DNA from: Gammaproteobacteria bacterium
Lineage (GTDB): Bacteria > Pseudomonadota > Gammaproteobacteria > Pseudomonadales > Balneatricaceae
Assembly: GCA_030748435.1 (NCBI GenBank)
Contig: JASMLZ010000018.1
Span: forward strand, 1-64,000
Length of the DNA stretch: 64,000 nucleotides
Reading direction: 5' to 3'
In this document: positions 1 to 64,000 of the stretch, piece by piece
Numbering within the stretch: position 1 is the stretch's first letter
Layout of the letters: the number at the start of each line of letters is the position of its first letter
Position numbers and translations under genes: made by a program
The notes under the pieces: model-generated
Seen by the model: the letters and a program-made list of their open reading frames with translations, nothing else
Told to the model about the DNA's origin: nothing
Database searches by the model: none

Positions 1-39
1 GAGGCTTTCGCGACGGGGGCTTTTTCGTATATGGCGGTG
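1..39. repeat. Distal copy of a tRNA-Ser 3'-end/terminator direct repeat (putative att site)
   Basis: These 39 bases are identical to 2796-2834. In the second copy they cover the last 8 nt of the tRNA-Ser gene (reading CACCGCCA on the minus strand) and most of the terminator that follows. Identity stops at base 40. To the left the repeat may continue past the window edge. Duplicated tRNA 3' ends are the usual mark of site-specific integration, and this copy is on the side expected for the distal junction, because the tRNA 3' end faces left. Confidence 0.65.
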
Positions 40-174
40 CGAAGCTTCCTTATTCCAGAAGTGTATCACTATTTAGTCCGCTGCTATACCTAAATACACT
101 TAATTCCTAAGCCTTTAGTACATTGACTAAATTCCAATTGTTAATTCCTTATCCGATTTACAATTTATGGTATT

Positions 175-221
175 TTGATATAAACCAAATATTAGCCTAT
201 AATGACCAAAATTTGGTTTAT
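175..221 (+). promoter_or_regulatory. Sigma-70 promoter with overlapping operator-like palindromes
   Basis: A near-consensus promoter is visible: TTGATA at 175-180, a 17-bp spacer and TATAAT at 198-203. Two overlapping dyads cover it. An 11-bp inverted repeat (ATAAACCAAAT at 180-190, its complement at 211-221) brackets the -10 box, and the palindrome ACCAAA-A-TTTGGT lies at 205-217 over the probable start site. The winged-helix protein encoded directly downstream is the obvious candidate ligand, giving negative autoregulation. That link is inferred. Confidence 0.6.
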
Positions 222-236
222 AGGAGATAACTTAAA

Positions 237-566
237 ATGTTAGAGGCCATTGTTGGTAACGCCAGTGCAGAAAAAGTTCTATTATTCATGACTGCCAGAC
301 AATCTGGCTATGCTAGAGAGATTGCTATCAGCTTTAATACTGAGGTCACGCCAATTAAAAACCAACTAGAGCGAATGGAACGTGATGGTATGCTAATCTT
401 TGAAAACGTTGGTAGAACCAAAGTATATAAATTCAACCCTCGTTTCCCCTTTGTAGAAGAAGTGATTGCTTTAGGCAATAAGGCGCTAGGCTATCTACCC
501 CAAAATCTGCAAGAAGAGCTAATCTATAATAGACGCCGGCCTAGAAGAGAAGGGAAACCACTATGA
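237..566 (+). CDS. Small winged-helix DNA-binding protein, putative antitoxin/regulator
   Basis: A 109-residue protein that looks like an ArsR/MarR-type winged helix. Helices at about 8-50 include an apparent recognition segment near residues 35-48, followed by a beta-wing at about 50-66 (phenylalanine, asparagine, glycine, arginine, tyrosine pattern). The basic C-terminus carries an RRRPRR stretch. A good ribosome site (AGGAG at 222-226) precedes the ATG. The stop overlaps the next gene's ATG by 4 nt, so the two are translationally coupled. Small winged-helix proteins paired with nucleotidyltransferase-fold proteins are known from AbiE-like toxin-antitoxin systems, and by that analogy this would be the antitoxin and autorepressor. 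It is much shorter than AbiEi, so the exact family is uncertain. The gene is visibly more AT-rich than the chromosome to its right. Confidence 0.7.
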   Translation: MLEAIVGNASAEKVLLFMTARQSGYAREIAISFNTEVTPIKNQLERMERDGMLIFENVGRTKVYKFNPRFPFVEEVIALGNKALGYLPQNLQEELIYNRRRPRREGKPL

Positions 567-1108
567 TTAACATTTCCTCTCTAAACAGAGAAGAAGTTGC
601 AGGGCTTGTTGGCCAAACCTTAACTGATCACGGCATAGATGCCGTACTAACTGGTGGCTCCTGTGTTGCCATATACACAGGTGAAAAATGGACTTCTTAC
701 GATTTAGATATGGTTGATATCAGCTACAGCACTAAAAAACAAATAGCGGCAGCTCTTGCGACAATTGGTTTCCAATCCATTGGGTCAGGAAATAGGTACT
801 TTGAACACCCACAATGTATCTACCCCATAGAATTCCCAACAGCTCCACTTGGGATAGGGGAAGAAAGTCCAATTGGTGAAGAAGGCATTGCAGAAATCCA
901 AACTGACCATGGTTCATTTAAAATACTCAGTACAACCAATTGCGTGAAAGACCGATTAATTAACTATCTTCTATACCAAGATTTACAGTGCCTTGAACAG
1001 GCTCGATATGTAGCTCAAAATCGACCCGTCAATTTAGAAGATATTCAAGCTTGGTTAGAGGCAGAGGGCTGCCTTGAAGACCCTCTAAAATTGCTTCAGC
1101 TTATCTAA
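563..1108 (+). CDS. Nucleotidyltransferase-fold protein, putative toxin of a two-gene module
   Basis: A 181-residue protein with a minimal nucleotidyltransferase signature: a Gly-Gly-Ser motif (LTGGSCVAIY, about 30-39) followed by an Asp-Leu-Asp pair (SYDLDMVDI, about 45-53). This fits the pattern of a GG(S) turn plus two metal-binding acidic residues. A Lys-Asp-Arg motif near 129-131 in the C-terminal half fits the AbiEii/DUF6036-like group. Proteins of this fold transfer nucleotides to proteins or to tRNA ends, and several are toxins held in check by a co-transcribed winged-helix partner. The ATGA overlap with the upstream gene supports such a pair. Substrate and toxicity cannot be read from sequence, so toxin status is an inference. 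Roughly 130 bp separate it from the convergent fic gene. Confidence 0.6.
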   Translation: MINISSLNREEVAGLVGQTLTDHGIDAVLTGGSCVAIYTGEKWTSYDLDMVDISYSTKKQIAAALATIGFQSIGSGNRYFEHPQCIYPIEFPTAPLGIGEESPIGEEGIAEIQTDHGSFKILSTTNCVKDRLINYLLYQDLQCLEQARYVAQNRPVNLEDIQAWLEAEGCLEDPLKLLQLI

Positions 1109-1244
1109 ATATGAAGTAATGGAGTTGTTAGTAATTAGCTGTGTGATTCACAGACCTTATTCCCTCGATAAACTCCGTTGACTTTCAGTTCAACAACTGA
1201 CTTCAGCTTAAACTGGGAGTTCATTAAGAGACGAACCAGGCAAT

Positions 1245-2372
1245 TTATATGTACTCTAGTTCATAGCTACTGCTACGACCGCCTGCATCCGTTTTCTGTA
1301 ATACACCTTTACTGACCATGTCATTGATATCTCGCAAAGCAGTATCTGTAGAACACTTGGCAATTTTGGCCCACTTGCCAGTTGTCAGTTTTCCTTCAAA
1401 CCCATCAAGTAATCGATTCATCAGTTTAATCTGACGATCATTCATAGACACGCTTGACCAATGCTGCCAAAACTTAGCCTTGACGAATACTTCTGTTAAC
1501 GTTTCGTCGGCTTTTTCCATAGCACGAGACAAACAGCCTAAATACCACTCAAGCCAACCAGTAGTTTCAACCACACCGTTTTGGGTGTACTCAAGCAGCC
1601 TATAGTAATCGTCCACCTCAAGTTTTATCTGCGCTGATAAACTATAAAAACGCTGTGGACAACGTTCAGCCTTTGCTAACGCCATATCGGCTACGGCCCT
1701 AGCAATACGTCCGTTACCATCTTCAAATGGATGTAATGTTACAAACCAAAGATGAGCAATGCCCGCTTTTAGTATCGGATCTAGGTCATCGTCGGCATTA
1801 AACCAAGCTAAAAACTCTGCTGTCAATTCACCTAATTGATCTGCTGGTGGTGCCTCATAATGGACACGTTCTCTGCCAAAAGGCCCTGAGATAACCTGCA
1901 TCGGGCCATCACTATCATCACGCCATTGTGCTGTTAAAATTTTATTGATGCCGCTATATCCCGTTGGAAATAATGAAGCATGCCAACCGAACAATCTATC
2001 CTCAGTCAAAGGTTCTTCAAACCGACCCGTGACATCCAGAATCATTTCCACCACACCATCAACATGCCGGTCTGCTGGAACCAAAGCACCAATGTCTACA
2101 CCTAGTCTACGGGCGACAGATGATCGTACTATATCAGGATTTAAATGTTCACCTTCTATCTCACTGGTTTTTAATACATCCTCCGTGACTACCCTTAAAG
2201 CAGCCTCATCACGAAGCCCCATGCCAATGTCATGCATTCGGCCAAGAAGGCGTCCTTGCTGACTATGCACTTTTGCAAGGAGGCCAACCAGACGTTTTAA
2301 ATCAAACTGCCAGTTTGTCCACCCAGTGTGTTTCCAGATATAATTACCGCTATTCATGCGGTTATTATGCAC
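1245..2372 (-). CDS. Fic family protein (putative protein adenylyltransferase), inhibitory helix fused at the N-terminus
   Basis: A 375-residue Fic protein. The catalytic motif HPFEDGNGR lies at 214-222, with Arg225 completing HPFx(D/E)GNGRxxR, so the catalytic His and the phosphate-binding loop are intact. An inhibitory motif TSEIEG at 69-74 matches (S/T)xxxE(G/N), marking a class II enzyme with an N-terminal autoinhibitory helix. Residues 10-60 resemble the DUF4172 region found in these proteins, and the last 70 residues look like a winged helix. Such enzymes transfer AMP from ATP to target proteins and are restrained by the helix; the target here is unknown. The longest reading starts at GTG (2372), with an in-frame ATG at 2357; neither has a strong ribosome site. 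It converges on the nucleotidyltransferase gene inside the same putative island. Confidence 0.85.
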   Translation of the reverse strand: MHNNRMNSGNYIWKHTGWTNWQFDLKRLVGLLAKVHSQQGRLLGRMHDIGMGLRDEAALRVVTEDVLKTSEIEGEHLNPDIVRSSVARRLGVDIGALVPADRHVDGVVEMILDVTGRFEEPLTEDRLFGWHASLFPTGYSGINKILTAQWRDDSDGPMQVISGPFGRERVHYEAPPADQLGELTAEFLAWFNADDDLDPILKAGIAHLWFVTLHPFEDGNGRIARAVADMALAKAERCPQRFYSLSAQIKLEVDDYYRLLEYTQNGVVETTGWLEWYLGCLSRAMEKADETLTEVFVKAKFWQHWSSVSMNDRQIKLMNRLLDGFEGKLTTGKWAKIAKCSTDTALRDINDMVSKGVLQKTDAGGRSSSYELEYI

Positions 2373-2437
2373 CCCATTTACCGCAAAGGCAATATTCGCC
2401 GCACATAATGCGGCGAATAGCTGGCTTATTTACCGCA
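2342..2437. promoter_or_regulatory. Iterated TTACCGC-type motifs over the start of the fic gene
   Basis: A motif resembling ATTTACCGCA recurs four times: 2342-2350, 2376-2385 and 2428-2437 in the plus orientation, and 2358-2367 inverted. The first and the inverted copy form a dyad over the fic start codons. A separate perfect 10-bp inverted repeat (ATTCGCCGCA and its complement, 2394-2418, 5-nt loop) lies between the last copies. This arrangement looks like a multi-site operator. The Fic protein has a putative C-terminal winged helix, so self-regulation is possible but unproven. Confidence 0.4.
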
Positions 2438-2779
2438 TTCAGCCCCACACCCTGCCCGATCGGGCAGCTGATATTTCAAACTGATTTACATTAGACTTGC
2501 TTTAAAAGCGATTCAGAACGTTCATGTCCACCCCATTAAAAAGCAGGCTAAACATGCACGAACTATTTGAAGCCCTATAGGGCCCAGAAACGAAAAAACC
2601 GATTCAAGAGAATCGGTTGGTGCTGGCGTAGATAATCCGTGCCAACGAGCAGTCTTTACCAAAGGGATGGGCTGATAACGCCATTGCCTCTGGCGTTATC
2701 ACTGCTACGCAGCGCTTTGCGGCCCAAACGCTTGCGCGTTTGTCGAACCGTTAGGCTTCTCACCGACCCTAATCATCAT
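2373..2779. other. Non-coding right end of the island, rich in inverted repeats
   Basis: I see no convincing gene in these about 400 bases. They hold the fic upstream region, a minus-strand terminator (2593-2618), a perfect 10-bp dyad (GATAACGCCA at 2672-2681 with its complement at 2689-2698) and a 6-bp dyad (CAAACG/CGTTTG) near 2726-2743. A run reading GCCAGCACCA on the minus strand directly before the 2593-2618 terminator looks like a tRNA 3' end, but no tRNA body is recognisable. This is the texture of integration-site debris. Confidence 0.4.
2593..2618 (-). terminator. Rho-independent terminator, minus strand
   Basis: A perfect 9-bp stem (AACCGATTC at 2597-2605, its complement at 2610-2618, AAGA loop) is followed on the minus strand by six uridines. 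No minus-strand gene that would need it is visible immediately upstream, so it may have come with a lost gene. Confidence 0.65.
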
Positions 2780-2825
2780 ATACGAAAAAGCCCCCGAGGC
2801 TTTCGCGACGGGGGCTTTTTCGTAT
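2780..2825 (-). terminator. Terminator of the tRNA-Ser gene
   Basis: A perfect 17-bp stem (2780-2796 with 2809-2825, 12-nt loop) contains the GCCCCCG/CGGGGGC core followed by T-runs on both strands, so it should work in both directions. It begins 1 nt after the tRNA CCA end. Its loop and left-reading arm are part of the 39-bp direct repeat also found at 1-39. Confidence 0.85.
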
Positions 2826-2834
2826 ATGGCGGTG
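2796..2834. repeat. Proximal copy of the 39-bp direct repeat (putative att site at tRNA-Ser)
   Basis: Identical to bases 1-39. It spans the loop and one arm of the tRNA terminator and the last 8 nt of the tRNA gene. The tRNA stays intact on this side, as expected when an element integrates at a tRNA 3' end and restores it. Confidence 0.65.
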
Positions 2835-2914
2835 AGGGAGGGATTCGAACCCTCGGTACGTTTCCGTACACACACTTTCCAGGCGTGCTCCTTCGGCCAC
2901 TCGGACACCTCACC
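2827..2914 (-). tRNA. tRNA-Ser (GGA anticodon)
   Basis: An 88-nt gene with an encoded CCA end. The acceptor stem GGTGAGG pairs with CCTCACC, the T-loop reads GGTTCGAATCC, a long variable arm (TACGG...CCGTA) marks a class II tRNA, and the anticodon loop reads CTGGAAA, giving anticodon GGA for UCC/UCU serine codons. It is closely similar to the well-known E. coli tRNA-Ser(GGA). A promoter lies just upstream and a terminator directly downstream, so it is a single-gene transcript. Its 3' end serves as the apparent integration target for the element to its left. Confidence 0.97.
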
Positions 2915-2927
2915 ATTTGAGGCGCAA

Positions 2928-2956
2928 ATTCTATTGGTTTCACTGGCAAAAAGCAA
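2928..2956 (-). promoter_or_regulatory. tRNA-Ser promoter
   Basis: On the minus strand, TTGCTT (2951-2956) and TAGAAT (2928-2933) are separated by exactly 17 bp, which puts the start about 7 nt upstream of the mature tRNA. Confidence 0.6.
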
Positions 2957-3133
2957 TGCCTTTTTCCTTTATTTATCAAGATATTCAGGCAACTGTTATG
3001 GCTTTTGGCAAGCTCTATATTGGGCCTTAATTACAGGCTTGTTAACATATCGAGGATAACTAAACTATAAGTGCTCAGACGGTGTCTATTTGGCCGGATC
3101 CAAGTTGTGACTATATTGACTGATTAAGGCCTG

Positions 3134-3700
3134 TTATTGATTGCCAGCCCAGCTACTAACAAAGGTAGAAGAGTCTATTGCAGGGGCACTTTTAGCTGGG
3201 TTTTTGGGTGTACCCAAATAGATATAACCCAGCATCTGTTCGTCTTCCTTGAGGCCAAGGCGACGTATTATTTCTTTATCTTCTGCCACCCAACCGGTAC
3301 GCCATACGGCGCCCAACCCCTGAGCAAAGGCCGCATGCAATATATTTTGCCCAGCGCAAGCTGTGGTGCACACCTGTTCTGCCACTGGCACCTTGGCGTG
3401 TTGTCTGGGGCAAGCCACCAGAGCCACCAGTAAGGGGGCACGCAGGGGCATATTGCGGGCTTTATTGCAGGCCTTTTCATCGGCCTCCGGATTTAGTGCC
3501 AACAGGCGTTCCACAAATAGCTCGCCCAGTGCCTGGCGCTGCTCGCCCCCTATAACAATAAAGCGATAAGGGTTTAAGCGACCATGGTCTGGTGACCTGA
3601 GGGCGGCCTGAAAGATATTTTCCAATTGCTCGTGCGATGGTGCCGGCTCTTCCAGTAGAGGCATAGATACGCGATTTAACAGGCCCTGTAGCATATTCAT
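3134..3700 (-). CDS. Nitroreductase family protein, YdjA-like
   Basis: A 188-residue single-domain FMN-dependent nitroreductase. The N-terminal part contains the pattern RSPDHGRLNPYRF (about 35-47), the FMN phosphate-binding region of the short YdjA subgroup. The central helix with QNILHAAFAQGLGAVWRTG (about 118-136) is typical of the flavin-contacting second half. These enzymes are homodimers in the cytoplasm that reduce nitro- or quinone-type compounds with NAD(P)H; the natural substrate is unknown. It lies 2 nt after queF on the same strand and is probably co-transcribed with it, although no functional link to queuosine is established. Confidence 0.85.
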   Translation of the reverse strand: MNMLQGLLNRVSMPLLEEPAPSHEQLENIFQAALRSPDHGRLNPYRFIVIGGEQRQALGELFVERLLALNPEADEKACNKARNMPLRAPLLVALVACPRQHAKVPVAEQVCTTACAGQNILHAAFAQGLGAVWRTGWVAEDKEIIRRLGLKEDEQMLGYIYLGTPKNPAKSAPAIDSSTFVSSWAGNQ

Positions 3701-3702
3701 GT

Positions 3703-4524
3703 TTATTGTCTCTCAGTGCGGCAATTAGCTGGGTTAAGCGGCTTGGTAGAACGATAAGGGTTTATATCCAAGCCCCCTCGCCTTACATAGCGGGCATACA
3801 CGGTTAGCTGTTTAGGCTGGCACTGGGCCATAATATCCAAAAAGATCTGTTCCACACACTGCTCATGGAAATCACCATGCTGGCGGTAAGAGATTATATA
3901 TTCCAGCAAGGTAGAGCGATCCAGAGTGGCACCTTCGTATTCCACCACCAGAGTCGCCCAGTCAGGCTGCCCGGTAACAGGGCAATTGCTCTTTAACAAG
4001 TGACTATGCAGTGTTTCTGTACGGTACTTGCCAGCATGGGTTGCTAATAGGCTAGCATCAGGTTTATATACTACCGTGTCCACCTTACGCCCATCTATAC
4101 ATTCACCAGGGGTGGCAATAATGGGCATGGCATGGTCATTAAGCCCAAACAAACGCACCTGCACAGGCGCGCCAGCGGCCTTGCTCAGGTCTGTTTGCAT
4201 AAGCTGCTCAACCTCATCACGGCCCGACAAGCTAGTCTGGTTAAAGGAGTTCAAATAAAGCTTAAAAGACTTGCTCTCAATAATATTTGGGCTGTCTCCA
4301 GGCAGGCGAAACTCGCCCAGAGCCATGTGTGGCACACCTTGCTGATCCAGCCACGAAATCTCATAGGCATTCCAGATATCCACACCATAAAAAGGGCGCT
4401 TGGTAAAAGCCGGGCGCCAGGGTTCCTTGCGTGGAATAGGAAATAACAGTTCTGGTGAGTAATCAGTTACATACTCACTTTTGTCTCCCAATGGGGAGGC
4501 TTCGATAATTTTTTCTTGATCCAT
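3703..4524 (-). CDS. queF: NADPH-dependent 7-cyano-7-deazaguanine reductase
   Basis: At 273 residues this is the long, two-domain (YqcD-type) QueF. It reduces the nitrile of preQ0 to preQ1, the committed step to queuosine in tRNA wobble positions. The family signature ESKSFKLYLNSFNQT lies at about 83-97 and contributes NADPH and substrate contacts. The catalytic cysteine is in SNCPVTGQPDW in the C-terminal half, where it forms the thioimide intermediate. Length fits E. coli QueF (282). No riboswitch-like structure is apparent upstream. It is followed closely by the nitroreductase gene and lies 29 nt after the ABC permease gene, suggesting one minus-strand operon. Confidence 0.95.
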   Translation of the reverse strand: MDQEKIIEASPLGDKSEYVTDYSPELLFPIPRKEPWRPAFTKRPFYGVDIWNAYEISWLDQQGVPHMALGEFRLPGDSPNIIESKSFKLYLNSFNQTSLSGRDEVEQLMQTDLSKAAGAPVQVRLFGLNDHAMPIIATPGECIDGRKVDTVVYKPDASLLATHAGKYRTETLHSHLLKSNCPVTGQPDWATLVVEYEGATLDRSTLLEYIISYRQHGDFHEQCVEQIFLDIMAQCQPKQLTVYARYVRRGGLDINPYRSTKPLNPANCRTERQ

Positions 4525-4553
4525 TTACTTTTTCTACAATAAGGTTTGTTCAC

Positions 4554-5327
4554 TTACTTGCGGATGCCCTTACCAGTGTTTAACAGGTGCATACAGTAGG
4601 TAAAAAGCACCACAATAAAGACCGTAATCACCACAAATGCCAAGCCTACGTCAATATCAGACACCCCTAGAATGCCATAACGGAAGGCGTTGACCATATA
4701 TAAAATCGGGTTAGCCTGCGACACAAGCCCCCAAAATTCGGGTAACAAATCGATGGAATAAAATACCCCACCCAGATAAGTCAGGGGCGTCAACACAAAG
4801 GTTGGGATGATAGACACATCATCAAAACTGTTAGCGTAAATGGCATTGATAAAGCCACCCAGGCTAAACAGTATAGAAGTCATCAATACTACCATTACAA
4901 TTATAGCAAAATTATGGATATTCAGGTTAGTAAAGAATAATGACAAGGTCGTCACAATCAATCCTACAGCCAAACCACGAGCCACACCACCGGTGATATA
5001 GCCTGCCAATATCACCCAGTTGGGTATGGGTGATACCAGCATTTCTTCGATATTGCCCTGATATTTACAACTGTAAAAAGATGACACTACATTACCATAG
5101 GAGTTGGTAATCACCGACATCATGATCAAGCCGGGCACCACAAACTGCATATAGTCAAAACCACCCATGGAGCCAATGCGGGTACCGATCAAATTACCAA
5201 AAATAACAAAGTACAAAACCATGGTAATGGAAGGTGGAATCAGGGTCTGTACCCAAATGCGCATAAAGCGTTTGATTTCCTTGCGCACGATGGTCATCCA
5301 GGCGATATAAATTTCTGCCACAGTCAT
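4554..5327 (-). CDS. yadH: ABC-2 type transporter permease, YadH-like
   Basis: A 257-residue integral membrane protein with about six hydrophobic segments and the ABC-2 signature region around FVVPGLIMMSVITNSYGNV (about 63-81). It is the membrane half of a YadGH-type exporter. Family members are predicted efflux or export systems with no firmly established substrate. Start ATG at 5327, only 5 nt after the stop of the ATPase gene upstream, so the two are translated together. The queF gene follows 29 nt downstream. Confidence 0.88.
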   Translation of the reverse strand: MTVAEIYIAWMTIVRKEIKRFMRIWVQTLIPPSITMVLYFVIFGNLIGTRIGSMGGFDYMQFVVPGLIMMSVITNSYGNVVSSFYSCKYQGNIEEMLVSPIPNWVILAGYITGGVARGLAVGLIVTTLSLFFTNLNIHNFAIIVMVVLMTSILFSLGGFINAIYANSFDDVSIIPTFVLTPLTYLGGVFYSIDLLPEFWGLVSQANPILYMVNAFRYGILGVSDIDVGLAFVVITVFIVVLFTYCMHLLNTGKGIRK

Positions 5328-5332
5328 ACTGC

Positions 5333-6268
5333 TTATACCCCCCTTAATCCAGTTTGGTTGTTTTGCACCAAATCGATAAACAATTCTTCTAGTCGATTGG
5401 TCTTATTACGCATGCTGGTGACATGCACGCCCATATTAGAAAGCGCGGTAAACACTTCATTTAGGCTTTGCTGGCGAGATATGGTCACTTGTAATTGGTG
5501 AGGGTTTAATAAACAGGCACTGTAACCCGTCTGTTGGGGCAAGGTATGTACGGCCTCTGCCAGATCCAGAATAAAGGTTTCTGTATGCAGTTGACGCAAC
5601 AAGGCTTGCATAGAGGTGTCTTCAACAATATGGCCATGATCAATAATAGCAATATTACGGCACAGACTTTCCGCTTCTTCCAAATAGTGGGTAGTCAGGA
5701 TAATGGTGGTACCTTGGGCATTAATTTGTTGCAAAAATTCCCACATGGAACGCCGCAGTTCAATATCCACTCCAGCTGTTGGCTCATCCAAAATTAATAG
5801 TTGGGGGCGATGCACCAAAGCCCTGGCAATCATAAGGCGGCGTTTCATACCGCCAGACAAGGTGCTCGCCGCTTGATGACACTGTTGCCACAAGCCTAAC
5901 TGGGTTAACAGTTGTTTGGCACGCGCCTTGGCTTCGCCTCTGGGAATACCATAATAACCGGCCTGCTGCACCACAATGTCAATGACCTTTTCAAATCTGT
6001 TAAAGTTAAACTCCTGGGGCACAATACCCATTAGTTGTTTAGCTTTACTTAAGTCGATGTCCAGATCATGGCCAAAAACCCGCACTTTACCCTGGCTTTT
6101 ATTGACCAATGAAGACACCACCCCCAAGGTAGTCGACTTGCCCGCCCCATTGGGGCCAAGTAAAGCAAAAAAGTCACCTTTTTCTACCTGCAATGAGATA
6201 CCTTTAAGAGCAGTAAAACCATTGTCATAGGTTTTTTGCAGTTGTTCTATTTCCAGAGCGTAGGACAT
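5333..6268 (-). CDS. yadG: ABC transporter ATP-binding protein, YadG-like
   Basis: A 311-residue ATPase subunit. Walker A is GPNGAGKST (about 38-46), the ABC signature LSGGMKRRLMIARAL sits near 137-151, Walker B LLILDEPTAGVD follows, and the switch histidine lies in LTTHYLEEAE. The tail of about 90 residues after the nucleotide-binding domain matches the DrrA/YadG layout. It should form a dimer with the adjacent permease in the inner membrane. It is the first gene of the minus-strand run, with a divergent xdhC-like gene starting 130 bp away. Confidence 0.9.
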   Translation of the reverse strand: MSYALEIEQLQKTYDNGFTALKGISLQVEKGDFFALLGPNGAGKSTTLGVVSSLVNKSQGKVRVFGHDLDIDLSKAKQLMGIVPQEFNFNRFEKVIDIVVQQAGYYGIPRGEAKARAKQLLTQLGLWQQCHQAASTLSGGMKRRLMIARALVHRPQLLILDEPTAGVDIELRRSMWEFLQQINAQGTTIILTTHYLEEAESLCRNIAIIDHGHIVEDTSMQALLRQLHTETFILDLAEAVHTLPQQTGYSACLLNPHQLQVTISRQQSLNEVFTALSNMGVHVTSMRNKTNRLEELFIDLVQNNQTGLRGV

Positions 6269-6397
6269 AACACCACCTGTCGTTGCATACTGTCAGTTAA
6301 TATGGGGATAAGAAGAGTAAATTAAAGGCTACAAGAAGATGTAAATTGGCCGCTCAGGCGGCATAATAATGCTATCTGATTAATCGGGATTGCTTAT

Positions 6398-7360
6398 ATG
6401 CACCAGCAACTGCAACACCAACTGGACCGCGCACAACGCCTGCAGCAAGCTTTGGTGCAAGTACGGGTGCTAAACACCCAAGGCTCTACCTACCGAAAAA
6501 GTGGCGCTCGCATGTTAATTAACGAGCAAGGCCAGCAGTTTGATCTAATTAGTGGTGGTTGTCTGGAAAGCCACTTGTTACGCCATGCCATGCAGGTCTT
6601 TGAGGATGCTAAGCCCATCACTTTGCAATATGATTTTAGTGACCCGGACGCACCAGATTGGCTACTTAGTGTCGGCTGTCGGGGCAAGGTGGTTATACTG
6701 TTGGAAAAGCTGTCTCCAGCCAACAACTACGGCAGTTTGGCTCTTTACTTACAGGCCCGCCGGGCACGCCAACCCAGTTGGTTAGTTACCGACTTGGAAC
6801 ATGGGCAATCGCAACGCTTAAGTCAGCAACCTCAAGGGGCAGAAGGCTTGGTAATTGAGGCTATTGACCCGGCCCCACGTCTGCTATTGATTGGCACAGG
6901 ACCAGACACAGATGCCATTATAGAACTAGCGAGAAATCTGGACTATCAAGTACAGATTATTGGCTGCCAAAGCCAATCCTTGCATGCTTTCCACCACCGT
7001 TACCCCAATCTGGCAAAACGTATTGAGGCGCATGATTTGGACTCCTATCTGGCAGCCAACCCAACGGACTATGCAATCGTTATGACCCATAATCAACAAC
7101 TGGATGCCGCTTACCTTAGTCAGACGAGTCTGGCCGATCTGGCTCTGGTCGGCCTGCTGGGGCCGGCCGAGCGCAAACAACGGGTCATAGCACAAATGCA
7201 CCGCCCGGCACCAATAAATCTGGCAGCACCTATGGGTTTGGACTTGGGGGGGCAAGGTACTCAGGCCGTCGCCTTATCGGTAATGGCCCAAATTCAAGCA
7301 CTCGAGCACCAGATGCTGGCTCAGCCATTAGCCAGCAAGCATGGCGGCATTCATGACTGA
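6398..7360 (+). CDS. XdhC/CoxI family protein
   Basis: A 320-residue protein with both parts of the XdhC family: an N-terminal XdhC_CoxI domain with the conserved SGGCLE motif (about 52-57) and a second cysteine in SVGCRGKV, then a C-terminal Rossmann-like domain starting near RLLLIGTGPD (about 167). XdhC proteins bind molybdenum cofactor and help sulfurate and insert it into xanthine dehydrogenase-type enzymes. The next gene encodes a MocA-like nucleotidyltransferase overlapping its 3' end, a pairing seen in molybdo-hydroxylase clusters. No molybdenum hydroxylase gene is present in this window, so the client enzyme must be encoded elsewhere. Confidence 0.85.
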   Translation: MHQQLQHQLDRAQRLQQALVQVRVLNTQGSTYRKSGARMLINEQGQQFDLISGGCLESHLLRHAMQVFEDAKPITLQYDFSDPDAPDWLLSVGCRGKVVILLEKLSPANNYGSLALYLQARRARQPSWLVTDLEHGQSQRLSQQPQGAEGLVIEAIDPAPRLLLIGTGPDTDAIIELARNLDYQVQIIGCQSQSLHAFHHRYPNLAKRIEAHDLDSYLAANPTDYAIVMTHNQQLDAAYLSQTSLADLALVGLLGPAERKQRVIAQMHRPAPINLAAPMGLDLGGQGTQAVALSVMAQIQALEHQMLAQPLASKHGGIHD

Positions 7361-7961
7361 TGCTCAGAATTTTACCTGGGTTATTTTGGCTGCTGGCGGT
7401 TCTACCCGTCTGGGGCAACCCAAACAACTCTTGACCCTCGGGCAAACAACCCTCATCCAGCATCAAACCAACACCTTGCTGGCCACCGGCCTGCCCGTGT
7501 GTGTGGTGGCTGGTGCGGTTGACCTAAGCGCTTATCTGCCCGCGCATAAAAACCTCACCATGATCCATAATTCCCAGTGGCAAAAAGGTTTGGGGAGCAG
7601 TGTCATGCTCGCTCAAAAACATTATCCAAACACTATTAAGGGTTGGGTCTTGGTGGATCAGTACGCTATTACCACAGAGCAAGCTCTGGCTTTCTTTCAC
7701 CATTGGCAGCAGCAATCTTGTCTGGCCCTGGTAAGTAAGTATGAGGCTGAACAATCAGCTTGGGGGGTACCAGTGATTACCAGTAATAAACTAATGGCCA
7801 AGGCCGAATTACCAGAACGTGGCCTAAAACCATGGCTGTTAGCCCATCAGCAACAGATACAAATGCACTATTATGCTTGGCCAGAAGCGCGGCTGGATTT
7901 GGACACTCCCGAACAATGGCAGAATATACGACATCTGCACCAGTGGCCCACTAGTGTTTGA
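7341..7961 (+). CDS. MocA/MobA-like nucleotidyltransferase (molybdenum cofactor cytidylyltransferase type)
   Basis: A 206-residue protein starting with the diagnostic LAAGGSTRLGQPKQL motif (about 16-30), the nucleotide-binding loop of the MobA/MocA/IspD-like NTP-transferase fold. A conserved VDQYAIT segment stands where the metal-binding VDQP motif occurs in MocA; here Tyr replaces the usual Pro. MocA attaches CMP to molybdopterin to make the cofactor used by xanthine dehydrogenase-type enzymes. The gene overlaps the end of the XdhC gene (start at 7341, or an in-frame ATG at 7353), so the two form one unit. MobA-like GMP transfer cannot be fully excluded, but the XdhC partner favours MocA. 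Confidence 0.8.
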   Translation: MAAFMTDAQNFTWVILAAGGSTRLGQPKQLLTLGQTTLIQHQTNTLLATGLPVCVVAGAVDLSAYLPAHKNLTMIHNSQWQKGLGSSVMLAQKHYPNTIKGWVLVDQYAITTEQALAFFHHWQQQSCLALVSKYEAEQSAWGVPVITSNKLMAKAELPERGLKPWLLAHQQQIQMHYYAWPEARLDLDTPEQWQNIRHLHQWPTSV

Positions 7962-7990
7962 TTTATACCGTCTTCGCAGACAATAAATAT

Positions 7991-8019
7991 TTGACACTCA
8001 CGGTTTTTGAACTTTAATT
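7991..8019 (+). promoter_or_regulatory. Putative promoter of the small winged-helix gene
   Basis: A perfect -35 box TTGACA (7991-7996), a 17-bp spacer and TTAATT (8014-8019). If used, the transcript has a leader of about 175 nt before the ATG at 8204. No known riboswitch or attenuator was recognised in that leader. Confidence 0.4.
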
Positions 8020-8203
8020 ACGCCATTGATGCAGTAACTATATGACTGCATACAAACTTGGCTGCTGGTGGTAAACAGTCTATAAAAAGCAATACTTTTC
8101 CACAATGAACCGGCTTATGCAAACTAAACACATGGACGAAATTTGACAGGTTTTACTGAGTAGCTATTTATTGCTCTTATCGCTTAAAAGAGTGGACAAA
8201 AAT

Positions 8204-8593
8204 ATGAATGTGACAACAATGCAACCAGAAAACAATATTCAAACGGCCGTCAATATAGGGCTCAACCTGCGCAAAGTTATTGCTGACCATAGCCAAGGGC
8301 TGATGACTCACCGGGAGTATCAAATTCTGGAGTTTATTGTAGGTGAACATCTAGCCCAGCGACAGATGGTTATGGAGCAAGGCATGAGTCTGCGTCATTT
8401 GGGCTCTCGCTATACTCTGCATAAGGCTATAAAGAGGCTTATTAGTCAGGGCTTTGTGACTATTCAACAAAGCCCTGACTCACGGCTACGCCCCCTTGTG
8501 CCAACTCAACAAACCCTCCAACTATTTGCTAATATCAGCGATCGCATTCGCTGCTTAGTGAATAATTCAGTAGCCGAAACCTCAGTATCGTAA
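8204..8593 (+). CDS. Small winged-helix protein of unknown role
   Basis: A 129-residue protein from the ATG at 8204; a TTG 33 nt upstream would extend it to 140. A segment with TLHKAIKRLISQGFVTIQQS followed by SRLRPLVPT (C-terminal third) has the pattern of a recognition helix plus wing, and the following helix could dimerise, so a MarR-like DNA-binding protein is likely. I do not recognise a specific family. It lies 185 bp before the MFS transporter gene on the same strand, so regulation of that transporter is plausible but not shown. The stretch between the two genes has no obvious terminator. Confidence 0.6.
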   Translation: MNVTTMQPENNIQTAVNIGLNLRKVIADHSQGLMTHREYQILEFIVGEHLAQRQMVMEQGMSLRHLGSRYTLHKAIKRLISQGFVTIQQSPDSRLRPLVPTQQTLQLFANISDRIRCLVNNSVAETSVS

Positions 8594-8778
8594 CCCCTCC
8601 TGTCTTGACTTATTGCGCACCAGATGTCCTACTGCATTCAGGGAATCCACTGCTTGTTTATTAGCAAGGTGTAATAAACGCAATACTTGCAACGAAAGCA
8701 TTGACCCTGAGTCAATCTTCCTATAACTTGCGCAAAATTTTCGAGCATCTTTTAACTGGTTTGCGGGCAACCTAACAC

Positions 8779-10866
8779 ATGCGTTCTCTTAGCCAATTCT
8801 TGCCACTGCTATCTAGCTGTGCCCTGTTGCTGATGGGTAATGGCCTACTATTTATCGTATTGCCCATGAGCATGCGCATCAGTAATGTTGCCACTGACAC
8901 AATCGGACTGGTTATGTCCATGTATTTCGTGGGCATGCTATTTGGCTCCATGTATGGACGCCATCTTATCGCCCGCGTAGGTCATATACGCATTTTTGCC
9001 GCCTGTGCCGCTATCGCCACAGTCAGTGCTCTGTTCTATTCCATTTGGTCATCACCTTTGGTTTGGGGGCTGCTACGGATTATCGCCGGCTTGTGTAACG
9101 CCACCTTGTTTATGACCATGGAAACCTGGTTAAGTGACAGTTCTAACAGTGACAATCGTGGTACGGTCTTTGGTGCCTATCAATTTGTCGCTTATTTCGG
9201 TCTGGCTATTGGCCAAGTGATGCTGGCACTGGCTTCTCCGCAGGACAATATACTATTTATCTATGCTGCCGGCTTATTGTGCTTGGCCATGTTGCCAGTA
9301 TTGCTCAGTAAATCGGGGGGGCCGCGCATTAGTGAAGCCCAATCAATGGGCTTTAGTGCCCTGTTGCAAACCTCTCCCCTTGGTGTGGTGGGAGTGTTTA
9401 TGTCCGGTATTACTCTAGGGGCATTCTACGGTATGAGCTCCGTTTATGGCTCAGATATTGGCATGAGCAATGGCCAAATCGCTACCTTTATGGGCGCCAC
9501 CATGGTAGGTGGTTTCCTACTGCAGTTTCCAGTAGGCAAGTTATCAGACATTTTTGATCGTCGAACCATCTTGGTACTCACCTTAATCGTCGCCTCTTTT
9601 GCTGCCATCATTTTGCCCTTTTTGGCAGAGCGACAAGCGATGGCAATGACTATCGGGGCGGCCGTTATACTGAGTGGCACCCTGGCCTGTGTATATCCTA
9701 TCGCCTTGGCAGATGCCTATGACCGCATGCAACCTCACGAGATGGTTGCCGCCAGCGGCAAGCTTATTTTGGCCTATGGCGCAGGTGGTGCCATCGGACC
9801 CTACACAGCTTCTCTGGCCATGCAGTATCTAGGATCAGATGCTTTGTTTGGTTACCTGGTTGCAGCTAATCTGGCGTTGATGGGGTTTGTTCTATATCGC
9901 ATGGCTACGCGGGCACCGGTGCCAGAAACTTTGCAGGAATCCTTTGTTATGCAAGGGCCTACTCCTCTAGCCACCGATCTCGATCCACGTACCGAGTTTC
10001 AGGGCACCGAGGAAACCAGTGTGGCTGCTGATACGGCTATGAGTTTGGCTGAAGAAAACCCCGATGATCTGCTGGATATTCTGGTTAATGTAGCCCAATA
10101 TAACCCCGATGATGTCGCCAATATTGCCGCTACTGCCGCTTATTATTACCCCGAGCAAGCCGCCCAGATTGGCTTATATCTGTCCCGGGCTTTACCAGAC
10201 TCACAATTAGAGATTATCAGCCATACTGCAGGCGCTGCCCCACAAGCCAGCTCCCGCTTGGCTGAGTATATGTGTGAGGAGATTCGTAACCAAAGCCTTA
10301 ATCCTATCCTCACCAGCAAGGCATTGATACAACTGACGCAGCAGATGTTGGCACAGGCTCCCTTACAGGCAACCGCCATTGCCACCATTGTAGCTCAGGA
10401 AGTGCCTGACTCCTTACCAGAAATGGTGGCTGAAATTGCCTTGCTTGCGGCTACAGCAGCACCAGAACAGCGTATAGAGGTGGCCACATCCATTATTCAG
10501 GAAATACCAGAAGCCAGTGTGGAAGTAGCTAACAGTGTGGCCGAGGCGATAGCCGCCAGCCCGGAGCAAGAATTGCACACCTTCCTGGCCTCAGAAGAGG
10601 ATGAAAACTATCTGGGTGAGGCAGCGGAATTTGTTGCTGTGGTGGCTCAAGAAACACCTGAACAGGCCGCAGAAGTAGCTACTGTATTGGTAGAATCTGT
10701 GCCAGAGGACGCAGGACAGGTGGTAGAATCACTTGCCCAGGTGGACCCGGAGCAGGTAGAAGAGTGGGCCGAAGAAATAGCCGAGGCAGTGCCTGCCATA
10801 GCTGAGGAGATAAATGAAGCAGTAGCCACTACACTGGCTACTGAAGAAGATCCATCAACTGCATAG
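8779..10866 (+). CDS. MFS transporter with a long helical-repeat C-terminal tail
   Basis: A 695-residue protein in two unlike parts. Residues 1-375 form a 12-helix major facilitator of the YcaD-like group, with the intracellular loop motif GRHLIARVGH near 60-69 and GKLSDIFDRR near 253-262. From about 410 to 690 follows a soluble, Ala/Glu/Val-rich tail built of about 16-residue units that each begin with Pro-(Glu/Asp), for example PEQAAEVATVLVESV (627-641), PEASVEVANSVAEAI (577-591) and PEQAAQIGLYLSRAL (458-472). The units look like short amphipathic helices, with the tail predicted in the cytoplasm. MFS proteins of this group are normally about 380-400 residues. Substrate unknown. The ATG lacks a clear ribosome site, and no frameshift or stop separates the two parts. 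Confidence 0.85.
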   Translation: MRSLSQFLPLLSSCALLLMGNGLLFIVLPMSMRISNVATDTIGLVMSMYFVGMLFGSMYGRHLIARVGHIRIFAACAAIATVSALFYSIWSSPLVWGLLRIIAGLCNATLFMTMETWLSDSSNSDNRGTVFGAYQFVAYFGLAIGQVMLALASPQDNILFIYAAGLLCLAMLPVLLSKSGGPRISEAQSMGFSALLQTSPLGVVGVFMSGITLGAFYGMSSVYGSDIGMSNGQIATFMGATMVGGFLLQFPVGKLSDIFDRRTILVLTLIVASFAAIILPFLAERQAMAMTIGAAVILSGTLACVYPIALADAYDRMQPHEMVAASGKLILAYGAGGAIGPYTASLAMQYLGSDALFGYLVAANLALMGFVLYRMATRAPVPETLQESFVMQGPTPLATDLDPRTEFQGTEETSVAADTAMSLAEENPDDLLDILVNVAQYNPDDVANIAATAAYYYPEQAAQIGLYLSRALPDSQLEIISHTAGAAPQASSRLAEYMCEEIRNQSLNPILTSKALIQLTQQMLAQAPLQATAIATIVAQEVPDSLPEMVAEIALLAATAAPEQRIEVATSIIQEIPEASVEVANSVAEAIAASPEQELHTFLASEEDENYLGEAAEFVAVVAQETPEQAAEVATVLVESVPEDAGQVVESLAQVDPEQVEEWAEEIAEAVPAIAEEINEAVATTLATEEDPSTA

Positions 10867-10989
10867 TGGAAGTGGGTATGGTTGTATTGGCAAGTACCAT
10901 GCAACCATTTTGTGACGCAGGAGCCTACTGCAAGAAATTGCCATAGGCCTGTGACTCTCACGATGACGAGTTACGCTGGGGTTTGCTTC

Positions 10990-11415
10990 TCACACAGAAG
11001 ACAATGGCTTCGAATTAGGCCAATCCTTTAGTAAGGCTTCCAGCACCGGTGTATTGGCTTTAGGCAGCGTGTAGTCTTGGCATTGCTGTGCATTTACCCA
11101 ACTTAGAGGCTGACCTTCAACACCCTTGGGTGCACCGCTAAAACGCAGTACCTTATAAAAGCGCAGACTCACCTGCTTATCAGGGTAATCATAGACAATA
11201 TGCTGAAACAGCTGGCAGTCATGTGGGGCAACCTGAACACCAAGTTCTTCATGCAATTCCCGGCATAGTGCCTGCTCAGGTGCTTCATCATCTTCAACCT
11301 TGCCACCGGGAAATTCCCACTTGCCACCCTGATGCTGGTGGCTGGCCCTTTGTGCTAACAGAATATTACCGTCACCATCTATCAGAATACCAGCAGCCAC
11401 TTCTACTCGAGCCAT
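10990..11415 (-). CDS. mutT: 8-oxo-dGTP diphosphatase (Nudix hydrolase)
   Basis: A 141-residue Nudix protein. The Nudix box begins at GGKVEDDEAPEQALCRELHE (about 37-56) and continues into ELGV, matching Gx5Ex7REUxEExGU with the catalytic glutamates intact. MutT removes oxidised dGTP from the nucleotide pool and so prevents A-to-C transversions. Length and position next to argJ and secA match the pseudomonad arrangement, which supports orthology to MutT over other Nudix enzymes. It is separated from argJ by about 230 bp and converges on the MFS transporter gene. Confidence 0.92.
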   Translation of the reverse strand: MARVEVAAGILIDGDGNILLAQRASHQHQGGKWEFPGGKVEDDEAPEQALCRELHEELGVQVAPHDCQLFQHIVYDYPDKQVSLRFYKVLRFSGAPKGVEGQPLSWVNAQQCQDYTLPKANTPVLEALLKDWPNSKPLSSV

Positions 11416-11649
11416 TATCCTAAAGTCCTCAGTTGAATGCGTGTTGAAGCGCAGAGAAAAAGCTCGATAGCAAGGCCTTTATTGCAGCAACTAGTTGTTC
11501 TACTTGCAAAATAAAAAAGGCCGCTAGCGAGTTTTTTAACTAGCTTGAACCCGCATAGTGCTTCACCCAACTGGTGAAAAATATTTTTCATATTCAATAG
11601 GTTAAAAGACGAATGCACGGTCAACTGCGGAATCTAGGATTATCTTACC

Positions 11650-12864
11650 TTAGCTACGATAATCCGCATTGATACGCACATACTCATAGGTTAAGTCTGT
11701 GGTCCATACCGTTTCCTGATAAGTGCCACGCTGCAAATCCACACGGATGTTTATCTCTTCCAAATCCATCACTGCCTGGCCTGCCGCTTCAGTATAACTG
11801 GCAGCACGGCCACCATTAGCTACCAACAACACATCACCCAAATGGATGGTAAGTAGGTTGACATCCAGATCATGTACTCCAGCATAGCCCACGGCAGCCA
11901 AAATGCGACCCCAATTTGGGTCAGCAGCAAACAGTGCCGTTTTTACCAGTGGGGAATGGGCTATGGCATAGGCCACATTCAGACATTCCTGACGATTTTG
12001 GCCACCCTGCACCTCAATGGCTATAAATTTACTGGCGCCTTCACCATCGCGCACAATGGCTTGGGCCAGCTCTTGCATCAGGCTAATCAGAGCCCCACGG
12101 AACACATGGTAGTCATCGGTATTGGTGTGTAATGCTTTACCACTGGCACCAGTAGCAACCAACATACAGGAATCATTGGTCGACATGTCACCATCGACCG
12201 TAATGCGGTTAAAACTTAATTCCGCTGCTTCACGCACCAGATTTTGTGTTAACTCTGGCGACAAGGCAACATCAGTCGCCACAAAGGCCAGCATGGTAGC
12301 CATATTGGGGCGAATCATGCCTGAACCCTTGGCAATACCGCTGATGGTTATGTCCTGACCAGACAGATTAACCTTAACACTGGCACCTTTAGTGCGAGTA
12401 TCCGTGGTAAGTATGCCTTCAGCTGCATCAGACCAACCATATTCGGTAAGCTTGGTAAAAGCTTGTGGCAAAGCATCGAGCAAGCAATCCATGGGTAAAT
12501 GCTCACCAATAACACCCGTAGAAAAAGGCAGTACTTGTGCCTTAGATACGCTGGCCAATTTCGCCACTGCAGCACAAGTTGCTTCAGCATCCAGCATACC
12601 CTGAGCACCGGTACCGGCATTGGCATTGCCGGTATTGACTACCATTAACAATGGCTTGTGACTAGCCAGATGTTGGCGGCATATATGTACCGGGGCGGCA
12701 CAAAAAGCATTGGCTGTAAATACACCAGCCATGGTGCTACCAGCTTGAGCCTGCATAATAACCAGATCTTTGCGACCCGCGGTTTTTATACCAGCACTGG
12801 TGGTACCCAGTTTAAAGCCGGCGATGGGAAAATAGTTTATTGTTTGCTCTGCACCAACCGCCAT
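11650..12864 (-). CDS. argJ: Bifunctional glutamate N-acetyltransferase/ornithine acetyltransferase
   Basis: A 404-residue ArgJ. It recycles the acetyl group from acetylornithine to glutamate in arginine synthesis. The precursor cleaves itself before a conserved threonine, visible here in RPNMATMLAF (about 183-192), giving alpha and beta chains, with Thr becoming the nucleophile. The glycine-rich segment AKGSGMI just before it forms the oxyanion region. The C-terminal DLTYEYVRINADYRS is typical of the family. It lies about 28 bp downstream of secA on the same strand. Whether it is bifunctional or only an ornithine acetyltransferase cannot be decided from sequence alone. Confidence 0.95.
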   Translation of the reverse strand: MAVGAEQTINYFPIAGFKLGTTSAGIKTAGRKDLVIMQAQAGSTMAGVFTANAFCAAPVHICRQHLASHKPLLMVVNTGNANAGTGAQGMLDAEATCAAVAKLASVSKAQVLPFSTGVIGEHLPMDCLLDALPQAFTKLTEYGWSDAAEGILTTDTRTKGASVKVNLSGQDITISGIAKGSGMIRPNMATMLAFVATDVALSPELTQNLVREAAELSFNRITVDGDMSTNDSCMLVATGASGKALHTNTDDYHVFRGALISLMQELAQAIVRDGEGASKFIAIEVQGGQNRQECLNVAYAIAHSPLVKTALFAADPNWGRILAAVGYAGVHDLDVNLLTIHLGDVLLVANGGRAASYTEAAGQAVMDLEEINIRVDLQRGTYQETVWTTDLTYEYVRINADYRS

Positions 12865-12892
12865 GACGTTTCCTTGTTATCTATTAGACTGG

Positions 12893-15607
12893 CTATGCCA
12901 GTTTGCCACAACACTGTTTGTATTTTTTGCCGGAACCACATGGACAAGGTTCATTACGCCCAATTTTTTTCCCTGCACCAACCACTTCCGCCTCACCAGC
13001 AGCAGCGGCTTGAGCCATGCGCGTTGCGGCCTGAGCCTGAGCATGTTGAAATTCCATAGCTTGTTGAGCCGCTTCACGTCGCTTGCGCTCTTCGGCTTCT
13101 ATTTCCTCTGGAGAACGCACTTGTACATGCGAAAGTATACGTACGACATCTTCCTTGATGGCAAACAACAGTTGCTGGAACAGTTCAAAGGACTCGCGTT
13201 TATATTCCTGCTTGGGATTTTTCTGCGCATAACCACGCAGATGTATGCCCTGGCGCAACATATCCATGGTTGCCAAGTGTTCTTTCCAACGGGCATCAAT
13301 CACTTGCAGCATCACTTGCTTCTCAAAAGTGCGTATAGGCTCAGCACCAACCACTGCTTCCTTGGCCGTATACTGCTCTGCAATAGCAGCCAAAATCTTG
13401 TTACGTAAGGTATCTTCATGCAGGCGATCATCTTCGTCCAACCACTTTTGCACTGGAATCTGCATGGCAAAATGGGTATTTAACTCCGCTTCCAAACCCG
13501 AAATGTTCCACTGTTCTGCCAAGCTTTGGGGTGGTATATGATTATCAATGCTACTGTTGACAACTTCTTCACGAATATTAACAATAACGTCACTAATCTG
13601 TTCAGCATTCATCAGATCATTACGCTGTTCATAAATCACAGAACGTTGATCATTGGCAACATCATCATATTCCAGCAGTTGCTTACGAATATCGAAGTTG
13701 CGCCCTTCCAGCTTGCGCTGCGACTTTTCTACGGCATTACTGACCATACGGTGTTCAATTGCTTCACCTTTTTCCATACCCAGTTTTTGCATCAATCCCT
13801 TAATTCTTTCCGGGGCAAAGATACGCAACAGGTTATCTTCCAGAGACAGGTAGAAACGAGACGAACCCGGGTCACCCTGACGGCCTGCACGGCCACGCAA
13901 CTGATTGTCTATACGCCGGGATTCATGACGCTCGGTACCAATAATATGCAAACCACCCTGAGCCAAAACCAGATCGTGACGTTGCTGCCAATCAACTTTA
14001 ACAGTCTCTTTCTGCTCCATACTGACATCAGCGGCCAAAGCCTGTAATTCAGCTTCCAGCTTGCCTCCCAAGACGATATCGGTACCACGGCCAGCCATAT
14101 TGGTGGCAATGGTTACTGCTCCCGGACGACCAGCCTGGGCAACAATATGAGCTTCCTGTTCGTGCTGCTTGGCGTTAAGAACTTTATGCTCAATACCTGC
14201 TTTGTTGAGAGCCTGCGAGATCATTTCTGACATCTCGATCGATGCGGTACCAACCAACACCGGCCGCTGCTCACTGACACAGTGAGTAATATCTTCAATA
14301 ATAGCAGCAAATTTTTCTTCCAGAGTCAGGTATACCAGATCGTTCATATCCTGACGCTGCACTGCCACATTGGTTGGAATAACCAATACATCCAAACCGT
14401 AAATCTGATTTAACTCAAAGGCTTCCGTATCAGCCGTACCTGTCATACCTGCCAGTTTGCTATACAAACGGAAATAGTTTTGAAAGGTAGTTGAAGCCAG
14501 GGTCTGACTTTCCTTCTGAATATCAACACCTTCTTTGGCTTCCACAGCCTGATGAATGCCTTCTGACCAACGCCGCCCAGGCATGGTCCGGCCCGTATGT
14601 TCATCAACGATCACCACCTGACCATTTTGTACAATGTAGTCGATATTCTTCTGAAACACGACATGAGCACGCAGGCCAGCATAGATATGATGCAATAGGG
14701 TTAGGTTAGTGGCTGCATACAGACTGTCGCCTTCGTTTAGTAGCCCTGCCTCTACCAGTAGTTGTTCCACATATTGATGACCATCTTCAGTCAATTCAAC
14801 AGCGCGTTGGGACTCATCAAAGGTGAAGTGACCCACAGGCTGCTCATCACCCTCGACTTGTGGTTGAATTTCCAATTTGGGTATCAGAGTATTAATTGTC
14901 TGGTAAATAGCCGTATTGTCTTCAACCGGACCAGAAATAATCAACGGTGTACGGGCTTCATCAATCAGGATAGAGTCAACTTCATCAACAATAGCGTAGT
15001 TAAGTGGGCGCTGAACCTTGTCTGGCACACTAAACGCCATATTGTCGCGCAAATAGTCAAAGCCAAACTCATTATTGGTGCCATAGGTCACATCACAAGC
15101 GTAGGCCGCTCGCTTTTGCTCATTATCCTGGCCTCCCAGAATCACGCCAACACTAAGTCCCAAACCTTCATAGAGAGGGCGCATCCATTCCGCATCACGA
15201 TTAGCCAAATAATCGTTTACCGTTACCACATGCACACCATTGCCGGGAATAGCATTCAGGTAGACTGCCAAGGTGGCCACCAGCGTTTTACCTTCACCGG
15301 TGCGCATCTCAGCCACTTTGCCATTATGCAAAGCCATGCCACCTATCATCTGCACATCAAAGTGGCGTAATCCCATAAAGCGCACAGAGGCTTCACGACA
15401 AACAGCAAAGGCTTCAGGTAATAGCTTATCCAAACCTTCGCCAGCTTCAAAACGCTGTTGAAATTCACTACGTTTAGTCGCGATATCGGCATCAGTTAGG
15501 CTTTGGCATTGGCTTTCCAAAGCATTGATTGATTGCACTATTTTATTAAATTTCTTAACTTCGCGATCATTTTTGGTACCAAAAATGGCCTGGAGAATAT
15601 TAAACAT
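12893..15607 (-). CDS. secA: Preprotein translocase ATPase SecA
   Basis: A 904-residue motor of the Sec pathway, close to E. coli SecA (901). Walker A sits in [15 protein letters not shown] (about 102-116), the DEAD-type Walker B is in [20 protein letters not shown], and the second motor domain has [18 protein letters not shown] and [15 protein letters not shown]. The C-terminus ends in a zinc-binding motif with [13 protein letters not shown] that binds SecB and phospholipids. It is preceded by a leader region of about 335 bp with no secM-like gene, so the arrest-peptide control known from enterics is not seen here. Confidence 0.98.
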
Positions 15608-15942
15608 TGGGCTATTTCTTTTTCATTATGTGTCAATTTATGGCTGGTTACTTTGGCTAATTGAAGTAGGGCCAATTGAGGTGCATCCAGTGCACCGCTA
15701 ATAAAATTTGTCACCGTGTATTATGGGGATTTTCCTGTAATTTTAAAGCCCCCTGATACAGATAAGCAGCGCTTGCCGGCAAGTTTTATAAGTTTATATC
15801 CAGCAGGCAATAAAAAAGCCGGTTTAGCATATGAAAACCGGCTTTCTAGAGATTGTATAAAAACGACTGTGTGGACTATACGGCGTTAAAATTTGACTCA
15901 AAATGCTTATTTATCGCACACCAACAACACTGTTGCGTTAAA
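15608..15942 (-). other. lpxC-secA intergenic region
   Basis: This 335-bp gap contains the lpxC terminator (15811-15845) and then the secA leader. I found no reading frame with a signal sequence and SecM-type arrest motif. A short dyad GGTGCA/TGCACC lies at about 15680-15696, and a possible -10 (CATAAT) lies near 15720. Nothing else is recognised. Confidence 0.5.
15811..15845 (-). terminator. Terminator downstream of lpxC
   Basis: An 11-bp perfect stem (AAAGCCGGTTT at 15815-15825 and its complement at 15835-15845) is followed on the minus strand by TTTTTT. It ends the ftsZ-lpxC side of the cluster and separates it from secA. Confidence 0.85.
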
Positions 15943-16851
15943 TTATGCCGCCGCAGGTGCCATATAAGCAATCGGGGCCATATTTTCATCATCAAAAGTA
16001 ACCACTTCCCAAGCATCTTTATGAGCCAACAGCTCACGTAACAACAGATGGTTCAGACCATGGCCTGACTTGTATCCTTCAAATTGACCAATCAGGCTAT
16101 TACCTAACAGGTATAGGTCACCCACTGCGTCCAGCACCTTGTGCTTCACAAACTCATTCTTATAGCGTAAACCATCTTCGTTAAGCACCCGATAATCATC
16201 AACGGCTATGGCATTATCCATGCTGCCACCAAGAGCCAGGTTCTTGGAACGCAAGTACTCAAAATCCCGCATAAATCCAAAGGTGCGGGCGCGACTCACT
16301 TCTTTCACGTAAGAAGTACTGGAAAAATCCAGATATGTCGTACAGTTTTCTTTATCAAAAAGAGGGTGATCAAAATCAATGGTAAAGCCAACACGGAAGC
16401 CTTCATAGGGTACCAAAGTGGCTTTTTTGTCTTCCTGCTCAGCCAGAATAGGGCTCTTGATGCGGATGAACTTCTTGGGAGCATTCTGTTCTTCCACACC
16501 AGCCGATTGCAGCAAGAAAACGAATGGTGCCGAGCTACCATCCATTATCGGCACTTCTTCACCATTTAGTTCAACATAGGCATTATCAATACCCAAGCCG
16601 GCAAAAGCCGACATCAGATGCTCAATAGTACAGACCCGCACGCCATCCTTGACCAGATTAGTGGATAGCGTGGTCTCTCCTACGTTGTCAGCAATAGCAG
16701 CAATGGTAACGACTGGATCGAGATCAGTGCGGCAAAAAATAATGCCCGTATTGGCTGGAGCAGGATTTAAAGTCAAATAGACTTTTTTACCCGTATGAAT
16801 ACCAATACCTGTAGCACGGATCACATTTTTGAGAGTGCGTTGTCTTACCAT
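15943..16851 (-). CDS. lpxC: UDP-3-O-acyl-N-acetylglucosamine deacetylase
   Basis: A 302-residue zinc amidase that performs the committed step of lipid A synthesis. Zinc ligands are visible: His in TIEHLMSAF (about 75-83), and His/Asp in [15 protein letters not shown] (about 235-249). The catalytic His is in [13 protein letters not shown] near 265. Length fits E. coli LpxC (305). The last residues are Ala-rich (MAPAAA); in enterics an Ala/Val-rich end is the FtsH degradation signal, so similar control is conceivable. It has its own promoter downstream of ftsZ and a strong terminator. Confidence 0.98.
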
Positions 16852-16885
16852 TACGTCATCAACCTTGACTAAAAAATCGGCACAT

Positions 16886-16891
16886 ATTATA
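16886..16891 (-). promoter_or_regulatory. Probable -10 element of an lpxC promoter
   Basis: A perfect TATAAT on the minus strand lies 35 nt before the lpxC ATG; the -35 region is weak. An independent lpxC promoter between ftsZ and lpxC is usual in this cluster. Confidence 0.4.
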
Positions 16892-16960
16892 CACTAAGTC
16901 CCATCCTTTTAACGAGAATTTGCATATTTATGACCACAAGGTCTAGCTGAGCTTAATCAC

Positions 16961-18136
16961 TTAATCTGCCTGCCGGCGCAAAAATGCCGGAATATCCAGA
17001 TAATCGATTTCGCCCGCAGCTTCACCTTGTGCTTCAGTTGCACCTGCTGCGTGTTGAGACTCACTCTTTGGCACCCCTGCATGGTCAGCAAATGACCTGT
17101 CAGCAGGCTGAGAAGGAGTCGACCTAGAATTATTGACCACAGCACTTATGGAAGGTTCATTATTTTTTGCAAATGCACTCCCCAAACCAGTAGCCACCAC
17201 TGTCACCTTAAGCTCATCAACCATTTCCGGGTCAATTACGGTGCCTATCACTACCGTGGCATTTTCAGAGGCAAACTCTTCAACCGTCGCACCCACCTCG
17301 GAAAACTCTCCCAGATTCATATCCAGTCCAGCAGTAATATTAACCAAAATACCTTTCGCACCATTCAGGTCGACATCTTCCAGTAACGGGCTGCGAATAG
17401 CTGCTTCTGCCGCTTCGCGAGCTCGCTCTTCTCCCTTGCCAACCCCGGTGCCCATCATGGCCATACCCATTTCCGACATGACGGTACGCACATCAGCAAA
17501 GTCAACATTGATCATACCGGGACGAATAATCAAATCAGCAATGCCCTGTACCGCTCCTAATAATACGTCGTTAGCCGTGCTAAAGGCATTTAGTAAGCTA
17601 CAATTTTTGCCTAGCACTGGCAACAGCTTCTCGTTGGGGATGGTAATCAGGGAGTCAACATGCTCAGATAACTCCTTTAACCCCTGCTCAGCAATCGCCA
17701 TGCGCTTGCGGCCTTCAAATGGAAACGGCTTGGTCACCACGGCCACGGTGAGTATGCCCAGCTCACGCGCCACCTCTGCAACGATCGGCGCAGCACCAGT
17801 ACCAGTACCACCACCCATGCCGGCGGTAATAAATACCATATCGGCACCACGTAATGATTCAGCAATACGATCGCGATCTTCCAATGCCGCTTCACGCCCA
17901 ACCTGAGGATTGGCACCAGCACCCAAACCCTTGGTAATCTGGGTACCCAACTGCACCACTGAACGTGACTCCAGGCCTTTTAAGGCTTGCGAATCCGTAT
18001 TGGCACAAATAAAGTCTACCCCAGTGACCTCACTGGAAAGCATATGCCCAACGGCATTGCCACCCCCACCACCAACACCGATAACCTTGATTACCGCATC
18101 TTGTGGTACATTATCTACTAATTCATACATGTCCAT
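16961..18136 (-). CDS. ftsZ: Cell division GTPase FtsZ
   Basis: A 391-residue tubulin homologue forming the Z-ring. The nucleotide-binding VGGGGGNAV lies at 21-29, the tubulin signature GGGTGTG at 108-114, and the T7 loop with the catalytic aspartate in NVDFADVRTVM near 208-218. A variable linker (about 320-375) leads to the conserved C-terminal peptide DYLDIPAFLRRQAD, which docks FtsA and ZipA. A strong ribosome site AGGAG precedes the ATG by 6 nt. An unusual hairpin separates it from ftsA. Confidence 0.99.
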   Translation of the reverse strand: MDMYELVDNVPQDAVIKVIGVGGGGGNAVGHMLSSEVTGVDFICANTDSQALKGLESRSVVQLGTQITKGLGAGANPQVGREAALEDRDRIAESLRGADMVFITAGMGGGTGTGAAPIVAEVARELGILTVAVVTKPFPFEGRKRMAIAEQGLKELSEHVDSLITIPNEKLLPVLGKNCSLLNAFSTANDVLLGAVQGIADLIIRPGMINVDFADVRTVMSEMGMAMMGTGVGKGEERAREAAEAAIRSPLLEDVDLNGAKGILVNITAGLDMNLGEFSEVGATVEEFASENATVVIGTVIDPEMVDELKVTVVATGLGSAFAKNNEPSISAVVNNSRSTPSQPADRSFADHAGVPKSESQHAAGATEAQGEAAGEIDYLDIPAFLRRQAD

Positions 18137-18199
18137 TTTATGCTCCTGGTCTTATTATCATATAACCCGTTCGGCTCCACTTCGTACGGGTAGAAAACA

Positions 18200-18222
18200 C
18201 CTGTCTGGCTGAACCAGACAGG
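18200..18222 (-). other. Perfect hairpin between ftsA and ftsZ
   Basis: A 9-bp perfect stem (CCTGTCTGG at 18200-18208, its complement at 18214-18222, 5-nt loop) lies 2 nt after the ftsA stop. Only a weak U-tract follows on the minus strand (TGTTTT), so it is at most a partial terminator. It could also be a processing or stabilising structure for the ftsZ message. Confidence 0.55.
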
Positions 18223-18224
18223 CA

Positions 18225-19469
18225 TTAAAAATTTCTCATTATCCAATCTCTTGCATGTTGCCAAATAGGGCCCCGCCAAGCTGATGCTGCAGCAGATATT
18301 TTTTTGCTACCGGGGTTCACCTGTTGCTCGCTCGCGTAGTGCAATAAACCCAAGCTGGTAGCAAAGTTAGGCTCATCCACCAATTCCATGGCCCCTGCCA
18401 AAGGTTTGGGTTTCGCCAACCGCACTGGCATATGAAAAATCTCTTCTGCCAGCTCCACCGCTCCTTCCATCAAGGCAGTGCCACCGGTTAAAACCACGCC
18501 TGCAGCTAACGCATCTTCGTAGCCACTGCGACGCAATTCAGCTTGCACCAGAGAGTAAAGTTCCTCATAGCGAGGCTCGACCACCTCAGCCAATGCCTGA
18601 CGTGACAAATCACGCGCCGGACGCTCACCAACACTCGGCACTTTCACGGTTTCCGTCAGGTCAGCTAACTGTGCCAGAGCACAAGCGTAGCGTACCTTAA
18701 TGTCTTCGGCATGCACAGTAGGAGTACGCAGGGCCATGGCGATATCACTGGTCACCTGATCACCAGCCACGGGTATCACCGCCGTATGACGAATCGCACC
18801 ACCGGTGTACACAGCAACATCCAGAGTACCGCCACCCATATCAATCAGGCAAACGCCCAGTTCTTTCTCATCGTCAGTCAGTACCGCGTGGCTGGAAGCT
18901 AATTGATTAACCACCAAACCATCCATACGCAGATCGCAACGGGTTAGACACTTTTCAATATTCTGCGCCACATTACGCGAACCAATAACAATGTGCACCT
19001 TCACTTCCAGACGCACCCCAGACATACCCAAAGGGTCACGGATACCATCCTGACCATCAATAACATATTCCTGAGGTAGAATATGCAGAATTTTTTGGTC
19101 GCTGGAAATAGCTACCGCTCTGGCAGCATCAACCACACGATCCACATCTGATTCACTAACTTCGCCACCTTCAATAGCGACAATCCCGTGGGAATTAATG
19201 CTGGTAATATGATTACCACCGATACCTACAGTCAGGCTATCGATCTTGCATGCCGCCATCAGCTCGGCAGCTTCGATAGCGCGTTTGATCGACAACACGG
19301 TCGATTCAATATCCACAATCATGCCACGCTTTAAGCCCCGCGCTGGCTGGCAGCTCACACCGGCAATACGCATGCTACCTTGAGCCGGCACCTCGGCCAC
19401 CATGGCCACCACTTTAGAGGTGCCTATATCAAGGCTTACCAGCATGGGAGTATCGCTCATATCTGCCAT
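18225..19469 (-). CDS. ftsA: Cell division protein FtsA
   Basis: A 414-residue actin-like ATPase that tethers FtsZ filaments to the membrane. The phosphate-1 motif is in LVSLDIGTSKVVAMVAE (about 10-26), the phosphate-2 region is in CLIDMGGGTLDVAVY (about 203-217), and the adenosine motif is in AGVVLTGGTALMEGA. The C-terminus ARDWIMRNF is the amphipathic membrane-targeting helix. Two in-frame ATGs (19469, 19460) are possible; neither has a strong ribosome site. The gap to ftsQ is 215 bp, larger than is usual in this cluster. Confidence 0.98.
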   Translation of the reverse strand: MADMSDTPMLVSLDIGTSKVVAMVAEVPAQGSMRIAGVSCQPARGLKRGMIVDIESTVLSIKRAIEAAELMAACKIDSLTVGIGGNHITSINSHGIVAIEGGEVSESDVDRVVDAARAVAISSDQKILHILPQEYVIDGQDGIRDPLGMSGVRLEVKVHIVIGSRNVAQNIEKCLTRCDLRMDGLVVNQLASSHAVLTDDEKELGVCLIDMGGGTLDVAVYTGGAIRHTAVIPVAGDQVTSDIAMALRTPTVHAEDIKVRYACALAQLADLTETVKVPSVGERPARDLSRQALAEVVEPRYEELYSLVQAELRRSGYEDALAAGVVLTGGTALMEGAVELAEEIFHMPVRLAKPKPLAGAMELVDEPNFATSLGLLHYASEQQVNPGSKKISAAASAWRGPIWQHARDWIMRNF

Positions 19470-19684
19470 ATTCTGTTAACCAAAGCTCGCTTATTAAAGC
19501 TATCAAAGTGGCTAATTTCCTGCTTCAAAAGCAACTTTATTAGCCCCGTTTTATATACACCTAATTATCCCATATTTCAGCATAAATAGGCACCGATTTT
19601 TGCCTTATAATGGCCCCTAAATCTATCTCTTGAGCCAGTTCCTAACACCTTTCCAAAACCGCTTATCAATAACTGCCAAGAGTA
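19470..19684 (-). other. Unusually long ftsQ-ftsA gap
   Basis: 215 non-coding, AT-rich bases separate genes that often touch or overlap. On the minus strand there are -10-like boxes (GATAAT, TATAAA) with weak -35 partners, and a small TGCTT/AAGCA hairpin. An internal promoter for ftsAZ is the likeliest content. Confidence 0.35.
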
Positions 19685-20419
19685 CTAATTGACAGGCTGT
19701 GAAACAACGGCCTTATCTGCCTTCATGGCCACAGCAACACCATGTGGGTAACGCCCATCTATGCGCGCAATAGGCTCTGGCAGAGCAGCCAAATCCGTAT
19801 GATATATCTGTACCAGACGGCGCAAGCGCTGCATACCCTTGTCGCGCCCCAGCAACACCTCAATATCGTTATCCAGCACCAAATCAACGGCCCCACGTTT
19901 AGCCATATGCAAAGTATCGATGGCTAAATTTTCTGGCGCCAAAACCGCATTCATAGCACGGAAGTTATTAGCCATATTCAGAGTTTGTTCTATTGGCCCT
20001 TGCAGCACCGGCAGCGCCTCCAAATCCGGCACCAGATTAAGATCCAAGTCCAGTATTTGCCAATGATGATTCAAAACCTGATGTTGCCCCCAGCGCGCCA
20101 CAATAACTTGCGGGCTAACCTCCACCATCAGCCGGTCGGGCCAAACGCGGGACACTACCGCATCATCAACCCAAACATTGTCTTCTACCTGATCTTTGAC
20201 AGCATTGAGATTAACACCAAAAAAACGTCCCAGATTTTGACTTTGTAATTGCGCCATTAGCAGCTGTTGCTGACCCAGTGGAATATCGCCTTGCAAGACG
20301 ACTTGGCGAATGGGTTGATTGACCCATGGGCTGGCGTAAATCCAACCCCAGTAGGCAATACTGCCCAAGACCGCTAGTAACAACAGCCTCCACAACAGGG
20401 AATTAAGCCAAGCTATCAT
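19685..20419 (-). CDS. ftsQ: Cell division protein FtsQ
   Basis: A 244-residue bitopic protein, somewhat short of E. coli FtsQ (276). A short cytoplasmic N-terminus precedes one transmembrane helix (about 8-28), then a POTRA domain starts near PIRQVVLQGDIPL (about 36-48), followed by the beta domain that recruits FtsB/FtsL. Sequence is weakly conserved, as is normal for FtsQ. Assignment rests on topology, the POTRA pattern (WVDDAVVSRVWPDRLMVEV) and location between ddlB and ftsA. Its start overlaps the ddlB end by 17 nt. Confidence 0.93.
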   Translation of the reverse strand: MIAWLNSLLWRLLLLAVLGSIAYWGWIYASPWVNQPIRQVVLQGDIPLGQQQLLMAQLQSQNLGRFFGVNLNAVKDQVEDNVWVDDAVVSRVWPDRLMVEVSPQVIVARWGQHQVLNHHWQILDLDLNLVPDLEALPVLQGPIEQTLNMANNFRAMNAVLAPENLAIDTLHMAKRGAVDLVLDNDIEVLLGRDKGMQRLRRLVQIYHTDLAALPEPIARIDGRYPHGVAVAMKADKAVVSQPVN

Positions 20420-21428
20420 TTTTATGCCCCTTTTTCGTCTGGCGCTGGATACATAAATTAAGTATCACTACCACTAACTGTTCATAGCTCAAACCAGCTT
20501 GCTGAGCCGCCATGGGAACCAAACTATGGCTAGTCATACCGGGTGAAGTATTCACTTCCAACAACCAGTCTTGACCCTGGACGTCACGCATCACATCAAT
20601 TCGCCCCCAATCACCACATTCCAGAGCCGCAAAAGCTCTCACACACTCTGCTTCCATAGCTGTTTGTTGCTCAGCACTCAGAGCATTGTCAAAGCTGTAC
20701 CGTGTATCACTTGAATAATACTTGGCTTGCAAATCGTAGAACTCATTGTCGGTTTGTAAACGTATAGCAGGCAAGGCCCGATCATTGAGGATGGCAACCG
20801 TGTACTCTTCACCAACAATCAACTGCTCAGCCATAACCTGCCGATCAAAAGCCTTGGCATCAGCATAAGCGGCTTGCATAGCCTCTATGGTGGAGACAAT
20901 ATTGACGCCCAGACTGGAACCCTCATGTACCGGTTTCACTACTAATGGCAAACCCAGCTTCTGTGCCACTGCCTGAAAATCACTGTGATCATGTAAAACC
21001 TGCCAGGCGGGTGTCGAGATGTTTGCACTTTGCCACACCATCTTGGTCATCAACTTATGCATACCCAAGCTGGACGCCATCACGCCACTGCCCGTATAGG
21101 GTACACCAAGGTATTCCAATACGCCCTGTAAAGTACCATCCTCTCCACCCGGCCCATGCATGGCAATAAAGGCTGCATCCATGGACGCTTGTTGCAGTTG
21201 TTGTAGTTGACTCAAACCTTGAGCCTGCGCTTGTGGGCTGGCCAGATCCACCCCAAAAGCATCCACGCCGGCGGACAGCAAATGCTGCAATACCTGCTGA
21301 CCACTCATCAAGGAAATTTCTCGCTCTGCTGAGTCACCACCATAAATCACGCCAATACGGCCAGTTGGCACAGTTAATAAATCTTGCCAAGCCACTGCCA
21401 AACCGCCAGTTACATGATTATCCTTCAT
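20403..21428 (-). CDS. ddlB: D-alanine--D-alanine ligase
   Basis: A 341-residue ATP-grasp enzyme joining two D-Ala for the peptidoglycan stem. It shows the N-terminal YGGDSAEREISLMSG (about 29-43), the ATP-grasp loop KPVHEGSSLGVNIV (about 165-178) and the C-terminal GRIDVMRD and LEVNTSPGMTSHSL motifs with metal and substrate ligands. About 15-20 residues precede the usual core start; the ATG at 21428 lies 2 nt after the murC stop, so translational coupling supports it. The 3' end overlaps ftsQ. Confidence 0.97.
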   Translation of the reverse strand: MKDNHVTGGLAVAWQDLLTVPTGRIGVIYGGDSAEREISLMSGQQVLQHLLSAGVDAFGVDLASPQAQAQGLSQLQQLQQASMDAAFIAMHGPGGEDGTLQGVLEYLGVPYTGSGVMASSLGMHKLMTKMVWQSANISTPAWQVLHDHSDFQAVAQKLGLPLVVKPVHEGSSLGVNIVSTIEAMQAAYADAKAFDRQVMAEQLIVGEEYTVAILNDRALPAIRLQTDNEFYDLQAKYYSSDTRYSFDNALSAEQQTAMEAECVRAFAALECGDWGRIDVMRDVQGQDWLLEVNTSPGMTSHSLVPMAAQQAGLSYEQLVVVILNLCIQRQTKKGHKNDSLA

Positions 21429-21430
21429 GC

Positions 21431-22861
21431 TTACTCCTGTTCCATGCTCGCCAATAGAGCTCGAGAAATTTGGCCAATATCACCCGCTCCCTGAGTTAAC
21501 AACAGATCACCTGCTTGCAAAATATCTTCCAGTACGGGGGCTATAGCGGCACCGCGTTCAACAAAAACAGGATCCAGCGCCCCACGCGCGCGGATACTGC
21601 GGCACAAACTACGGCCATCAGCACCAGCTATCGGCTCTTCACCTGCCGGATAGACATCCATTAACACCAGCACATCAACACGTGACAAAACCTCAACAAA
21701 GTCTTCATAAAGGTCTCGTGTGCGACTATAACGATGGGGCTGATACACCATCACCAGGCGGCGTTGCGGCCAACCGGTACGAATAGCTTCAATAGTAGCG
21801 GCCACTTCTCGCGGATGATGCCCATAATCATCAACCAGCGTAGCAGAACCGGTTTTAGCGGGGTATTCACCTAATACCTGAAAGCGACGACCAACACCGG
21901 TAAAGCCGGATATGCCGGTTTCAATTTGCTTGTCTTCGATTTCTAAATCAGTTGCTATAGCAATAGCAGCCAAGGCATTTAAGGCGTTATGACGGCCCGG
22001 CATATGTAGCGTAATGTGCAAATCGTCCATACCTTTGCGGGCTACCTTAAAGTGGGTAGTCATACCATCTTGCTGCAGTTCGTAGGCACGAATATCAGCA
22101 TTTTCATCAAATCCATAGGTAATGGTTGGACGACTAATCTGCGGCATTATTTCCCATACCACAGGGTCATCAATGCACACTATGGCCAAGCCATAAAAAG
22201 GCAAATTGTGCAAAAATTCAACAAAGGTTCGCTTGAGGCGACCAAAGTCCCCTTCGTAGGTCGACATATGGTCAGCGTCAATATTGGTAACCACAGCGGT
22301 CAAGGGTTGTAAGTGCAAAAATGAAGCGTCACTTTCATCCGCTTCTGCCACCAAATAACTACTGCTACCCAGTTGGGCATTGGTGCCGGCACTATTTAGT
22401 TTGCCGCCAATAACAAAGGTGGGATCCAAGCCACCAGCAGCCAAAACCGCTGCTGCCATTGAGGTGGTGGTGGTCTTTCCATGGGTACCTGCGACGGCAA
22501 TACCATGCCGATAACGCATAAGTTCAGCTAGCATTTCTGCCCGTTGAATCACCGGAATACGATGCGCGCGCGCGGCTGCTACTTCAGGATTATCATCACC
22601 TACAGCAGTAGATGCTACCACTACGTGAACACCTCGCACATTGGCTTCTTGATGGCCAATCATAATGGCTGCACCTTGGGCAGCAAGACGCTCTGTCACT
22701 GGGCTAACCCGAAGATCCGAGCCACTAACCTCGTAGCCTTGGTTGAGAAGCACTTCAGCAATGCCACACATACCAACCCCGCCAATGCCCACAAAGTGGA
22801 TTTTGCGCATGCGACGCATTTCAGGAATCACATATTGATGTGCCGGTGTTACTTTAACCAC
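21431..22861 (-). CDS. murC: UDP-N-acetylmuramate--L-alanine ligase
   Basis: At 476 residues from the GTG at 22861, this ligase adds L-Ala to UDP-MurNAc. I prefer this GTG because GGAGG lies 6 nt before it and it overlaps the murG stop by only 8 nt; a longer frame from 22918 would intrude into murG and has no family support. It shows the N-terminal Rossmann motif [16 protein letters not shown], the ATP loop [11 protein letters not shown] and the conserved [11 protein letters not shown] used in ADP/substrate binding. Length fits Pseudomonas MurC (480). Confidence 0.97.
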
Positions 22862-23936
22862 TGATGGCCTCCATACATTGTTGTGCAACAGCTTGCGTTG
22901 CCTGAGGTTGGGCGACACTGAAAGCAGCCTGAGCCATATTCTGACGTAACTCAGTCTGGGTTAATAATGGCAGTAGAGCCTGCACCAGACTATCTGCCTG
23001 CATCTGCGCTTGCGGCATAAGCACAGCAGCCCCGGCGGCCACCAAAATTTGCGCATTAGCCGTCTGGTGATCATCAACAGCATAAGGATAGGGCACTAGG
23101 ATAGCCGGCTTACCAGCTACAGCCAGCTCGCTTACAGTAAGGGCTCCAGCCCGACAAATAATCACATCGGCCCAACCAAACGCGGCGGGCATATCATCGA
23201 TATAAGCTTCAACTTGTGCATTAACGGCCTGTTGCTGATAAGCCTCACAGGTTGTTTGCAAATGTTGTGGACCACATTGATGACGTACCTGTAAAGATAT
23301 ATGGGCGGGCAGTTTCGCCAGTACCTGAGGTAACACCTGATTTAGCGCCAAAGCACCCAAACTGCCGCCAACGACCAAAAGTTTTATCTCCTGCGACTTC
23401 AGGCCAACATCCCTGACACGGGCAAAATCAGCCCGAATAGGATTACCAACAGTCAACACTGAAGGGTCTGCAAAAGTATCAGCAAACGCCTGCATTACTC
23501 GCCACGACAAAGGTCTTAGCAATTTATTTGTGAGCCCGGCAACAGCATTTTGCTCATGAGTCAGTAAAGGTATACGCCGCAAATAGGCCGCCAAACCACC
23601 CGGACCAGCCACAAAACCACCCATACCCAACACACAATCAGGTTGTAGATGGCCAATAATCTTCCATGCTTGCCATAAGGCTTTGCTTAAACGCCAGGGC
23701 GCTCCTAGCAATGATCCATATCCTTTGCCACGTAAACCAGCAATATCAATACAATGCAGCTGGTAGCCAGCTGCCGGAACCAGGCGTTGTTCTATGCCTT
23801 TACCACTGCCTAACCAGTCGATATGCCAACCCTGCTCAGACAAATAAGCCGCCGTACTCAGGGCCGGATAAACATGACCTCCAGTGCCGGCCGCCATAAT
23901 TAGTATGCGTGGGGTTTTAGGCGCTGTGTTCGACAT
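22854..23936 (-). CDS. murG: Undecaprenyl-PP-MurNAc-pentapeptide-UDPGlcNAc GlcNAc transferase
   Basis: At 360 residues from the ATG at 23936, this GT-B glycosyltransferase makes lipid II at the inner membrane face. Glycine loops are [12 protein letters not shown] (near residue 15) and [12 protein letters not shown]. The UDP-GlcNAc site region is [26 protein letters not shown]. The ATG is chosen because a strong GGGGAGGGG ribosome site lies 4 nt upstream and the start overlaps ftsW by 20 nt. A longer open frame reaching 24095 runs inside ftsW and has no MurG-like sequence. Confidence 0.97.
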
Positions 23937-25170
23937 ACGGCCCCTCCCCATTGACAAAATCAGCGGGGCCCTGCGGGGCCAAAGATTCCTGCTGCAGACG
24001 CTGATTATCAATTTGACGACGCTGCACCAATTGCAGCAAATAACTATTTTCCACACTAATACGTAATAAGATGCCCAGCATCCCGGCACAGGCAATCATA
24101 CTGCTGCCACCATAGCTGACAAATGGCAGGGTTAAACCTTTAGTTGGCAATAGACCCAGATTCACCCCTATATTAATCATCGCTTGCGCTGCTATTAAGA
24201 AAATCAGGCCATAGCATAGATAGGCTGCATAGGGGCGCTGCAAGCGTTCGGCTATCTGTCCAACTCTTAGACCCCGCACGATCAATACGGCATACAGTCC
24301 GACCACTCCTATAGCGCCTATGGCACCCCACTCCTCTGCCAGCACCGAATAAACAAAATCAGTATGGGCTTCAGGCAGGTAAAACAGCTTTTGCATACTA
24401 TTGCCCAAACCTTCACCAAACCAGCCGCCACGACCAAAAGCAATTTGTGCCTGAGTGAGCTGATAGCCAGCACCGAACGGATCTTGCCATGGCTCTAAAT
24501 AGGTTAACAAGCGTTGCATCCGATAGGGTGCAACCCAAGCGATAGCTGCCACCACAGGTAATAACACCAGCACCACAGCTGTTAAGTGGAGTTTGCGCAT
24601 ACCACCCAGGAAAAACATGCCTACCACAGCCCCCATAAGCACCACAGTAGCACCAAAATCTGGTTCCAATAACAACAATCCACTAAAGATCATCATCACG
24701 ATCATAGGTTTTAGAAAACCCACAAAGTTGGTTCTTACTTCTGCTTGTCGTCGCACCAAATAACCAGCCATAAAGGTCACCACGGCAACCTTGGCAAATT
24801 CCGATGGCTGCAGACTAAAGGAACCCAATGGAATCCAGCGTACACTGCCGTTCACTTCTCTACCCAAGCCGGGAACCAATACCACCAGCAGACTCAAAGC
24901 TCCTAATCCCATCAGCATAGGGCCATGCTTCTGCCAGAACTGTATGGGAATAAACAGGCAAGCACATAAGGTAACCAAGCCCAGCAGAATAAATATAGCT
25001 TGGCGTTTACTTTGATAGAAAGGGTCCAGGTGCTTAATAGCCGAAACATCTATGGAGGCCGAACTAATCATCACAAAACCAATCACCATTAAGGCGATAG
25101 CAGGCACCAATAGAGCCTTATCGAGATTTTGCGCATAAAGTAATTGCCATTGCTGCTGGAGCCAATTCAT
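23917..25170 (-). CDS. ftsW: Septal peptidoglycan polymerase FtsW
   Basis: A 417-residue SEDS glycosyltransferase with about ten transmembrane segments, partner of FtsI at the septum. SEDS landmarks are visible: SLQPSEFAKVAVVTFMAGYL, GLLLLEPDFGATVVLMG with the catalytic-region aspartate, and PFVSYGGSSMIACAGMLG near the end. The ATG at 25170 overlaps the murD stop as ATGA and has GGAGG 7 nt upstream, so it is preferred to an upstream start at 25194. The C-terminal cytoplasmic tail of about 50 residues runs into murG. Confidence 0.97.
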   Translation of the reverse strand: MNWLQQQWQLLYAQNLDKALLVPAIALMVIGFVMISSASIDVSAIKHLDPFYQSKRQAIFILLGLVTLCACLFIPIQFWQKHGPMLMGLGALSLLVVLVPGLGREVNGSVRWIPLGSFSLQPSEFAKVAVVTFMAGYLVRRQAEVRTNFVGFLKPMIVMMIFSGLLLLEPDFGATVVLMGAVVGMFFLGGMRKLHLTAVVLVLLPVVAAIAWVAPYRMQRLLTYLEPWQDPFGAGYQLTQAQIAFGRGGWFGEGLGNSMQKLFYLPEAHTDFVYSVLAEEWGAIGAIGVVGLYAVLIVRGLRVGQIAERLQRPYAAYLCYGLIFLIAAQAMINIGVNLGLLPTKGLTLPFVSYGGSSMIACAGMLGILLRISVENSYLLQLVQRRQIDNQRLQQESLAPQGPADFVNGEGPYVEHSA

Positions 25171-26516
25171 ATCTGAGCCTCCACCAGTTGACAAAAATGT
25201 TCACCTCGCTGCTCAAAACTCTGATAAGCATCAAAGCTGGCGCAGGCTGGTGACAGCAATACCAAATCACCGGGTTGGGCAATACGCCTGGCCTGCTGCA
25301 ATGCGGTTACCATATCGGCTGTGCGGTAAGTATCGATGTCACCGGTTAGCACACTACCAATAGCATCACCATCCTGACCATAAACCATGGCGGCACGGCC
25401 AAATTGACGCATAGGTGCCTTGAGATCAGAAAAATCAGCACCTTTGCCAAGGCCGCCAGCTAGCAAAATAACCTTGCCATCAATAGTCGATCCAAGGCCT
25501 TCAATAGCAGCTACCGTAGCACCTACATTAGTACCCTTGGAATCATTTATATAGGTTACACCACCCTGAGTGGCAACATATTCACAGCGATGGGCAAGAC
25601 CGGGAAAACTGCGCAGACTAGCTAACATGGCCTCACGGGGTAAACCAATACTGTCCCCCAGAGCCAAAGCCGCCAAGCTGTTGGCGATATTATGACGGCC
25701 TTGCAAGGCCAGTTCCCGGGTTTTAATCAACCTGTCAAAACCTATACACAACCACTCTTCATCGGCACTAGCACAAACACCATATTGCTTCAGATCTGGT
25801 GCCGACAAGGTAAATTGGCGATGCTCCACATGTGCTGGTACCAGAGCCAGAGTCAACTGATCATCAGCATTCTCAACCACTTTTTTGCAACCCTGAAAAA
25901 TACGGTGTTTGGCTTGATGATAAGCCATCAAATCATTATCGTAACGATCCATATGGTCAGGGCTAATATTCAGCACACAGGCTACTTCAGCACCCAACTG
26001 ATGAGTAGTTTCCAATTGAAAACTGGACAACTCCATAACATACACCTGCACCCGATCATCAAGTAACTCTACCGCTGGTGTTCCCAAATTACCGCCAACG
26101 GCAACCCGCCAACCTGACTGCTCTACCATATGACCAACCAGACTGGTCACTGTACTTTTGGCGTTAGAACCAGTAATGGCCACTATGGGCGCCTTGGCAG
26201 CCGCCGCAAACAGATCGATTTCACTGTGCACCGGCACACCACTTGCCAGGGCTGCAACAACAGCCGGCTCAGCACAAGGTACACCGGGGCTCAGTATAAT
26301 ATTCTGCGCCGCCGTACATAGATCAACCTCAAAACCACCAAGCTGTACTGGTATTTCAGGCCATGCTTGACGCAACCTTGCCAGATAGGGCGGTGCTTCA
26401 CGACTGTCAGCCACGATGACCCGCTGGCCTTGCCGGGCCAGATAATTGGCACAGGCAAAACCAGTTTTGCCTAAGCCCATTACCAGAGTATAGCGATCGC
26501 TGCCAATCAGTTGCAT
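25167..26516 (-). CDS. murD: UDP-N-acetylmuramoyl-L-alanine--D-glutamate ligase
   Basis: A 449-residue Mur ligase adding D-Glu. The N-terminal domain starts VMGLGKTGFACANYL. The ATP loop is AITGSNAKSTVTSLV (about 114-128); Asn-Ala replaces the more common Thr-Asn/Gly but Lys-Ser is kept, as in other MurD. It also has LNISPDHMDRYD and the C-terminal LLSPACASFDAYQSFEQRGEHF typical of MurD. It is coupled to ftsW by a 4-nt overlap. Confidence 0.97.
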   Translation of the reverse strand: MQLIGSDRYTLVMGLGKTGFACANYLARQGQRVIVADSREAPPYLARLRQAWPEIPVQLGGFEVDLCTAAQNIILSPGVPCAEPAVVAALASGVPVHSEIDLFAAAAKAPIVAITGSNAKSTVTSLVGHMVEQSGWRVAVGGNLGTPAVELLDDRVQVYVMELSSFQLETTHQLGAEVACVLNISPDHMDRYDNDLMAYHQAKHRIFQGCKKVVENADDQLTLALVPAHVEHRQFTLSAPDLKQYGVCASADEEWLCIGFDRLIKTRELALQGRHNIANSLAALALGDSIGLPREAMLASLRSFPGLAHRCEYVATQGGVTYINDSKGTNVGATVAAIEGLGSTIDGKVILLAGGLGKGADFSDLKAPMRQFGRAAMVYGQDGDAIGSVLTGDIDTYRTADMVTALQQARRIAQPGDLVLLSPACASFDAYQSFEQRGEHFCQLVEAQI

Positions 26517-26535
26517 GGTGTCTATGATTCCTTTG

Positions 26536-27618
26536 CTAACGTAACTTAAGGGTCGCTAAACCAATAAGTACCAAAATTACAGTGATAATCCAAAAGCGCA
26601 CAATAATCCGCGGCTCAGGCCAACCTGAAAGTTCAAAATGGTGATGCAAAGGGGCCATGCGGAAAATACGTTTGCCAGTCAATTTAAACGAGCCTACCTG
26701 CAAAATGACCGATAATGTTTCAATCACAAAAATACCGCCCATAATTAGCAACACCAATTCCTGACGTACAATCACTGCAATCACTCCCAGAGCGGCCCCC
26801 AGAGACAGGGCACCGACATCACCCATAAAGACCTGAGCCGGATAGGTGTTAAACCACAGAAAACCCATGCCGGCGCCCACCATAGCGGCGCAAAATACCA
26901 CCAGCTCCCCTGAGCCTCGAATATAGGGAATATGCAGATATTCGGAAAACACAGAATGTCCGGTCAGGTAAGCAAAGACGCCCAGGGCAGCAGCTACCAA
27001 TACGGTCGGCAAGATCGCCAAACCGTCCAAACCATCAGTCAGGTTAACCGCATTAGAGGTACCGACAATAACAAAATAGGTAAACAGTATATAAAGTAAA
27101 CCCAAGTGCACGCTGACATCTTTAAAAAATGGCACAATCAGCTCCAACTCTTGTGGGTCCTGTGCGCTATAAAACAAAAACAAGGCCGCACCCATACCTC
27201 CTATGGACTGCCAAAAATACTTCCAGCGAGCTATTAACCCACGGGAATTTTTTTCGATGACCTTGCGGTAATCATCAACCCAACCGACCGTACCAAATAC
27301 AGCTGTGACAAAAATAGTGACCCAAATATAGCGATTATTCAGATCGCCCCAAAGTAAGGCACTAACGATAATAGCCACCAGAATCAAGGCACCACCCATA
27401 GTTGGCGTACCCGCTTTTACCAAATGACTTTGTGGCCCGTCATCGCGAATGGCTTGGCCAATCTGCTTAATTTGCAAATGCTTGATCATATAAGGACCAA
27501 TGGCCATAGCGATAAATAAAGCCGTAAGCACTCCCATGATGGCGCGCATGGTAAGGTACTGAAAGACCCCAAAAACAGTATAAAATTGTGATAAATATTC
27601 AGCCAACCATAAAAGCAT
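26536..27618 (-). CDS. mraY: Phospho-N-acetylmuramoyl-pentapeptide transferase
   Basis: A 360-residue, ten-helix membrane enzyme that transfers phospho-MurNAc-pentapeptide to undecaprenyl phosphate, making lipid I. Conserved blocks include the aspartate pair in [11 protein letters not shown] (about 130-140), [16 protein letters not shown] (about 194-209) with the catalytic Asp, and the histidine-rich [15 protein letters not shown] near 324-338. Length equals E. coli MraY (360). Confidence 0.98.
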
Positions 27619-27621
27619 AGG

Positions 27622-28986
27622 TTATTGATCCTGTTGTAATAATAACTTCACTACGCGTTCCATACGACTCGAGCGCGAACCTTTCACCAAACAACTCAAA
27701 TTGTGCTTTGGCAAGGTTTGCAGGTATGGCACTACATCCGCTTGTGACGCCACCGCTATTGGATATTGGCCACCATCGGCAGCAAACTGATTGACAGCTG
27801 CCGCAACACGCGAGCCAACACCAATAAAATAAGTAATTCCAGCCTTGGCCGCATAACGTCCAAGGTCCATATGCAGACTATAAGAAGCCTCTCCAAGTTC
27901 CCGTAAATCACCTAAAATTAAACAGCTGGTACCACCCTGTTTTATCAACACATCGATGGCGGCCCGCACAGAAGAAGGATTGGCATTGTAGGTATCATCA
28001 ATGACCAATACATTATTGGCCAATTCATGGCGCACCAGACGGCCACGGTAAGCCTCGCATACCTCCAGGCCAGCTCTGATTTGTGCCAAGGTCAGTCCGG
28101 CAGCTGATGCAGCTGCGGCAGCAGCCAGCGCATTGGCTACATTGTGGCGACCAGATAATTGTAGATGCACAGGACATTCCTGCCCATCAATACAAAGAGC
28201 AAAATCACTACCCTCGGCGGCTACAATAAGATGCTTGGCGTGCACCCGCGCGGCACCATTGTCGACACTAAATGACCACACCTGACAACCATCTGCCAGT
28301 TGTCGCCAATAGTGATAGCTGGCATCATCCAGATTCAGTACAGCCTGACCACCAGCACCCAGAGAAGCAATGATTTCACCTTTCGCCTCAACCACACCTT
28401 TAAGGCCACCAAAGCCTGCCAAATGAGCATCCTGAGCATTATTCAGTACCGCAATCTGCGGTTGACCTATACGACAGGTATAAGCGATTTCACCAACATG
28501 ATTAGCTCCCAGTTCCAAGACCCGATAATCTATCCCCTGAGCCTGCATATTCATGATGGTAATAGGTACACCAATATCGTTATTCAGGTTACCCTGGGTC
28601 AATTCAACGGTACCGGCATGGGCCAAAATTTGCCCCAACATTTCTTTCACAGTGGTTTTGCCACTGCTACCCGTTACCGCTAACCACAAACCAGACATCT
28701 GCTGACGCCGAAAACGCGCCAGATCGGCCAAAGCTATACGGGTATCAGCAACCAGTATTTGGGCCAGATCAGTATCAATCTCAGTGCTAACCAGAGCGCC
28801 CACGGCACCTTTTTGCTGCGCCTGAGCAATAAACTCGTGACCATCAAAATTGGGCCCCACCAGGGCCACAAACAGGTCACCGACCTGCAGTGTGCGGGTA
28901 TCTGTGGATATACGAGTAAAGCTTACGTCAGCGGTGACTTTGCGCGCTCGCAATGGCGCGCTTAATTGCTTCAAGTGCAGTTTCAT
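27622..28986 (-). CDS. murF: UDP-MurNAc-tripeptide--D-alanyl-D-alanine ligase
   Basis: A 454-residue Mur ligase adding D-Ala-D-Ala. ATP loop AVTGSSGKTTVKEML (about 103-117), NLNNDIGVP substrate motif, LELGANHVGEI and the C-terminal VLVIDDTYNANPSSVRAA motif, which is diagnostic for MurF over MurE/MurC. It overlaps the end of murE by 4 nt and is followed by mraY after 3 nt. Confidence 0.97.
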   Translation of the reverse strand: MKLHLKQLSAPLRARKVTADVSFTRISTDTRTLQVGDLFVALVGPNFDGHEFIAQAQQKGAVGALVSTEIDTDLAQILVADTRIALADLARFRRQQMSGLWLAVTGSSGKTTVKEMLGQILAHAGTVELTQGNLNNDIGVPITIMNMQAQGIDYRVLELGANHVGEIAYTCRIGQPQIAVLNNAQDAHLAGFGGLKGVVEAKGEIIASLGAGGQAVLNLDDASYHYWRQLADGCQVWSFSVDNGAARVHAKHLIVAAEGSDFALCIDGQECPVHLQLSGRHNVANALAAAAAASAAGLTLAQIRAGLEVCEAYRGRLVRHELANNVLVIDDTYNANPSSVRAAIDVLIKQGGTSCLILGDLRELGEASYSLHMDLGRYAAKAGITYFIGVGSRVAAAVNQFAADGGQYPIAVASQADVVPYLQTLPKHNLSCLVKGSRSSRMERVVKLLLQQDQ

Positions 28987-30485
28987 GGGGCCAACTCCTG
29001 TAAGAGGTTGGCGACCTGGGTACGATCACTGAATGCTTGCCGCTGGCCGGCTATTTCCTGATAGTCTTCATGCCCCTTACCTGCCACTAACACAATATCA
29101 CCGGGCTGCGCCTTATGTAGAGCAAAATCCAGGGCTCCTTTACGGTCACTGATAACCTTTACCTTATCAAGGTTGGTAAAGCCTGCCTGTATTTGCTGAA
29201 TAATAGCCGCGCTATCCTCAAACCGGGGATTATCATCGGTCACCACAATCTGGTCAGCCCATTGCTCAGCCACTTGCGCCATTAACGGCCGCTTACCTTG
29301 ATCACGATCACCGCCACAGCCAAAGACACACCATAACTGTCCTGTGTGCAGATGCTGGCGGGTTGCCTGTAACGCCGCTTGCAAGGCATCCGGTGTATGC
29401 GCATAGTCAACAATCACAGTCAGACCCGTCGCTGCAGCATATTTTTCCATGCGCCCGGCAACGGCATGCAAAGTGTTTAAAGCGTATTGCATGTCAGCTA
29501 AGCTATAATCCATTGCCAAGAGCACACCAATGGTTGCCAACAGGTTACTAAGGTTAAACTCGCCATAGAGACCAGTAGCCAGCTCTAGCTGACCCAAAGG
29601 CGTGGTTACTTTGGCTACCAGGCCGCGTGAGGTATAGCGCACAGCACTGGCGCTGATAACAGCCTCAGGGGTTGTGCGTCGTGTAGTGTAGGTCCACAAC
29701 TGCACATCTGCTGCCATCTGTTCAACCAACACTTTGCCAAATTCATCATCAATATTAATAACAGCATGTTGCAGGCCCGGCCAGCTAAATAGCATTGCCT
29801 TGGCCTGAGCATAAGCCTGCATACTACCGTGATAATCAAGGTGATCTCTACTCAGATTAGACAGCACCGCAATATGAAACTGACAACCGCTTACACGCCC
29901 CTGATGCAGTCCATGAGATGACACTTCCATAGCACAAGCTTGTGCACCTTGGGCCTGCATCTGTGCCAGTATAGCTTGTACCGAGACAGCATCAGGTGTG
30001 GTATTGGGGCCGGGAACCAGATGCTTGAGCAAACCATTGCCTGTGGTACCAATAACGCCACATGTGCGACCCAAATTTGAACATGCCTGGGCCACATAAT
30101 GGCTAATACTGGTTTTGCCATTGGTACCAGTAATGCCCGTTAATAGCAGCTTGGCACTCGACTCGCCTAACACCCGAGCCGCCAGTTTGCCTTGTTGTTG
30201 TGCCAATTGCTTTACGGCCACAATAGGCACAGTGAAGTTGGATGTTGCTACCAGTTGTAACTGGGTTTCATCAATAGCCACCACAGCAGCCTGTTTCGAT
30301 TGCGCCTCGGCAATAAAACTGTGCAACCGCTGCGGGTCCCCTACGCAGGCAATAAACAGGTCACCTGCCACCACCTGCCGGCTGTCCGATGTAACACCAG
30401 TGACCAGCACATCTGTTGCCACTGGGTCCCACCCCAGTGACTGCCAGACAGCTGCCAAACTTGTTGCTTGCACACCCAACTCCAC
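28983..30485 (-). CDS. murE: UDP-MurNAc-L-Ala-D-Glu--meso-diaminopimelate ligase
   Basis: A 500-residue Mur ligase adding the third stem residue. ATP loop TGITGTNGKTSISHYV, and the amino-acid specificity motif reads DNPR (in VVTDDNPRFED), the form that selects meso-diaminopimelate instead of lysine, so the wall is of the usual Gram-negative A1-gamma type. The VDYAHTPDAL motif precedes it. The start lies 2 nt after ftsI. Confidence 0.97.
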   Translation of the reverse strand: MELGVQATSLAAVWQSLGWDPVATDVLVTGVTSDSRQVVAGDLFIACVGDPQRLHSFIAEAQSKQAAVVAIDETQLQLVATSNFTVPIVAVKQLAQQQGKLAARVLGESSAKLLLTGITGTNGKTSISHYVAQACSNLGRTCGVIGTTGNGLLKHLVPGPNTTPDAVSVQAILAQMQAQGAQACAMEVSSHGLHQGRVSGCQFHIAVLSNLSRDHLDYHGSMQAYAQAKAMLFSWPGLQHAVINIDDEFGKVLVEQMAADVQLWTYTTRRTTPEAVISASAVRYTSRGLVAKVTTPLGQLELATGLYGEFNLSNLLATIGVLLAMDYSLADMQYALNTLHAVAGRMEKYAAATGLTVIVDYAHTPDALQAALQATRQHLHTGQLWCVFGCGGDRDQGKRPLMAQVAEQWADQIVVTDDNPRFEDSAAIIQQIQAGFTNLDKVKVISDRKGALDFALHKAQPGDIVLVAGKGHEDYQEIAGQRQAFSDRTQVANLLQELAP

Positions 30486-30487
30486 TG

Positions 30488-32164
30488 TTATCCTTGATTT
30501 GGCGCCAGATTATCTGGTGCCACATTTAATAAACGTAAACTCTCAGCCATGATGCGACTAAATACCGGCGCCGCTACTTCACCTCCGTAATACTGTTCAC
30601 CCTGTGGCTGATCAACCACCACCACACAAACCAGCCGGGGCCGGCTAGCCGGGGCCATACCAGCAAAAATAGCTGTATAGGCTTCATCTTCGTAGCCACC
30701 CGTTTTGCCAGTCTTATGCACAGTACCCGTCTTGCCGGCTACCCGATAAGATGGCACCCGAGCGCGGGTCCCTGTACCACCCAACCTGGTTACGGTTTCC
30801 ATCATGGCAACCACTTGCTGGGCCTGTTGCGCAGGCATAATACGCTCAGCTTCTGGCACCTCATCCAGCTTCAATAAAGACACGGGGCGTTTAAGACCAT
30901 GACTGGCCAACACTGAGTAGGCGGCGGCCAGCTGCATGGGGGTTACGGCAATACCATAGCCATAGGCCATAGTTGCCAGATTTAACGGATGCCATTTGGC
31001 ATAATTAGGCAGTACTCCTACACTTTCACCGGGAAAACCACTACCTGTATCCTGACCTATGCCAAAGCTGTAAAAGGTATCCCGCAGACTGTGTTCGGGC
31101 ATGGACATGGCCAATTTGGTAACACCAACATTACTGGACTTGGTAATAATGCTGGTCATATCCAGGACACCATAGTTGCGATGATCACGAATACTCTTAC
31201 CTTTGATACGAATAAAGCCGGGGCTGGTATCAACTTCGCTGTCAACAGTATACTGGCCACTCATCAAAGCGGCTGATACCGTGAGAGGCTTCACCGTCGA
31301 GCCAGGTTCAACCACATCAGTTAAAGCACGATTGCGCAGGCTATCAATGGCCATATTTTTGCGGTTATTAGGGTTATAAGAGGGTTGGTTTACCATGGCC
31401 AGCACCTCACCCGTTTGCACATCCAAGATAACTGCTGCAGCGGACTTGGCCTGATGTGATTGCACCACTGCTTTTAATTCTCGATAAGCCACATACTGCA
31501 TACGCAAATCAATACTCAAGGTCAGATCTTTGCCAGGCTGTGCTGCCTGCAAAATGCGCAGATCTTCAACCGTACGTCCCTGACGGTCTTTTTTCACTAA
31601 TTTACGACCACTTTGGGCCCGCAACCAGTCTTCATAGGCCAGCTCCAAGCCCTCCTGACCACGATCATCAACATTGTTAAACCCAACCAGATGAGTAGCC
31701 ACCTCGCCCGCTGGGTAGTAGCGCTGAAATTCTCGTTGGCCGTACACGCCAGTTATATTCTTGGCCAATATAGCTTGTGCCTGATCCGGGTTCATTTGCC
31801 GGCGCAAGTACATAAACTCTTTGTTACTCATGCTGGTCAAACGCGCATTAAGCTTGTCAATATCCAAATCCAAAGCAATGGCTACATGCAAAGCCTCTTC
31901 TGAACCCGCCAACAACTCTTGTGGATGGGCCCATAAACTGACCACTGGAGCACTGATCGCCAAAGCCTTGCCATTGCGATCAAGCACCATTCCACGATGG
32001 GCAACCAAAGGCACTGTGCGTTCCATACGCGCATCACCCTGTCGTTGCAAAAAACTGCGTTCAGTCAGATTGAGGTCCACCAGACGCCATGCCACCAATC
32101 CAGCCGCCACTGACAGTAGCAGCCAAATAAAACGCATGCGCCAAGGATATTCAATCTGGTTCAT
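30488..32164 (-). CDS. ftsI: Septal transpeptidase FtsI (PBP3)
   Basis: A 558-residue class B penicillin-binding protein cross-linking septal peptidoglycan. One membrane anchor lies at about 11-30. Active-site motifs: STVK at 289-292 (nucleophile Ser289), SSN at 343-345 and KTG at 478-480. The non-catalytic pedestal with RGMVLDRNGKALAIS (about 57-71) is the partner-binding region. It overlaps ftsL by 4 nt. Length fits pseudomonad PBP3 (579). Confidence 0.98.
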   Translation of the reverse strand: MNQIEYPWRMRFIWLLLSVAAGLVAWRLVDLNLTERSFLQRQGDARMERTVPLVAHRGMVLDRNGKALAISAPVVSLWAHPQELLAGSEEALHVAIALDLDIDKLNARLTSMSNKEFMYLRRQMNPDQAQAILAKNITGVYGQREFQRYYPAGEVATHLVGFNNVDDRGQEGLELAYEDWLRAQSGRKLVKKDRQGRTVEDLRILQAAQPGKDLTLSIDLRMQYVAYRELKAVVQSHQAKSAAAVILDVQTGEVLAMVNQPSYNPNNRKNMAIDSLRNRALTDVVEPGSTVKPLTVSAALMSGQYTVDSEVDTSPGFIRIKGKSIRDHRNYGVLDMTSIITKSSNVGVTKLAMSMPEHSLRDTFYSFGIGQDTGSGFPGESVGVLPNYAKWHPLNLATMAYGYGIAVTPMQLAAAYSVLASHGLKRPVSLLKLDEVPEAERIMPAQQAQQVVAMMETVTRLGGTGTRARVPSYRVAGKTGTVHKTGKTGGYEDEAYTAIFAGMAPASRPRLVCVVVVDQPQGEQYYGGEVAAPVFSRIMAESLRLLNVAPDNLAPNQG

Positions 32165-32490
32165 GGCTGCCTCGCCATAATCACATCTGAGGCCGGTGGC
32201 ACGTGCATTTGCAGTTGCTCACTAACCAAGTTTTCAACGCGGTTATAGGCACTCCAAGCACTTTGTTCAAGTAATAGCTGTCCCCATTCTTCTTGCATGG
32301 CATCGCGTTGTTGATGCATCAGGTGAAGCTCATTAACCAACACACGCTTTTCAAAGGAACTGTAAATCACCAGTTGCGCACTAGACACCAACAGCACCAA
32401 ACAAACAAAGATCAGCACTAAGATGTAAGCCTGAGCTTTGCGACTGGCTTTTAACAATAAACCATTAAGGGCATAGCTGATATCTTTCAT
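32161..32490 (-). CDS. ftsL: Cell division protein FtsL
   Basis: A 109-residue bitopic protein with one transmembrane helix (about 20-42) and a periplasmic coiled coil carrying heptad leucines (about 45-95). It forms the FtsQLB complex that activates FtsWI. The sequence is poorly conserved; assignment rests on size, topology and position between rsmH and ftsI, with 4-nt overlaps on both sides. Confidence 0.93.
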
Positions 32491-33425
32491 GCCAGCTTCT
32501 CCGCTACACGCATAACGGCACTGCGGGCACGAGGATTAGCTTGCACTTCCTCCTGACCTGGCTTGCGAGCTTTACCTAATAGCTTGAGACGACGTTGCAA
32601 CATATCTTCAGTGACCGGCAAGCCAGGTGGCAAGTGAGTGTCACCCTTGGCTTGTTTGCGCATAAAGCGTTTGACAATACGGTCTTCCAAAGAGTGAAAG
32701 CTGATGATAACTAGCCGACCACCTGGCTTTAATACCTCCAGAGCAGCCTGTAAACCATCTTCCAGATCCGCAAGTTCACGATTAATATGAATACGAATAC
32801 CCTGAAAAGCGCGGGTAGCCGGGTGCTTGCCTTTTTCCCACTTTGGATTGGCGGCGCTGATAATTTCAGCCAACTGTTTGGTACGCGTAATAGGTTGTTT
32901 GCTACGTTGCTCAATAATCGCTCTGGCCATACGCCGCGAAAATCTTTCTTCGCCATAATGATATAAAGCATCGGCAATTTCATCTGCCTCGGCATGCTGG
33001 AGCCATTGGGCCGCAGACTCACCCTGTTCCGGGTTCATACGCATATCCAACGGGCCATCATGCATAAAGCTAAAACCGCGCTCCGGATCATCCAATTGCG
33101 GCGACGAGACCCCTAAATCGAGCAGCACACCATCCACCATACCGCACCAACCACGTTGTTCTGAAACCTGCTGCAGATTAGCGAAGGAGGTCTGTGCTAT
33201 TTGTAAGCGCGCATCCTGGTCACCCATCGCCGTGGCGGCGGCAATAGCCTGTGGATCCTTATCAAAAGCCTGCAGTTGACCTTGCAAACCCAAACCCTGC
33301 AAGATAAGACTACTATGCCCTCCCCTACCAAAAGTACCATCTATATAGCGCCCATGGGGATCCTGAAGCAGCAATTCCACTGCCTCATCCAACAGCACTG
33401 ACTTATGTTTGTAATTGTCTGCCAT
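32487..33425 (-). CDS. rsmH: 16S rRNA (cytosine1402-N4)-methyltransferase
   Basis: A 312-residue SAM-dependent methyltransferase modifying C1402 in the decoding centre. Motif I is [12 protein letters not shown] (about 27-38), followed by [33 protein letters not shown] split across about 98-132, both diagnostic of the MraW family. [13 protein letters not shown] lies near the C-terminus. It partners functionally with RsmI, encoded at 36416-37261, which methylates the ribose of the same nucleotide. Confidence 0.98.
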
Positions 33426-33451
33426 AATTAACGCAACGATTTAAGTCCCGG

Positions 33452-33907
33452 TTAAAGTGATAATTCGTGCAAGGCATCTGGCAGCTCGCTAGACTCACTA
33501 GCTATCTGCAAATACTCATCTCGCCGCCCGTTCCATAGAGATTCGCTCCACAATTCAATCTTCTTGCCTTGGCCCAGCAAAATCGCCTTCTTGTCCAGTT
33601 GTGCATAATCACGTAACACAGCTGGCAAAAGAATACGGCCATTGCCATCCAGTTCAACATCCGTTGCATGGCCAATTAACAAGCGCTGAATACGCCGAGC
33701 CGCAGGGTTGAAACTGGGTAATTGCTCAAGTTTGGCTTGGATAAGCTCCCATTCCGGGAGGGGATAAATCATTAAGCAAGCTTCTTCAGTATCAATGGTA
33801 ATTACCAACTTGCCGGCAGAGACACTGGTAAACATGTCACGAAAGCGCACAGGCATAGCCATACGACCTTTCGCATCAATGTTAATTGTCACTGCACCAC
33901 GGAACAT
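33452..33907 (-). CDS. mraZ: Transcriptional regulator MraZ
   Basis: A 151-residue protein with two AbrB-like SpoVT domains, each with the DxxGR core (INIDAKGRMAMP near 7-18 and VELDGNGRILLP near 87-98). MraZ forms rings and binds repeated GTGGG-type boxes in its own promoter to repress the division operon. The ATG at 33907 (AAGGTAGG upstream) gives the canonical MFRGAV start; an earlier ATG at 33949 lies inside the operator region and is unlikely. It is the first gene of the dcw cluster. Confidence 0.97.
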   Translation of the reverse strand: MFRGAVTINIDAKGRMAMPVRFRDMFTSVSAGKLVITIDTEEACLMIYPLPEWELIQAKLEQLPSFNPAARRIQRLLIGHATDVELDGNGRILLPAVLRDYAQLDKKAILLGQGKKIELWSESLWNGRRDEYLQIASESSELPDALHELSL

Positions 33908-33945
33908 GAAACCTACCTTATTAAGCCAATAAATGGGCCATAAAA

Positions 33946-34004
33946 CCACTTTAACCCACTTTTCTCCACTCTCAGAGTTTATTCATGGTTAGGCAAGATT
34001 GCAA
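33946..34004 (-). promoter_or_regulatory. mraZ promoter and MraZ boxes
   Basis: On the minus strand, TTGCAA (33999-34004) and TAAACT (33976-33981) are spaced by 17 bp. Directly downstream come three direct repeats with an exact 10-bp period, GTGG-AGAAAA, GTGG-GTTAAA and GTGG (33966-33969, 33956-33959, 33946-33949). They match the known MraZ operator pattern of GTGGG repeats one helical turn apart. This explains autorepression of the whole dcw operon. Confidence 0.8.
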
Positions 34005-34328
34005 GCGCATTGAAAAATATATTCTATAAAGAAAACGAGGGAAGATCTGAACAATTGATAAATTCTATACTATATTCGGGACTGTCTTTGCGGACGTAGC
34101 ATGGTAATCGCTGGCAACAGGCATTAACAGCAAGAAATTGCTATGTTCCTGGGCTCCTCGCAATGCGGCATTTTGGCACACTGGTTTTATAGAGCGGAAA
34201 CACTATAAAATGGCATAAAGAAAAGGGAGGGATTCTTTTGCTTCACAAGGCACTCATTGCGGCGCATAGTGGTGGCTGGCTATGGGCAAAATGAGCAACC
34301 CAGTGAAGTGCAAAAATAACCGCTTTTA
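34005..34328. other. Intergenic region between GntR gene and mraZ promoter
   Basis: About 320 bp with no convincing gene. A perfect 8-bp inverted repeat (TTTTATAG at 34185-34192, complement at 34203-34210) stands out. Downstream of it, on the plus strand, a strong GGGAGG precedes a TTG-started 18-codon frame (34238-34294); I do not call it a gene. Confidence 0.4.
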
Positions 34329-35012
34329 TCATGTCATTTTATAGTGCTTGCGCTCTATATGCAGCACCTGACTCGGCACCAAAAGATGGGATTTGATCAA
34401 TCTTGTCGCCTTGACCACATCTCGCTGTAACAGGTATTGCACCAGATCTTCATGTTCTTTTTGGTTAACATCAAACGCCGCATGACCAGCATTATGACGC
34501 AACCATAAATTACGGTAGCGAGATGCTTTCTCATACAAAGCCCAACGTGCCTGTAGCAATTGTTGCGACCCACAACCCGCAACAATCGATAAATGAAATG
34601 CCTGATGTAATTGTTCCCAGTCCTGCATATTACCCGCCATCAACAGCCCGGCATTAGCTTGCAGACGATGTGCAGCAGCGATGATTCCAGCTTCCCAAGC
34701 ATCATCACCGCGGACAATAGCCAGTTCCACACACAGAGCTTCCAGATGCGCGCGAGCATCATAGATATCCAACATCTCTGCCTGACTGACAGGATGCACT
34801 CGATAACCCCGTTGATCTTCAGCAATCACCAATTGCTCTACTATCAGTTGTGAAAGAGCTTCTCTAAGCGGGTTGACCCCCACTCCGTAATGAGCCTTTA
34901 GAGCAGCCATTTTTAGCTTTTGGCCAGGTTCAAAATGCCCGGCAAGGATGTCTTGCTTCAGTCGTTGCATAACCTTGGCGGCGGAGTTTGCTTTACTCAC
35001 GTATTTATCCAA
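34329..35012 (-). CDS. GntR family transcriptional regulator (FCD subfamily)
   Basis: A 227-residue regulator. The N-terminal winged helix (about 10-75) has the GntR pattern, with ILAGHFEPGQKL leading into a recognition helix with NPLREALSQL. The all-helical C-terminal FCD domain (about 85-215) has the metal/ligand residues expected: Asp/Glu in IYDARAHLEALC and histidines in HQAFH and KEHEDLV. Such proteins sense small organic acids and usually repress a neighbouring catabolic operon, but no such operon is adjacent here, so its targets are unknown. Confidence 0.88.
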   Translation of the reverse strand: MDKYVSKANSAAKVMQRLKQDILAGHFEPGQKLKMAALKAHYGVGVNPLREALSQLIVEQLVIAEDQRGYRVHPVSQAEMLDIYDARAHLEALCVELAIVRGDDAWEAGIIAAAHRLQANAGLLMAGNMQDWEQLHQAFHLSIVAGCGSQQLLQARWALYEKASRYRNLWLRHNAGHAAFDVNQKEHEDLVQYLLQRDVVKATRLIKSHLLVPSQVLHIERKHYKMT

Positions 35013-35045
35013 ACATAGATATGGTTAACACCAGTTATTGTATCA

Positions 35046-35831
35046 CTAAGCAGCAAGGTTCAGCACCAAGTTACCAGCATGCGCCTGCAACCACTGTTTT
35101 GCAGATCGGTAGTCGGGGCAATAACGGGATACCATTTGCCAAAACTCCCGACCATGATGCATATAGCGCAAATGACACATTTCGTGCACCACAACATAGT
35201 CAAACACATATTCAGGCGCCAGCGCCAATAAGTAGTTAAACTTCAGCACACCGTTAGCATTACAACTTCCCCAGCGCGAGCGAAAACGCCGCACCTCAAT
35301 ACGGGCAGGGGGACGACACAAGTCAGCATTCATAACCTGCTGCCAATAGGTCACTCTGCGTTCAGCAAATGCCCGCGCCTGATCCTTATACCAACTTTCC
35401 AGCAACCTTAGCTGGCAGGCTTTACTGGTTTGGCGGCTGGTAACTGCCATTATCAACTGAGTATCTTTGACCTCAATGTAGTGACGCTTGGTAACTCGCA
35501 CAGACAATACCAGCTGTTGATCAAATAAAGGCCATAACTCGCCTGTTTGCAGTTTGCGCATGGGGGGTTCAGGCAAGGCCAGTTGTGCTGCCTGCTTGGC
35601 TGCCAACCAATCCAAACGAGCCGATACCACCTCGGTGAGGGTACGTTTTGATAGACCGTAGGGAACCTGTAAGGTAATAACACCATTTTGTACTTTAAAA
35701 CCAATACTACGCCGGCGCTTACTAACATTTATAGCGCAAGTTAGTTGGCCTATGCGCCAAACAGGCTGCGCTTGTAGCAGGTAATCAGAGGGGGGCGAAA
35801 ATAAAGACATAGTGGGTATGCTAAATAGCAA
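35046..35831 (-). CDS. YgjP-like zinc-metallohydrolase (DUF45/SprT-like)
   Basis: A 261-residue protein. The zincin motif is HEMCH (in YVVVHEMCHLRYMHHGREFW, about 220-239), with a third ligand histidine in the following segment. The preceding RSRWGSCNANGVLKFNYLL is the hallmark of the YgjP/DUF45 family. Members look like proteases structurally; proposed activities vary and the cellular substrate is not firmly known. It lies directly upstream, in + orientation terms, of the RNase P RNA gene on the same strand. Confidence 0.85.
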   Translation of the reverse strand: MLFSIPTMSLFSPPSDYLLQAQPVWRIGQLTCAINVSKRRRSIGFKVQNGVITLQVPYGLSKRTLTEVVSARLDWLAAKQAAQLALPEPPMRKLQTGELWPLFDQQLVLSVRVTKRHYIEVKDTQLIMAVTSRQTSKACQLRLLESWYKDQARAFAERRVTYWQQVMNADLCRPPARIEVRRFRSRWGSCNANGVLKFNYLLALAPEYVFDYVVVHEMCHLRYMHHGREFWQMVSRYCPDYRSAKQWLQAHAGNLVLNLAA

Positions 35832-35854
35832 GGGTTATTTATTGCAAGCAAGGA

Positions 35855-36208
<354 letters not shown>

Positions 36209-36294
36209 AGGCGGCAATATAGCGGCCTTGCAAGATAATTACAAGGTTTTTAGGTTAATTGACGTATTACTTGTGGGTTGGAGTGTGGGCCGGG

Positions 36295-36378
36295 CTGTAG
36301 GTTGGACTCAGCGTGCCCCGTGAGCATAGCGAATGCTTTGGGTATCAGTCCAACAAGTCGGGTTAAAACCCGACCTAA
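36295..36378 (+). repeat. REP-like dispersed repeat, copy A
   Basis: A repeat related to 52361-52464 in inverted orientation. Its 48-bp core (36304-36351), bounded by GGACT and AGTCC, differs from the other copy at 2 positions. It is followed by the perfect dyad GTCGGGTT-AA-AACCCGAC (36357-36374), and a degraded partner of the dyad (GGGTTAAAATCC) lies at 36391-36402. It is located between rnpB and the 3' end of rsmI. Confidence 0.75.
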
Positions 36379-36415
36379 ACCAATATTGTAGGGTTAAAAT
36401 CCGATCTATATAAAG

Positions 36416-37261
36416 TCAAACCTTACCCTGTAACCACAGGGCCCGTTCGTATAATGCTTTTTTCTTGTGGTTGGTTAATTTTGCCGCCACGGACGCCGCC
36501 TTTTTGATCGGTAGTTCAGCCAGTAGCACCTGCAACAAATTGTCCGTCTCTGCATCCATGGCCGCTGACTCAGGTGTCTTCGCACCATGGACAATCACGA
36601 CAAACTCGCCCCGTTGCTGATTACTGTCAGCCAGCAGCCAATCCTGCACCTGTGACAAGGTTCCAGCTTTCACGGTTTCGTAGGTTTTAGTCAATTCTCT
36701 GGCTATCACCAGTTGCCGATCTGCACCCAGTACTTGTAGCATATCGGCTATACTCGCCAAAATACGATGGGGCGATTCATAAAATACATGCGTATGAGTA
36801 AGCGCTTGGATACTTGCCAACATCTGACAACGATGGCTGGTTTTGGCTGGCAAAAAGCCCATAAAAGTAAACTTATCTGTTGCCACACCAGCCACACTTA
36901 AGGCGGCCACCAAAGCACAAGGCCCGGCAATCGGAACCACTTTATAGCCTGCCGCACGTACGGCAGCGACCAGATGAAATCCAGGGTCAGAAATTAACGG
37001 GGTTCCTGCATCCGAAACCAGCGCTACTGACTGACCTTCTTGCAGGCGCGCAACGATCATGTCACTGCGTTGACGCTCATTATGATCATGTACAGCAAGC
37101 ATGGGGGTAGTAATACCAAAATGCTGCATTAAGTGGGCACTGTGACGAGTATCTTCCGCGGCTATTAAGTCGACTTGCTGCAAGGTCTGGACAGCTCGAG
37201 GACTCATATCCTGCAAGTTCCCGATAGGCGTTGCTACTACATATAAATTAGGTGTGTTCAT
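36416..37261 (-). CDS. rsmI: 16S rRNA (cytidine1402-2'-O)-methyltransferase
   Basis: At 281 residues from the ATG at 37261, this tetrapyrrole-methylase-fold enzyme methylates the ribose of C1402. Family motifs are LYVVATPIGNLQDMSPRA at the N-terminus, VALVSDAGTPLISDPG (about 80-95) and VPIAGPCALVAALSVAG. A longer frame from 37318 has 19 extra residues unlike the family. It is divergent from lpoA. The rsmI-lpoA-yraN-diaA-dolP arrangement is classical in gammaproteobacteria. Confidence 0.97.
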   Translation of the reverse strand: MNTPNLYVVATPIGNLQDMSPRAVQTLQQVDLIAAEDTRHSAHLMQHFGITTPMLAVHDHNERQRSDMIVARLQEGQSVALVSDAGTPLISDPGFHLVAAVRAAGYKVVPIAGPCALVAALSVAGVATDKFTFMGFLPAKTSHRCQMLASIQALTHTHVFYESPHRILASIADMLQVLGADRQLVIARELTKTYETVKAGTLSQVQDWLLADSNQQRGEFVVIVHGAKTPESAAMDAETDNLLQVLLAELPIKKAASVAAKLTNHKKKALYERALWLQGKV

Positions 37262-37391
37262 GCACTTTTTATCTCGTGATTCGACCAAGCAGGATTTTTT
37301 TCTAAAATTGCGGGTCAAAACTAGCTCGACAGAGTCTAATCGACTATCTTATAGGGTTGTTATTGTAACCTAATTTTAAGCCCCATTTAGC

Positions 37392-39671
37392 ATGACGTTA
37401 AATTCTTCTACACCGGCACTAATAATGATAGCTAAGTGTCTGCAGACAAGCACAGCCATACGTTATGTGGCAGTCCTAACCTGCCTGCTCATTATAGCTG
37501 GCTGCCAGACCAACACTCAGCCACAAGCAACACCAAAAAAACCAGTGACAGCTGCATCTGTACCTGAACCGGCAACCGCTATTGAACCAAGCAAAACCCC
37601 TTTGGTTATTCACCTGGATATCACCACCCCACAACCAGCCAATAGCAAGCCAAGATACTCGGCTATAGATTTGGCAGAAGACAAGGTAGCTATAATACCA
37701 AAAGACACAATAGTGCTGCCGCAAGTGGCAATGACATCAACACTGCCTGCACCACAACAGCAACCTGACTCCATGGCTACTGATCACACCGAGGTAGCCA
37801 CCAGCATAGCGCCTGTAGCACCATCAATCGATACACCTCCGGAATCTGACATTGCCAAGCCATCCACCCTCAACCAGATCAACCCAGCGGAACAGCAGCA
37901 GCAACTGTTGGATTTGGCTGACAGTATGTTGGCCGCCGGTCATATAGATTTAAGTTTGAATCTATTGCAGCAAATTAATATAGATCTACTTCCCCAAGCC
38001 TCTTGGGGCCATTACCTAGAATCCATGGCAACAGGCTATTTATTGACAGGCGACAGCTATACCGCCTTGCAATGGTTGGACCAAGCGCAAACCCTGGATC
38101 CAGCACCCGACCAGGCCAGCCATAAAAAACGTTTAGCACTGCTACAAAAAGCCTACACCAACAACGAACAATTTCTGCAAGCTGCCCTGAGCGCGATGGC
38201 ACTGACTGACGGTCACGACCCAGAGAATAACAACTCAGTGCCATTATTGACCAACAATAATATGATCTGGAACCTCTTGATGCAGGTTCCCAAGCAGCAA
38301 TTACGCAGGCACTTACAAAGCTCTCCACCAGCAACTACAAAAGCCTGGCTGGAACTTGCACTAAGCACCCATGGCTTGATCAATATTGACCTGCAGCAAC
38401 AGGCAATAATGGTGTGGCAAGTTAATAATCCTTTACATCCAGCCGCTGTGCAACTACCCACTGCCTTGTCAGAGTTGGTCGACTTACAACCCAGACAGAC
38501 CCAAAAACTGGCGCTGTTGCTACCCACCAGCGGACCACTGAGCAAAATAGGACAAGCTGTTATCGATGGTTTTATGGCCAATTATTATGCCGCCATGTCG
38601 CAATGTAAGAAGCCCTGTACAAGTTTGCCACAACTGGTATTTATCAATAGCCACACAATACAAGACTGGCAACAGTTCTACACTGATATGGAAAACCAAC
38701 AGATTGATCTTATTATCGGCCCATTAGACAAGTCCAGGGTGGACCGCATTCACAACCTAAAGCAGCGCAACATACCAACTCTGGCGCTAAATTTCCTCAG
38801 TAGTGACAATGACAACTTAACTCTAGCCGATAAGGCGGGCCTGGACAGTCAACTAAGTCAGGCACTGCTTACTCATCTAGAGCAAAGGATCCCAGATCAA
38901 CCAATAGCAAGGAAGACGGAGCAACCAACACTATTCCAATTTAGCCCGTCAGTGGAAGACGAAGCCCGCCAGCTTGCCACTCGCGGTTATCACCAGGGCT
39001 TACGTCAAGCGCTTATCATTCAGGCCAATAGCAGATGGGCACAAAGGGCCAGTGACGCCTTCCAACAGCAATGGCAAGCATTGGGCGGGCAGGTCACTGG
39101 CCAGATAAGCTATAGTGGCGATGGTGACCATGCTGATAGTATCAGCAAGGTTTTGCTTACTGATAATAGTAAAGAACGCCGTCGGGCATTACAAAAAACT
39201 ATTGCTGAAAACGTCAGGTTTGAGCCCCGTCGACGCCAAGATGTGGACTTGGTATTGATATTGGCTTTGCCTGAAGATGCACGCCAGTTAATGCCAACAC
39301 TAGCCTTTCACCATGCTGCTGATATCACTGTATATAGCACCCACCACGCCTATCAGGGGCCCACCGAAAGCACCCGTGATAGAGACTTAAACCGCATGTA
39401 TTTCAGTGATATTCCGTGGATGCTAGAGCCGGACGTTATAGCCGATCAAGTTGCCGGTCTGTGGCCAAACCGCCAAAGGTATAGTCGCCTATTTGCACTT
39501 GGAGCCGATGCTTTTCTGCTGTACCCACGCTTACAACAGATGCAAATCTTCAATACCACACGCGTACAGGGTATGACCGGGCTACTAAGCCTTGATGACC
39601 AGGATCGTATTACTGCCAACCTAACCTGGGCACGCTTTCAGCGTGGTCAACCCAAAGTACAGAGCCAATGA
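37392..39671 (+). CDS. lpoA: Penicillin-binding protein activator LpoA
   Basis: A 759-residue outer-membrane lipoprotein that reaches through the peptidoglycan to stimulate PBP1A. A signal peptide ends in the lipobox LIIAG-Cys (Cys38). A long Pro/Thr/Gln-rich linker (about 40-160) leads to a helical TPR-like domain (about 165-340) and then a periplasmic-binding-protein-like domain beginning near QKLALLLPTSGPLSKIGQA. ATG at 37392 or in-frame at 37425. The yraN start overlaps the stop by 4 nt. The low-complexity linker is longer than I would expect from E. coli. Confidence 0.93.
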   Translation: MTLNSSTPALIMIAKCLQTSTAIRYVAVLTCLLIIAGCQTNTQPQATPKKPVTAASVPEPATAIEPSKTPLVIHLDITTPQPANSKPRYSAIDLAEDKVAIIPKDTIVLPQVAMTSTLPAPQQQPDSMATDHTEVATSIAPVAPSIDTPPESDIAKPSTLNQINPAEQQQQLLDLADSMLAAGHIDLSLNLLQQINIDLLPQASWGHYLESMATGYLLTGDSYTALQWLDQAQTLDPAPDQASHKKRLALLQKAYTNNEQFLQAALSAMALTDGHDPENNNSVPLLTNNNMIWNLLMQVPKQQLRRHLQSSPPATTKAWLELALSTHGLINIDLQQQAIMVWQVNNPLHPAAVQLPTALSELVDLQPRQTQKLALLLPTSGPLSKIGQAVIDGFMANYYAAMSQCKKPCTSLPQLVFINSHTIQDWQQFYTDMENQQIDLIIGPLDKSRVDRIHNLKQRNIPTLALNFLSSDNDNLTLADKAGLDSQLSQALLTHLEQRIPDQPIARKTEQPTLFQFSPSVEDEARQLATRGYHQGLRQALIIQANSRWAQRASDAFQQQWQALGGQVTGQISYSGDGDHADSISKVLLTDNSKERRRALQKTIAENVRFEPRRRQDVDLVLILALPEDARQLMPTLAFHHAADITVYSTHHAYQGPTESTRDRDLNRMYFSDIPWMLEPDVIADQVAGLWPNRQRYSRLFALGADAFLLYPRLQQMQIFNTTRVQGMTGLLSLDDQDRITANLTWARFQRGQPKVQSQ

Positions 39672-40039
39672 GCTACAGTCAGCACATGGGTGACTGGGCG
39701 GAAGGCCAGGCCTGTCTGTACTTACAAGCAGCAGGTTGGCATATAATCACGCGCAATTTTCACTGCCGGGGGGGCGAATTGGATATTATTGCGAAACGGG
39801 ATGCATTTATCAGTTTTGTCGAAGTAAAATATCGCCGCAGCCAAGCTATGGGGGGTGCCCTGACCAGCATTACCCAACAAAAACGCAAACACTTAACCTA
39901 CGCGGCGCAAACCTTCTTGCAACACTTTCCCAAATACTACAGTTATAGCGCTCGTTTTGACCTTATCTGCGTCAGCGGTAGGCCACAAGGCCAAGTTAAG
40001 CTACAATGGCTGACAAACATTTTTTCACTTACAGACTAA
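39668..40039 (+). CDS. yraN: YraN family protein (UPF0102)
   Basis: A 123-residue protein of the restriction-endonuclease-like fold. The core pattern GGELDIIAKRD followed by FVEVKYRRS (about 36-58) supplies the D/ExK-type residues. Family members are proposed nucleases acting in DNA processing, but function is not settled. Overlaps lpoA by 4 nt and lies 10 nt before diaA. Confidence 0.93.
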   Translation: MSYSQHMGDWAEGQACLYLQAAGWHIITRNFHCRGGELDIIAKRDAFISFVEVKYRRSQAMGGALTSITQQKRKHLTYAAQTFLQHFPKYYSYSARFDLICVSGRPQGQVKLQWLTNIFSLTD

Positions 40040-40049
40040 GACCAGTATT

Positions 40050-40643
40050 ATGGAATTGCAGGATCTAACTATTGCGCATTTCCACGATCATATAGGCGCC
40101 AGTGCAGAAGCAGCTGAAACGCTGCCTGCACATATCACCATGGCAGCGGAACTTTTATTCGCCTGTCTGGTCAATGACGGCAAGATATTGATTTGTGGTG
40201 ATGGCCATCAGAGTGCTAATGCATCTCACTTATGTAACGCACTTATATCTCGTCATGGACAGGATCGGCCAGCATTACCGGCTATACATATTGGTGCCGA
40301 CAGCGCCTTGCTAAGTACGCTTATACACCAGAACCCAAAGCAGGAATTGTTTGCCAGACAAATAACAACGCTTGGGCAGGCCGGCGATGTGCTCGTGGTA
40401 TTGGCTGGGCCTCAGGATTCGAGTAATGTGCTGCAAGCCGTGCAGGCCGCACATGCTGAGGATATGCAGGTCATTGTTATCGGCAGCCAACAGATGCAAC
40501 AACTGGATGCTGTTCTGGTACCCGATGACATTACCATTGGCGTGCCAGGTGAACGCTTTGCTACCATACTGCAGCAACAGTTGATGGTTGTACTTATGCT
40601 TAGCGATTTAATTGATTATCTATTATTTGGGAGCAACGAGTAA
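40050..40643 (+). CDS. diaA: DnaA initiator-associating protein DiaA (SIS domain)
   Basis: A 197-residue SIS-fold protein of the GmhA/DiaA group. ILICGDGHQSANASHLCNAL (about 47-66) corresponds to the phosphosugar-binding loop, and GDVLVVLAGPQDSSNVLQAV to the second loop. Location directly after lpoA-yraN identifies DiaA, which binds DnaA and promotes timely replication initiation, over GmhA, the heptose isomerase. The usual Gly-Asn-Gly-Gly-Ser is changed to Gly-Asp-Gly-His-Gln, which fits a non-enzymatic role. Confidence 0.88.
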   Translation: MELQDLTIAHFHDHIGASAEAAETLPAHITMAAELLFACLVNDGKILICGDGHQSANASHLCNALISRHGQDRPALPAIHIGADSALLSTLIHQNPKQELFARQITTLGQAGDVLVVLAGPQDSSNVLQAVQAAHAEDMQVIVIGSQQMQQLDAVLVPDDITIGVPGERFATILQQQLMVVLMLSDLIDYLLFGSNE

Positions 40644-40644
40644 T

Positions 40645-41217
40645 ATGTTTAAGCTTTTTTTCAAATTGGCGATCACACTATTGGGATTCAGTCTTGTCGT
40701 GGCTTGTACACCCGCAAATCTGAGTAGCGAGCCTTTAGAAGTTAATGAAGGAAGCCGCTCTCTAGGTACAGTATACAATGATCAACTGATCGAAAACCTG
40801 GCTAATGACAGCATCCGTCGCTCGTCCACACTATTGAGGGAGGCACACTTCAACGTGGTTGCCTTCAATGGTATTGTGTTACTGTCTGGCCAGGTGCCAA
40901 GTGAAGATACTCGCACTTTGGCTGGCGCCAAAGCACAGTTAGTGGTTAATGTGCGCAAAGTACATAATGCTTTAACTATTGGACCCGCTTCAAAAACACT
41001 GGTACGTGCCAATGACGCACTGATTACCACTCAGGTAAAGACCATGATGATTGGTGAAACCATGTTCCCAGCCAGCCGCATTAAAGTCTTTACGGAAAGT
41101 GGTGTGGTTTACCTGATGGGGCTGGTGACCAAGGCTGAGGCCAAATGGGCAATCAACATTGCCAGCCGTGCACGGGGTGTGCAAAAAATTGTCAAGGTGT
41201 TTGAATATATAGACTAA
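40645..41217 (+). CDS. dolP: Division/outer-membrane lipid-homeostasis lipoprotein DolP (BON domains)
   Basis: At 190 residues from the ATG at 40645, 1 nt after the diaA stop. The signal peptide ends in the lipobox LVVA-Cys. Two BON domains follow: the first with FNGIVLLSGQVPSEDTRTLA, the second with SGVVYLMGLVTKAEAKWAIN. DolP (YraP) is an outer-membrane lipoprotein that recruits to the septum through anionic phospholipids and supports envelope integrity. Length fits E. coli DolP (191). A large hairpin follows the gene. Confidence 0.94.
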   Translation: MFKLFFKLAITLLGFSLVVACTPANLSSEPLEVNEGSRSLGTVYNDQLIENLANDSIRRSSTLLREAHFNVVAFNGIVLLSGQVPSEDTRTLAGAKAQLVVNVRKVHNALTIGPASKTLVRANDALITTQVKTMMIGETMFPASRIKVFTESGVVYLMGLVTKAEAKWAINIASRARGVQKIVKVFEYID

Positions 41218-41264
41218 TTGCCGAGTTTAAACAAACGTCTTGGCGATCCCTTTACTCAGTCGTT

Positions 41265-41346
41265 GGGAACATCGTGAAGTAATCTCTTGCTGCAAGTGTA
41301 TGCTGCAAGAGATTACTGCCTTGCTGCGTTCCCCGCCATAACGGGG
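41265..41346. repeat. Long imperfect palindrome plus GC hairpin between dolP and sspB
   Basis: A nested palindrome: outer arms GGGAAC (41265-41270) and GTTCCC (41328-41333), inner perfect 13-bp arms AGTAATCTCTTGC (41278-41290) and its complement (41305-41317). A second stem CCCCG/CGGGG (41331-41335, 41342-41346) overlaps its right end. It sits between convergent genes and may stop both transcripts. The asymmetric inner loop and size also fit a REP-type palindromic element. Confidence 0.6.
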
Positions 41347-41368
41347 GCTTAAAATAACATCTTTGGCA

Positions 41369-41773
41369 TCACTTAATAACCTTAAGCGTAGGCCGACCTT
41401 TGGGTTTGTCTGACACTGATTTTGGTTCAGGAACTGGATCTTCCGGATCAGGCATGCCCGGCTCATAACCAAAGCCCATGCCCTGCCCTGATTGTTTGGC
41501 ATAAATAGCTTTAACAGCTAATATGGGTGCATATACTTGCATAGGCACCCCCCCAAAACGGGCACTGAAGCTTACCGCTGCATCGGCTATCTCTAGGTTT
41601 TGCACCGCTGAAGGGGCTATATTTAAAATAATCTGCCCATCCGAGACAAATTGCTCAGGCACCATAACAGATGCAAGGGTCGCATCTACTACCAAATAAG
41701 GCACATCATCATTGTCCAAAATCCAATCATACAGAGCCCGAATTAGATAGGGACGACTTGGTGTCATGGACAT
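41369..41773 (-). CDS. sspB: ClpXP protease specificity-enhancing factor SspB
   Basis: A 134-residue adaptor that delivers ssrA-tagged proteins and the anti-sigma factor fragment RseA to ClpXP. The folded substrate-binding domain (about 1-110) starts with RPYLIRALYDWILDND. A flexible acidic/proline linker ends in the ClpX-docking tail PTLKVIK, matching the family's XB motif. It lies 12 nt after sspA, forming the usual sspAB operon. Confidence 0.95.
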   Translation of the reverse strand: MSMTPSRPYLIRALYDWILDNDDVPYLVVDATLASVMVPEQFVSDGQIILNIAPSAVQNLEIADAAVSFSARFGGVPMQVYAPILAVKAIYAKQSGQGMGFGYEPGMPDPEDPVPEPKSVSDKPKGRPTLKVIK

Positions 41774-41785
41774 AAACGCCGTTCC

Positions 41786-42415
41786 TTATATGCGCATTTC
41801 GCGTTCAGTTTCAGACAGGCTCTCCTGAAAACCCTCACGCTCAAACAAACGCTCCATATATTCAAGCATCGGGGCCGCCTGCTGCTCAGGTAAATCAATA
41901 CCTAACTGGGGCAAACGCCACAAAATGGGCGCTATACAGCAATCAACCAGTGTAAATTCTTCACTCATAAAGAAATCTTTTTCAGCAAAAATAGGCGCTG
42001 TGGCAATCAAACTATCACTCAACTCCTGCTGGGCTGCTGCTACTTTATCATCATCATCAGATGTCAGAATCAAATCGGCCAGTCGACACCAGTCACGCTC
42101 AATACGATACATATAAAGACGGCTCTCAGCACGCGCCACCGGATAAACCGGCAACAAAGGCGGATGCGGGAAACGTTCGTCAAGGTATTCCATCATGACA
42201 TTGGCTTCATATAAAACCAGATCCCTGTCTACCAAGGTTGGTAGGCTATTGTAGGGGTTCAGATCAGCCAAATCTTCTGGCTTGTGATCTGCATCTACAT
42301 CTATAACATCTACCGTGACGCCCTTTTCTGCCAGCACTATACGGACACGATGGCTATAGTGACTAGCACCATCGGAAAAGAAGGTCATAGAAGATCGTTT
42401 GGCGACTACACCCAT
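41786..42415 (-). CDS. sspA: Stringent starvation protein A
   Basis: A 209-residue glutathione-S-transferase-fold protein that binds RNA polymerase and reprograms transcription during starvation. The thioredoxin-like half contains [36 protein letters not shown] split over about 49-84, and the surface motif Pro-His-Pro that contacts polymerase in E. coli is present (FPHPPLLP). It likely lacks transferase activity. The gap to the cytochrome c1 gene is 167 bp and probably holds its promoter. Confidence 0.95.
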
Positions 42416-42582
42416 TGCGGTTTCACCTCATATTTATTGATTAATGCTTTTGCATTGTAAACTACTACGCGACCCAACCACGAATTGCTCCGCAGTTAAA
42501 GGTCGCGTGAAAAGGAACCCGATTCCTTTTTATAAATGGAAGCTATATAACTTAGACAAGTACAATAGTTTCACGTAACAAC

Positions 42583-43365
42583 TTAGTGGATATCTCGCCA
42601 GTACTCTTTATACAAGAAATAGAAAACCAGAGTCATAAACAATAAGAAGATAATCACTTTAATACCCAAACTCTTACTCTCTTGCAAATAAGGTTTGGAT
42701 GTATAGGCCAAAAAGTTGGTCAAGTCATAGGCAGCCTGATCAAATTCGGCTGGAGTCATAGAGCCAGTGCCCTCGTCAACCACCAATATATCACACTTCT
42801 GCGTTGTCATCGGCTTACCGGTCAAGGTGTCAAATACTGGCTTACCATTATCCATCATGGGTACCTGACCACAGGTCTGACGCTGAATGCCTTGTATTTC
42901 AGCCAGCACGTTGGGCATACCAACACTGGGGAAGACCACATTATTAACGCCATATGGACGATCGTTGTCAACATAGAAACTACGTAAATAAGTGTATACC
43001 CAGTCCGCACCACGCAGGTTAACTGCGTTGGTCAAATCCGGTGGCGGCGCACCAAACCAAGCCTGAGCTTGCTTTGCATCCATGGCATTGGTCATCTGCT
43101 CACCAATCTTTTGGCTGGAGTGCACTAGGTGCTCCATCATCAAGTCAGCTGGAATCTGCAGATCCGTAGCGGCTCGCTCATAACGCTGATACTGGGCTGA
43201 GTGACAACCCAAACAGTAGTTTACATATAGTTGCATACCACGTTGTAGCGATTCCTGATTTGTAGCATCAACCTTGATATGATCCAAGTGAACGTTACTG
43301 CCACCTGCAGCTACGGCAAATACAGGTGCTAATAACATAGCACCAATTATCAATAACTTTTTCAT
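42583..43365 (-). CDS. petC: Cytochrome c1 of the bc1 complex
   Basis: At 260 residues from the ATG at 43365, which overlaps the petB stop by one base (TAATG). A cleavable signal peptide (about 1-20) precedes the haem c motif CLGCH at 51-55. The C-terminal membrane anchor (about 232-252) ends in YFLYKEYWRDIH. It transfers electrons from the Rieske protein to soluble cytochrome c in the periplasm. A longer frame from 43461 lies inside petB and is not used. Confidence 0.96.
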   Translation of the reverse strand: MKKLLIIGAMLLAPVFAVAAGGSNVHLDHIKVDATNQESLQRGMQLYVNYCLGCHSAQYQRYERAATDLQIPADLMMEHLVHSSQKIGEQMTNAMDAKQAQAWFGAPPPDLTNAVNLRGADWVYTYLRSFYVDNDRPYGVNNVVFPSVGMPNVLAEIQGIQRQTCGQVPMMDNGKPVFDTLTGKPMTTQKCDILVVDEGTGSMTPAEFDQAAYDLTNFLAYTSKPYLQESKSLGIKVIIFLLFMTLVFYFLYKEYWRDIH

Positions 43366-44627
43366 TAGTCTGTCACCCTCTCTGGTACAGGCTTCGTTGC
43401 CTCCATCCGCGTATAGAATGGCATCAACAGGAAGTACAGGAAGTATAGCAAGGTACACCATTGAGCTAACAGTGTGCGGCCAGGCGTCGCACTCTTGGTA
43501 CCCAGATAACCAAGAATAAAGAAGCTGATAACAAAGATAATCAACCAGATGCGGCTTAACCAGCCTTTGTAACGCATGGATTGAACTGGACTACGATCCA
43601 ACCAGGGCACTACAAACAGGACTGCAATCGCGGCCCCCATAGCCACCACACCCCAGAACTTGGCATCCATACCAAACAACGGATAGGTAATGGCACGCAA
43701 AATGGAGTAGTAGGGCGTAAAATACCAAACCGGCGCAATATGCTCAGGCGTCTTCAGGGGATTAGCAGGCTCATAGTTGGGCTTTTCTATAAAGTAACCG
43801 CCCCCTTCAGGGAAGAAGAAAATAATCAGACAAAATACGGTCAAGAAAATCCCTATGGCTACCAGATCTTTAATCACTAAATAGGGGAAAAAGGCGACCC
43901 CATCTACAGGCTTGCCATTTTCATCCTTGTTCTTATCTATCTCAATACCATCCGGATTGCTGGAGCCCACATCATGTAGAGCCAGAATATGCAGCACCAC
44001 CAAAGCCAAAATAACGATTGGCAGGGCAATAACGTGCAGTGAGAAGAACCGGTTCAAAGTGATACCTGATATCAGGAAGTCACCACGCACCCAGATCATC
44101 AGATCATCACCAATAACGGGAATAGCGCCAGCCAGAGAAAGGATTACCTGTGCGCCCCAATAGGACATCTGCCCCCAAGGCAACAAATAACCAAAGAAAC
44201 CTTCTGCCATAAGTGCCAAATAAATAGCCATACCAAATAGCCAAATCAGTTCACGTGGCTTCTGGTATGAGCCATACATCAAGCCGCGGAACATGTGTAG
44301 ATAGACCACAATAAAGAAGGCCGAAGCACCGCTTGAATGCATATAGCGAATGATCCACCCCATTTCTACATCACGCATGATGTATTCAATCGAGGCAAAA
44401 GCCCCTTCAGCAGATGGCTCATAAGACATGGTCAGCCATATGCCAGTAAGAATCTGGTTGACCAAAACCAACAGGGAAAGAACACCAAATACATACCAGA
44501 AGTTAGCTGGAGCAGCATAGTACTTGGACATATGCTCTTGCCACATTTGGGTCATGGGAAAGCGATCATCGATCCAACGCAAAACACCTTTTTCAGCCTT
44601 GGGACGATTAGGATTACCGACAGCCAT
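43365..44627 (-). CDS. petB: Cytochrome b of the bc1 complex
   Basis: A 420-residue integral membrane protein with about eight helices that carries haems bL and bH and both quinone sites. Histidine ligands are seen in IRYMHSSGASAFFIVVYLHM (about 93-112) and RFFSLHVIALPIVILALVVLHI. The Qo-site region reads PEHIAPVWYFTPYY, the bacterial form of the PEWY loop. It joins petA and petC in one operon with one-base overlaps on both sides. Confidence 0.97.
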   Translation of the reverse strand: MAVGNPNRPKAEKGVLRWIDDRFPMTQMWQEHMSKYYAAPANFWYVFGVLSLLVLVNQILTGIWLTMSYEPSAEGAFASIEYIMRDVEMGWIIRYMHSSGASAFFIVVYLHMFRGLMYGSYQKPRELIWLFGMAIYLALMAEGFFGYLLPWGQMSYWGAQVILSLAGAIPVIGDDLMIWVRGDFLISGITLNRFFSLHVIALPIVILALVVLHILALHDVGSSNPDGIEIDKNKDENGKPVDGVAFFPYLVIKDLVAIGIFLTVFCLIIFFFPEGGGYFIEKPNYEPANPLKTPEHIAPVWYFTPYYSILRAITYPLFGMDAKFWGVVAMGAAIAVLFVVPWLDRSPVQSMRYKGWLSRIWLIIFVISFFILGYLGTKSATPGRTLLAQWCTLLYFLYFLLMPFYTRMEATKPVPERVTD

Positions 44628-45223
44628 TATGCATTACCTCCGTCTTCACCAATCACAATCACACTATCATCAACGTAAAAGTGTGGTGGAATATCCAGAT
44701 TAGTTGGCGCTGGCTTAGCCTTGTAGACACGACCAGACAAATCGAATGTGGAACCATGACAAGGGCAATAGAAACCACCTTTCCAATCGGCACCCAAGTC
44801 CGCAGGAGCAATTTCTGGCCGGTAGGTTGGTGAGCAACCCAGATGGGTACATATACCAATCATAACCATAAACTCGTCACGCAGGGAACGAGCAGAGGTA
44901 CCTGGCACATAGGTTGGTTGCTTGGATTTTATGGATTCAGGGTCAGCAACACTATCATTAAGGGTAGCCAAATTAGCTAGAGCTTCAGCCGTACGACGCA
45001 CAATCCACACAGGCTTGCCACGCCATTCCACTATCATTTGTTGACCAGGTTCCAACTTACTGATATCCGCCTTCACCGGGGCGCCAGCCGCTTTGGCTTT
45101 GGCGCTCGGATTCCAGGAAGCTACAAAAGGTGTTGCCGCACCTACTGCACCAGCCGCACCCACCACAGTGGATGCACCTACCAGTAAGCGACGACGACCT
45201 TTGTTTACGCCATCATTACTCAT
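44627..45223 (-). CDS. petA: Rieske iron-sulfur protein of the bc1 complex
   Basis: A 198-residue protein with a twin-arginine type N-terminus (GRRRLLVGAS, about 9-18) and hydrophobic anchor. Cluster ligands are in the two classical boxes CTHLGC and CPCHGS, and the Pro-rich loop after them is present. It is exported folded and carries electrons from ubiquinol to cytochrome c1. It is the first gene of petABC, with about 300 bp upstream before the rpsI terminator. Confidence 0.97.
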   Translation of the reverse strand: MSNDGVNKGRRRLLVGASTVVGAAGAVGAATPFVASWNPSAKAKAAGAPVKADISKLEPGQQMIVEWRGKPVWIVRRTAEALANLATLNDSVADPESIKSKQPTYVPGTSARSLRDEFMVMIGICTHLGCSPTYRPEIAPADLGADWKGGFYCPCHGSTFDLSGRVYKAKPAPTNLDIPPHFYVDDSVIVIGEDGGNA

Positions 45224-45525
45224 TCAATTTATCTCCAGCAAGTACTGGCTAGCAAAATCAACCAGCAACTTGTCCTTTCGAGGTGTTATAAAGGGCCAAA
45301 AATTACCAGCGCATATGTTAAAGGAAAGCCCTAAAATAGACAAGGTAAATAACCCTATGATCCGTGCGACAAAAGGCTGATTGGTATTAAACTGAGCAAA
45401 ATCAAATCCCAATCCACCAACCACATTATATTGACAAAGATGACTGGTGTACTATGGCAAATTACCATTTTAAATGCAAAAACCCAGCACAATGGCTGGG
45501 TTTTTTGAACAATATTTCCAGAAAT
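45224..45525 (-). other. petA upstream region and rpsI 3' region
   Basis: A 302-bp gap containing the petA leader, a perfect TATAAT on the minus strand at about 45425-45430 without a good -35 partner, and the rpsI terminator near its right end. No gene recognised. Confidence 0.4.
45478..45506 (-). terminator. Bidirectional terminator after rpsI
   Basis: A perfect 11-bp stem (AAAAACCCAGC at 45478-45488, complement at 45495-45505, 6-nt loop) with A/T runs on both sides. On the minus strand it ends the rplM-rpsI transcript 20 nt after the stop. Confidence 0.85.
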
Positions 45526-45918
45526 CTAACGCTTGGAAAACTGTGGCTTCTTACGCGCTTTGCGCAGACCCACTTTCTTACGCTCAACCTCACGCGCATC
45601 GCGAGTAACAAAACCAGCGGCACGTAGAGTAGGACGCAGGGTTTCATCATATTCCATCAAAGCACGTGTAATACCATGACGAATAGCACCGGCTTGACCG
45701 AAGCCACCACCACCGGTAACAGTAATCTTGATATCGAACTTACCAACAGTTTCAGTCAATTCCAAAGGCTGACGCACGATCATGCGAGCCGTTTCGCGAC
45801 CAAAGTAGACTTCGATAGCACGATTATTAATGGAGATATTACCTGTACCAGGAGTCAGGAATACACGAGCAGTAGAGGTCTTGCGACGACCAGTACCATA
45901 GTATTGAGTAGCTGCCAT
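45526..45918 (-). CDS. rpsI: 30S ribosomal protein S9
   Basis: A 130-residue ribosomal protein. The N-terminus reads [16 protein letters not shown] and the C-terminal tail ends in KKPQFSKR, whose last arginine reaches the P-site tRNA. Length equals E. coli S9 (130). AAGGAG precedes the ATG. It follows rplM after 10 nt, the standard operon. Confidence 0.99.
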
Positions 45919-45928
45919 GATGATCTCC

Positions 45929-46357
45929 TTACAATGTCAGTTCTTGAGGCTGTTGCGCCTGATGTGGATGCTCATTACCAGCATACACCTTCAACTTGGT
46001 GTACATGGCACGCCCCAGAGGGCCCTTTGGCAGCATACCTTTAACAGCGAACTCAATAGTACGCTCAGGAGCATGATCAACCATCTGTTCGAAAGACATG
46101 GAACGCAGACCACCAGGATAACCAGTATGGCGATAATACATCTTGTCTTGAGCCTTGTTGCCAGTCACGTGAACCTTCTCGGCATTAACCACAACAATGT
46201 AGTCACCAGTATCAACGTGAGGCGTGTATTCAGGCTTATGCTTGCCACGCAAACGGCGGGCGATTTCCGTTGCCAAACGACCCAAGGTTAAACCTTCTGC
46301 GTCAACAACATACCAGTCACGAGAGACTTCGGCTGGCTTAGTACTTACGGTTTTCAT
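45929..46357 (-). CDS. rplM: 50S ribosomal protein L13
   Basis: A 142-residue large-subunit protein, the same length as in E. coli. Typical blocks: [19 protein letters not shown] (about 16-34), [17 protein letters not shown] and [20 protein letters not shown]. It heads the rplM-rpsI operon. The upstream 267 bp contain no further gene I can support. Confidence 0.99.
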
Positions 46358-46624
46358 ATCGATAACCTATGCTGGGCGAAATGGATCAATAGACCTACTT
46401 CGCATTTACCTATAATTATTGGTTATGCGTTACACCGGATAAGGCAAACCCATAACTTGATAGCGCAGAAAATCTGCGAGGGCGAATTATATAGGAATAG
46501 ATCTAAAAAGAAAACTCCTTTTAAGTGTTTTACCAAGGAGAAGTGGGGCAGCCTATGCCAACCCGGTTTATGCACTAACCGGGCTATTGCCAAGCCGTCG
46601 TCAGGAAGTCGCTCTTTTGCTGTA

Positions 46625-47125
46625 TTAGCTTACACTACTGGGTTTCACCGGGATATCATACTGGGGACGATCTACATTAGCATCTGTTTCACGCAGACCA
46701 TAACGCTCGTCCAAAGTACCATGCTCGGCATCAGGCGTCTTGGGTGCATAGTCCATGGGTGGACGAACCATAACCTGTGGCATCTGCTCAGCCACCACGC
46801 GCTGCTGACTACTTGCGTCAAGCGCCAACAAAGTCTCCACCGCCTCAGGGTCATCACACAATGCCTGTGCCCCCTTACTCAGCTCAGCATGTACTTTGCG
46901 ATAACTGTCAGTCATAGTATTCACCGCGGTGGCTGTGTCAGCAAAATGCAGGGCTACTTTTTCCTTGTATTCTGCCAACTCGGACTGGGCCGCGGCCAAC
47001 TGCTCAGTGAGTTGGTTTTGCACCGTCATATCAGAATTATTATTGCGACCAATGACAAAACCAATGGCCAAACCCAGCAACAGGATTACCACCCAAAAAA
47101 ACCAGTCGTTGCCTAATAATTCCAC
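46625..47125 (-). CDS. zapG: ZapG/YhcB family division-associated membrane protein (DUF1043)
   Basis: A 166-residue protein with one N-terminal transmembrane helix (about 8-26) and a charged cytoplasmic coiled coil (about 35-75), matching the YhcB/DUF1043 layout. In E. coli YhcB/ZapG interacts with the divisome and elongasome. The C-terminal 60 residues are low in order and rich in Pro/Asp. It is divergent from zapE, 250 bp away, as in E. coli. Function in this organism is inferred. Confidence 0.85.
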   Translation of the reverse strand: MELLGNDWFFWVVILLLGLAIGFVIGRNNNSDMTVQNQLTEQLAAAQSELAEYKEKVALHFADTATAVNTMTDSYRKVHAELSKGAQALCDDPEAVETLLALDASSQQRVVAEQMPQVMVRPPMDYAPKTPDAEHGTLDERYGLRETDANVDRPQYDIPVKPSSVS

Positions 47126-47151
47126 ACTTGTCTCCTAACAGCTTGCCGATA

Positions 47152-47179
47152 TTGACACCCTACCCCAAGATAGGGTCAA
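47152..47179. promoter_or_regulatory. Inverted repeat upstream of zapG
   Basis: TTGAC(A)CCCTA at 47152-47162 is followed by TAGGGTCAA at 47171-47179, a 9-bp dyad with one bulge. A related half (TAGAGTCAA) appears about 55 bp further along at 47231-47239. An operator or RNA hairpin is possible; the binding protein is unknown. Confidence 0.35.
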
Positions 47180-47375
47180 TAAGGTCTTATTGTAATGAAA
47201 AAAAACAATTAAACCAGCGCCTACACCCAGATAGAGTCAACTAAATCACCTACTTGTGCATATTTTTTATTTATATCCACCATGGGCCACCAACAAGATC
47301 ATGAAAATGACCCTGACAAGTGCTAAAATGCCTGCCTCCATTTAGCACACCCAGGTAATCCGACTGAGGCACACC

Positions 47376-48470
47376 ATGGACACGCCACTTTCCCGCTATC
47401 AGGCCGATCAGGCCCGTGCAGAATTCAGTGCAGACGCTGCTCAAATGGAAGCCATCGGTCATTTGCAACGGCTATTTGACGAATTGCAAAGCCCCAGTGC
47501 CAAAGCATCAAGTTTAAAACGCCTGTTTGGGCGCAGTTCAAACAGCACCCCCAAGGGCTTGTATTTCTGGGGCGGCGTGGGTCGCGGAAAAACTTACCTG
47601 ATGGATATCTTTTTTGAGTGCTTGCCAAACAAACACAAGCAGCGCACACACTTTCACCGTTTTATGCGCGACGTGCACCGACGACTTGAAGGCTATCAGG
47701 GCGAGCGCAACCCCTTACAGAAGGTGGCAGCCGATCTGGCTGCTAAGGCCAAGATTATTTGCTTTGACGAATTCTTTGTCACAGATATTACCGACGCCAT
47801 GATTTTAGGTGGGTTAATTGAAGCACTAATGGCACATCAGGTCATTTTAGTGGCTACTTCCAATATCGAACCTGCCAGACTGTATGAAAATGGCCTGCAA
47901 AGACAACGCTTTATGCCTGCTATTGCTTTATTACAACAACATACCGTTATTGTGAACGTGGACGGTGGCACTGATTACCGTTTACGCAACCTGCAACAGG
48001 CTGAATTATATCACTGCCCACTGGATGCAGATGCAGATATCAGCCTAGAAAAAAGCTTCTGCGCACTGGCACCGGTAACTGACGAATGCCAAATTGATGG
48101 TTATATGGAAATCAACAGACGCCTGTTTCACTTCCGCAAACAATGTGAAGACGTGATCTGGTTTGACTTTGCCGAACTGTGCAACAAGCCCCGTTCACAA
48201 AATGACTATCTGGAAATCGCCTGTGAATACCACGCCCTGCTATTAAGCAATGTGCCACAAATGAGCCGTCATACAGACGATCAGGCCCGCCGCTTTGTTA
48301 ATCTGGTGGATGTCTGTTACGACGCCAATGTGAAGCTGATTATATCAGCTGCAGTAGACTTGCTGGATTTATATGCCGGTGGCGGGCTGGACTTTGTTTT
48401 TCAACGCACCCTCAGCAGACTGCAAGAAATGCAGTCGGTCGAGTACCTTGCCAAAGGCCATATTGCCTAG
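47376..48470 (+). CDS. zapE: Cell division ATPase ZapE (AFG1-like)
   Basis: A 364-residue P-loop ATPase. Walker A GGVGRGKT lies at 66-73, Walker B IICFDEFFVTDITDA follows (about 128-142), and a sensor-like ATSNIEPARLYENGLQR segment comes after it. ZapE binds FtsZ and destabilises polymers under stress or low oxygen. Length is near E. coli ZapE (375). It is followed by a weak hairpin (48485-48506) and the convergent Nif3-like gene. Confidence 0.95.
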   Translation: MDTPLSRYQADQARAEFSADAAQMEAIGHLQRLFDELQSPSAKASSLKRLFGRSSNSTPKGLYFWGGVGRGKTYLMDIFFECLPNKHKQRTHFHRFMRDVHRRLEGYQGERNPLQKVAADLAAKAKIICFDEFFVTDITDAMILGGLIEALMAHQVILVATSNIEPARLYENGLQRQRFMPAIALLQQHTVIVNVDGGTDYRLRNLQQAELYHCPLDADADISLEKSFCALAPVTDECQIDGYMEINRRLFHFRKQCEDVIWFDFAELCNKPRSQNDYLEIACEYHALLLSNVPQMSRHTDDQARRFVNLVDVCYDANVKLIISAAVDLLDLYAGGGLDFVFQRTLSRLQEMQSVEYLAKGHIA

Positions 48471-48484
48471 CAAGAGACCGCTGC

Positions 48485-48506
48485 ACTAGGTTCACAATGA
48501 CCTAGT
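48485..48506. terminator. Possible bidirectional terminator between zapE and the Nif3-like gene
   Basis: A 7-bp perfect stem (ACTAGGT at 48485-48491, complement at 48500-48506, 8-nt loop) between convergent genes. The T-tract is poor, so termination is only suggested. Confidence 0.35.
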
Positions 48507-48527
48507 TATAAGTTGTTCAATCCCTCC

Positions 48528-49289
48528 TTAAGCAGGATTATCGACATCAATAAACTCACAATCCAAGCCCATTTCAGCCCGCAAATGCTGAGCCAGGGCC
48601 TGCACTCCTCCACGCTCTGTAGCATGGTGGCCAGCAGCAAAATAATGTATACCATTTTCTCTGGCGCTATGCACCGTCGCTTCAGATATTTCACCGGAAA
48701 CATAAGCATCCAGCCCTAACTCAATAGCCTTATCAATATAACCTTGAGCACCGCCTGTACACCAACCAATGCGCCGAATTGGTCGCTGATCAGGCGCTAT
48801 ATGCAGAATCTTGCGTCCCAAACACTGCTCCAGTGACAAGGCCACCTGCTCAGCACTTTGCTCAATCGATAACTCACCCCACAAACCAAGGCCTGTGGGC
48901 CCCTCACCCGTTAAGTAGCCAGCTACCGGCCAGCCCATAAGCTGCCCTAATTGCGAATTATTACCCAGTTGCGGATGACAATCCAACGGCAAGTGAAAAG
49001 CCCACAAATTAATATCATTAAGCAACAAACTTTTGATACGCCGCTGTTTCATGCCAACAATGGCGGCTGCCTCGTTGCGCCAAAAGTAACCATGATGCAC
49101 AATAATAGCCTGCGCCTGCAACGCAATAGCCTTGTCTACTAAGGCCTGACTTGCCGTCACACCCAGCACGATTTTACTTATATTAACAGCTCCTTCAACT
49201 TGTAAACCATTACAGCAATAGTCGTTAAACAATGACACCTGCAGCAGCTTAGCAAGGTGTTCATCAAGCCCGGAGCGTAAAATAGTCAT
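48528..49289 (-). CDS. Nif3-like dinuclear metal-centre protein (YbgI family)
   Basis: A 253-residue protein of the Nif3/YbgI/DUF34 family from the ATG at 49289; a TTG four codons upstream is the alternative. Metal-binding residues are in AIIVHHGYFWR (about 60-70) and the C-terminal YFAAGHHATERGGV. These toroidal hexamers bind two metal ions; proposed roles include GTP cyclohydrolase-like and DNA- or cofactor-damage-related activity, none certain. In many gammaproteobacteria the family gene lies near stress-response loci, here next to the DegS-like protease. Confidence 0.88.
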   Translation of the reverse strand: MTILRSGLDEHLAKLLQVSLFNDYCCNGLQVEGAVNISKIVLGVTASQALVDKAIALQAQAIIVHHGYFWRNEAAAIVGMKQRRIKSLLLNDINLWAFHLPLDCHPQLGNNSQLGQLMGWPVAGYLTGEGPTGLGLWGELSIEQSAEQVALSLEQCLGRKILHIAPDQRPIRRIGWCTGGAQGYIDKAIELGLDAYVSGEISEATVHSARENGIHYFAAGHHATERGGVQALAQHLRAEMGLDCEFIDVDNPA

Positions 49290-49420
49290 AAATAATTCCA
49301 AATAATAGCAGTATAACGCAGTAACAAAGTAGCAATAGGCCGGTAAAATTTTGCCAAGCCAGTGACGAAAGTTTAAACTAATAACCAGCTAACACCAACT
49401 ATCAGGCAGACTTCAGGCCC

Positions 49421-50560
49421 ATGTCCAAAACCGCTAAGTATCTTGGCTTTTTTATTCTTCTCGGCGCAGGCACAGGGCTAGCCTTGGGCTGGGCTGGACT
49501 GGGACAAATAACACGTTGGTTTGAGGGTTTCACCTCGCCTATAACCTATAGCCCATCCCAAACTTCTGCCGGCTATGCCGATACAGTGGCAAAGATACTG
49601 CCCTCGGTAGTCAGGATTTATGGCATCCGTATCGACCAAGATGCCAACCCCAAGCTATTGCAAGACCCCCATTACCAACAGTTTACCGTCGGTCAGCCCA
49701 TCACTGAACAGGTTGCGGGGATTAGCTTCGGTTCTGGCGTCATAATTAGCCAGACTGGTCATATACTGACCAACCACCATATTATTGCCCATGCCGATCG
49801 AATTGAAGCTGACCTTTATGATGGCCGTAAAGCGCAAGCAACCATCATCGGCATCGATCCGGCTACAGATTTGGCGTTACTACAGATAGATCTACCCGCT
49901 TTGCAGCCAGCCTTAATCCCCGCACAAATAAATAGCCGCCCGGGCGATATTGTTTTGGCCATTGGCAACCCCCACGGTCTGGGTACCTCAGTCTCCATGG
50001 GTATTATTAGTGCCATGGAGCGTAATCAGTTAGGCTTAAATACTTACGAAAATTTTATCCAAGTGGATGCCCCTATCAATCAGGGCAACTCAGGTGGCGC
50101 GCTGATTAATACTGCAGGACAGTTAATTGGCATTAATTCAGCACATTATTATAATACCAGCACCAGTACTCGCAGCCAGGGTTTGGGTCTGGCTATTCCT
50201 ATCAGCACAGCCAAACAGATAGTAAACAGTATAATACGCGATGGTAAGGTTATTCGCGGCTGGCTTGGTGTTACCAGTGAGCTAATAAGCCAACAGGCAG
50301 CAGGCGCACTACAACAATATGGCCAAGACGAAAAAATTCTTATTACTGGTGTCTATATTGGCAGCCCAGCCCATAAAGCAGGCCTGCAGCAAGGTGACAT
50401 TATCACTCAATTTGATGGCCAAAGCGCTGACAATGCCCGGGCAGCGCTCGACTATATAGCTGATCTAAAACCCGGCTCAAAGCTCAGCATAACCTATCAG
50501 CGCAAGGGTCAGGAAGCCACCACTACTGCTACCATTGGCGTTCGTCCCCCAAGTCAATAA
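49421..50560 (+). CDS. degS: DegS/AlgW-type periplasmic serine protease
   Basis: A 379-residue S1C protease. One N-terminal membrane anchor (about 5-27) is followed by the trypsin-like domain with catalytic triad His120 (TNHHII), Asp150 (DPATDLALL) and Ser224 (QGNSGGAL), and one C-terminal PDZ domain (about 275-370). A single PDZ plus an uncleaved anchor identifies the DegS/AlgW type, which senses misfolded outer-membrane proteins and starts cleavage of RseA/MucA to release sigma-E. The location before hisD-hisG corresponds to algW in Pseudomonas. The anti-sigma partner is not in this window. Confidence 0.93.
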   Translation: MSKTAKYLGFFILLGAGTGLALGWAGLGQITRWFEGFTSPITYSPSQTSAGYADTVAKILPSVVRIYGIRIDQDANPKLLQDPHYQQFTVGQPITEQVAGISFGSGVIISQTGHILTNHHIIAHADRIEADLYDGRKAQATIIGIDPATDLALLQIDLPALQPALIPAQINSRPGDIVLAIGNPHGLGTSVSMGIISAMERNQLGLNTYENFIQVDAPINQGNSGGALINTAGQLIGINSAHYYNTSTSTRSQGLGLAIPISTAKQIVNSIIRDGKVIRGWLGVTSELISQQAAGALQQYGQDEKILITGVYIGSPAHKAGLQQGDIITQFDGQSADNARAALDYIADLKPGSKLSITYQRKGQEATTTATIGVRPPSQ

Positions 50561-50571
50561 GTAAGATAATA

Positions 50572-51294
50572 ATGAAGCACAAAGACACGCTTTTTGCCAC
50601 ACCCATGGAAACCAGCCCCTTTGAGTTTAACGCTCAGGTGGCAGATGTATTTGACAATATGATCCAACGCTCTGTGCCCGGTTATCATTTTCTATTGGAC
50701 GTCATAGCAGTACTGGCACAACGCTATGGTGCGAAAGACAGCCAGTGTTATGACCTGGGCTGTTCACTGGGCACCACCAGTTTGCGCCTGCGACAAAATT
50801 TACCCGCCAGCTGTCATGTTATTGGGGTCGATAATTCTGCCGCCATGGTGAGTCGCTGCAAGCATAATATGGCTCGCGACCATAGTCAGGCCAGTTATGA
50901 GATTTGCCAACAAAATATACAGGATACCCGCATCAACAATGCATCAATAGTGATTCTGAATTTCACTCTACAGTTTATTGATGATCAGGAACGACAAACT
51001 ATTCTTGACAACATTTATGCAGGTATGAATCCGGGGGGAGTACTGCTACTGGCTGAAAAGGTGTGTTTTGATGCCTCTGAACAACAGCAACTGCAAACTA
51101 CTTTATACCATGATTTTAAGCGCTTGCAGGGCTATAGTGATCTGGAAGTTGCCCAAAAGCGGGCCGCTTTGGAAAATGTGCTTGTACCCAATACACTGCA
51201 ACAACACCGCCAACGTCTGCACACAGCCGGTTTTAAGCAAACCGAAGTGTGTATGCAATGTTTTAACTTTGCTGCCTTGCTGGCCTTTAAGTAA
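50572..51294 (+). CDS. cmoA: Carboxy-S-adenosyl-L-methionine synthase
   Basis: A 240-residue methyltransferase-fold enzyme that makes carboxy-SAM from SAM and prephenate, for wobble uridine (cmo5U34) modification in tRNA. CYDLGCSLGTTSLRLRQ (about 59-75) is motif I, and VIGVDNSAAMVSRC follows. It starts 11 nt after the protease gene and is followed by its pathway partner cmoB after 20 nt. Length fits E. coli CmoA (247). Confidence 0.96.
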   Translation: MKHKDTLFATPMETSPFEFNAQVADVFDNMIQRSVPGYHFLLDVIAVLAQRYGAKDSQCYDLGCSLGTTSLRLRQNLPASCHVIGVDNSAAMVSRCKHNMARDHSQASYEICQQNIQDTRINNASIVILNFTLQFIDDQERQTILDNIYAGMNPGGVLLLAEKVCFDASEQQQLQTTLYHDFKRLQGYSDLEVAQKRAALENVLVPNTLQQHRQRLHTAGFKQTEVCMQCFNFAALLAFK

Positions 51295-51314
51295 TTCCAC
51301 CTACACGCAATACC

Positions 51315-52283
51315 ATGACTATTTTATTTGATGCTTTTTTTGCAGCAACGACTGATTCCGAATTAGCCGACTTTCACCCACAGTTACGGGCCGCTTTACA
51401 ACAGCATTACTATGCTAAACCACACGGCCGCAGCGCTGAATGGGATCAGGCTCTGGCCTCTCTGCCACAAGCCAAGCTCACTGATGTCGATCTATCACAG
51501 GAGCGGATCACACTGCCTCTGCCTGACGACTGGCAACTAGACCAAAGCCAACTACGAGACACCTTGATGACCTTTAAACCATGGCGTAAAGGTCCATGGC
51601 ACTATCTTGGCATCGATATTGATACGGAATGGCGCTCTGATTGGAAATGGCAACGTATCTTTCCTCACTGCAGCGATCTGACCGGACGTAAAGTGTTGGA
51701 TATTGGCACTGGCAATGGCTATTTTCTGTATCGCATGCTGGGTGCTGGCGCCAAACTGGCTATTGGTATTGACCCAACCCGCATCTTTTTATATCAGTTT
51801 CATAGTGCCCAACGCCTATTACCTGACAATGGTGCGCACCTGCTGCCTCTGCGCAGTGAACATCTGCCTGCTTTTGGATGTTTTGACACGGTGTTTTGCC
51901 TCGGCGTACTTTACCATCGTCGTTCACCTATTGATCATCTGCAGGAGTTGATGAGTTATTTGCGTCCGGGAGGTGAATTGGTGTTGGAGACCTTAGTGGT
52001 ACCGGGCGATAAGTACACCATACTGGTACCAGAAGATCGTTATGCCAAAATGGCCAATGTCTGGTTTTTACCCAGTACAGCTGCACTGGAAAATTTATTA
52101 CACCGCGTTGGTTTTAAAGCCGTACGGACAGTAGATGTCAACCAAACCAGCTTGCAGGAACAGCAAAGCACGCCATGGATGACCTTCCACTCCCTGGAAC
52201 AATTTCTTGACCCTGCCAATCCGGACCTTACCATAGAGGGCTATCCAGCACCCTTGCGGGCCACATTAATAGCCACTAAATAA
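51315..52283 (+). CDS. cmoB: tRNA uridine-5-carboxymethyltransferase
   Basis: A 322-residue enzyme, close to E. coli CmoB (323), transferring the carboxymethyl group of carboxy-SAM to 5-hydroxyuridine 34. Substrate-entry motif KPWRKGPWHYLGIDIDTEWRS split at about 90-110; SAM-fold motif VLDIGTGNGYFLYRML; GIDPTRIFLYQF; and the CLGVLYHRRSPIDHL segment all match the family. It ends the plus-strand run; a REP-like element follows and hisD is convergent. Confidence 0.97.
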   Translation: MTILFDAFFAATTDSELADFHPQLRAALQQHYYAKPHGRSAEWDQALASLPQAKLTDVDLSQERITLPLPDDWQLDQSQLRDTLMTFKPWRKGPWHYLGIDIDTEWRSDWKWQRIFPHCSDLTGRKVLDIGTGNGYFLYRMLGAGAKLAIGIDPTRIFLYQFHSAQRLLPDNGAHLLPLRSEHLPAFGCFDTVFCLGVLYHRRSPIDHLQELMSYLRPGGELVLETLVVPGDKYTILVPEDRYAKMANVWFLPSTAALENLLHRVGFKAVRTVDVNQTSLQEQQSTPWMTFHSLEQFLDPANPDLTIEGYPAPLRATLIATK

Positions 52284-52360
52284 CCCTGTGGTTATTGGCT
52301 GGCAAGGTTTGCCTAAATATCGGGTTTAAGCCAGTTATTGCACAGGTTTTAACCCTGAAT

Positions 52361-52464
52361 GTAGGTCGGGTTTTAACCCGACAATGTCGGACTTGTCGGA
52401 CTAATACCCAAAGCATTCGCTACGCTCACGGGGCACGCTGAGTCCGATCTACAGTCCGATCTAC
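52361..52464 (-). repeat. REP-like dispersed repeat, copy B
   Basis: Inverted relative to the copy at 36295-36378. The shared 48-bp core is 52398-52445 (2 differences), and its dyad GTCGGGTT-TT-AACCCGAC is at 52365-52382. A second short dyad-like unit (GTCCGATCTAC repeated at 52442-52452 and 52454-52464) borders it. It lies between the convergent ends of cmoB and hisD, a typical REP location. Confidence 0.75.
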
Positions 52465-52478
52465 AAGTCAGTCTTCTG

Positions 52479-53789
52479 CTAGTCTTCTAAAATACGATAC
52501 TCGGCGGAACGCGCATGGGCATCCAGACCTTCGCCTCGGGCCAGCACAGCCGCCACTTTACCCATTTCACTGGCCCCTGCCGGGGAGAACATAAGTAAAG
52601 AAGAACGCTTCTGGAAATCATACACACCAAGAGGCGAAGAGAAACGTGCCGTGCCAGACGTAGGCAACACATGGTTAGGACCAGCACAATAATCGCCCAA
52701 CACTTCAGCCGTATGACGTCCCATAAAAATGGCTCCAGCATGACGAATCTTCGGCAATAAAGCTTCTGGGTCAGCAACCGATAGTTCCAGATGTTCCGGC
52801 GCGATACGATTAGCTATGGCAATGGCTTGATCCATATTAGCTACCTTGACCAAAGCACCCCGATTCTGCAAAGAAGTCTGAGCAATTTCATCGCGTTCCA
52901 AGCTCGGCAACAAGCGCTTTAGACTAGCTTCCACCTGATCCAGATAGTCGGCATCATCACACAGTAAGATAGATTGCGCCTGCTCATCGTGCTCAGCCTG
53001 AGAAAACAGATCCATAGCCACCCAATCAGGATTAGTCTGACCGTCACATAGAATTAAAATCTCTGATGGACCAGCAATCATATCAATACCACAGGCCCCA
53101 AATACTGCCCGCTTAGCCGTCGCAACATAAATATTGCCAGGGCCAACAATCTTATCTACCTTGGGCACTAACTGCGTGCCATAGGCCATAGCAGCAATCG
53201 CTTGCGCACCGCCAATAGCAAACACCCGATCCACACCAGCCACTGCTGCCGCTGCCAACACCAGAGGATTAACCTGCCCATTAGGCATAGGCACAGCCAT
53301 CACTACCTCTTCTACCCCAGCTACCTTCGCAGGAATGGCATTCATCAATACCGAAGATGGGTAACTTGCCTTACCGCCTGGCACATAAATACCCACTCGA
53401 TCCATAGGCGTAACCTGCTGTCCCAACAAGGTGCCATCAGCTTCCATATAGCGCCAGGAATCCTGTTTTTGCTTGGTATGGTAAGTGCGAATACGTTCGG
53501 CGGCAACCAATAAGGCATCACGTTGCTCAGAGCCAAGGTCGCTTAGCGCTGCCTGCAGCTTTTCTGTTGACACTTCAAGATTAGCCACACTTTTGAAGTT
53601 AGCCCGATCAAGTTGCTTGGTAAGTTGCAATAAGGCCGTATCACCCTGTTGCTTTACACGTTCAATAATGTCATTGACCGTTTGCTGCACCCGCGGGTCA
53701 GACACACTTTCCCAAGCCAGCAATTTATCCATACGGGAATTAAAATCGATACTGGAGGCATCCAAGCGATTAACTTGCAATGGCATCAT
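52479..53789 (-). CDS. hisD: Histidinol dehydrogenase
   Basis: A 436-residue zinc enzyme performing the last two oxidations to L-histidine with NAD+. Motifs: [20 protein letters not shown] (about 132-151), [17 protein letters not shown], the signature beginning [20 protein letters not shown] (about 235-254), and EHLELSV with the catalytic Glu-His. It abuts the hisG stop. No hisC gene is present beside it. Confidence 0.97.
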
Positions 53790-54434
53790 TTAAGCCCTCT
53801 GATTGGCCATGACAGCCTCGGCTAATAAGGCAACAATCGGGTTAATACGGGCATGCTTGAGTTTCATTGCCGCCTCTCCTACTACCAAACGACTACTGAT
53901 ATCGGCAATTTTTTCTAATGGTTCCAAACCATTGGCGTGCAAAGTATTACCAGTATCGACGATATCGACAATTTGATCAGCCAAACCCAAAATGGGTGCC
54001 AGTTCCATAGCCCCATACAACTTAATAATATCCACCTGCTGGCCCTGCTGTGAATAATACTGCTTGGTCAGGTTCACAAATTTAGACGCCACCCGCAAAC
54101 GCCGGCCCGCCGGGTTGGCACCCACAGGGGCACAAGTCATCAAGCGACACTTGGCAATCTGTAAATCCAAAGGCTCATATAATCCAGCCCCGCCATGCTC
54201 CATAAGTACATCTTTACCGGCCACACCCATATCAGCTGCACCATAGGCAACATAGGTAGGCACATCCGTAGCGCGAATAACCAGCAAACGAACATGCGGC
54301 TGATTGGTTTCAAATACCAGCTTACGGCTGGTATAAATATCCTCAGTGGGCTCAATTCCTGCCGCCGCAAACAGCGGCAAAGTCTCTTTCAAAATACGAC
54401 CCTTGGACAGGGCAATGGTCAAACGATCAGGCAT
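53790..54434 (-). CDS. hisG: ATP phosphoribosyltransferase, short form
   Basis: A 214-residue catalytic subunit for the first step of histidine synthesis. [17 protein letters not shown] starts the protein, and [19 protein letters not shown] (about 157-175) is the PRPP-binding signature. It lacks the roughly 80-residue C-terminal regulatory domain of the long form, so it belongs to the short class that needs the HisZ regulatory subunit; no hisZ is visible in the window. It follows murA by 15 nt, the pseudomonad arrangement. Confidence 0.96.
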
Positions 54435-54449
54435 GGCCTCTATAAATTC

Positions 54450-55748
<1,299 letters not shown>

Positions 55749-55991
55749 TCAAGCGTTGATTTTTTCCCATTGTTGTGGGGTATAGGCCTTGATGGTCAAA
55801 GCGTGAATTGTGCCATCGGCAATATGCTGGCTCAAACATCCATATACTAGCTGTTGTTTCTTTACCGGCGTGAGCCCTGCAAATATATCGCCCACGACAG
55901 TGACAGCAAAATTACAACCTTCTCCACTAGGATATACCAGCGTACCATCCAGTTGCGTTTCAATTTCTTGCTTTACCTGTGCTACGTCCAT
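55749..55991 (-). CDS. ibaG: BolA-family protein IbaG
   Basis: At 80 residues from the ATG at 55991, a small BolA-like protein. The core VVGDIFAGLTPVKKQQLVYG followed by IHALTIKAYTP matches the BolA fold with the invariant helix-turn region. IbaG partners with monothiol glutaredoxin in iron-sulfur handling and responds to acid. It sits between mla genes and murA, as in E. coli. A longer start at 56048 adds residues not seen in the family. Confidence 0.93.
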   Translation of the reverse strand: MDVAQVKQEIETQLDGTLVYPSGEGCNFAVTVVGDIFAGLTPVKKQQLVYGCLSQHIADGTIHALTIKAYTPQQWEKINA

Positions 55992-56163
55992 AAATTCGCT
56001 CTTTATTAATTGCCCCATGGGTGCATGGGTGATGTGATACCAGCTCACCTAACCAGGATTATGGTTCAGATTGCCATAACGCCCGCCAAAAAAAGAGGAA
56101 TTGTAGCAAATTAATGCTATTTTCGACTAGTCAAACCAACATCTACGGCACGACTTTTTAGTG

Positions 56164-56778
56164 TTAGTAGGCTTTAGCGTTCCAATTGGCAATAACGACA
56201 TCCATATTATTGTCATTGCTCCTCATGGCTGTGGCAAATTGATTACGAAATGCCAGCCCCAAATTGACACCATCCAGAACCACATTGGTCACTTTCCAGT
56301 TTCCGCTTTTGGCCGACATGGTATAGTGAATGTCATAAACGCTGCTACCTGCGTAGACTTTTACCCACACCTTTTCACGCCCTGTACGGCCATCTGCACC
56401 AGGATTTTTCTGCACACGATAGGAATCTATGGCAAAGGTCACCACGGCATTGGTATAAGCCTGCACCAGAGAGTCGCGAAAAACACCCACAAAGGTCTCA
56501 AATTGCTCAGGCTGGGCACGACGATAATATTTGGCCATAACCCCTTTGGCAATAGTGCGAAAATCCACTACCGGCGCCAGCACACCATCAATAGCAGGGC
56601 TTATCTCTGACACAGTCTGCTGGTTGGATACAGCCAACACCGACAACATGGCATCTGTGGTTTCGCCTACTACCTTACTGGCGTCTTGCCATTCATCAGC
56701 ATGGGCCATTAGGCTCGTACCTTGCAGCCCAAGATACACCACCATCAACCACCAACGCCATACACCCAGATTAACCAT
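56164..56778 (-). CDS. mlaC: Phospholipid-binding periplasmic protein MlaC
   Basis: At 204 residues from the ATG at 56778 (GGAGG 8 nt upstream). A signal peptide ends after about residue 27 (LMAHADEW). The MlaC core follows, with FRTIAKGVMAKYYRRAQPEQFETF split around 70-95 and the C-terminal GKWKVTNVVLDGVNLGLAFRNQF-like segment (here SGNWKVTNVVLDGVNLG). It ferries phospholipids between the outer-membrane MlaA complex and inner-membrane MlaFED. It lies 4 nt after mlaD; mlaB does not follow. Confidence 0.95.
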   Translation of the reverse strand: MVNLGVWRWWLMVVYLGLQGTSLMAHADEWQDASKVVGETTDAMLSVLAVSNQQTVSEISPAIDGVLAPVVDFRTIAKGVMAKYYRRAQPEQFETFVGVFRDSLVQAYTNAVVTFAIDSYRVQKNPGADGRTGREKVWVKVYAGSSVYDIHYTMSAKSGNWKVTNVVLDGVNLGLAFRNQFATAMRSNDNNMDVVIANWNAKAY

Positions 56779-56782
56779 TATG

Positions 56783-57241
56783 CTAGCCTCCACCCAAATT
56801 CAATAAAACCTGTCCAACCAGTTCCTCGATCACCAAAGCTGATTGCGTGTCTTCAATAATAGCACCATCGTTCAGGGTTTCTTCATCCGCACCGATACTC
56901 AAGCCTATATATTTCTCCCCCAGCAGACCTGCGGTCAGAATACTGGCACTGGTATCAAGGGATAAATAATCCACCTGACTATCAATCGCCATATCTACCT
57001 TTGCCATCAGGGTCTGCTGGTCGATACTCACTGCTGTCACCTCACCTATGGTGACGCCTGACAAGGTCACTCGAGCTCTGGGCGACAAACCGGCAGCATT
57101 GTCAAACAAGGCCGACACCTGATACTGGCTCGCGCTACTACCAAGATGACTGCCACTCACTTGCAGAGCCAGGGCCAGTAAAGCCGCCACCCCGACAACC
57201 ACCAAACCGCCAACACTCACCTCCAGCCATTTTTTCGCCAT
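56783..57241 (-). CDS. mlaD: Phospholipid transport MCE protein MlaD
   Basis: A 152-residue protein with one N-terminal transmembrane helix (about 8-28) and a single MCE domain (about 38-115) whose pattern ALFDNAAGLSPRARVTLSGV and LLGEKYIGLSIG are typical. Hexameric MlaD rings sit on the periplasmic face of MlaE. One-base overlap with mlaE. Confidence 0.96.
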   Translation of the reverse strand: MAKKWLEVSVGGLVVVGVAALLALALQVSGSHLGSSASQYQVSALFDNAAGLSPRARVTLSGVTIGEVTAVSIDQQTLMAKVDMAIDSQVDYLSLDTSASILTAGLLGEKYIGLSIGADEETLNDGAIIEDTQSALVIEELVGQVLLNLGGG

Positions 57242-58023
57242 TACAGGCCTCCAAACATCAATGCTGTCAAAATAAAATCAAAACCCAATATCAGTAAAGA
57301 AGAGTACACCACAGTGCGAGTGGTTGCTGCACTGATACCTTGCGATGTAGGTATACAATGATAACCCTGATAAAGTGCGGTCCAAGTAACCAATATGGCA
57401 AACACAACAGCTTTTATCAAACCATTGACTATATCATCAATAAAGCTAACAGCAGCCTGCATATTGCCCCAATAAGCACCACTATGCACACCCAACCATT
57501 CCACCGCCACCAGATGGCCACCGTAAACGCCCACCAAATTAAAGATGATTACCAATATTGGCAAAGCCAGCACTCCGGCAATAAACCGCGGCGCAACAAT
57601 GCGATGCAATGGATCAACACCAAACATCTCCAGACTGGCCAACTGCTCAGTAGCCTTCATTAAACCCAGTTCTGCTGTTAATGCTGAACCCGCGCGACCA
57701 GCAAATAGCAAAGCCGCCACCACCGGTGCTAACTCACGCACCAGAGTCAAGGCCACCATCTGGCCGACTGCCTGCTCAGAACCATAATCCACCAGCAAGG
57801 TATAGCCCTGCAGAGCCAGTACCATACCAATAAATGCTGCCGATACCAGCATAATAATTAACGACTGCACACCTACCACATACAATTGTTGTAGCAGGCG
57901 CTGCAAGCCTTGACGACCAGGCAACACCAGTAGTGACTGCAGGAGCATAAACAGGGCTCCTCCCAAACCGGCCAAACGGCACAAAACCCATTGCCCAATA
58001 AGCTGCAATTGCTTGCATAACAT
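57241..58023 (-). CDS. mlaE: Phospholipid ABC transporter permease MlaE
   Basis: A 260-residue membrane protein of the MlaE/DUF140 family with about five transmembrane helices. Conserved blocks include VVAALLFAGRAGSALTAELGLMKATEQ (split at about 109-135) and LEMFGVDPLHRIVAPRF. It forms the MlaFED core that moves phospholipids between membranes. It starts 1 nt after the mlaF stop. Confidence 0.96.
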   Translation of the reverse strand: MLCKQLQLIGQWVLCRLAGLGGALFMLLQSLLVLPGRQGLQRLLQQLYVVGVQSLIIMLVSAAFIGMVLALQGYTLLVDYGSEQAVGQMVALTLVRELAPVVAALLFAGRAGSALTAELGLMKATEQLASLEMFGVDPLHRIVAPRFIAGVLALPILVIIFNLVGVYGGHLVAVEWLGVHSGAYWGNMQAAVSFIDDIVNGLIKAVVFAILVTWTALYQGYHCIPTSQGISAATTRTVVYSSLLILGFDFILTALMFGGL

Positions 58024-58024
58024 G

Positions 58025-58879
58025 CTATTTCAACTCCTGATGATCGGTCATAACACTGGTCTGAATATGCGACCTGGCTGTCGCCGTACGCATTTCAGTT
58101 ATCAATTCCGGTGCTGGATAATGGAACGGCACTGCGCCATCAGCCTGACCATGCATAAACTGGTACACCATCGGGTCTGTGCTCTTTAATAAAGCCTCTG
58201 GGGAGCCTTGAGCCAACACACCTGCGCCGCCCAGCAGGATCACCTCATCAGCAATAGCACAGGCCTCCACTATGTCATGAGAGATCAGCACACTGGTCAT
58301 TTGCAGGCTATCATTCAGAGCGCGGATCAAGCGTTGTAAAACGGCCAGAGCAATGGGATCCTGACCCGCGAAAGGCTCATCATAGAGCACCAGTTCCGGC
58401 TCCATGGCAATCGCTCTTGCCAAGGCCACGCGCCGCGCCATACCACCTGACAGCTCAGCTGGCATCAGATACCTTGCACCACGCAAACCAACCGCTTCAA
58501 GCCTTAACAAAACCTTGTCATGCAACTCATCTGCAGTCATGCTGCCATGTTCGCGCAAAGGAAAAGCCACATTTTCAAAGACATTCAAATCAGTAAATAA
58601 AGCACCGCTTTGAAATAGCACTCCCATGCGCGCACGCAATTGTGTTAACTGCTCGCGATTCAGGCTATGCAATACCTGGTCAAATACCTTTACCTGACCC
58701 TGTTGTGGTATCAACTGACCACCAATCAAACGCAGCAGTGTCGTTTTACCACAACCACTTGGCCCCATTACAGCCGTGACACAACCACGCTTAATACCAA
58801 TATTGAGACCACTAAAAATAGACCGCGTTCCACGCGCAAAGTGTAAGTTACTCACCTCCACCACATTGGTCTTGGACAT
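58025..58879 (-). CDS. mlaF: Phospholipid ABC transporter ATPase MlaF
   Basis: At 284 residues from the ATG at 58879. Walker A GPSGCGKTTLLRLIG, signature LSGGMARRVALARAIA, Walker B PELVLYDEPFAGQDPI and switch His in LISHDIVEA. The tail of about 30 residues after the ATPase core corresponds to the C-terminal extension that in E. coli contacts MlaB and stabilises the dimer. It heads the minus-strand operon and is divergent from the cation exchanger gene. Confidence 0.96.
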   Translation of the reverse strand: MSKTNVVEVSNLHFARGTRSIFSGLNIGIKRGCVTAVMGPSGCGKTTLLRLIGGQLIPQQGQVKVFDQVLHSLNREQLTQLRARMGVLFQSGALFTDLNVFENVAFPLREHGSMTADELHDKVLLRLEAVGLRGARYLMPAELSGGMARRVALARAIAMEPELVLYDEPFAGQDPIALAVLQRLIRALNDSLQMTSVLISHDIVEACAIADEVILLGGAGVLAQGSPEALLKSTDPMVYQFMHGQADGAVPFHYPAPELITEMRTATARSHIQTSVMTDHQELK

Positions 58880-58910
58880 CTGCTTATCCCACTCTCCAAA
58901 TAGACTGCTG

Positions 58911-58929
58911 CAAGACCAAACTGGTCTTG
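58911..58929. promoter_or_regulatory. 8-bp inverted repeat in the mlaF/exchanger divergent region
   Basis: CAAGACCA at 58911-58918 and TGGTCTTG at 58922-58929, with a 3-nt spacer, lie in the 131-bp divergent intergenic region. It may be an operator or a leader hairpin for mlaF. No regulator is assigned. Confidence 0.35.
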
Positions 58930-59010
58930 AAAACATGTCGCAAGTTTAGCACTAATAGTGACTCCTGTGGTATTCTTGCGCCTATCCTGAATATTAATTT
59001 AACTTTCAAT

Positions 59011-59958
59011 ATGCTGCTCCCTGCATTTGCTGTTCTAGCAGGCCTGATTCTGCTTATTTGGAGTGCCGATCGATTTGTCGATGGCGCCTCCGCCACCGCC
59101 TACCACCTTGGCATGTCACCAATGTTAATTGGCCTTACCATTATCGCTTTTGGCACTTCTGCGCCAGAAATTTTGGTATCCGCCATGGCTTCCTTTAACC
59201 AGGCACCAGGCTTGGCTATTGGTAATGCTCTGGGCTCCAATATTGCCAATATTGCTCTGGTATTGGGCGCTACAGCCCTGATTGCGCCCTTACCTATCCG
59301 TGGCTCACTGGTGCGGACAGAATTGCCCATTCTAACAGTCGCTGCTATTACTGCTGGTATCTTACTATTGGATCGACACTTGGGCGTTATGGATGGTTTG
59401 ATCTTGCTCGCTGGACTGGTCGTATCTTTATTCCTGTTTAAACGTTATCAGGATCACCATAAAAACCGGCCAACCCAAAATATACCTGATATGACTTTGG
59501 GTCAAAGTATTATCTGGCTACTCATTGGTCTGGTAATATTGGCGTCCGGATCACGTATTTTAGTATGGGGGGCGACGGATATTGCCATTGGTCTGGGAGT
59601 AAGTGATCTGGTCATAGGCCTGACTATCGTCGCTTTTGGTACCAGTTTACCTGAACTGGCCGCATCTATCGCCAGTGCCCGTAAAGGCCAACACGCCATG
59701 GCTATTGGTAATATTATTGGCTCTAATATCTTTAATTTGCTAGCCGTTATGGCTCTGCCAGGGCTTATTTATCCCGCCAGCATCACTGCTGGCGCCCTAT
59801 GGCGTGATTATGGTCTGATGCTGGCACTAACGCTAATACTGTTTGGCATCGGCTTCCACGCCAGAAAAGGCGGCACCATTAACCGCTTGGTAGGACTGGT
59901 GCTGCTTTTGGTATATATTGCCTATATGCTGTTACTCTATTACCAGGCCCAAGGGTAA
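59011..59958 (+). CDS. yrbG: CaCA family sodium/calcium exchanger, YrbG-like
   Basis: At 315 residues from the ATG at 59011, an inner-membrane cation/Ca2+ antiporter with about ten helices. The two inverted alpha repeats are clear: FGTSAPEILVSAMAS with GNALGSNIANIALVLG (N-terminal half) and FGTSLPELAASIASA with GNIIGSNIFNLLAVMA (C-terminal half). Physiological ion specificity is not known with certainty. An alternative upstream start at 58927 would overlap the divergent promoter region and is unlikely. In E. coli this gene also precedes the kds-lpt genes. Confidence 0.93.
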   Translation: MLLPAFAVLAGLILLIWSADRFVDGASATAYHLGMSPMLIGLTIIAFGTSAPEILVSAMASFNQAPGLAIGNALGSNIANIALVLGATALIAPLPIRGSLVRTELPILTVAAITAGILLLDRHLGVMDGLILLAGLVVSLFLFKRYQDHHKNRPTQNIPDMTLGQSIIWLLIGLVILASGSRILVWGATDIAIGLGVSDLVIGLTIVAFGTSLPELAASIASARKGQHAMAIGNIIGSNIFNLLAVMALPGLIYPASITAGALWRDYGLMLALTLILFGIGFHARKGGTINRLVGLVLLLVYIAYMLLLYYQAQG

Positions 59959-60024
59959 GCGAACTATTACTGTCCTGGGAAGTCAAACAGTTATGCCAAG
60001 TAAAGCCTAATTAAGGTATATAAA

Positions 60025-60597
60025 ATGCTAACCCAAGTTAATCTAAAATGGCTATTAATAAACCTTTTGGCGGTATCGCTGCTAGTAGCTGGTTTATGGC
60101 TATGGCAACGACAGTTTGACAACACGCCGGCTCATGACACCCGAGGCTACACACCCGATTATTTTTTGCTGCAGGCTACCAGCATACAATATGATAAGGC
60201 TGGGCAACTAAGCAGTAAAATAAGTGGCCAACGCTTTGCCCATATTGTGGAATTTGCTACTACTGATATTGAAGCCCCGCGTTTCCAATTCTTCCAACCC
60301 AATACCGCGGCCTGGTTCGGGCGCGCTGACAGCGGCACGGTAATCGATTCCGGGGCTCAGATCAATCTTGATGGAAAAGTTTTTATTACTAATGGCCCAG
60401 CACCACAAAACCCTTTGAGCTTAATCACAGAAAGCCTTAGAATCTTACCCCAACAGAAGATGCTGATGGGACACCAAAAAACCACCATCCAAGGCCAACA
60501 AAGCCAATTGCAGAGCAATGGCCTGAAGTTACAAATGGACACGCAAATTCTAAACTTGTTGAGCCAGGTCCGTGGCCAACTGCAACCAGAGAACTAG
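60025..60597 (+). CDS. lptC: LPS export system protein LptC
   Basis: A 190-residue bitopic protein with one N-terminal transmembrane helix (about 10-27) and a periplasmic beta-jellyroll, with the LptC pattern DYFLLQATSIQYDKAGQLSSKI (split at about 45-66). It joins LptBFG to the LptA bridge. It begins 66 nt after the exchanger gene; the kdsD and kdsC genes usual at this spot are not present. lptA follows after 4 nt. Confidence 0.93.
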   Translation: MLTQVNLKWLLINLLAVSLLVAGLWLWQRQFDNTPAHDTRGYTPDYFLLQATSIQYDKAGQLSSKISGQRFAHIVEFATTDIEAPRFQFFQPNTAAWFGRADSGTVIDSGAQINLDGKVFITNGPAPQNPLSLITESLRILPQQKMLMGHQKTTIQGQQSQLQSNGLKLQMDTQILNLLSQVRGQLQPEN

Positions 60598-60601
60598 CTT
60601 T

Positions 60602-61114
60602 ATGTGGAAGAACCTATTATCACCTAATTTACTGCTGGCCAGCCTACTCACCTTTTCTGGTGTAGCAAGTGCTTTGGATAGTGACCGCAAGCAACCCGTG
60701 AGTCTAGAGGCTGACTCAGCGGTTATGGACGAAGCCAAGGGCCACCATATTTATTCTGGCAATGTGGTTGTGACTCAGGGTTCCATGATTATTCAGGCTG
60801 ACAGCATTGAAATATTCATGGATGCCAATAACAATATCGACCGCTTTCTTGCTAAAGGCAATAGCACAACACAAGCACATTTAAAGCAAACAGCTGAAAG
60901 TGACAAGAGCGTACTTGAGGCCTGGGCTGATGATTTGGTCTACAATGTAACCAAGGATGTTATTATCCTGACCGGCCAAGCTGCATTGCATCAGCATGGC
61001 AACCAGTTTAGTGGTGATAAAATCCACTACTCTGTAGCTGATGAGCAGGTGCAGGCCACTGCCAAGCCAAACACCAAACAACGTGTAAAAATGATATTTA
61101 ACCCGGGCAGCTAA
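60602..61114 (+). CDS. lptA: LPS export periplasmic bridge protein LptA
   Basis: At 170 residues from the ATG at 60602. A signal peptide ends near [10 protein letters not shown], followed by the OstA-like beta-jellyroll with [21 protein letters not shown] and [16 protein letters not shown], the usual LptA N-terminal repeats. It forms the filament carrying LPS across the periplasm. Length near E. coli LptA (185). A longer frame from 60572 would run through the lptC end. Confidence 0.95.
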
Positions 61115-61118
61115 ATTC

Positions 61119-61844
61119 ATGTCTCACCTTGAAGCACGCAACCTGGCCAAAAGCTATAGCAAGCGAGCTATCGTAAAAGATGTCAATATTTCTGTAGAGT
61201 CGGGCCAGGTAGTTGGTTTACTTGGACCCAATGGGGCCGGTAAAACCACCTGTTTTTACATGATTGTTGGGCTGGTTAAAGCTGATAAAGGACGGGTGTT
61301 TATCGATGACAGGGATATCTCATCATTACCTATGCATGGCCGTGCTCAAGCAGGCATAGGCTACCTACCACAAGAAGCTTCAGTGTTTCGCAAGCTAAGT
61401 GTAGCTGACAATATTATGGCCATCCTGGAAACCCGACATGATCTGGATCGTCAGGCACGTGAAGCTAAATTGGCAAGTCTACTGAGTGAATTCAATATTG
61501 AACATATCTGTCACAGCCTTGGCATGAGTTTGTCAGGTGGTGAAAGGCGCCGCGTAGAAATAGCCAGAGCCTTGGCCAGCGACCCTCAATTTATTCTCTT
61601 GGATGAGCCTTTTGCCGGTGTTGACCCGATTTCTGTTGGCGATATTAAAAACATCATCAGCCATCTACGCGACAAGGGGATCGGGGTACTGATTACTGAC
61701 CACAATGTTAGGGAAACATTAGATATCTGTGACTTAGCCTATATCGTCAGTGAAGGCTATATTCTGGCCGCTGGCTCCAGCCATGAGATTTTAGCCAATC
61801 AGCAGGTAAAAGATGTATACTTGGGCAACAATTTCAGTCTCTAA
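61119..61844 (+). CDS. lptB: LPS export ABC ATPase LptB
   Basis: A 241-residue ATPase, the same length as in E. coli. Walker [17 protein letters not shown] (about 36-51), signature [16 protein letters not shown], Walker [20 protein letters not shown] and switch His in [11 protein letters not shown]. It powers LPS extraction from the inner membrane with LptFG, encoded elsewhere. It starts 4 nt after lptA. Confidence 0.98.
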
Positions 61845-61871
61845 CCACTATTGGTTTGTTAAGTTCTAAGC

Positions 61872-63389
61872 ATGAAAGCTTCACTCCAGTTAAAAATGAA
61901 TCAGCAGTTGGCAATGACCCCCCAACTGCAACAGGCTATTCGTTTACTACAACTCTCAACGCTGGATTTACAACAGGAAATCCAGCAAGCTCTAGACAAT
62001 AATCCCATGCTGGAAGTAGAAGAAGATCTAGAGCCAACGAGTGAACCTGTAGCCAACCAAAGCGCAGCCAATAGCCTCAGTGATAACGACAATCAGGATA
62101 CCCATAAAGAAAAGCAGACTGATCATCTTGAAGATGAAAGCAAAATTGATAGTGATTGGCACGAAGACATCCCAGTTGAATTAGCTACTGACAGTGCCTG
62201 GGATGATGTTTTTCAAAACGTTGCTGGTTCGGGCTCTATTGCCGCCGGTGATGATTTTGACTTTGATAGCATCAATGGTGATACACCCGACTTGCAGTCA
62301 CATTTGCATTGGCAACTAAACCTGACACCCATGAGCGATCTGGATCGCTTTATCAGTACTAGCATTATTGACGCCATTGACGAACGTGGCTATTTAACCC
62401 AAAGTCATACAGAACTGTTAGAAGGTATTAATGGCAACCTCGCTGCCGTTGGCCTGGACACGCCAATTGAAATGGATGAACTAATGGCGGTCCTGCACCG
62501 TATTCAGCAGTTTGATCCGCTTGGTGTTGGTGCTCAGGATCTACGTGAGTGCCTGTTGATTCAACTACGCCAAATGCCCACAGATACAATTTTGCTGGAT
62601 GGTGCCATCACCATTGTTGACCAATATCTGGATATTTTGGGGAATCACGATTACAACCTGTTGCGGCGTCGTTCTGGTTACAAAGAAACCCAACTACAAA
62701 GCATTATTGAACTGATTACCAGCTTGCAACCAGAGCCGGGCGCCAAGGTAAATAACAGCCATGCAGAATATGTGATTCCGGATGTTATGGTCAGCAAGGT
62801 TAACAATATCTGGCGAGTAGAACTCAATCCTGATGCCTCCCCCAAAATCCGTATCAACCAAAATTATGCTGCTCTGGGCAAGTCAGCCAACGCCAGTGAT
62901 AGCCAGTTTATCAAGAATCACTTACAAGAGGCCAAATGGTTTCTCAAGAGTCTGGAAAGCCGTAATGATACCCTGCTAAAAGTTACAGGCCGTATATGTG
63001 AAGTGCAACAGGGCTTTTTGGAATACGGCGAAGAAGCTATGAAACCATTGGTTTTAGCGGAAATTGCCGAGCAGGTAGATATGCACGAGTCCACTATTTC
63101 CCGAGTGACCACACAAAAATATATTCATACGCCCAGAGGCATTTTTGAACTCAAGTATTTCTTTTCCAGCCATGTGGCTACCGCTAATGGTGGGGAAGCA
63201 TCCAGCACAGCCATCAGAGCCTTGATCAAAAAACTGATTGCCGCAGAACTGCCACGCAAGCCCCTTAGCGATAGCAAACTAACTGGCCTGTTGGAAGAAC
63301 AAGGCATTCAGGTAGCACGACGCACTGTTGCTAAGTATCGAGAAAGTATGAATATTCCCCCATCCAACGAACGCAAACGTCTAGCTTAA
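61872..63389 (+). CDS. rpoN: RNA polymerase sigma-54 factor
   Basis: A 505-residue sigma factor. Region I is Gln/Leu-rich (LQLKMNQQLAMTPQLQQAIR at the N-terminus), region II is a long acidic linker (about 50-130), then the core-binding domain, and the C-terminal DNA-binding region ending in the RpoN box ARRTVAKYR (about 482-490). It requires AAA+ activators and reads -24/-12 promoters, controlling nitrogen, motility and other functions. It follows lptB after 27 nt; ptsN follows after 10 nt. Confidence 0.98.
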   Translation: MKASLQLKMNQQLAMTPQLQQAIRLLQLSTLDLQQEIQQALDNNPMLEVEEDLEPTSEPVANQSAANSLSDNDNQDTHKEKQTDHLEDESKIDSDWHEDIPVELATDSAWDDVFQNVAGSGSIAAGDDFDFDSINGDTPDLQSHLHWQLNLTPMSDLDRFISTSIIDAIDERGYLTQSHTELLEGINGNLAAVGLDTPIEMDELMAVLHRIQQFDPLGVGAQDLRECLLIQLRQMPTDTILLDGAITIVDQYLDILGNHDYNLLRRRSGYKETQLQSIIELITSLQPEPGAKVNNSHAEYVIPDVMVSKVNNIWRVELNPDASPKIRINQNYAALGKSANASDSQFIKNHLQEAKWFLKSLESRNDTLLKVTGRICEVQQGFLEYGEEAMKPLVLAEIAEQVDMHESTISRVTTQKYIHTPRGIFELKYFFSSHVATANGGEASSTAIRALIKKLIAAELPRKPLSDSKLTGLLEEQGIQVARRTVAKYRESMNIPPSNERKRLA

Positions 63390-63399
63390 ACTTTTACTC

Positions 63400-63855
63400 A
63401 TGAATATTATCGACATCCTAACCCCAGAACACACCTTTAACGGCCTGGTGTGCAACAGTAAAAAACGTGCCTTGGAGGCCACCTCTGAATGGTTAGCCAA
63501 CACCATTCCTGATTTTGATGCCACGGAACTTTTTACCGCTTTAATTACCCGCGAAAAGCTTGGCAGCACCGGCTTTGGTGATGGCATTGCCATGCCTCAT
63601 TGTCGTCTGGCCAGCTGTCAGCAGGTAATTGGCGCCTTGGTAAAATTGGACAAGGGGGTAGACTTTGATGCTATTGACCGTCAGCCTGTGGATATCATGT
63701 TTGTGCTGCTGGTACCAAAAAATGCCACTAGCGAACACCTACAAGTGCTATCTACACTGGCAAGCCACTTTGGCCAAGAGGAATTTCGCACCCGTCTACG
63801 TGCTTGCAATAGCAACGCAGAGCTATTTGCTGCAGCCACCCGCGCACCCCACTAA
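63400..63855 (+). CDS. ptsN: PTS IIA-Ntr protein PtsN
   Basis: A 151-residue EIIA-type protein of the nitrogen phosphotransferase system. The phosphorylated histidine is His67 in FGDGIAMPHCRL, matching the family motif. It receives phosphate from NPr/EI-Ntr and regulates potassium and nitrogen responses. It follows rpoN directly; the hibernation factor gene hpf usual between them is missing. Confidence 0.96.
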   Translation: MNIIDILTPEHTFNGLVCNSKKRALEATSEWLANTIPDFDATELFTALITREKLGSTGFGDGIAMPHCRLASCQQVIGALVKLDKGVDFDAIDRQPVDIMFVLLVPKNATSEHLQVLSTLASHFGQEEFRTRLRACNSNAELFAAATRAPH

Positions 63856-64000
63856 TCGCCATTGGACAGACATCACCTTTAGGCATTATGCTAACGGGCT
63901 ATAAAGGCCAATACCCAGATTAACAAATCTGTGATTGGGAACGCATAACAGTAATTTATGGCTAACAAAATCAATAGATTGGAGATTATCGCGTCACCAG
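63856..64000 (+). other. Downstream of ptsN, window end
   Basis: 145 bases with no complete gene. An open frame begins with ATG at 63958 (MANKINRLEI...) and runs off the window edge, but it has no clear ribosome site and I do not recognise it; it does not look like the RapZ start expected here. Confidence 0.25.

What the first reader, a model, noticed from the sequence alone, without database searches (positions are those of the whole stretch)
1245..2372. Autoinhibited Fic enzyme in the same island
Both the active HPFEDGNGR motif and the inhibitory TSEIEG motif are intact, so the enzyme should be functional and self-restrained. Co-location of two different nucleotide-transfer proteins in under 3 kb suggests a defence or stress-response cargo.
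Basis: partly seen in the sequence, partly recalled or inferred. Interest (0 to 1): 0.5.

Follow-up and report, generated by a model that had tools for sequence, protein, structure and literature searches.

The report
Self-repressing Fic enzyme with conserved operator
A mobile bacterial enzyme that tags other proteins with AMP appears to bind a conserved array of DNA boxes over its own promoter and so switch its own gene off, and related enzymes in other bacteria have changed the box sequence while largely keeping its layout.

Summary
In detail: 1245-2372 (-) encodes a class II Fic enzyme (DUF4172, Fic, winged helix) with both motifs intact; the start is probably ATG 2357. It lies in a 2.8-kb islet between 39-bp perfect repeats at tRNA-Ser(gga), with no integrase seen. 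A functional pair with the nucleotidyltransferase is not supported: 0 of 80 Fic loci carry it and 0 of 28 nucleotidyltransferase loci carry a Fic. A phage contig has a 94% identical Fic; DNA identity ends about 55 bp upstream of the gene.

The main find is that upstream stretch. Six TGCGGNGAAT-like boxes form two F-19-R-15-F copies spanning promoter and start codon. The composite, defined after inspection, scores 20 or more of 27 before Fic in 76 of 77 loci, against 3 of 1,451,378 other positions. Elsewhere the box changes with the recognition helix, while repeat spacing is 34 or 44 bp by clade. Best reading: the enzyme represses its own gene. Auto-repression is published for a distant Fic (CccR) and DNA-switched activity for CbFic2. 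Binding and anti-phage function are untested.

The parts
1245..2357 (-).
2428..2437 (-). operator box F1 TGCGGTAAAT
   Evidence: 1 mismatch; spacing rule
2409..2418 (-). operator box R2 ATTCGCCGCA (19 bp after F1)
   Evidence: 0 mismatches; the R2/F3 pair is the only match in the genome at up to 3 mismatches (the reversed control pattern also matched one place)
2394..2403 (-). operator box F3 TGCGGCGAAT (15 bp after R2)
   Evidence: (0 mismatches)
2376..2385 (-). operator box F4 TGCGGTAAAT, between the promoter hexamers
   Evidence: 1 mismatch
2357..2366 (-). operator box R5 AATAACCGCA (19 bp after F4), overlapping the -10 and the first base of ATG
   Evidence: 2 mismatches
2342..2351 (-). operator box F6 AGCGGTAATT (15 bp after R5), inside the first codons
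   Evidence: 3 mismatches to the full box
2364..2392 (-). promoter-like TTGCCT (2387-2392), 17 bp, CATAAT (2364-2369)
   Evidence: 2 promoter-like sites found in 2300-2600, 0.7 expected; present in the phage copy
237..566 (+). winged-helix gene, first gene of the nucleotidyltransferase operon
563..1108 (+). nucleotidyltransferase-like gene (GGS and DLD motifs by eye), overlaps the wHTH gene by 4 bp
   Evidence: (DUF2204 below cut-off)
179..222 (.). inverted repeat before the wHTH gene, likely operator of that operon
   Evidence: I5, 15 nt, 93%; similar repeats in many homologues by eye, not counted
1..39 (.). distal copy of the 39-bp direct repeat (attachment-like); also the start of the contig
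2796..2834 (.). tRNA-side copy of the 39-bp direct repeat
2827..2914 (-). tRNA-Ser(gga), inferred integration target
2448..2579 (.). module shared (88%) with the end of contig C92, where it follows a second Fic gene; contains the start of a truncated HTH frame (2554-2580)
2581..2760 (.). hairpin-rich segment with no other match in the genome, origin unknown

Best explanation
A tRNA-Ser islet carries two independent, apparently self-regulating modules. The Fic is a stand-alone enzyme of the CbFic2 type: an autoinhibited class II AMPylase whose C-terminal winged helix represses its own gene. It binds boxes TGCGGNGAAT arranged as two copies of F-19-R-15-F that span the -35, the -10 and the start codon. 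By analogy with CbFic2, the DNA-bound dimer would be the quiet or deAMPylating state and free enzyme the AMPylating, growth-arresting state, so losing occupancy would both raise the dose and activate the enzyme. Shown here: anatomy, one gene-sized transfer with the promoter region, operator conservation and spacing, and association of box class with the recognition helix. Inferred: that the Fic itself binds, repression, the activity switch, and an anti-phage role.
For: Sequence and fold: 8CIL is the best PDB match by sequence (8.1e-101) and by fold (TM 0.91, 43% identity, rmsd 2.4); the model has mean pLDDT 90 and a C-terminal wHTH with helix 337-349. Operator: composite template mean 23.6 of 27 in 80 upstreams against 13.3 (maximum 19) in 1,600 shuffles, every upstream holding at least one box at up to 1 mismatch. 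It scores 20 or more in 76 of 77 genome loci against 3 of 1,451,378 other positions in the same loci. F-to-R spacing 19 occurs 106 times and R-to-F spacing 15 occurs 105 times. In 23 of the 80 the last F box lies before the first in-frame ATG (40 after, 17 not scored), so there it is not a peptide constraint. In the window's genome the R2/F3 pair matches only this locus. Wider sample of 86: other boxes, with direct-repeat spacing 34 or 44 bp. Signature S.D[TS]A.RD is in 48 of 48 class A and 0 of 41 other classed proteins. The phage copy matches at 91% over gene plus about 55 bp upstream only.
Against: No binding, repression or activity was measured. The template and the helix signatures were written after seeing the sequences. 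Box class also follows the phylogeny of the rest of the protein: mean mutual information is 0.60 in the helix against 0.57 elsewhere (0.47 against 0.35 when divided by entropy). L291 has the GAGCCGAAT box without its usual helix. One of 80 upstreams scores only 17, within the shuffle range. In the motif-free scan (17,17) scores nearly as well as (19,15) (20.63 against 20.83; both sum to 34), and (19,15) is best or tied in only 30 of 86. 13 of 102 proteins in the tree set (15 of 86 upstreams) have no box class by my patterns, and of those 13 one carries the A and four the C signature. The genome scan's reversed control pattern also matched one place. DNA-driven deAMPylation is known to me only for CbFic2. 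CccR's regulatory and toxic activities were reported to be independent (PMC9755527, passages).
Confidence: 0.72

Rival explanations
1. The boxes are read by another, host-encoded regulator; the Fic's winged helix does something else, such as substrate recruitment or non-specific DNA binding.
For: CbFic2 binds random DNA with nanomolar affinity (PMC10628234, Discussion passages). Box class cannot be cleanly separated from protein phylogeny.
Against: The same box lies before Fic in loci titled as Proteobacteria, Bacteroidota, Nocardia, Akkermansia, Eremiobacterota and Omnitrophota (titles, several of them metagenome bins; boxes). The R2/F3 pair matches no other place in the window's genome, the promoter region moved with the gene between phage and islet, and in two of the three genomes where I had two copies the classes differ (the third has one unassigned copy).
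Confidence: 0.12
2. One reading: Fic and nucleotidyltransferase form one defence or stress-response cargo unit.
For: Both lie inside one repeat-bounded 2.8-kb unit. The Fic matches the PADLOC SoFic model (2.5e-38) and the wHTH matches PDC-M05A (1.2e-9).
Against: 0 of 80 Fic loci and 0 of 28 nucleotidyltransferase loci show the other partner. I saw no such pair among the frames in the 13 kb held around the phage copy (by eye). The genes face opposite ways and each has its own promoter-side repeats.
Confidence: 0.08
3. The Fic is an exported effector, like its closest solved relative and CccR, rather than a gene acting in its own cell.
For: The closest solved structure is a reported effector of an intracellular bacterium (8CIL, CbFic2), and CccR, a more distant Fic-wHTH protein, is secreted.
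Against: The closest homologues sit in a phage contig and in environmental genomes, near what reads by eye as a phage methylase remnant or near the PrlF-YhaV pair. Secretion signals were not examined.
Confidence: 0.08
4. The islet is decayed cargo with no present function.
For: I saw no integrase in the islet (ORF list), and its HTH frame beside the repeat is truncated.
Against: The Fic active site, inhibitory motif, promoter-like site and operator are intact, and the nucleotidyltransferase operon has open frames.
Confidence: 0.1

Closest known systems
CbFic2 (PDB 8CIL), DUF4172-Fic-wHTH
   Same: Same three-domain order over nearly the whole length, inhibitory and catalytic motifs of the same kind, 43% identity, TM 0.91; reported as DNA-binding with dimers induced by 20-bp but not 10-bp DNA and as a deAMPylase when dimeric (abstract)
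   Different: Work on CbFic2 used random DNA and left a specific site open; here a specific composite operator is inferred. Host and likely target differ
CccR, Fic-wHTH auto-repressor and T6SS effector
   Different: CccR uses one pair of boxes 26 bp apart with another sequence; here six boxes at steps of 19 and 15 bp. 7XUX, which I take from recall to be the CccR entry, gives TM only 0.51-0.53
SoFic / EcSofic single-gene anti-phage system
   Same: Class II Fic with C-terminal domain; PADLOC SoFic model matches at 2.5e-38
   Different: Far below the NCBIfam SoFic equivalog cut-off (52.8 against 550 bits). EcSofic has a downstream 47-residue antitoxin gene AS1; here no same-strand frame of 50 aa or more lies directly downstream, shorter ones not examined
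AbiE (AbiEi-AbiEii) type IV toxin-antitoxin
   Same: For the neighbouring operon: wHTH gene overlapping a nucleotidyltransferase gene, inverted repeat at the promoter (AbiE abstract and section list)
   Different: No Pfam AbiEi or AbiEii match at E up to 0.1; the wHTH protein is only 109 aa

Membership tests
Class II Fic AMPylases | HxFx[D/E]GNGRxxR catalytic motif | tested here: met
   HPFEDGNGRIAR; H209, D213, G214, N215, G216, R217 and R220 invariant in 31 homologues
Class II Fic AMPylases | N-terminal [S/T]xxxE[G/N] inhibitory helix before the Fic domain | tested here: met
   TSEIEG within DUF4172; E68 invariant in 31 homologues
CbFic2-type DUF4172-Fic-wHTH proteins | DUF4172, Fic and C-terminal wHTH in one chain with the 8CIL fold | tested here: met
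   (the wHTH shown by model and fold; the Pfam HTH match is below cut-off)
CbFic2-type DUF4172-Fic-wHTH proteins | DNA-induced dimer with deAMPylase activity | not testable with these tools
   needs purified protein
SoFic equivalog (NCBIfam NF046030) | curated score of at least 550 bits | tested here: not met
   52.8 bits
SoFic-like anti-phage systems | protects cells against phage | not testable with these tools
   PADLOC model match only
Auto-repressing Fic-wHTH (CccR-like) | specific binding sites over its own promoter | tested here: inconclusive
   strong comparative evidence for an operator; binding not measured
tRNA-targeting integrative element | direct repeats, one reconstituting the tRNA 3' end | tested here: met
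   39-bp perfect repeats, tRNA-Ser(gga)
tRNA-targeting integrative element | carries its own integrase | tested here: not met
   no integrase seen by eye among ORFs of 50 aa or more in 40-2834; the PF00589 matches in the genome lie on other contigs
AbiE (neighbouring operon) | AbiEi and AbiEii family membership | tested here: not met
   no such Pfam match at E up to 0.1

The most novel reading that the evidence does not exclude
The operator is the antitoxin. Because CbFic2 is reported to turn into a deAMPylating dimer on DNA, the six-box array would act as a high-affinity DNA off-switch that keeps the few Fic molecules harmless. Loss or replacement of that DNA (phage takeover, host DNA breakdown, loss of the element) would release AMPylating enzyme and arrest growth, giving a single-gene addiction or abortive-infection module whose antitoxin is its own promoter. 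Divergent box and helix classes would keep paralogues and incoming copies from silencing each other.
Probability: 0.18. Interest if true: 0.85.

Novelty: new variant of a known kind. Interest (0 to 1): 0.62.

Why it matters
DUF4172-Fic proteins are common (86 of 398 sampled genomes of the phylum, this one included). The one studied in depth switches activity on DNA, but its natural DNA site was left open. A conserved composite operator with fixed spacing gives an exact DNA ligand to test, could explain how a stand-alone Fic is kept in check without a partner antitoxin, and offers a ready protein-to-box specificity set.

Tried and rejected
Fic-nucleotidyltransferase pairing: looked for in 80 plus 28 loci, not found.

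Single-gene Fic cassettes between tRNA-derived repeats as a general rule: clear in L108 (tRNA-Gln) and L127 (tRNA-Phe). Flanking repeats of 40 bits or more occur in 4 of 70 loci (L108, L127, L136, L148; the last two are not tRNA-derived by eye, and L148's repeat lies at a contig end) against 3 of 239 control intervals, two of those in one locus. One search examined 74 loci (six more had too short a flank); I dropped four (L101, L104, L120, L142) whose hit was the flank matched to itself. I treat this as a minority pattern.

attC-like reading of 2660-2760: no proper GTTRRRY partner by eye; it folds better than its shuffles (z -3.86) but was not identified. In 1-3200 only the tRNA reached its Rfam gathering score.

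Nucleotidyltransferase fold: the single-sequence model was poor (pLDDT 42.3) and was not searched; no PDB sequence match at E up to 1.

Mutual information as proof of helix-box coupling: not conclusive, because class follows phylogeny.

Pair-distance scan: the convergent and divergent rows are the same number by construction, so only its direct-repeat row is used.

Not in print: no operator for DUF4172 Fic proteins turned up in searches, in an open-access library only, judged from listings and the few papers opened (for, only the first 10 of 230 papers were listed).

Slips in my notebook, mended here: note 5 says 78 genome loci where 77 were used; note 2 says 7 of 80 Fic loci have a tRNA within 700 bp where a recount gives 8.

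Full report
Observation. The frame 1245-2372 (-) is a 375-aa protein with DUF4172 (11-92) and Fic (121-232) domains. The catalytic motif HPFEDGNGRIAR and the inhibitory motif TSEIEG are intact, and their key residues are invariant in 31 aligned homologues. AlphaFold2 with those homologues gives pLDDT 90 and pTM 0.85, ending in a winged helix (helices 307-317, 326-333, 337-349, strands 353-357 and 363-367). The nearest solved structure is 8CIL (CbFic2): 8.1e-101 by sequence, TM 0.91 and 43% identity by fold.

Islet. The window is the left end of contig C18. 39-bp perfect direct repeats lie at 1-39 and 2796-2834, the latter covering the 3' end of tRNA-Ser(gga) and the hairpin behind it. Between them are the wHTH-nucleotidyltransferase operon, the Fic, a 130-bp module with a truncated HTH frame, and an unidentified segment 2581-2760; I saw no integrase among the frames. 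One other contig end found by the search bears the repeat: C92 ends with 49 bases identical to 2761-2809, after a second Fic gene and the same 130-bp module (88%). I infer, but have not shown, that C92 joins C18 there, giving tandem units. Within the genus the strong Fic match is confined to this genome: of 14 other genomes, 12 have none and 2 have weak matches (4.0e-6 and 4.9e-6). The same tRNA holds other cargo elsewhere in the genus: an MBL-fold hydrolase between imperfect repeats in G010 and, in a contig with runs of N, what reads as the same gene in G003, and a 7.5-kb integrase island between two tRNA-Ser copies in G013.

The two modules are independent. tblastn of both operon proteins against 80 Fic loci (778,643 bases) gave no hit. 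In 293 genomes of the order, 25, this one included, carry the nucleotidyltransferase; in the 28 other places (four with a stop inside the matched frame) all 28 have a wHTH match beside it and none has this Fic. It also occurs on 18 plasmid records, 15 of them Leptospira. It looks like an AbiE-type module but matches no AbiE family.

Phage link. A viral contig (L175; terminase large subunit, ParB-methylase) carries a Fic 94% identical. DNA identity of 91% covers window 1256-2411 only, that is the gene and about 55 bp upstream, ending inside box R2; beyond that the phage copy has its own boxes. Beside it is a PrlF-YhaV toxin-antitoxin pair. The next-closest homologues, L069 and L070, have what reads by eye as the end of a DNA methylase just upstream of Fic.

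Operator. Upstreams were taken from 77 of the 80 genome loci (three were dropped because the contig ended too near), two viral loci and the window. The template TGCGGNGAAT-N9-ATTCNCCGCA-N5-TGCGGNGAAT, written after looking at these upstreams, scores on average 23.6 of 27, against 13.3 (maximum 19) in 1,600 dinucleotide shuffles; 79 of 80 exceed every shuffle and one scores 17. In the same 77 loci, 76 reach 20 or more upstream of Fic, while 3 of 1,451,378 other positions do, two of them a few hundred bases upstream of the L145 Fic. Neighbouring boxes are spaced 19 (F to R, 106 times) or 15 (R to F, 105 times). In the window they are F1 2428-2437, R2 2409-2418, F3 2394-2403, F4 2376-2385, R5 2357-2366 and F6 2342-2351, with steps 19, 15, 18, 19 and 15: two copies of one composite, the last two boxes with 2 and 3 mismatches. 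A promoter-like site lies within the array: TTGCCT between F3 and F4, and CATAAT overlapping R5. In 40 of 80 the last F box follows the first in-frame ATG, in 23 it precedes it and 17 were not scored, so coding sequence does not explain those 23. In this 2.6-Mb genome the R2/F3 pair is found here only, at 0 mismatches, with none other at up to 3; the reversed control pattern also matched one place.

Wider family. DUF4172 occurs in 86 of 398 genomes of the phylum. I examined 82 of the 92 listed places plus L010, L011, L012 and L014 (L010 is itself one of the 92), 86 upstreams in all. Without assuming any box sequence, spacing (19,15) ranks first of 400 combinations (mean 20.83 against 16.00, sd 0.77), followed by (17,17) at 20.63, which has the same sum; (19,15) is best or tied in 30 of 86. 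Direct repeats peak at 34 bp in 57 upstreams, as in the 80 above, and at 44 bp in the 29 whose protein begins xNW, a difference close to one helical turn. On a tree built without the HTH, 34 bp fits better in 44 of 49 of one clade and 44 bp in 24 of 32 of the other.

Box classes. By pattern these are A TGCGGNGAAT, B TGAGCCGAAT, E TGAGGCGAAT, C TGAGNTATA (with TGAGCGATA) and D TGATTAATA, with 15 of 86 unassigned; I moved L293 from A to E by eye. In 102 proteins (81 of the 86, 20 of the 80 loci, and the window) the helix signature of each class is found in A 48 of 48, B 16 of 17, E 4 of 5, C 14 of 14 and D 5 of 5, and in another class only once (C's signature in one E protein); of 13 unassigned proteins one has the A and four the C signature. 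These signatures were written after seeing the alignment, and class is clustered on the tree (17 changes against 49.9 shuffled), so independence from descent is not proved. L271 falls outside the main B clade yet has both the B box and the B helix; L291 has a B box with another helix. In the three genomes where I had two copies, two (G500, G658) have A with C and the third (G583) has C with an unassigned copy.

What is known. CccR represses its own promoter through two 10-bp boxes 26 bp apart (PMC9755527, passages). CbFic2 binds DNA through its wHTH, dimerises on 20-bp but not 10-bp DNA, and is proposed to turn to deAMPylation; only random DNA was used (PMC10628234, abstract, passages and the first part of section 15). 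EcSofic is toxic despite the class II helix and is countered by AS1 (PMC12249575, abstract and sections 3 and 4). A 2026 review (PMC12894286) adds no DUF4172 operator in the passages seen. So self-repression by a Fic is known; a family-wide composite operator with changing specificity for the DUF4172 branch is, as far as the searches listed under Tried and rejected show, new.

Mechanism. Most likely, dimers on the array hold transcription low, and by analogy hold the enzyme in its quiet state; loss of occupancy raises dose and activity together. The first half rests on strong comparative evidence, the second on one studied relative, and the anti-phage role on a model match and the phage-borne copy only.

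Noticed in passing
L006:18651-19700 (end of contig C92): A second, SoFic-like class II Fic (PADLOC SoFic 4.1e-50) precedes the same 130-bp module and tRNA-terminator repeat; an inverted repeat ATTTACA...TGTAAAT lies upstream of it (by eye).
   Followed up: partly
L055:4951-6072 and L056:811-3007: In two genus mates the same tRNA-Ser site holds an MBL-fold hydrolase (L056 by eye, with runs of N) flanked by imperfect tRNA-terminator repeats, with no integrase seen between them.
   Followed up: partly
L108:5782-7216 and L127:5726-7265: Fic homologues alone between partial tRNA-Gln or tRNA-Phe repeats, as 1.3-1.5 kb units without an integrase. 8 of 80 Fic loci have a tRNA within 700 bp (no control made).
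   Followed up: partly
window 237-1108: The wHTH-nucleotidyltransferase operon is a conserved two-gene module (28 of 28); the nucleotidyltransferase also occurs on Leptospira, Sulfurospirillum, Sulfurimonas and Bdellovibrio plasmids. It resembles AbiE but has no family name above cut-off in the libraries searched.
   Followed up: partly
L175:4828-5672: PrlF-YhaV toxin-antitoxin pair next to the phage-borne Fic; what look by eye like the same two genes lie near Fic in L069.
   Followed up: partly
window 2581-2760: Segment with strong hairpins and no other match in the genome, interrupting the small HTH frame that is longer on C92.
   Followed up: partly
L006:18050-18500: Remnant that reads by eye like a recombinase-family protein, upstream of the second Fic.
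   Followed up: no
L057:7552-15136: Tyrosine-recombinase island between two complete tRNA-Ser(gga) copies in a genus mate, a possible kind of source of integrase in trans.
   Followed up: no
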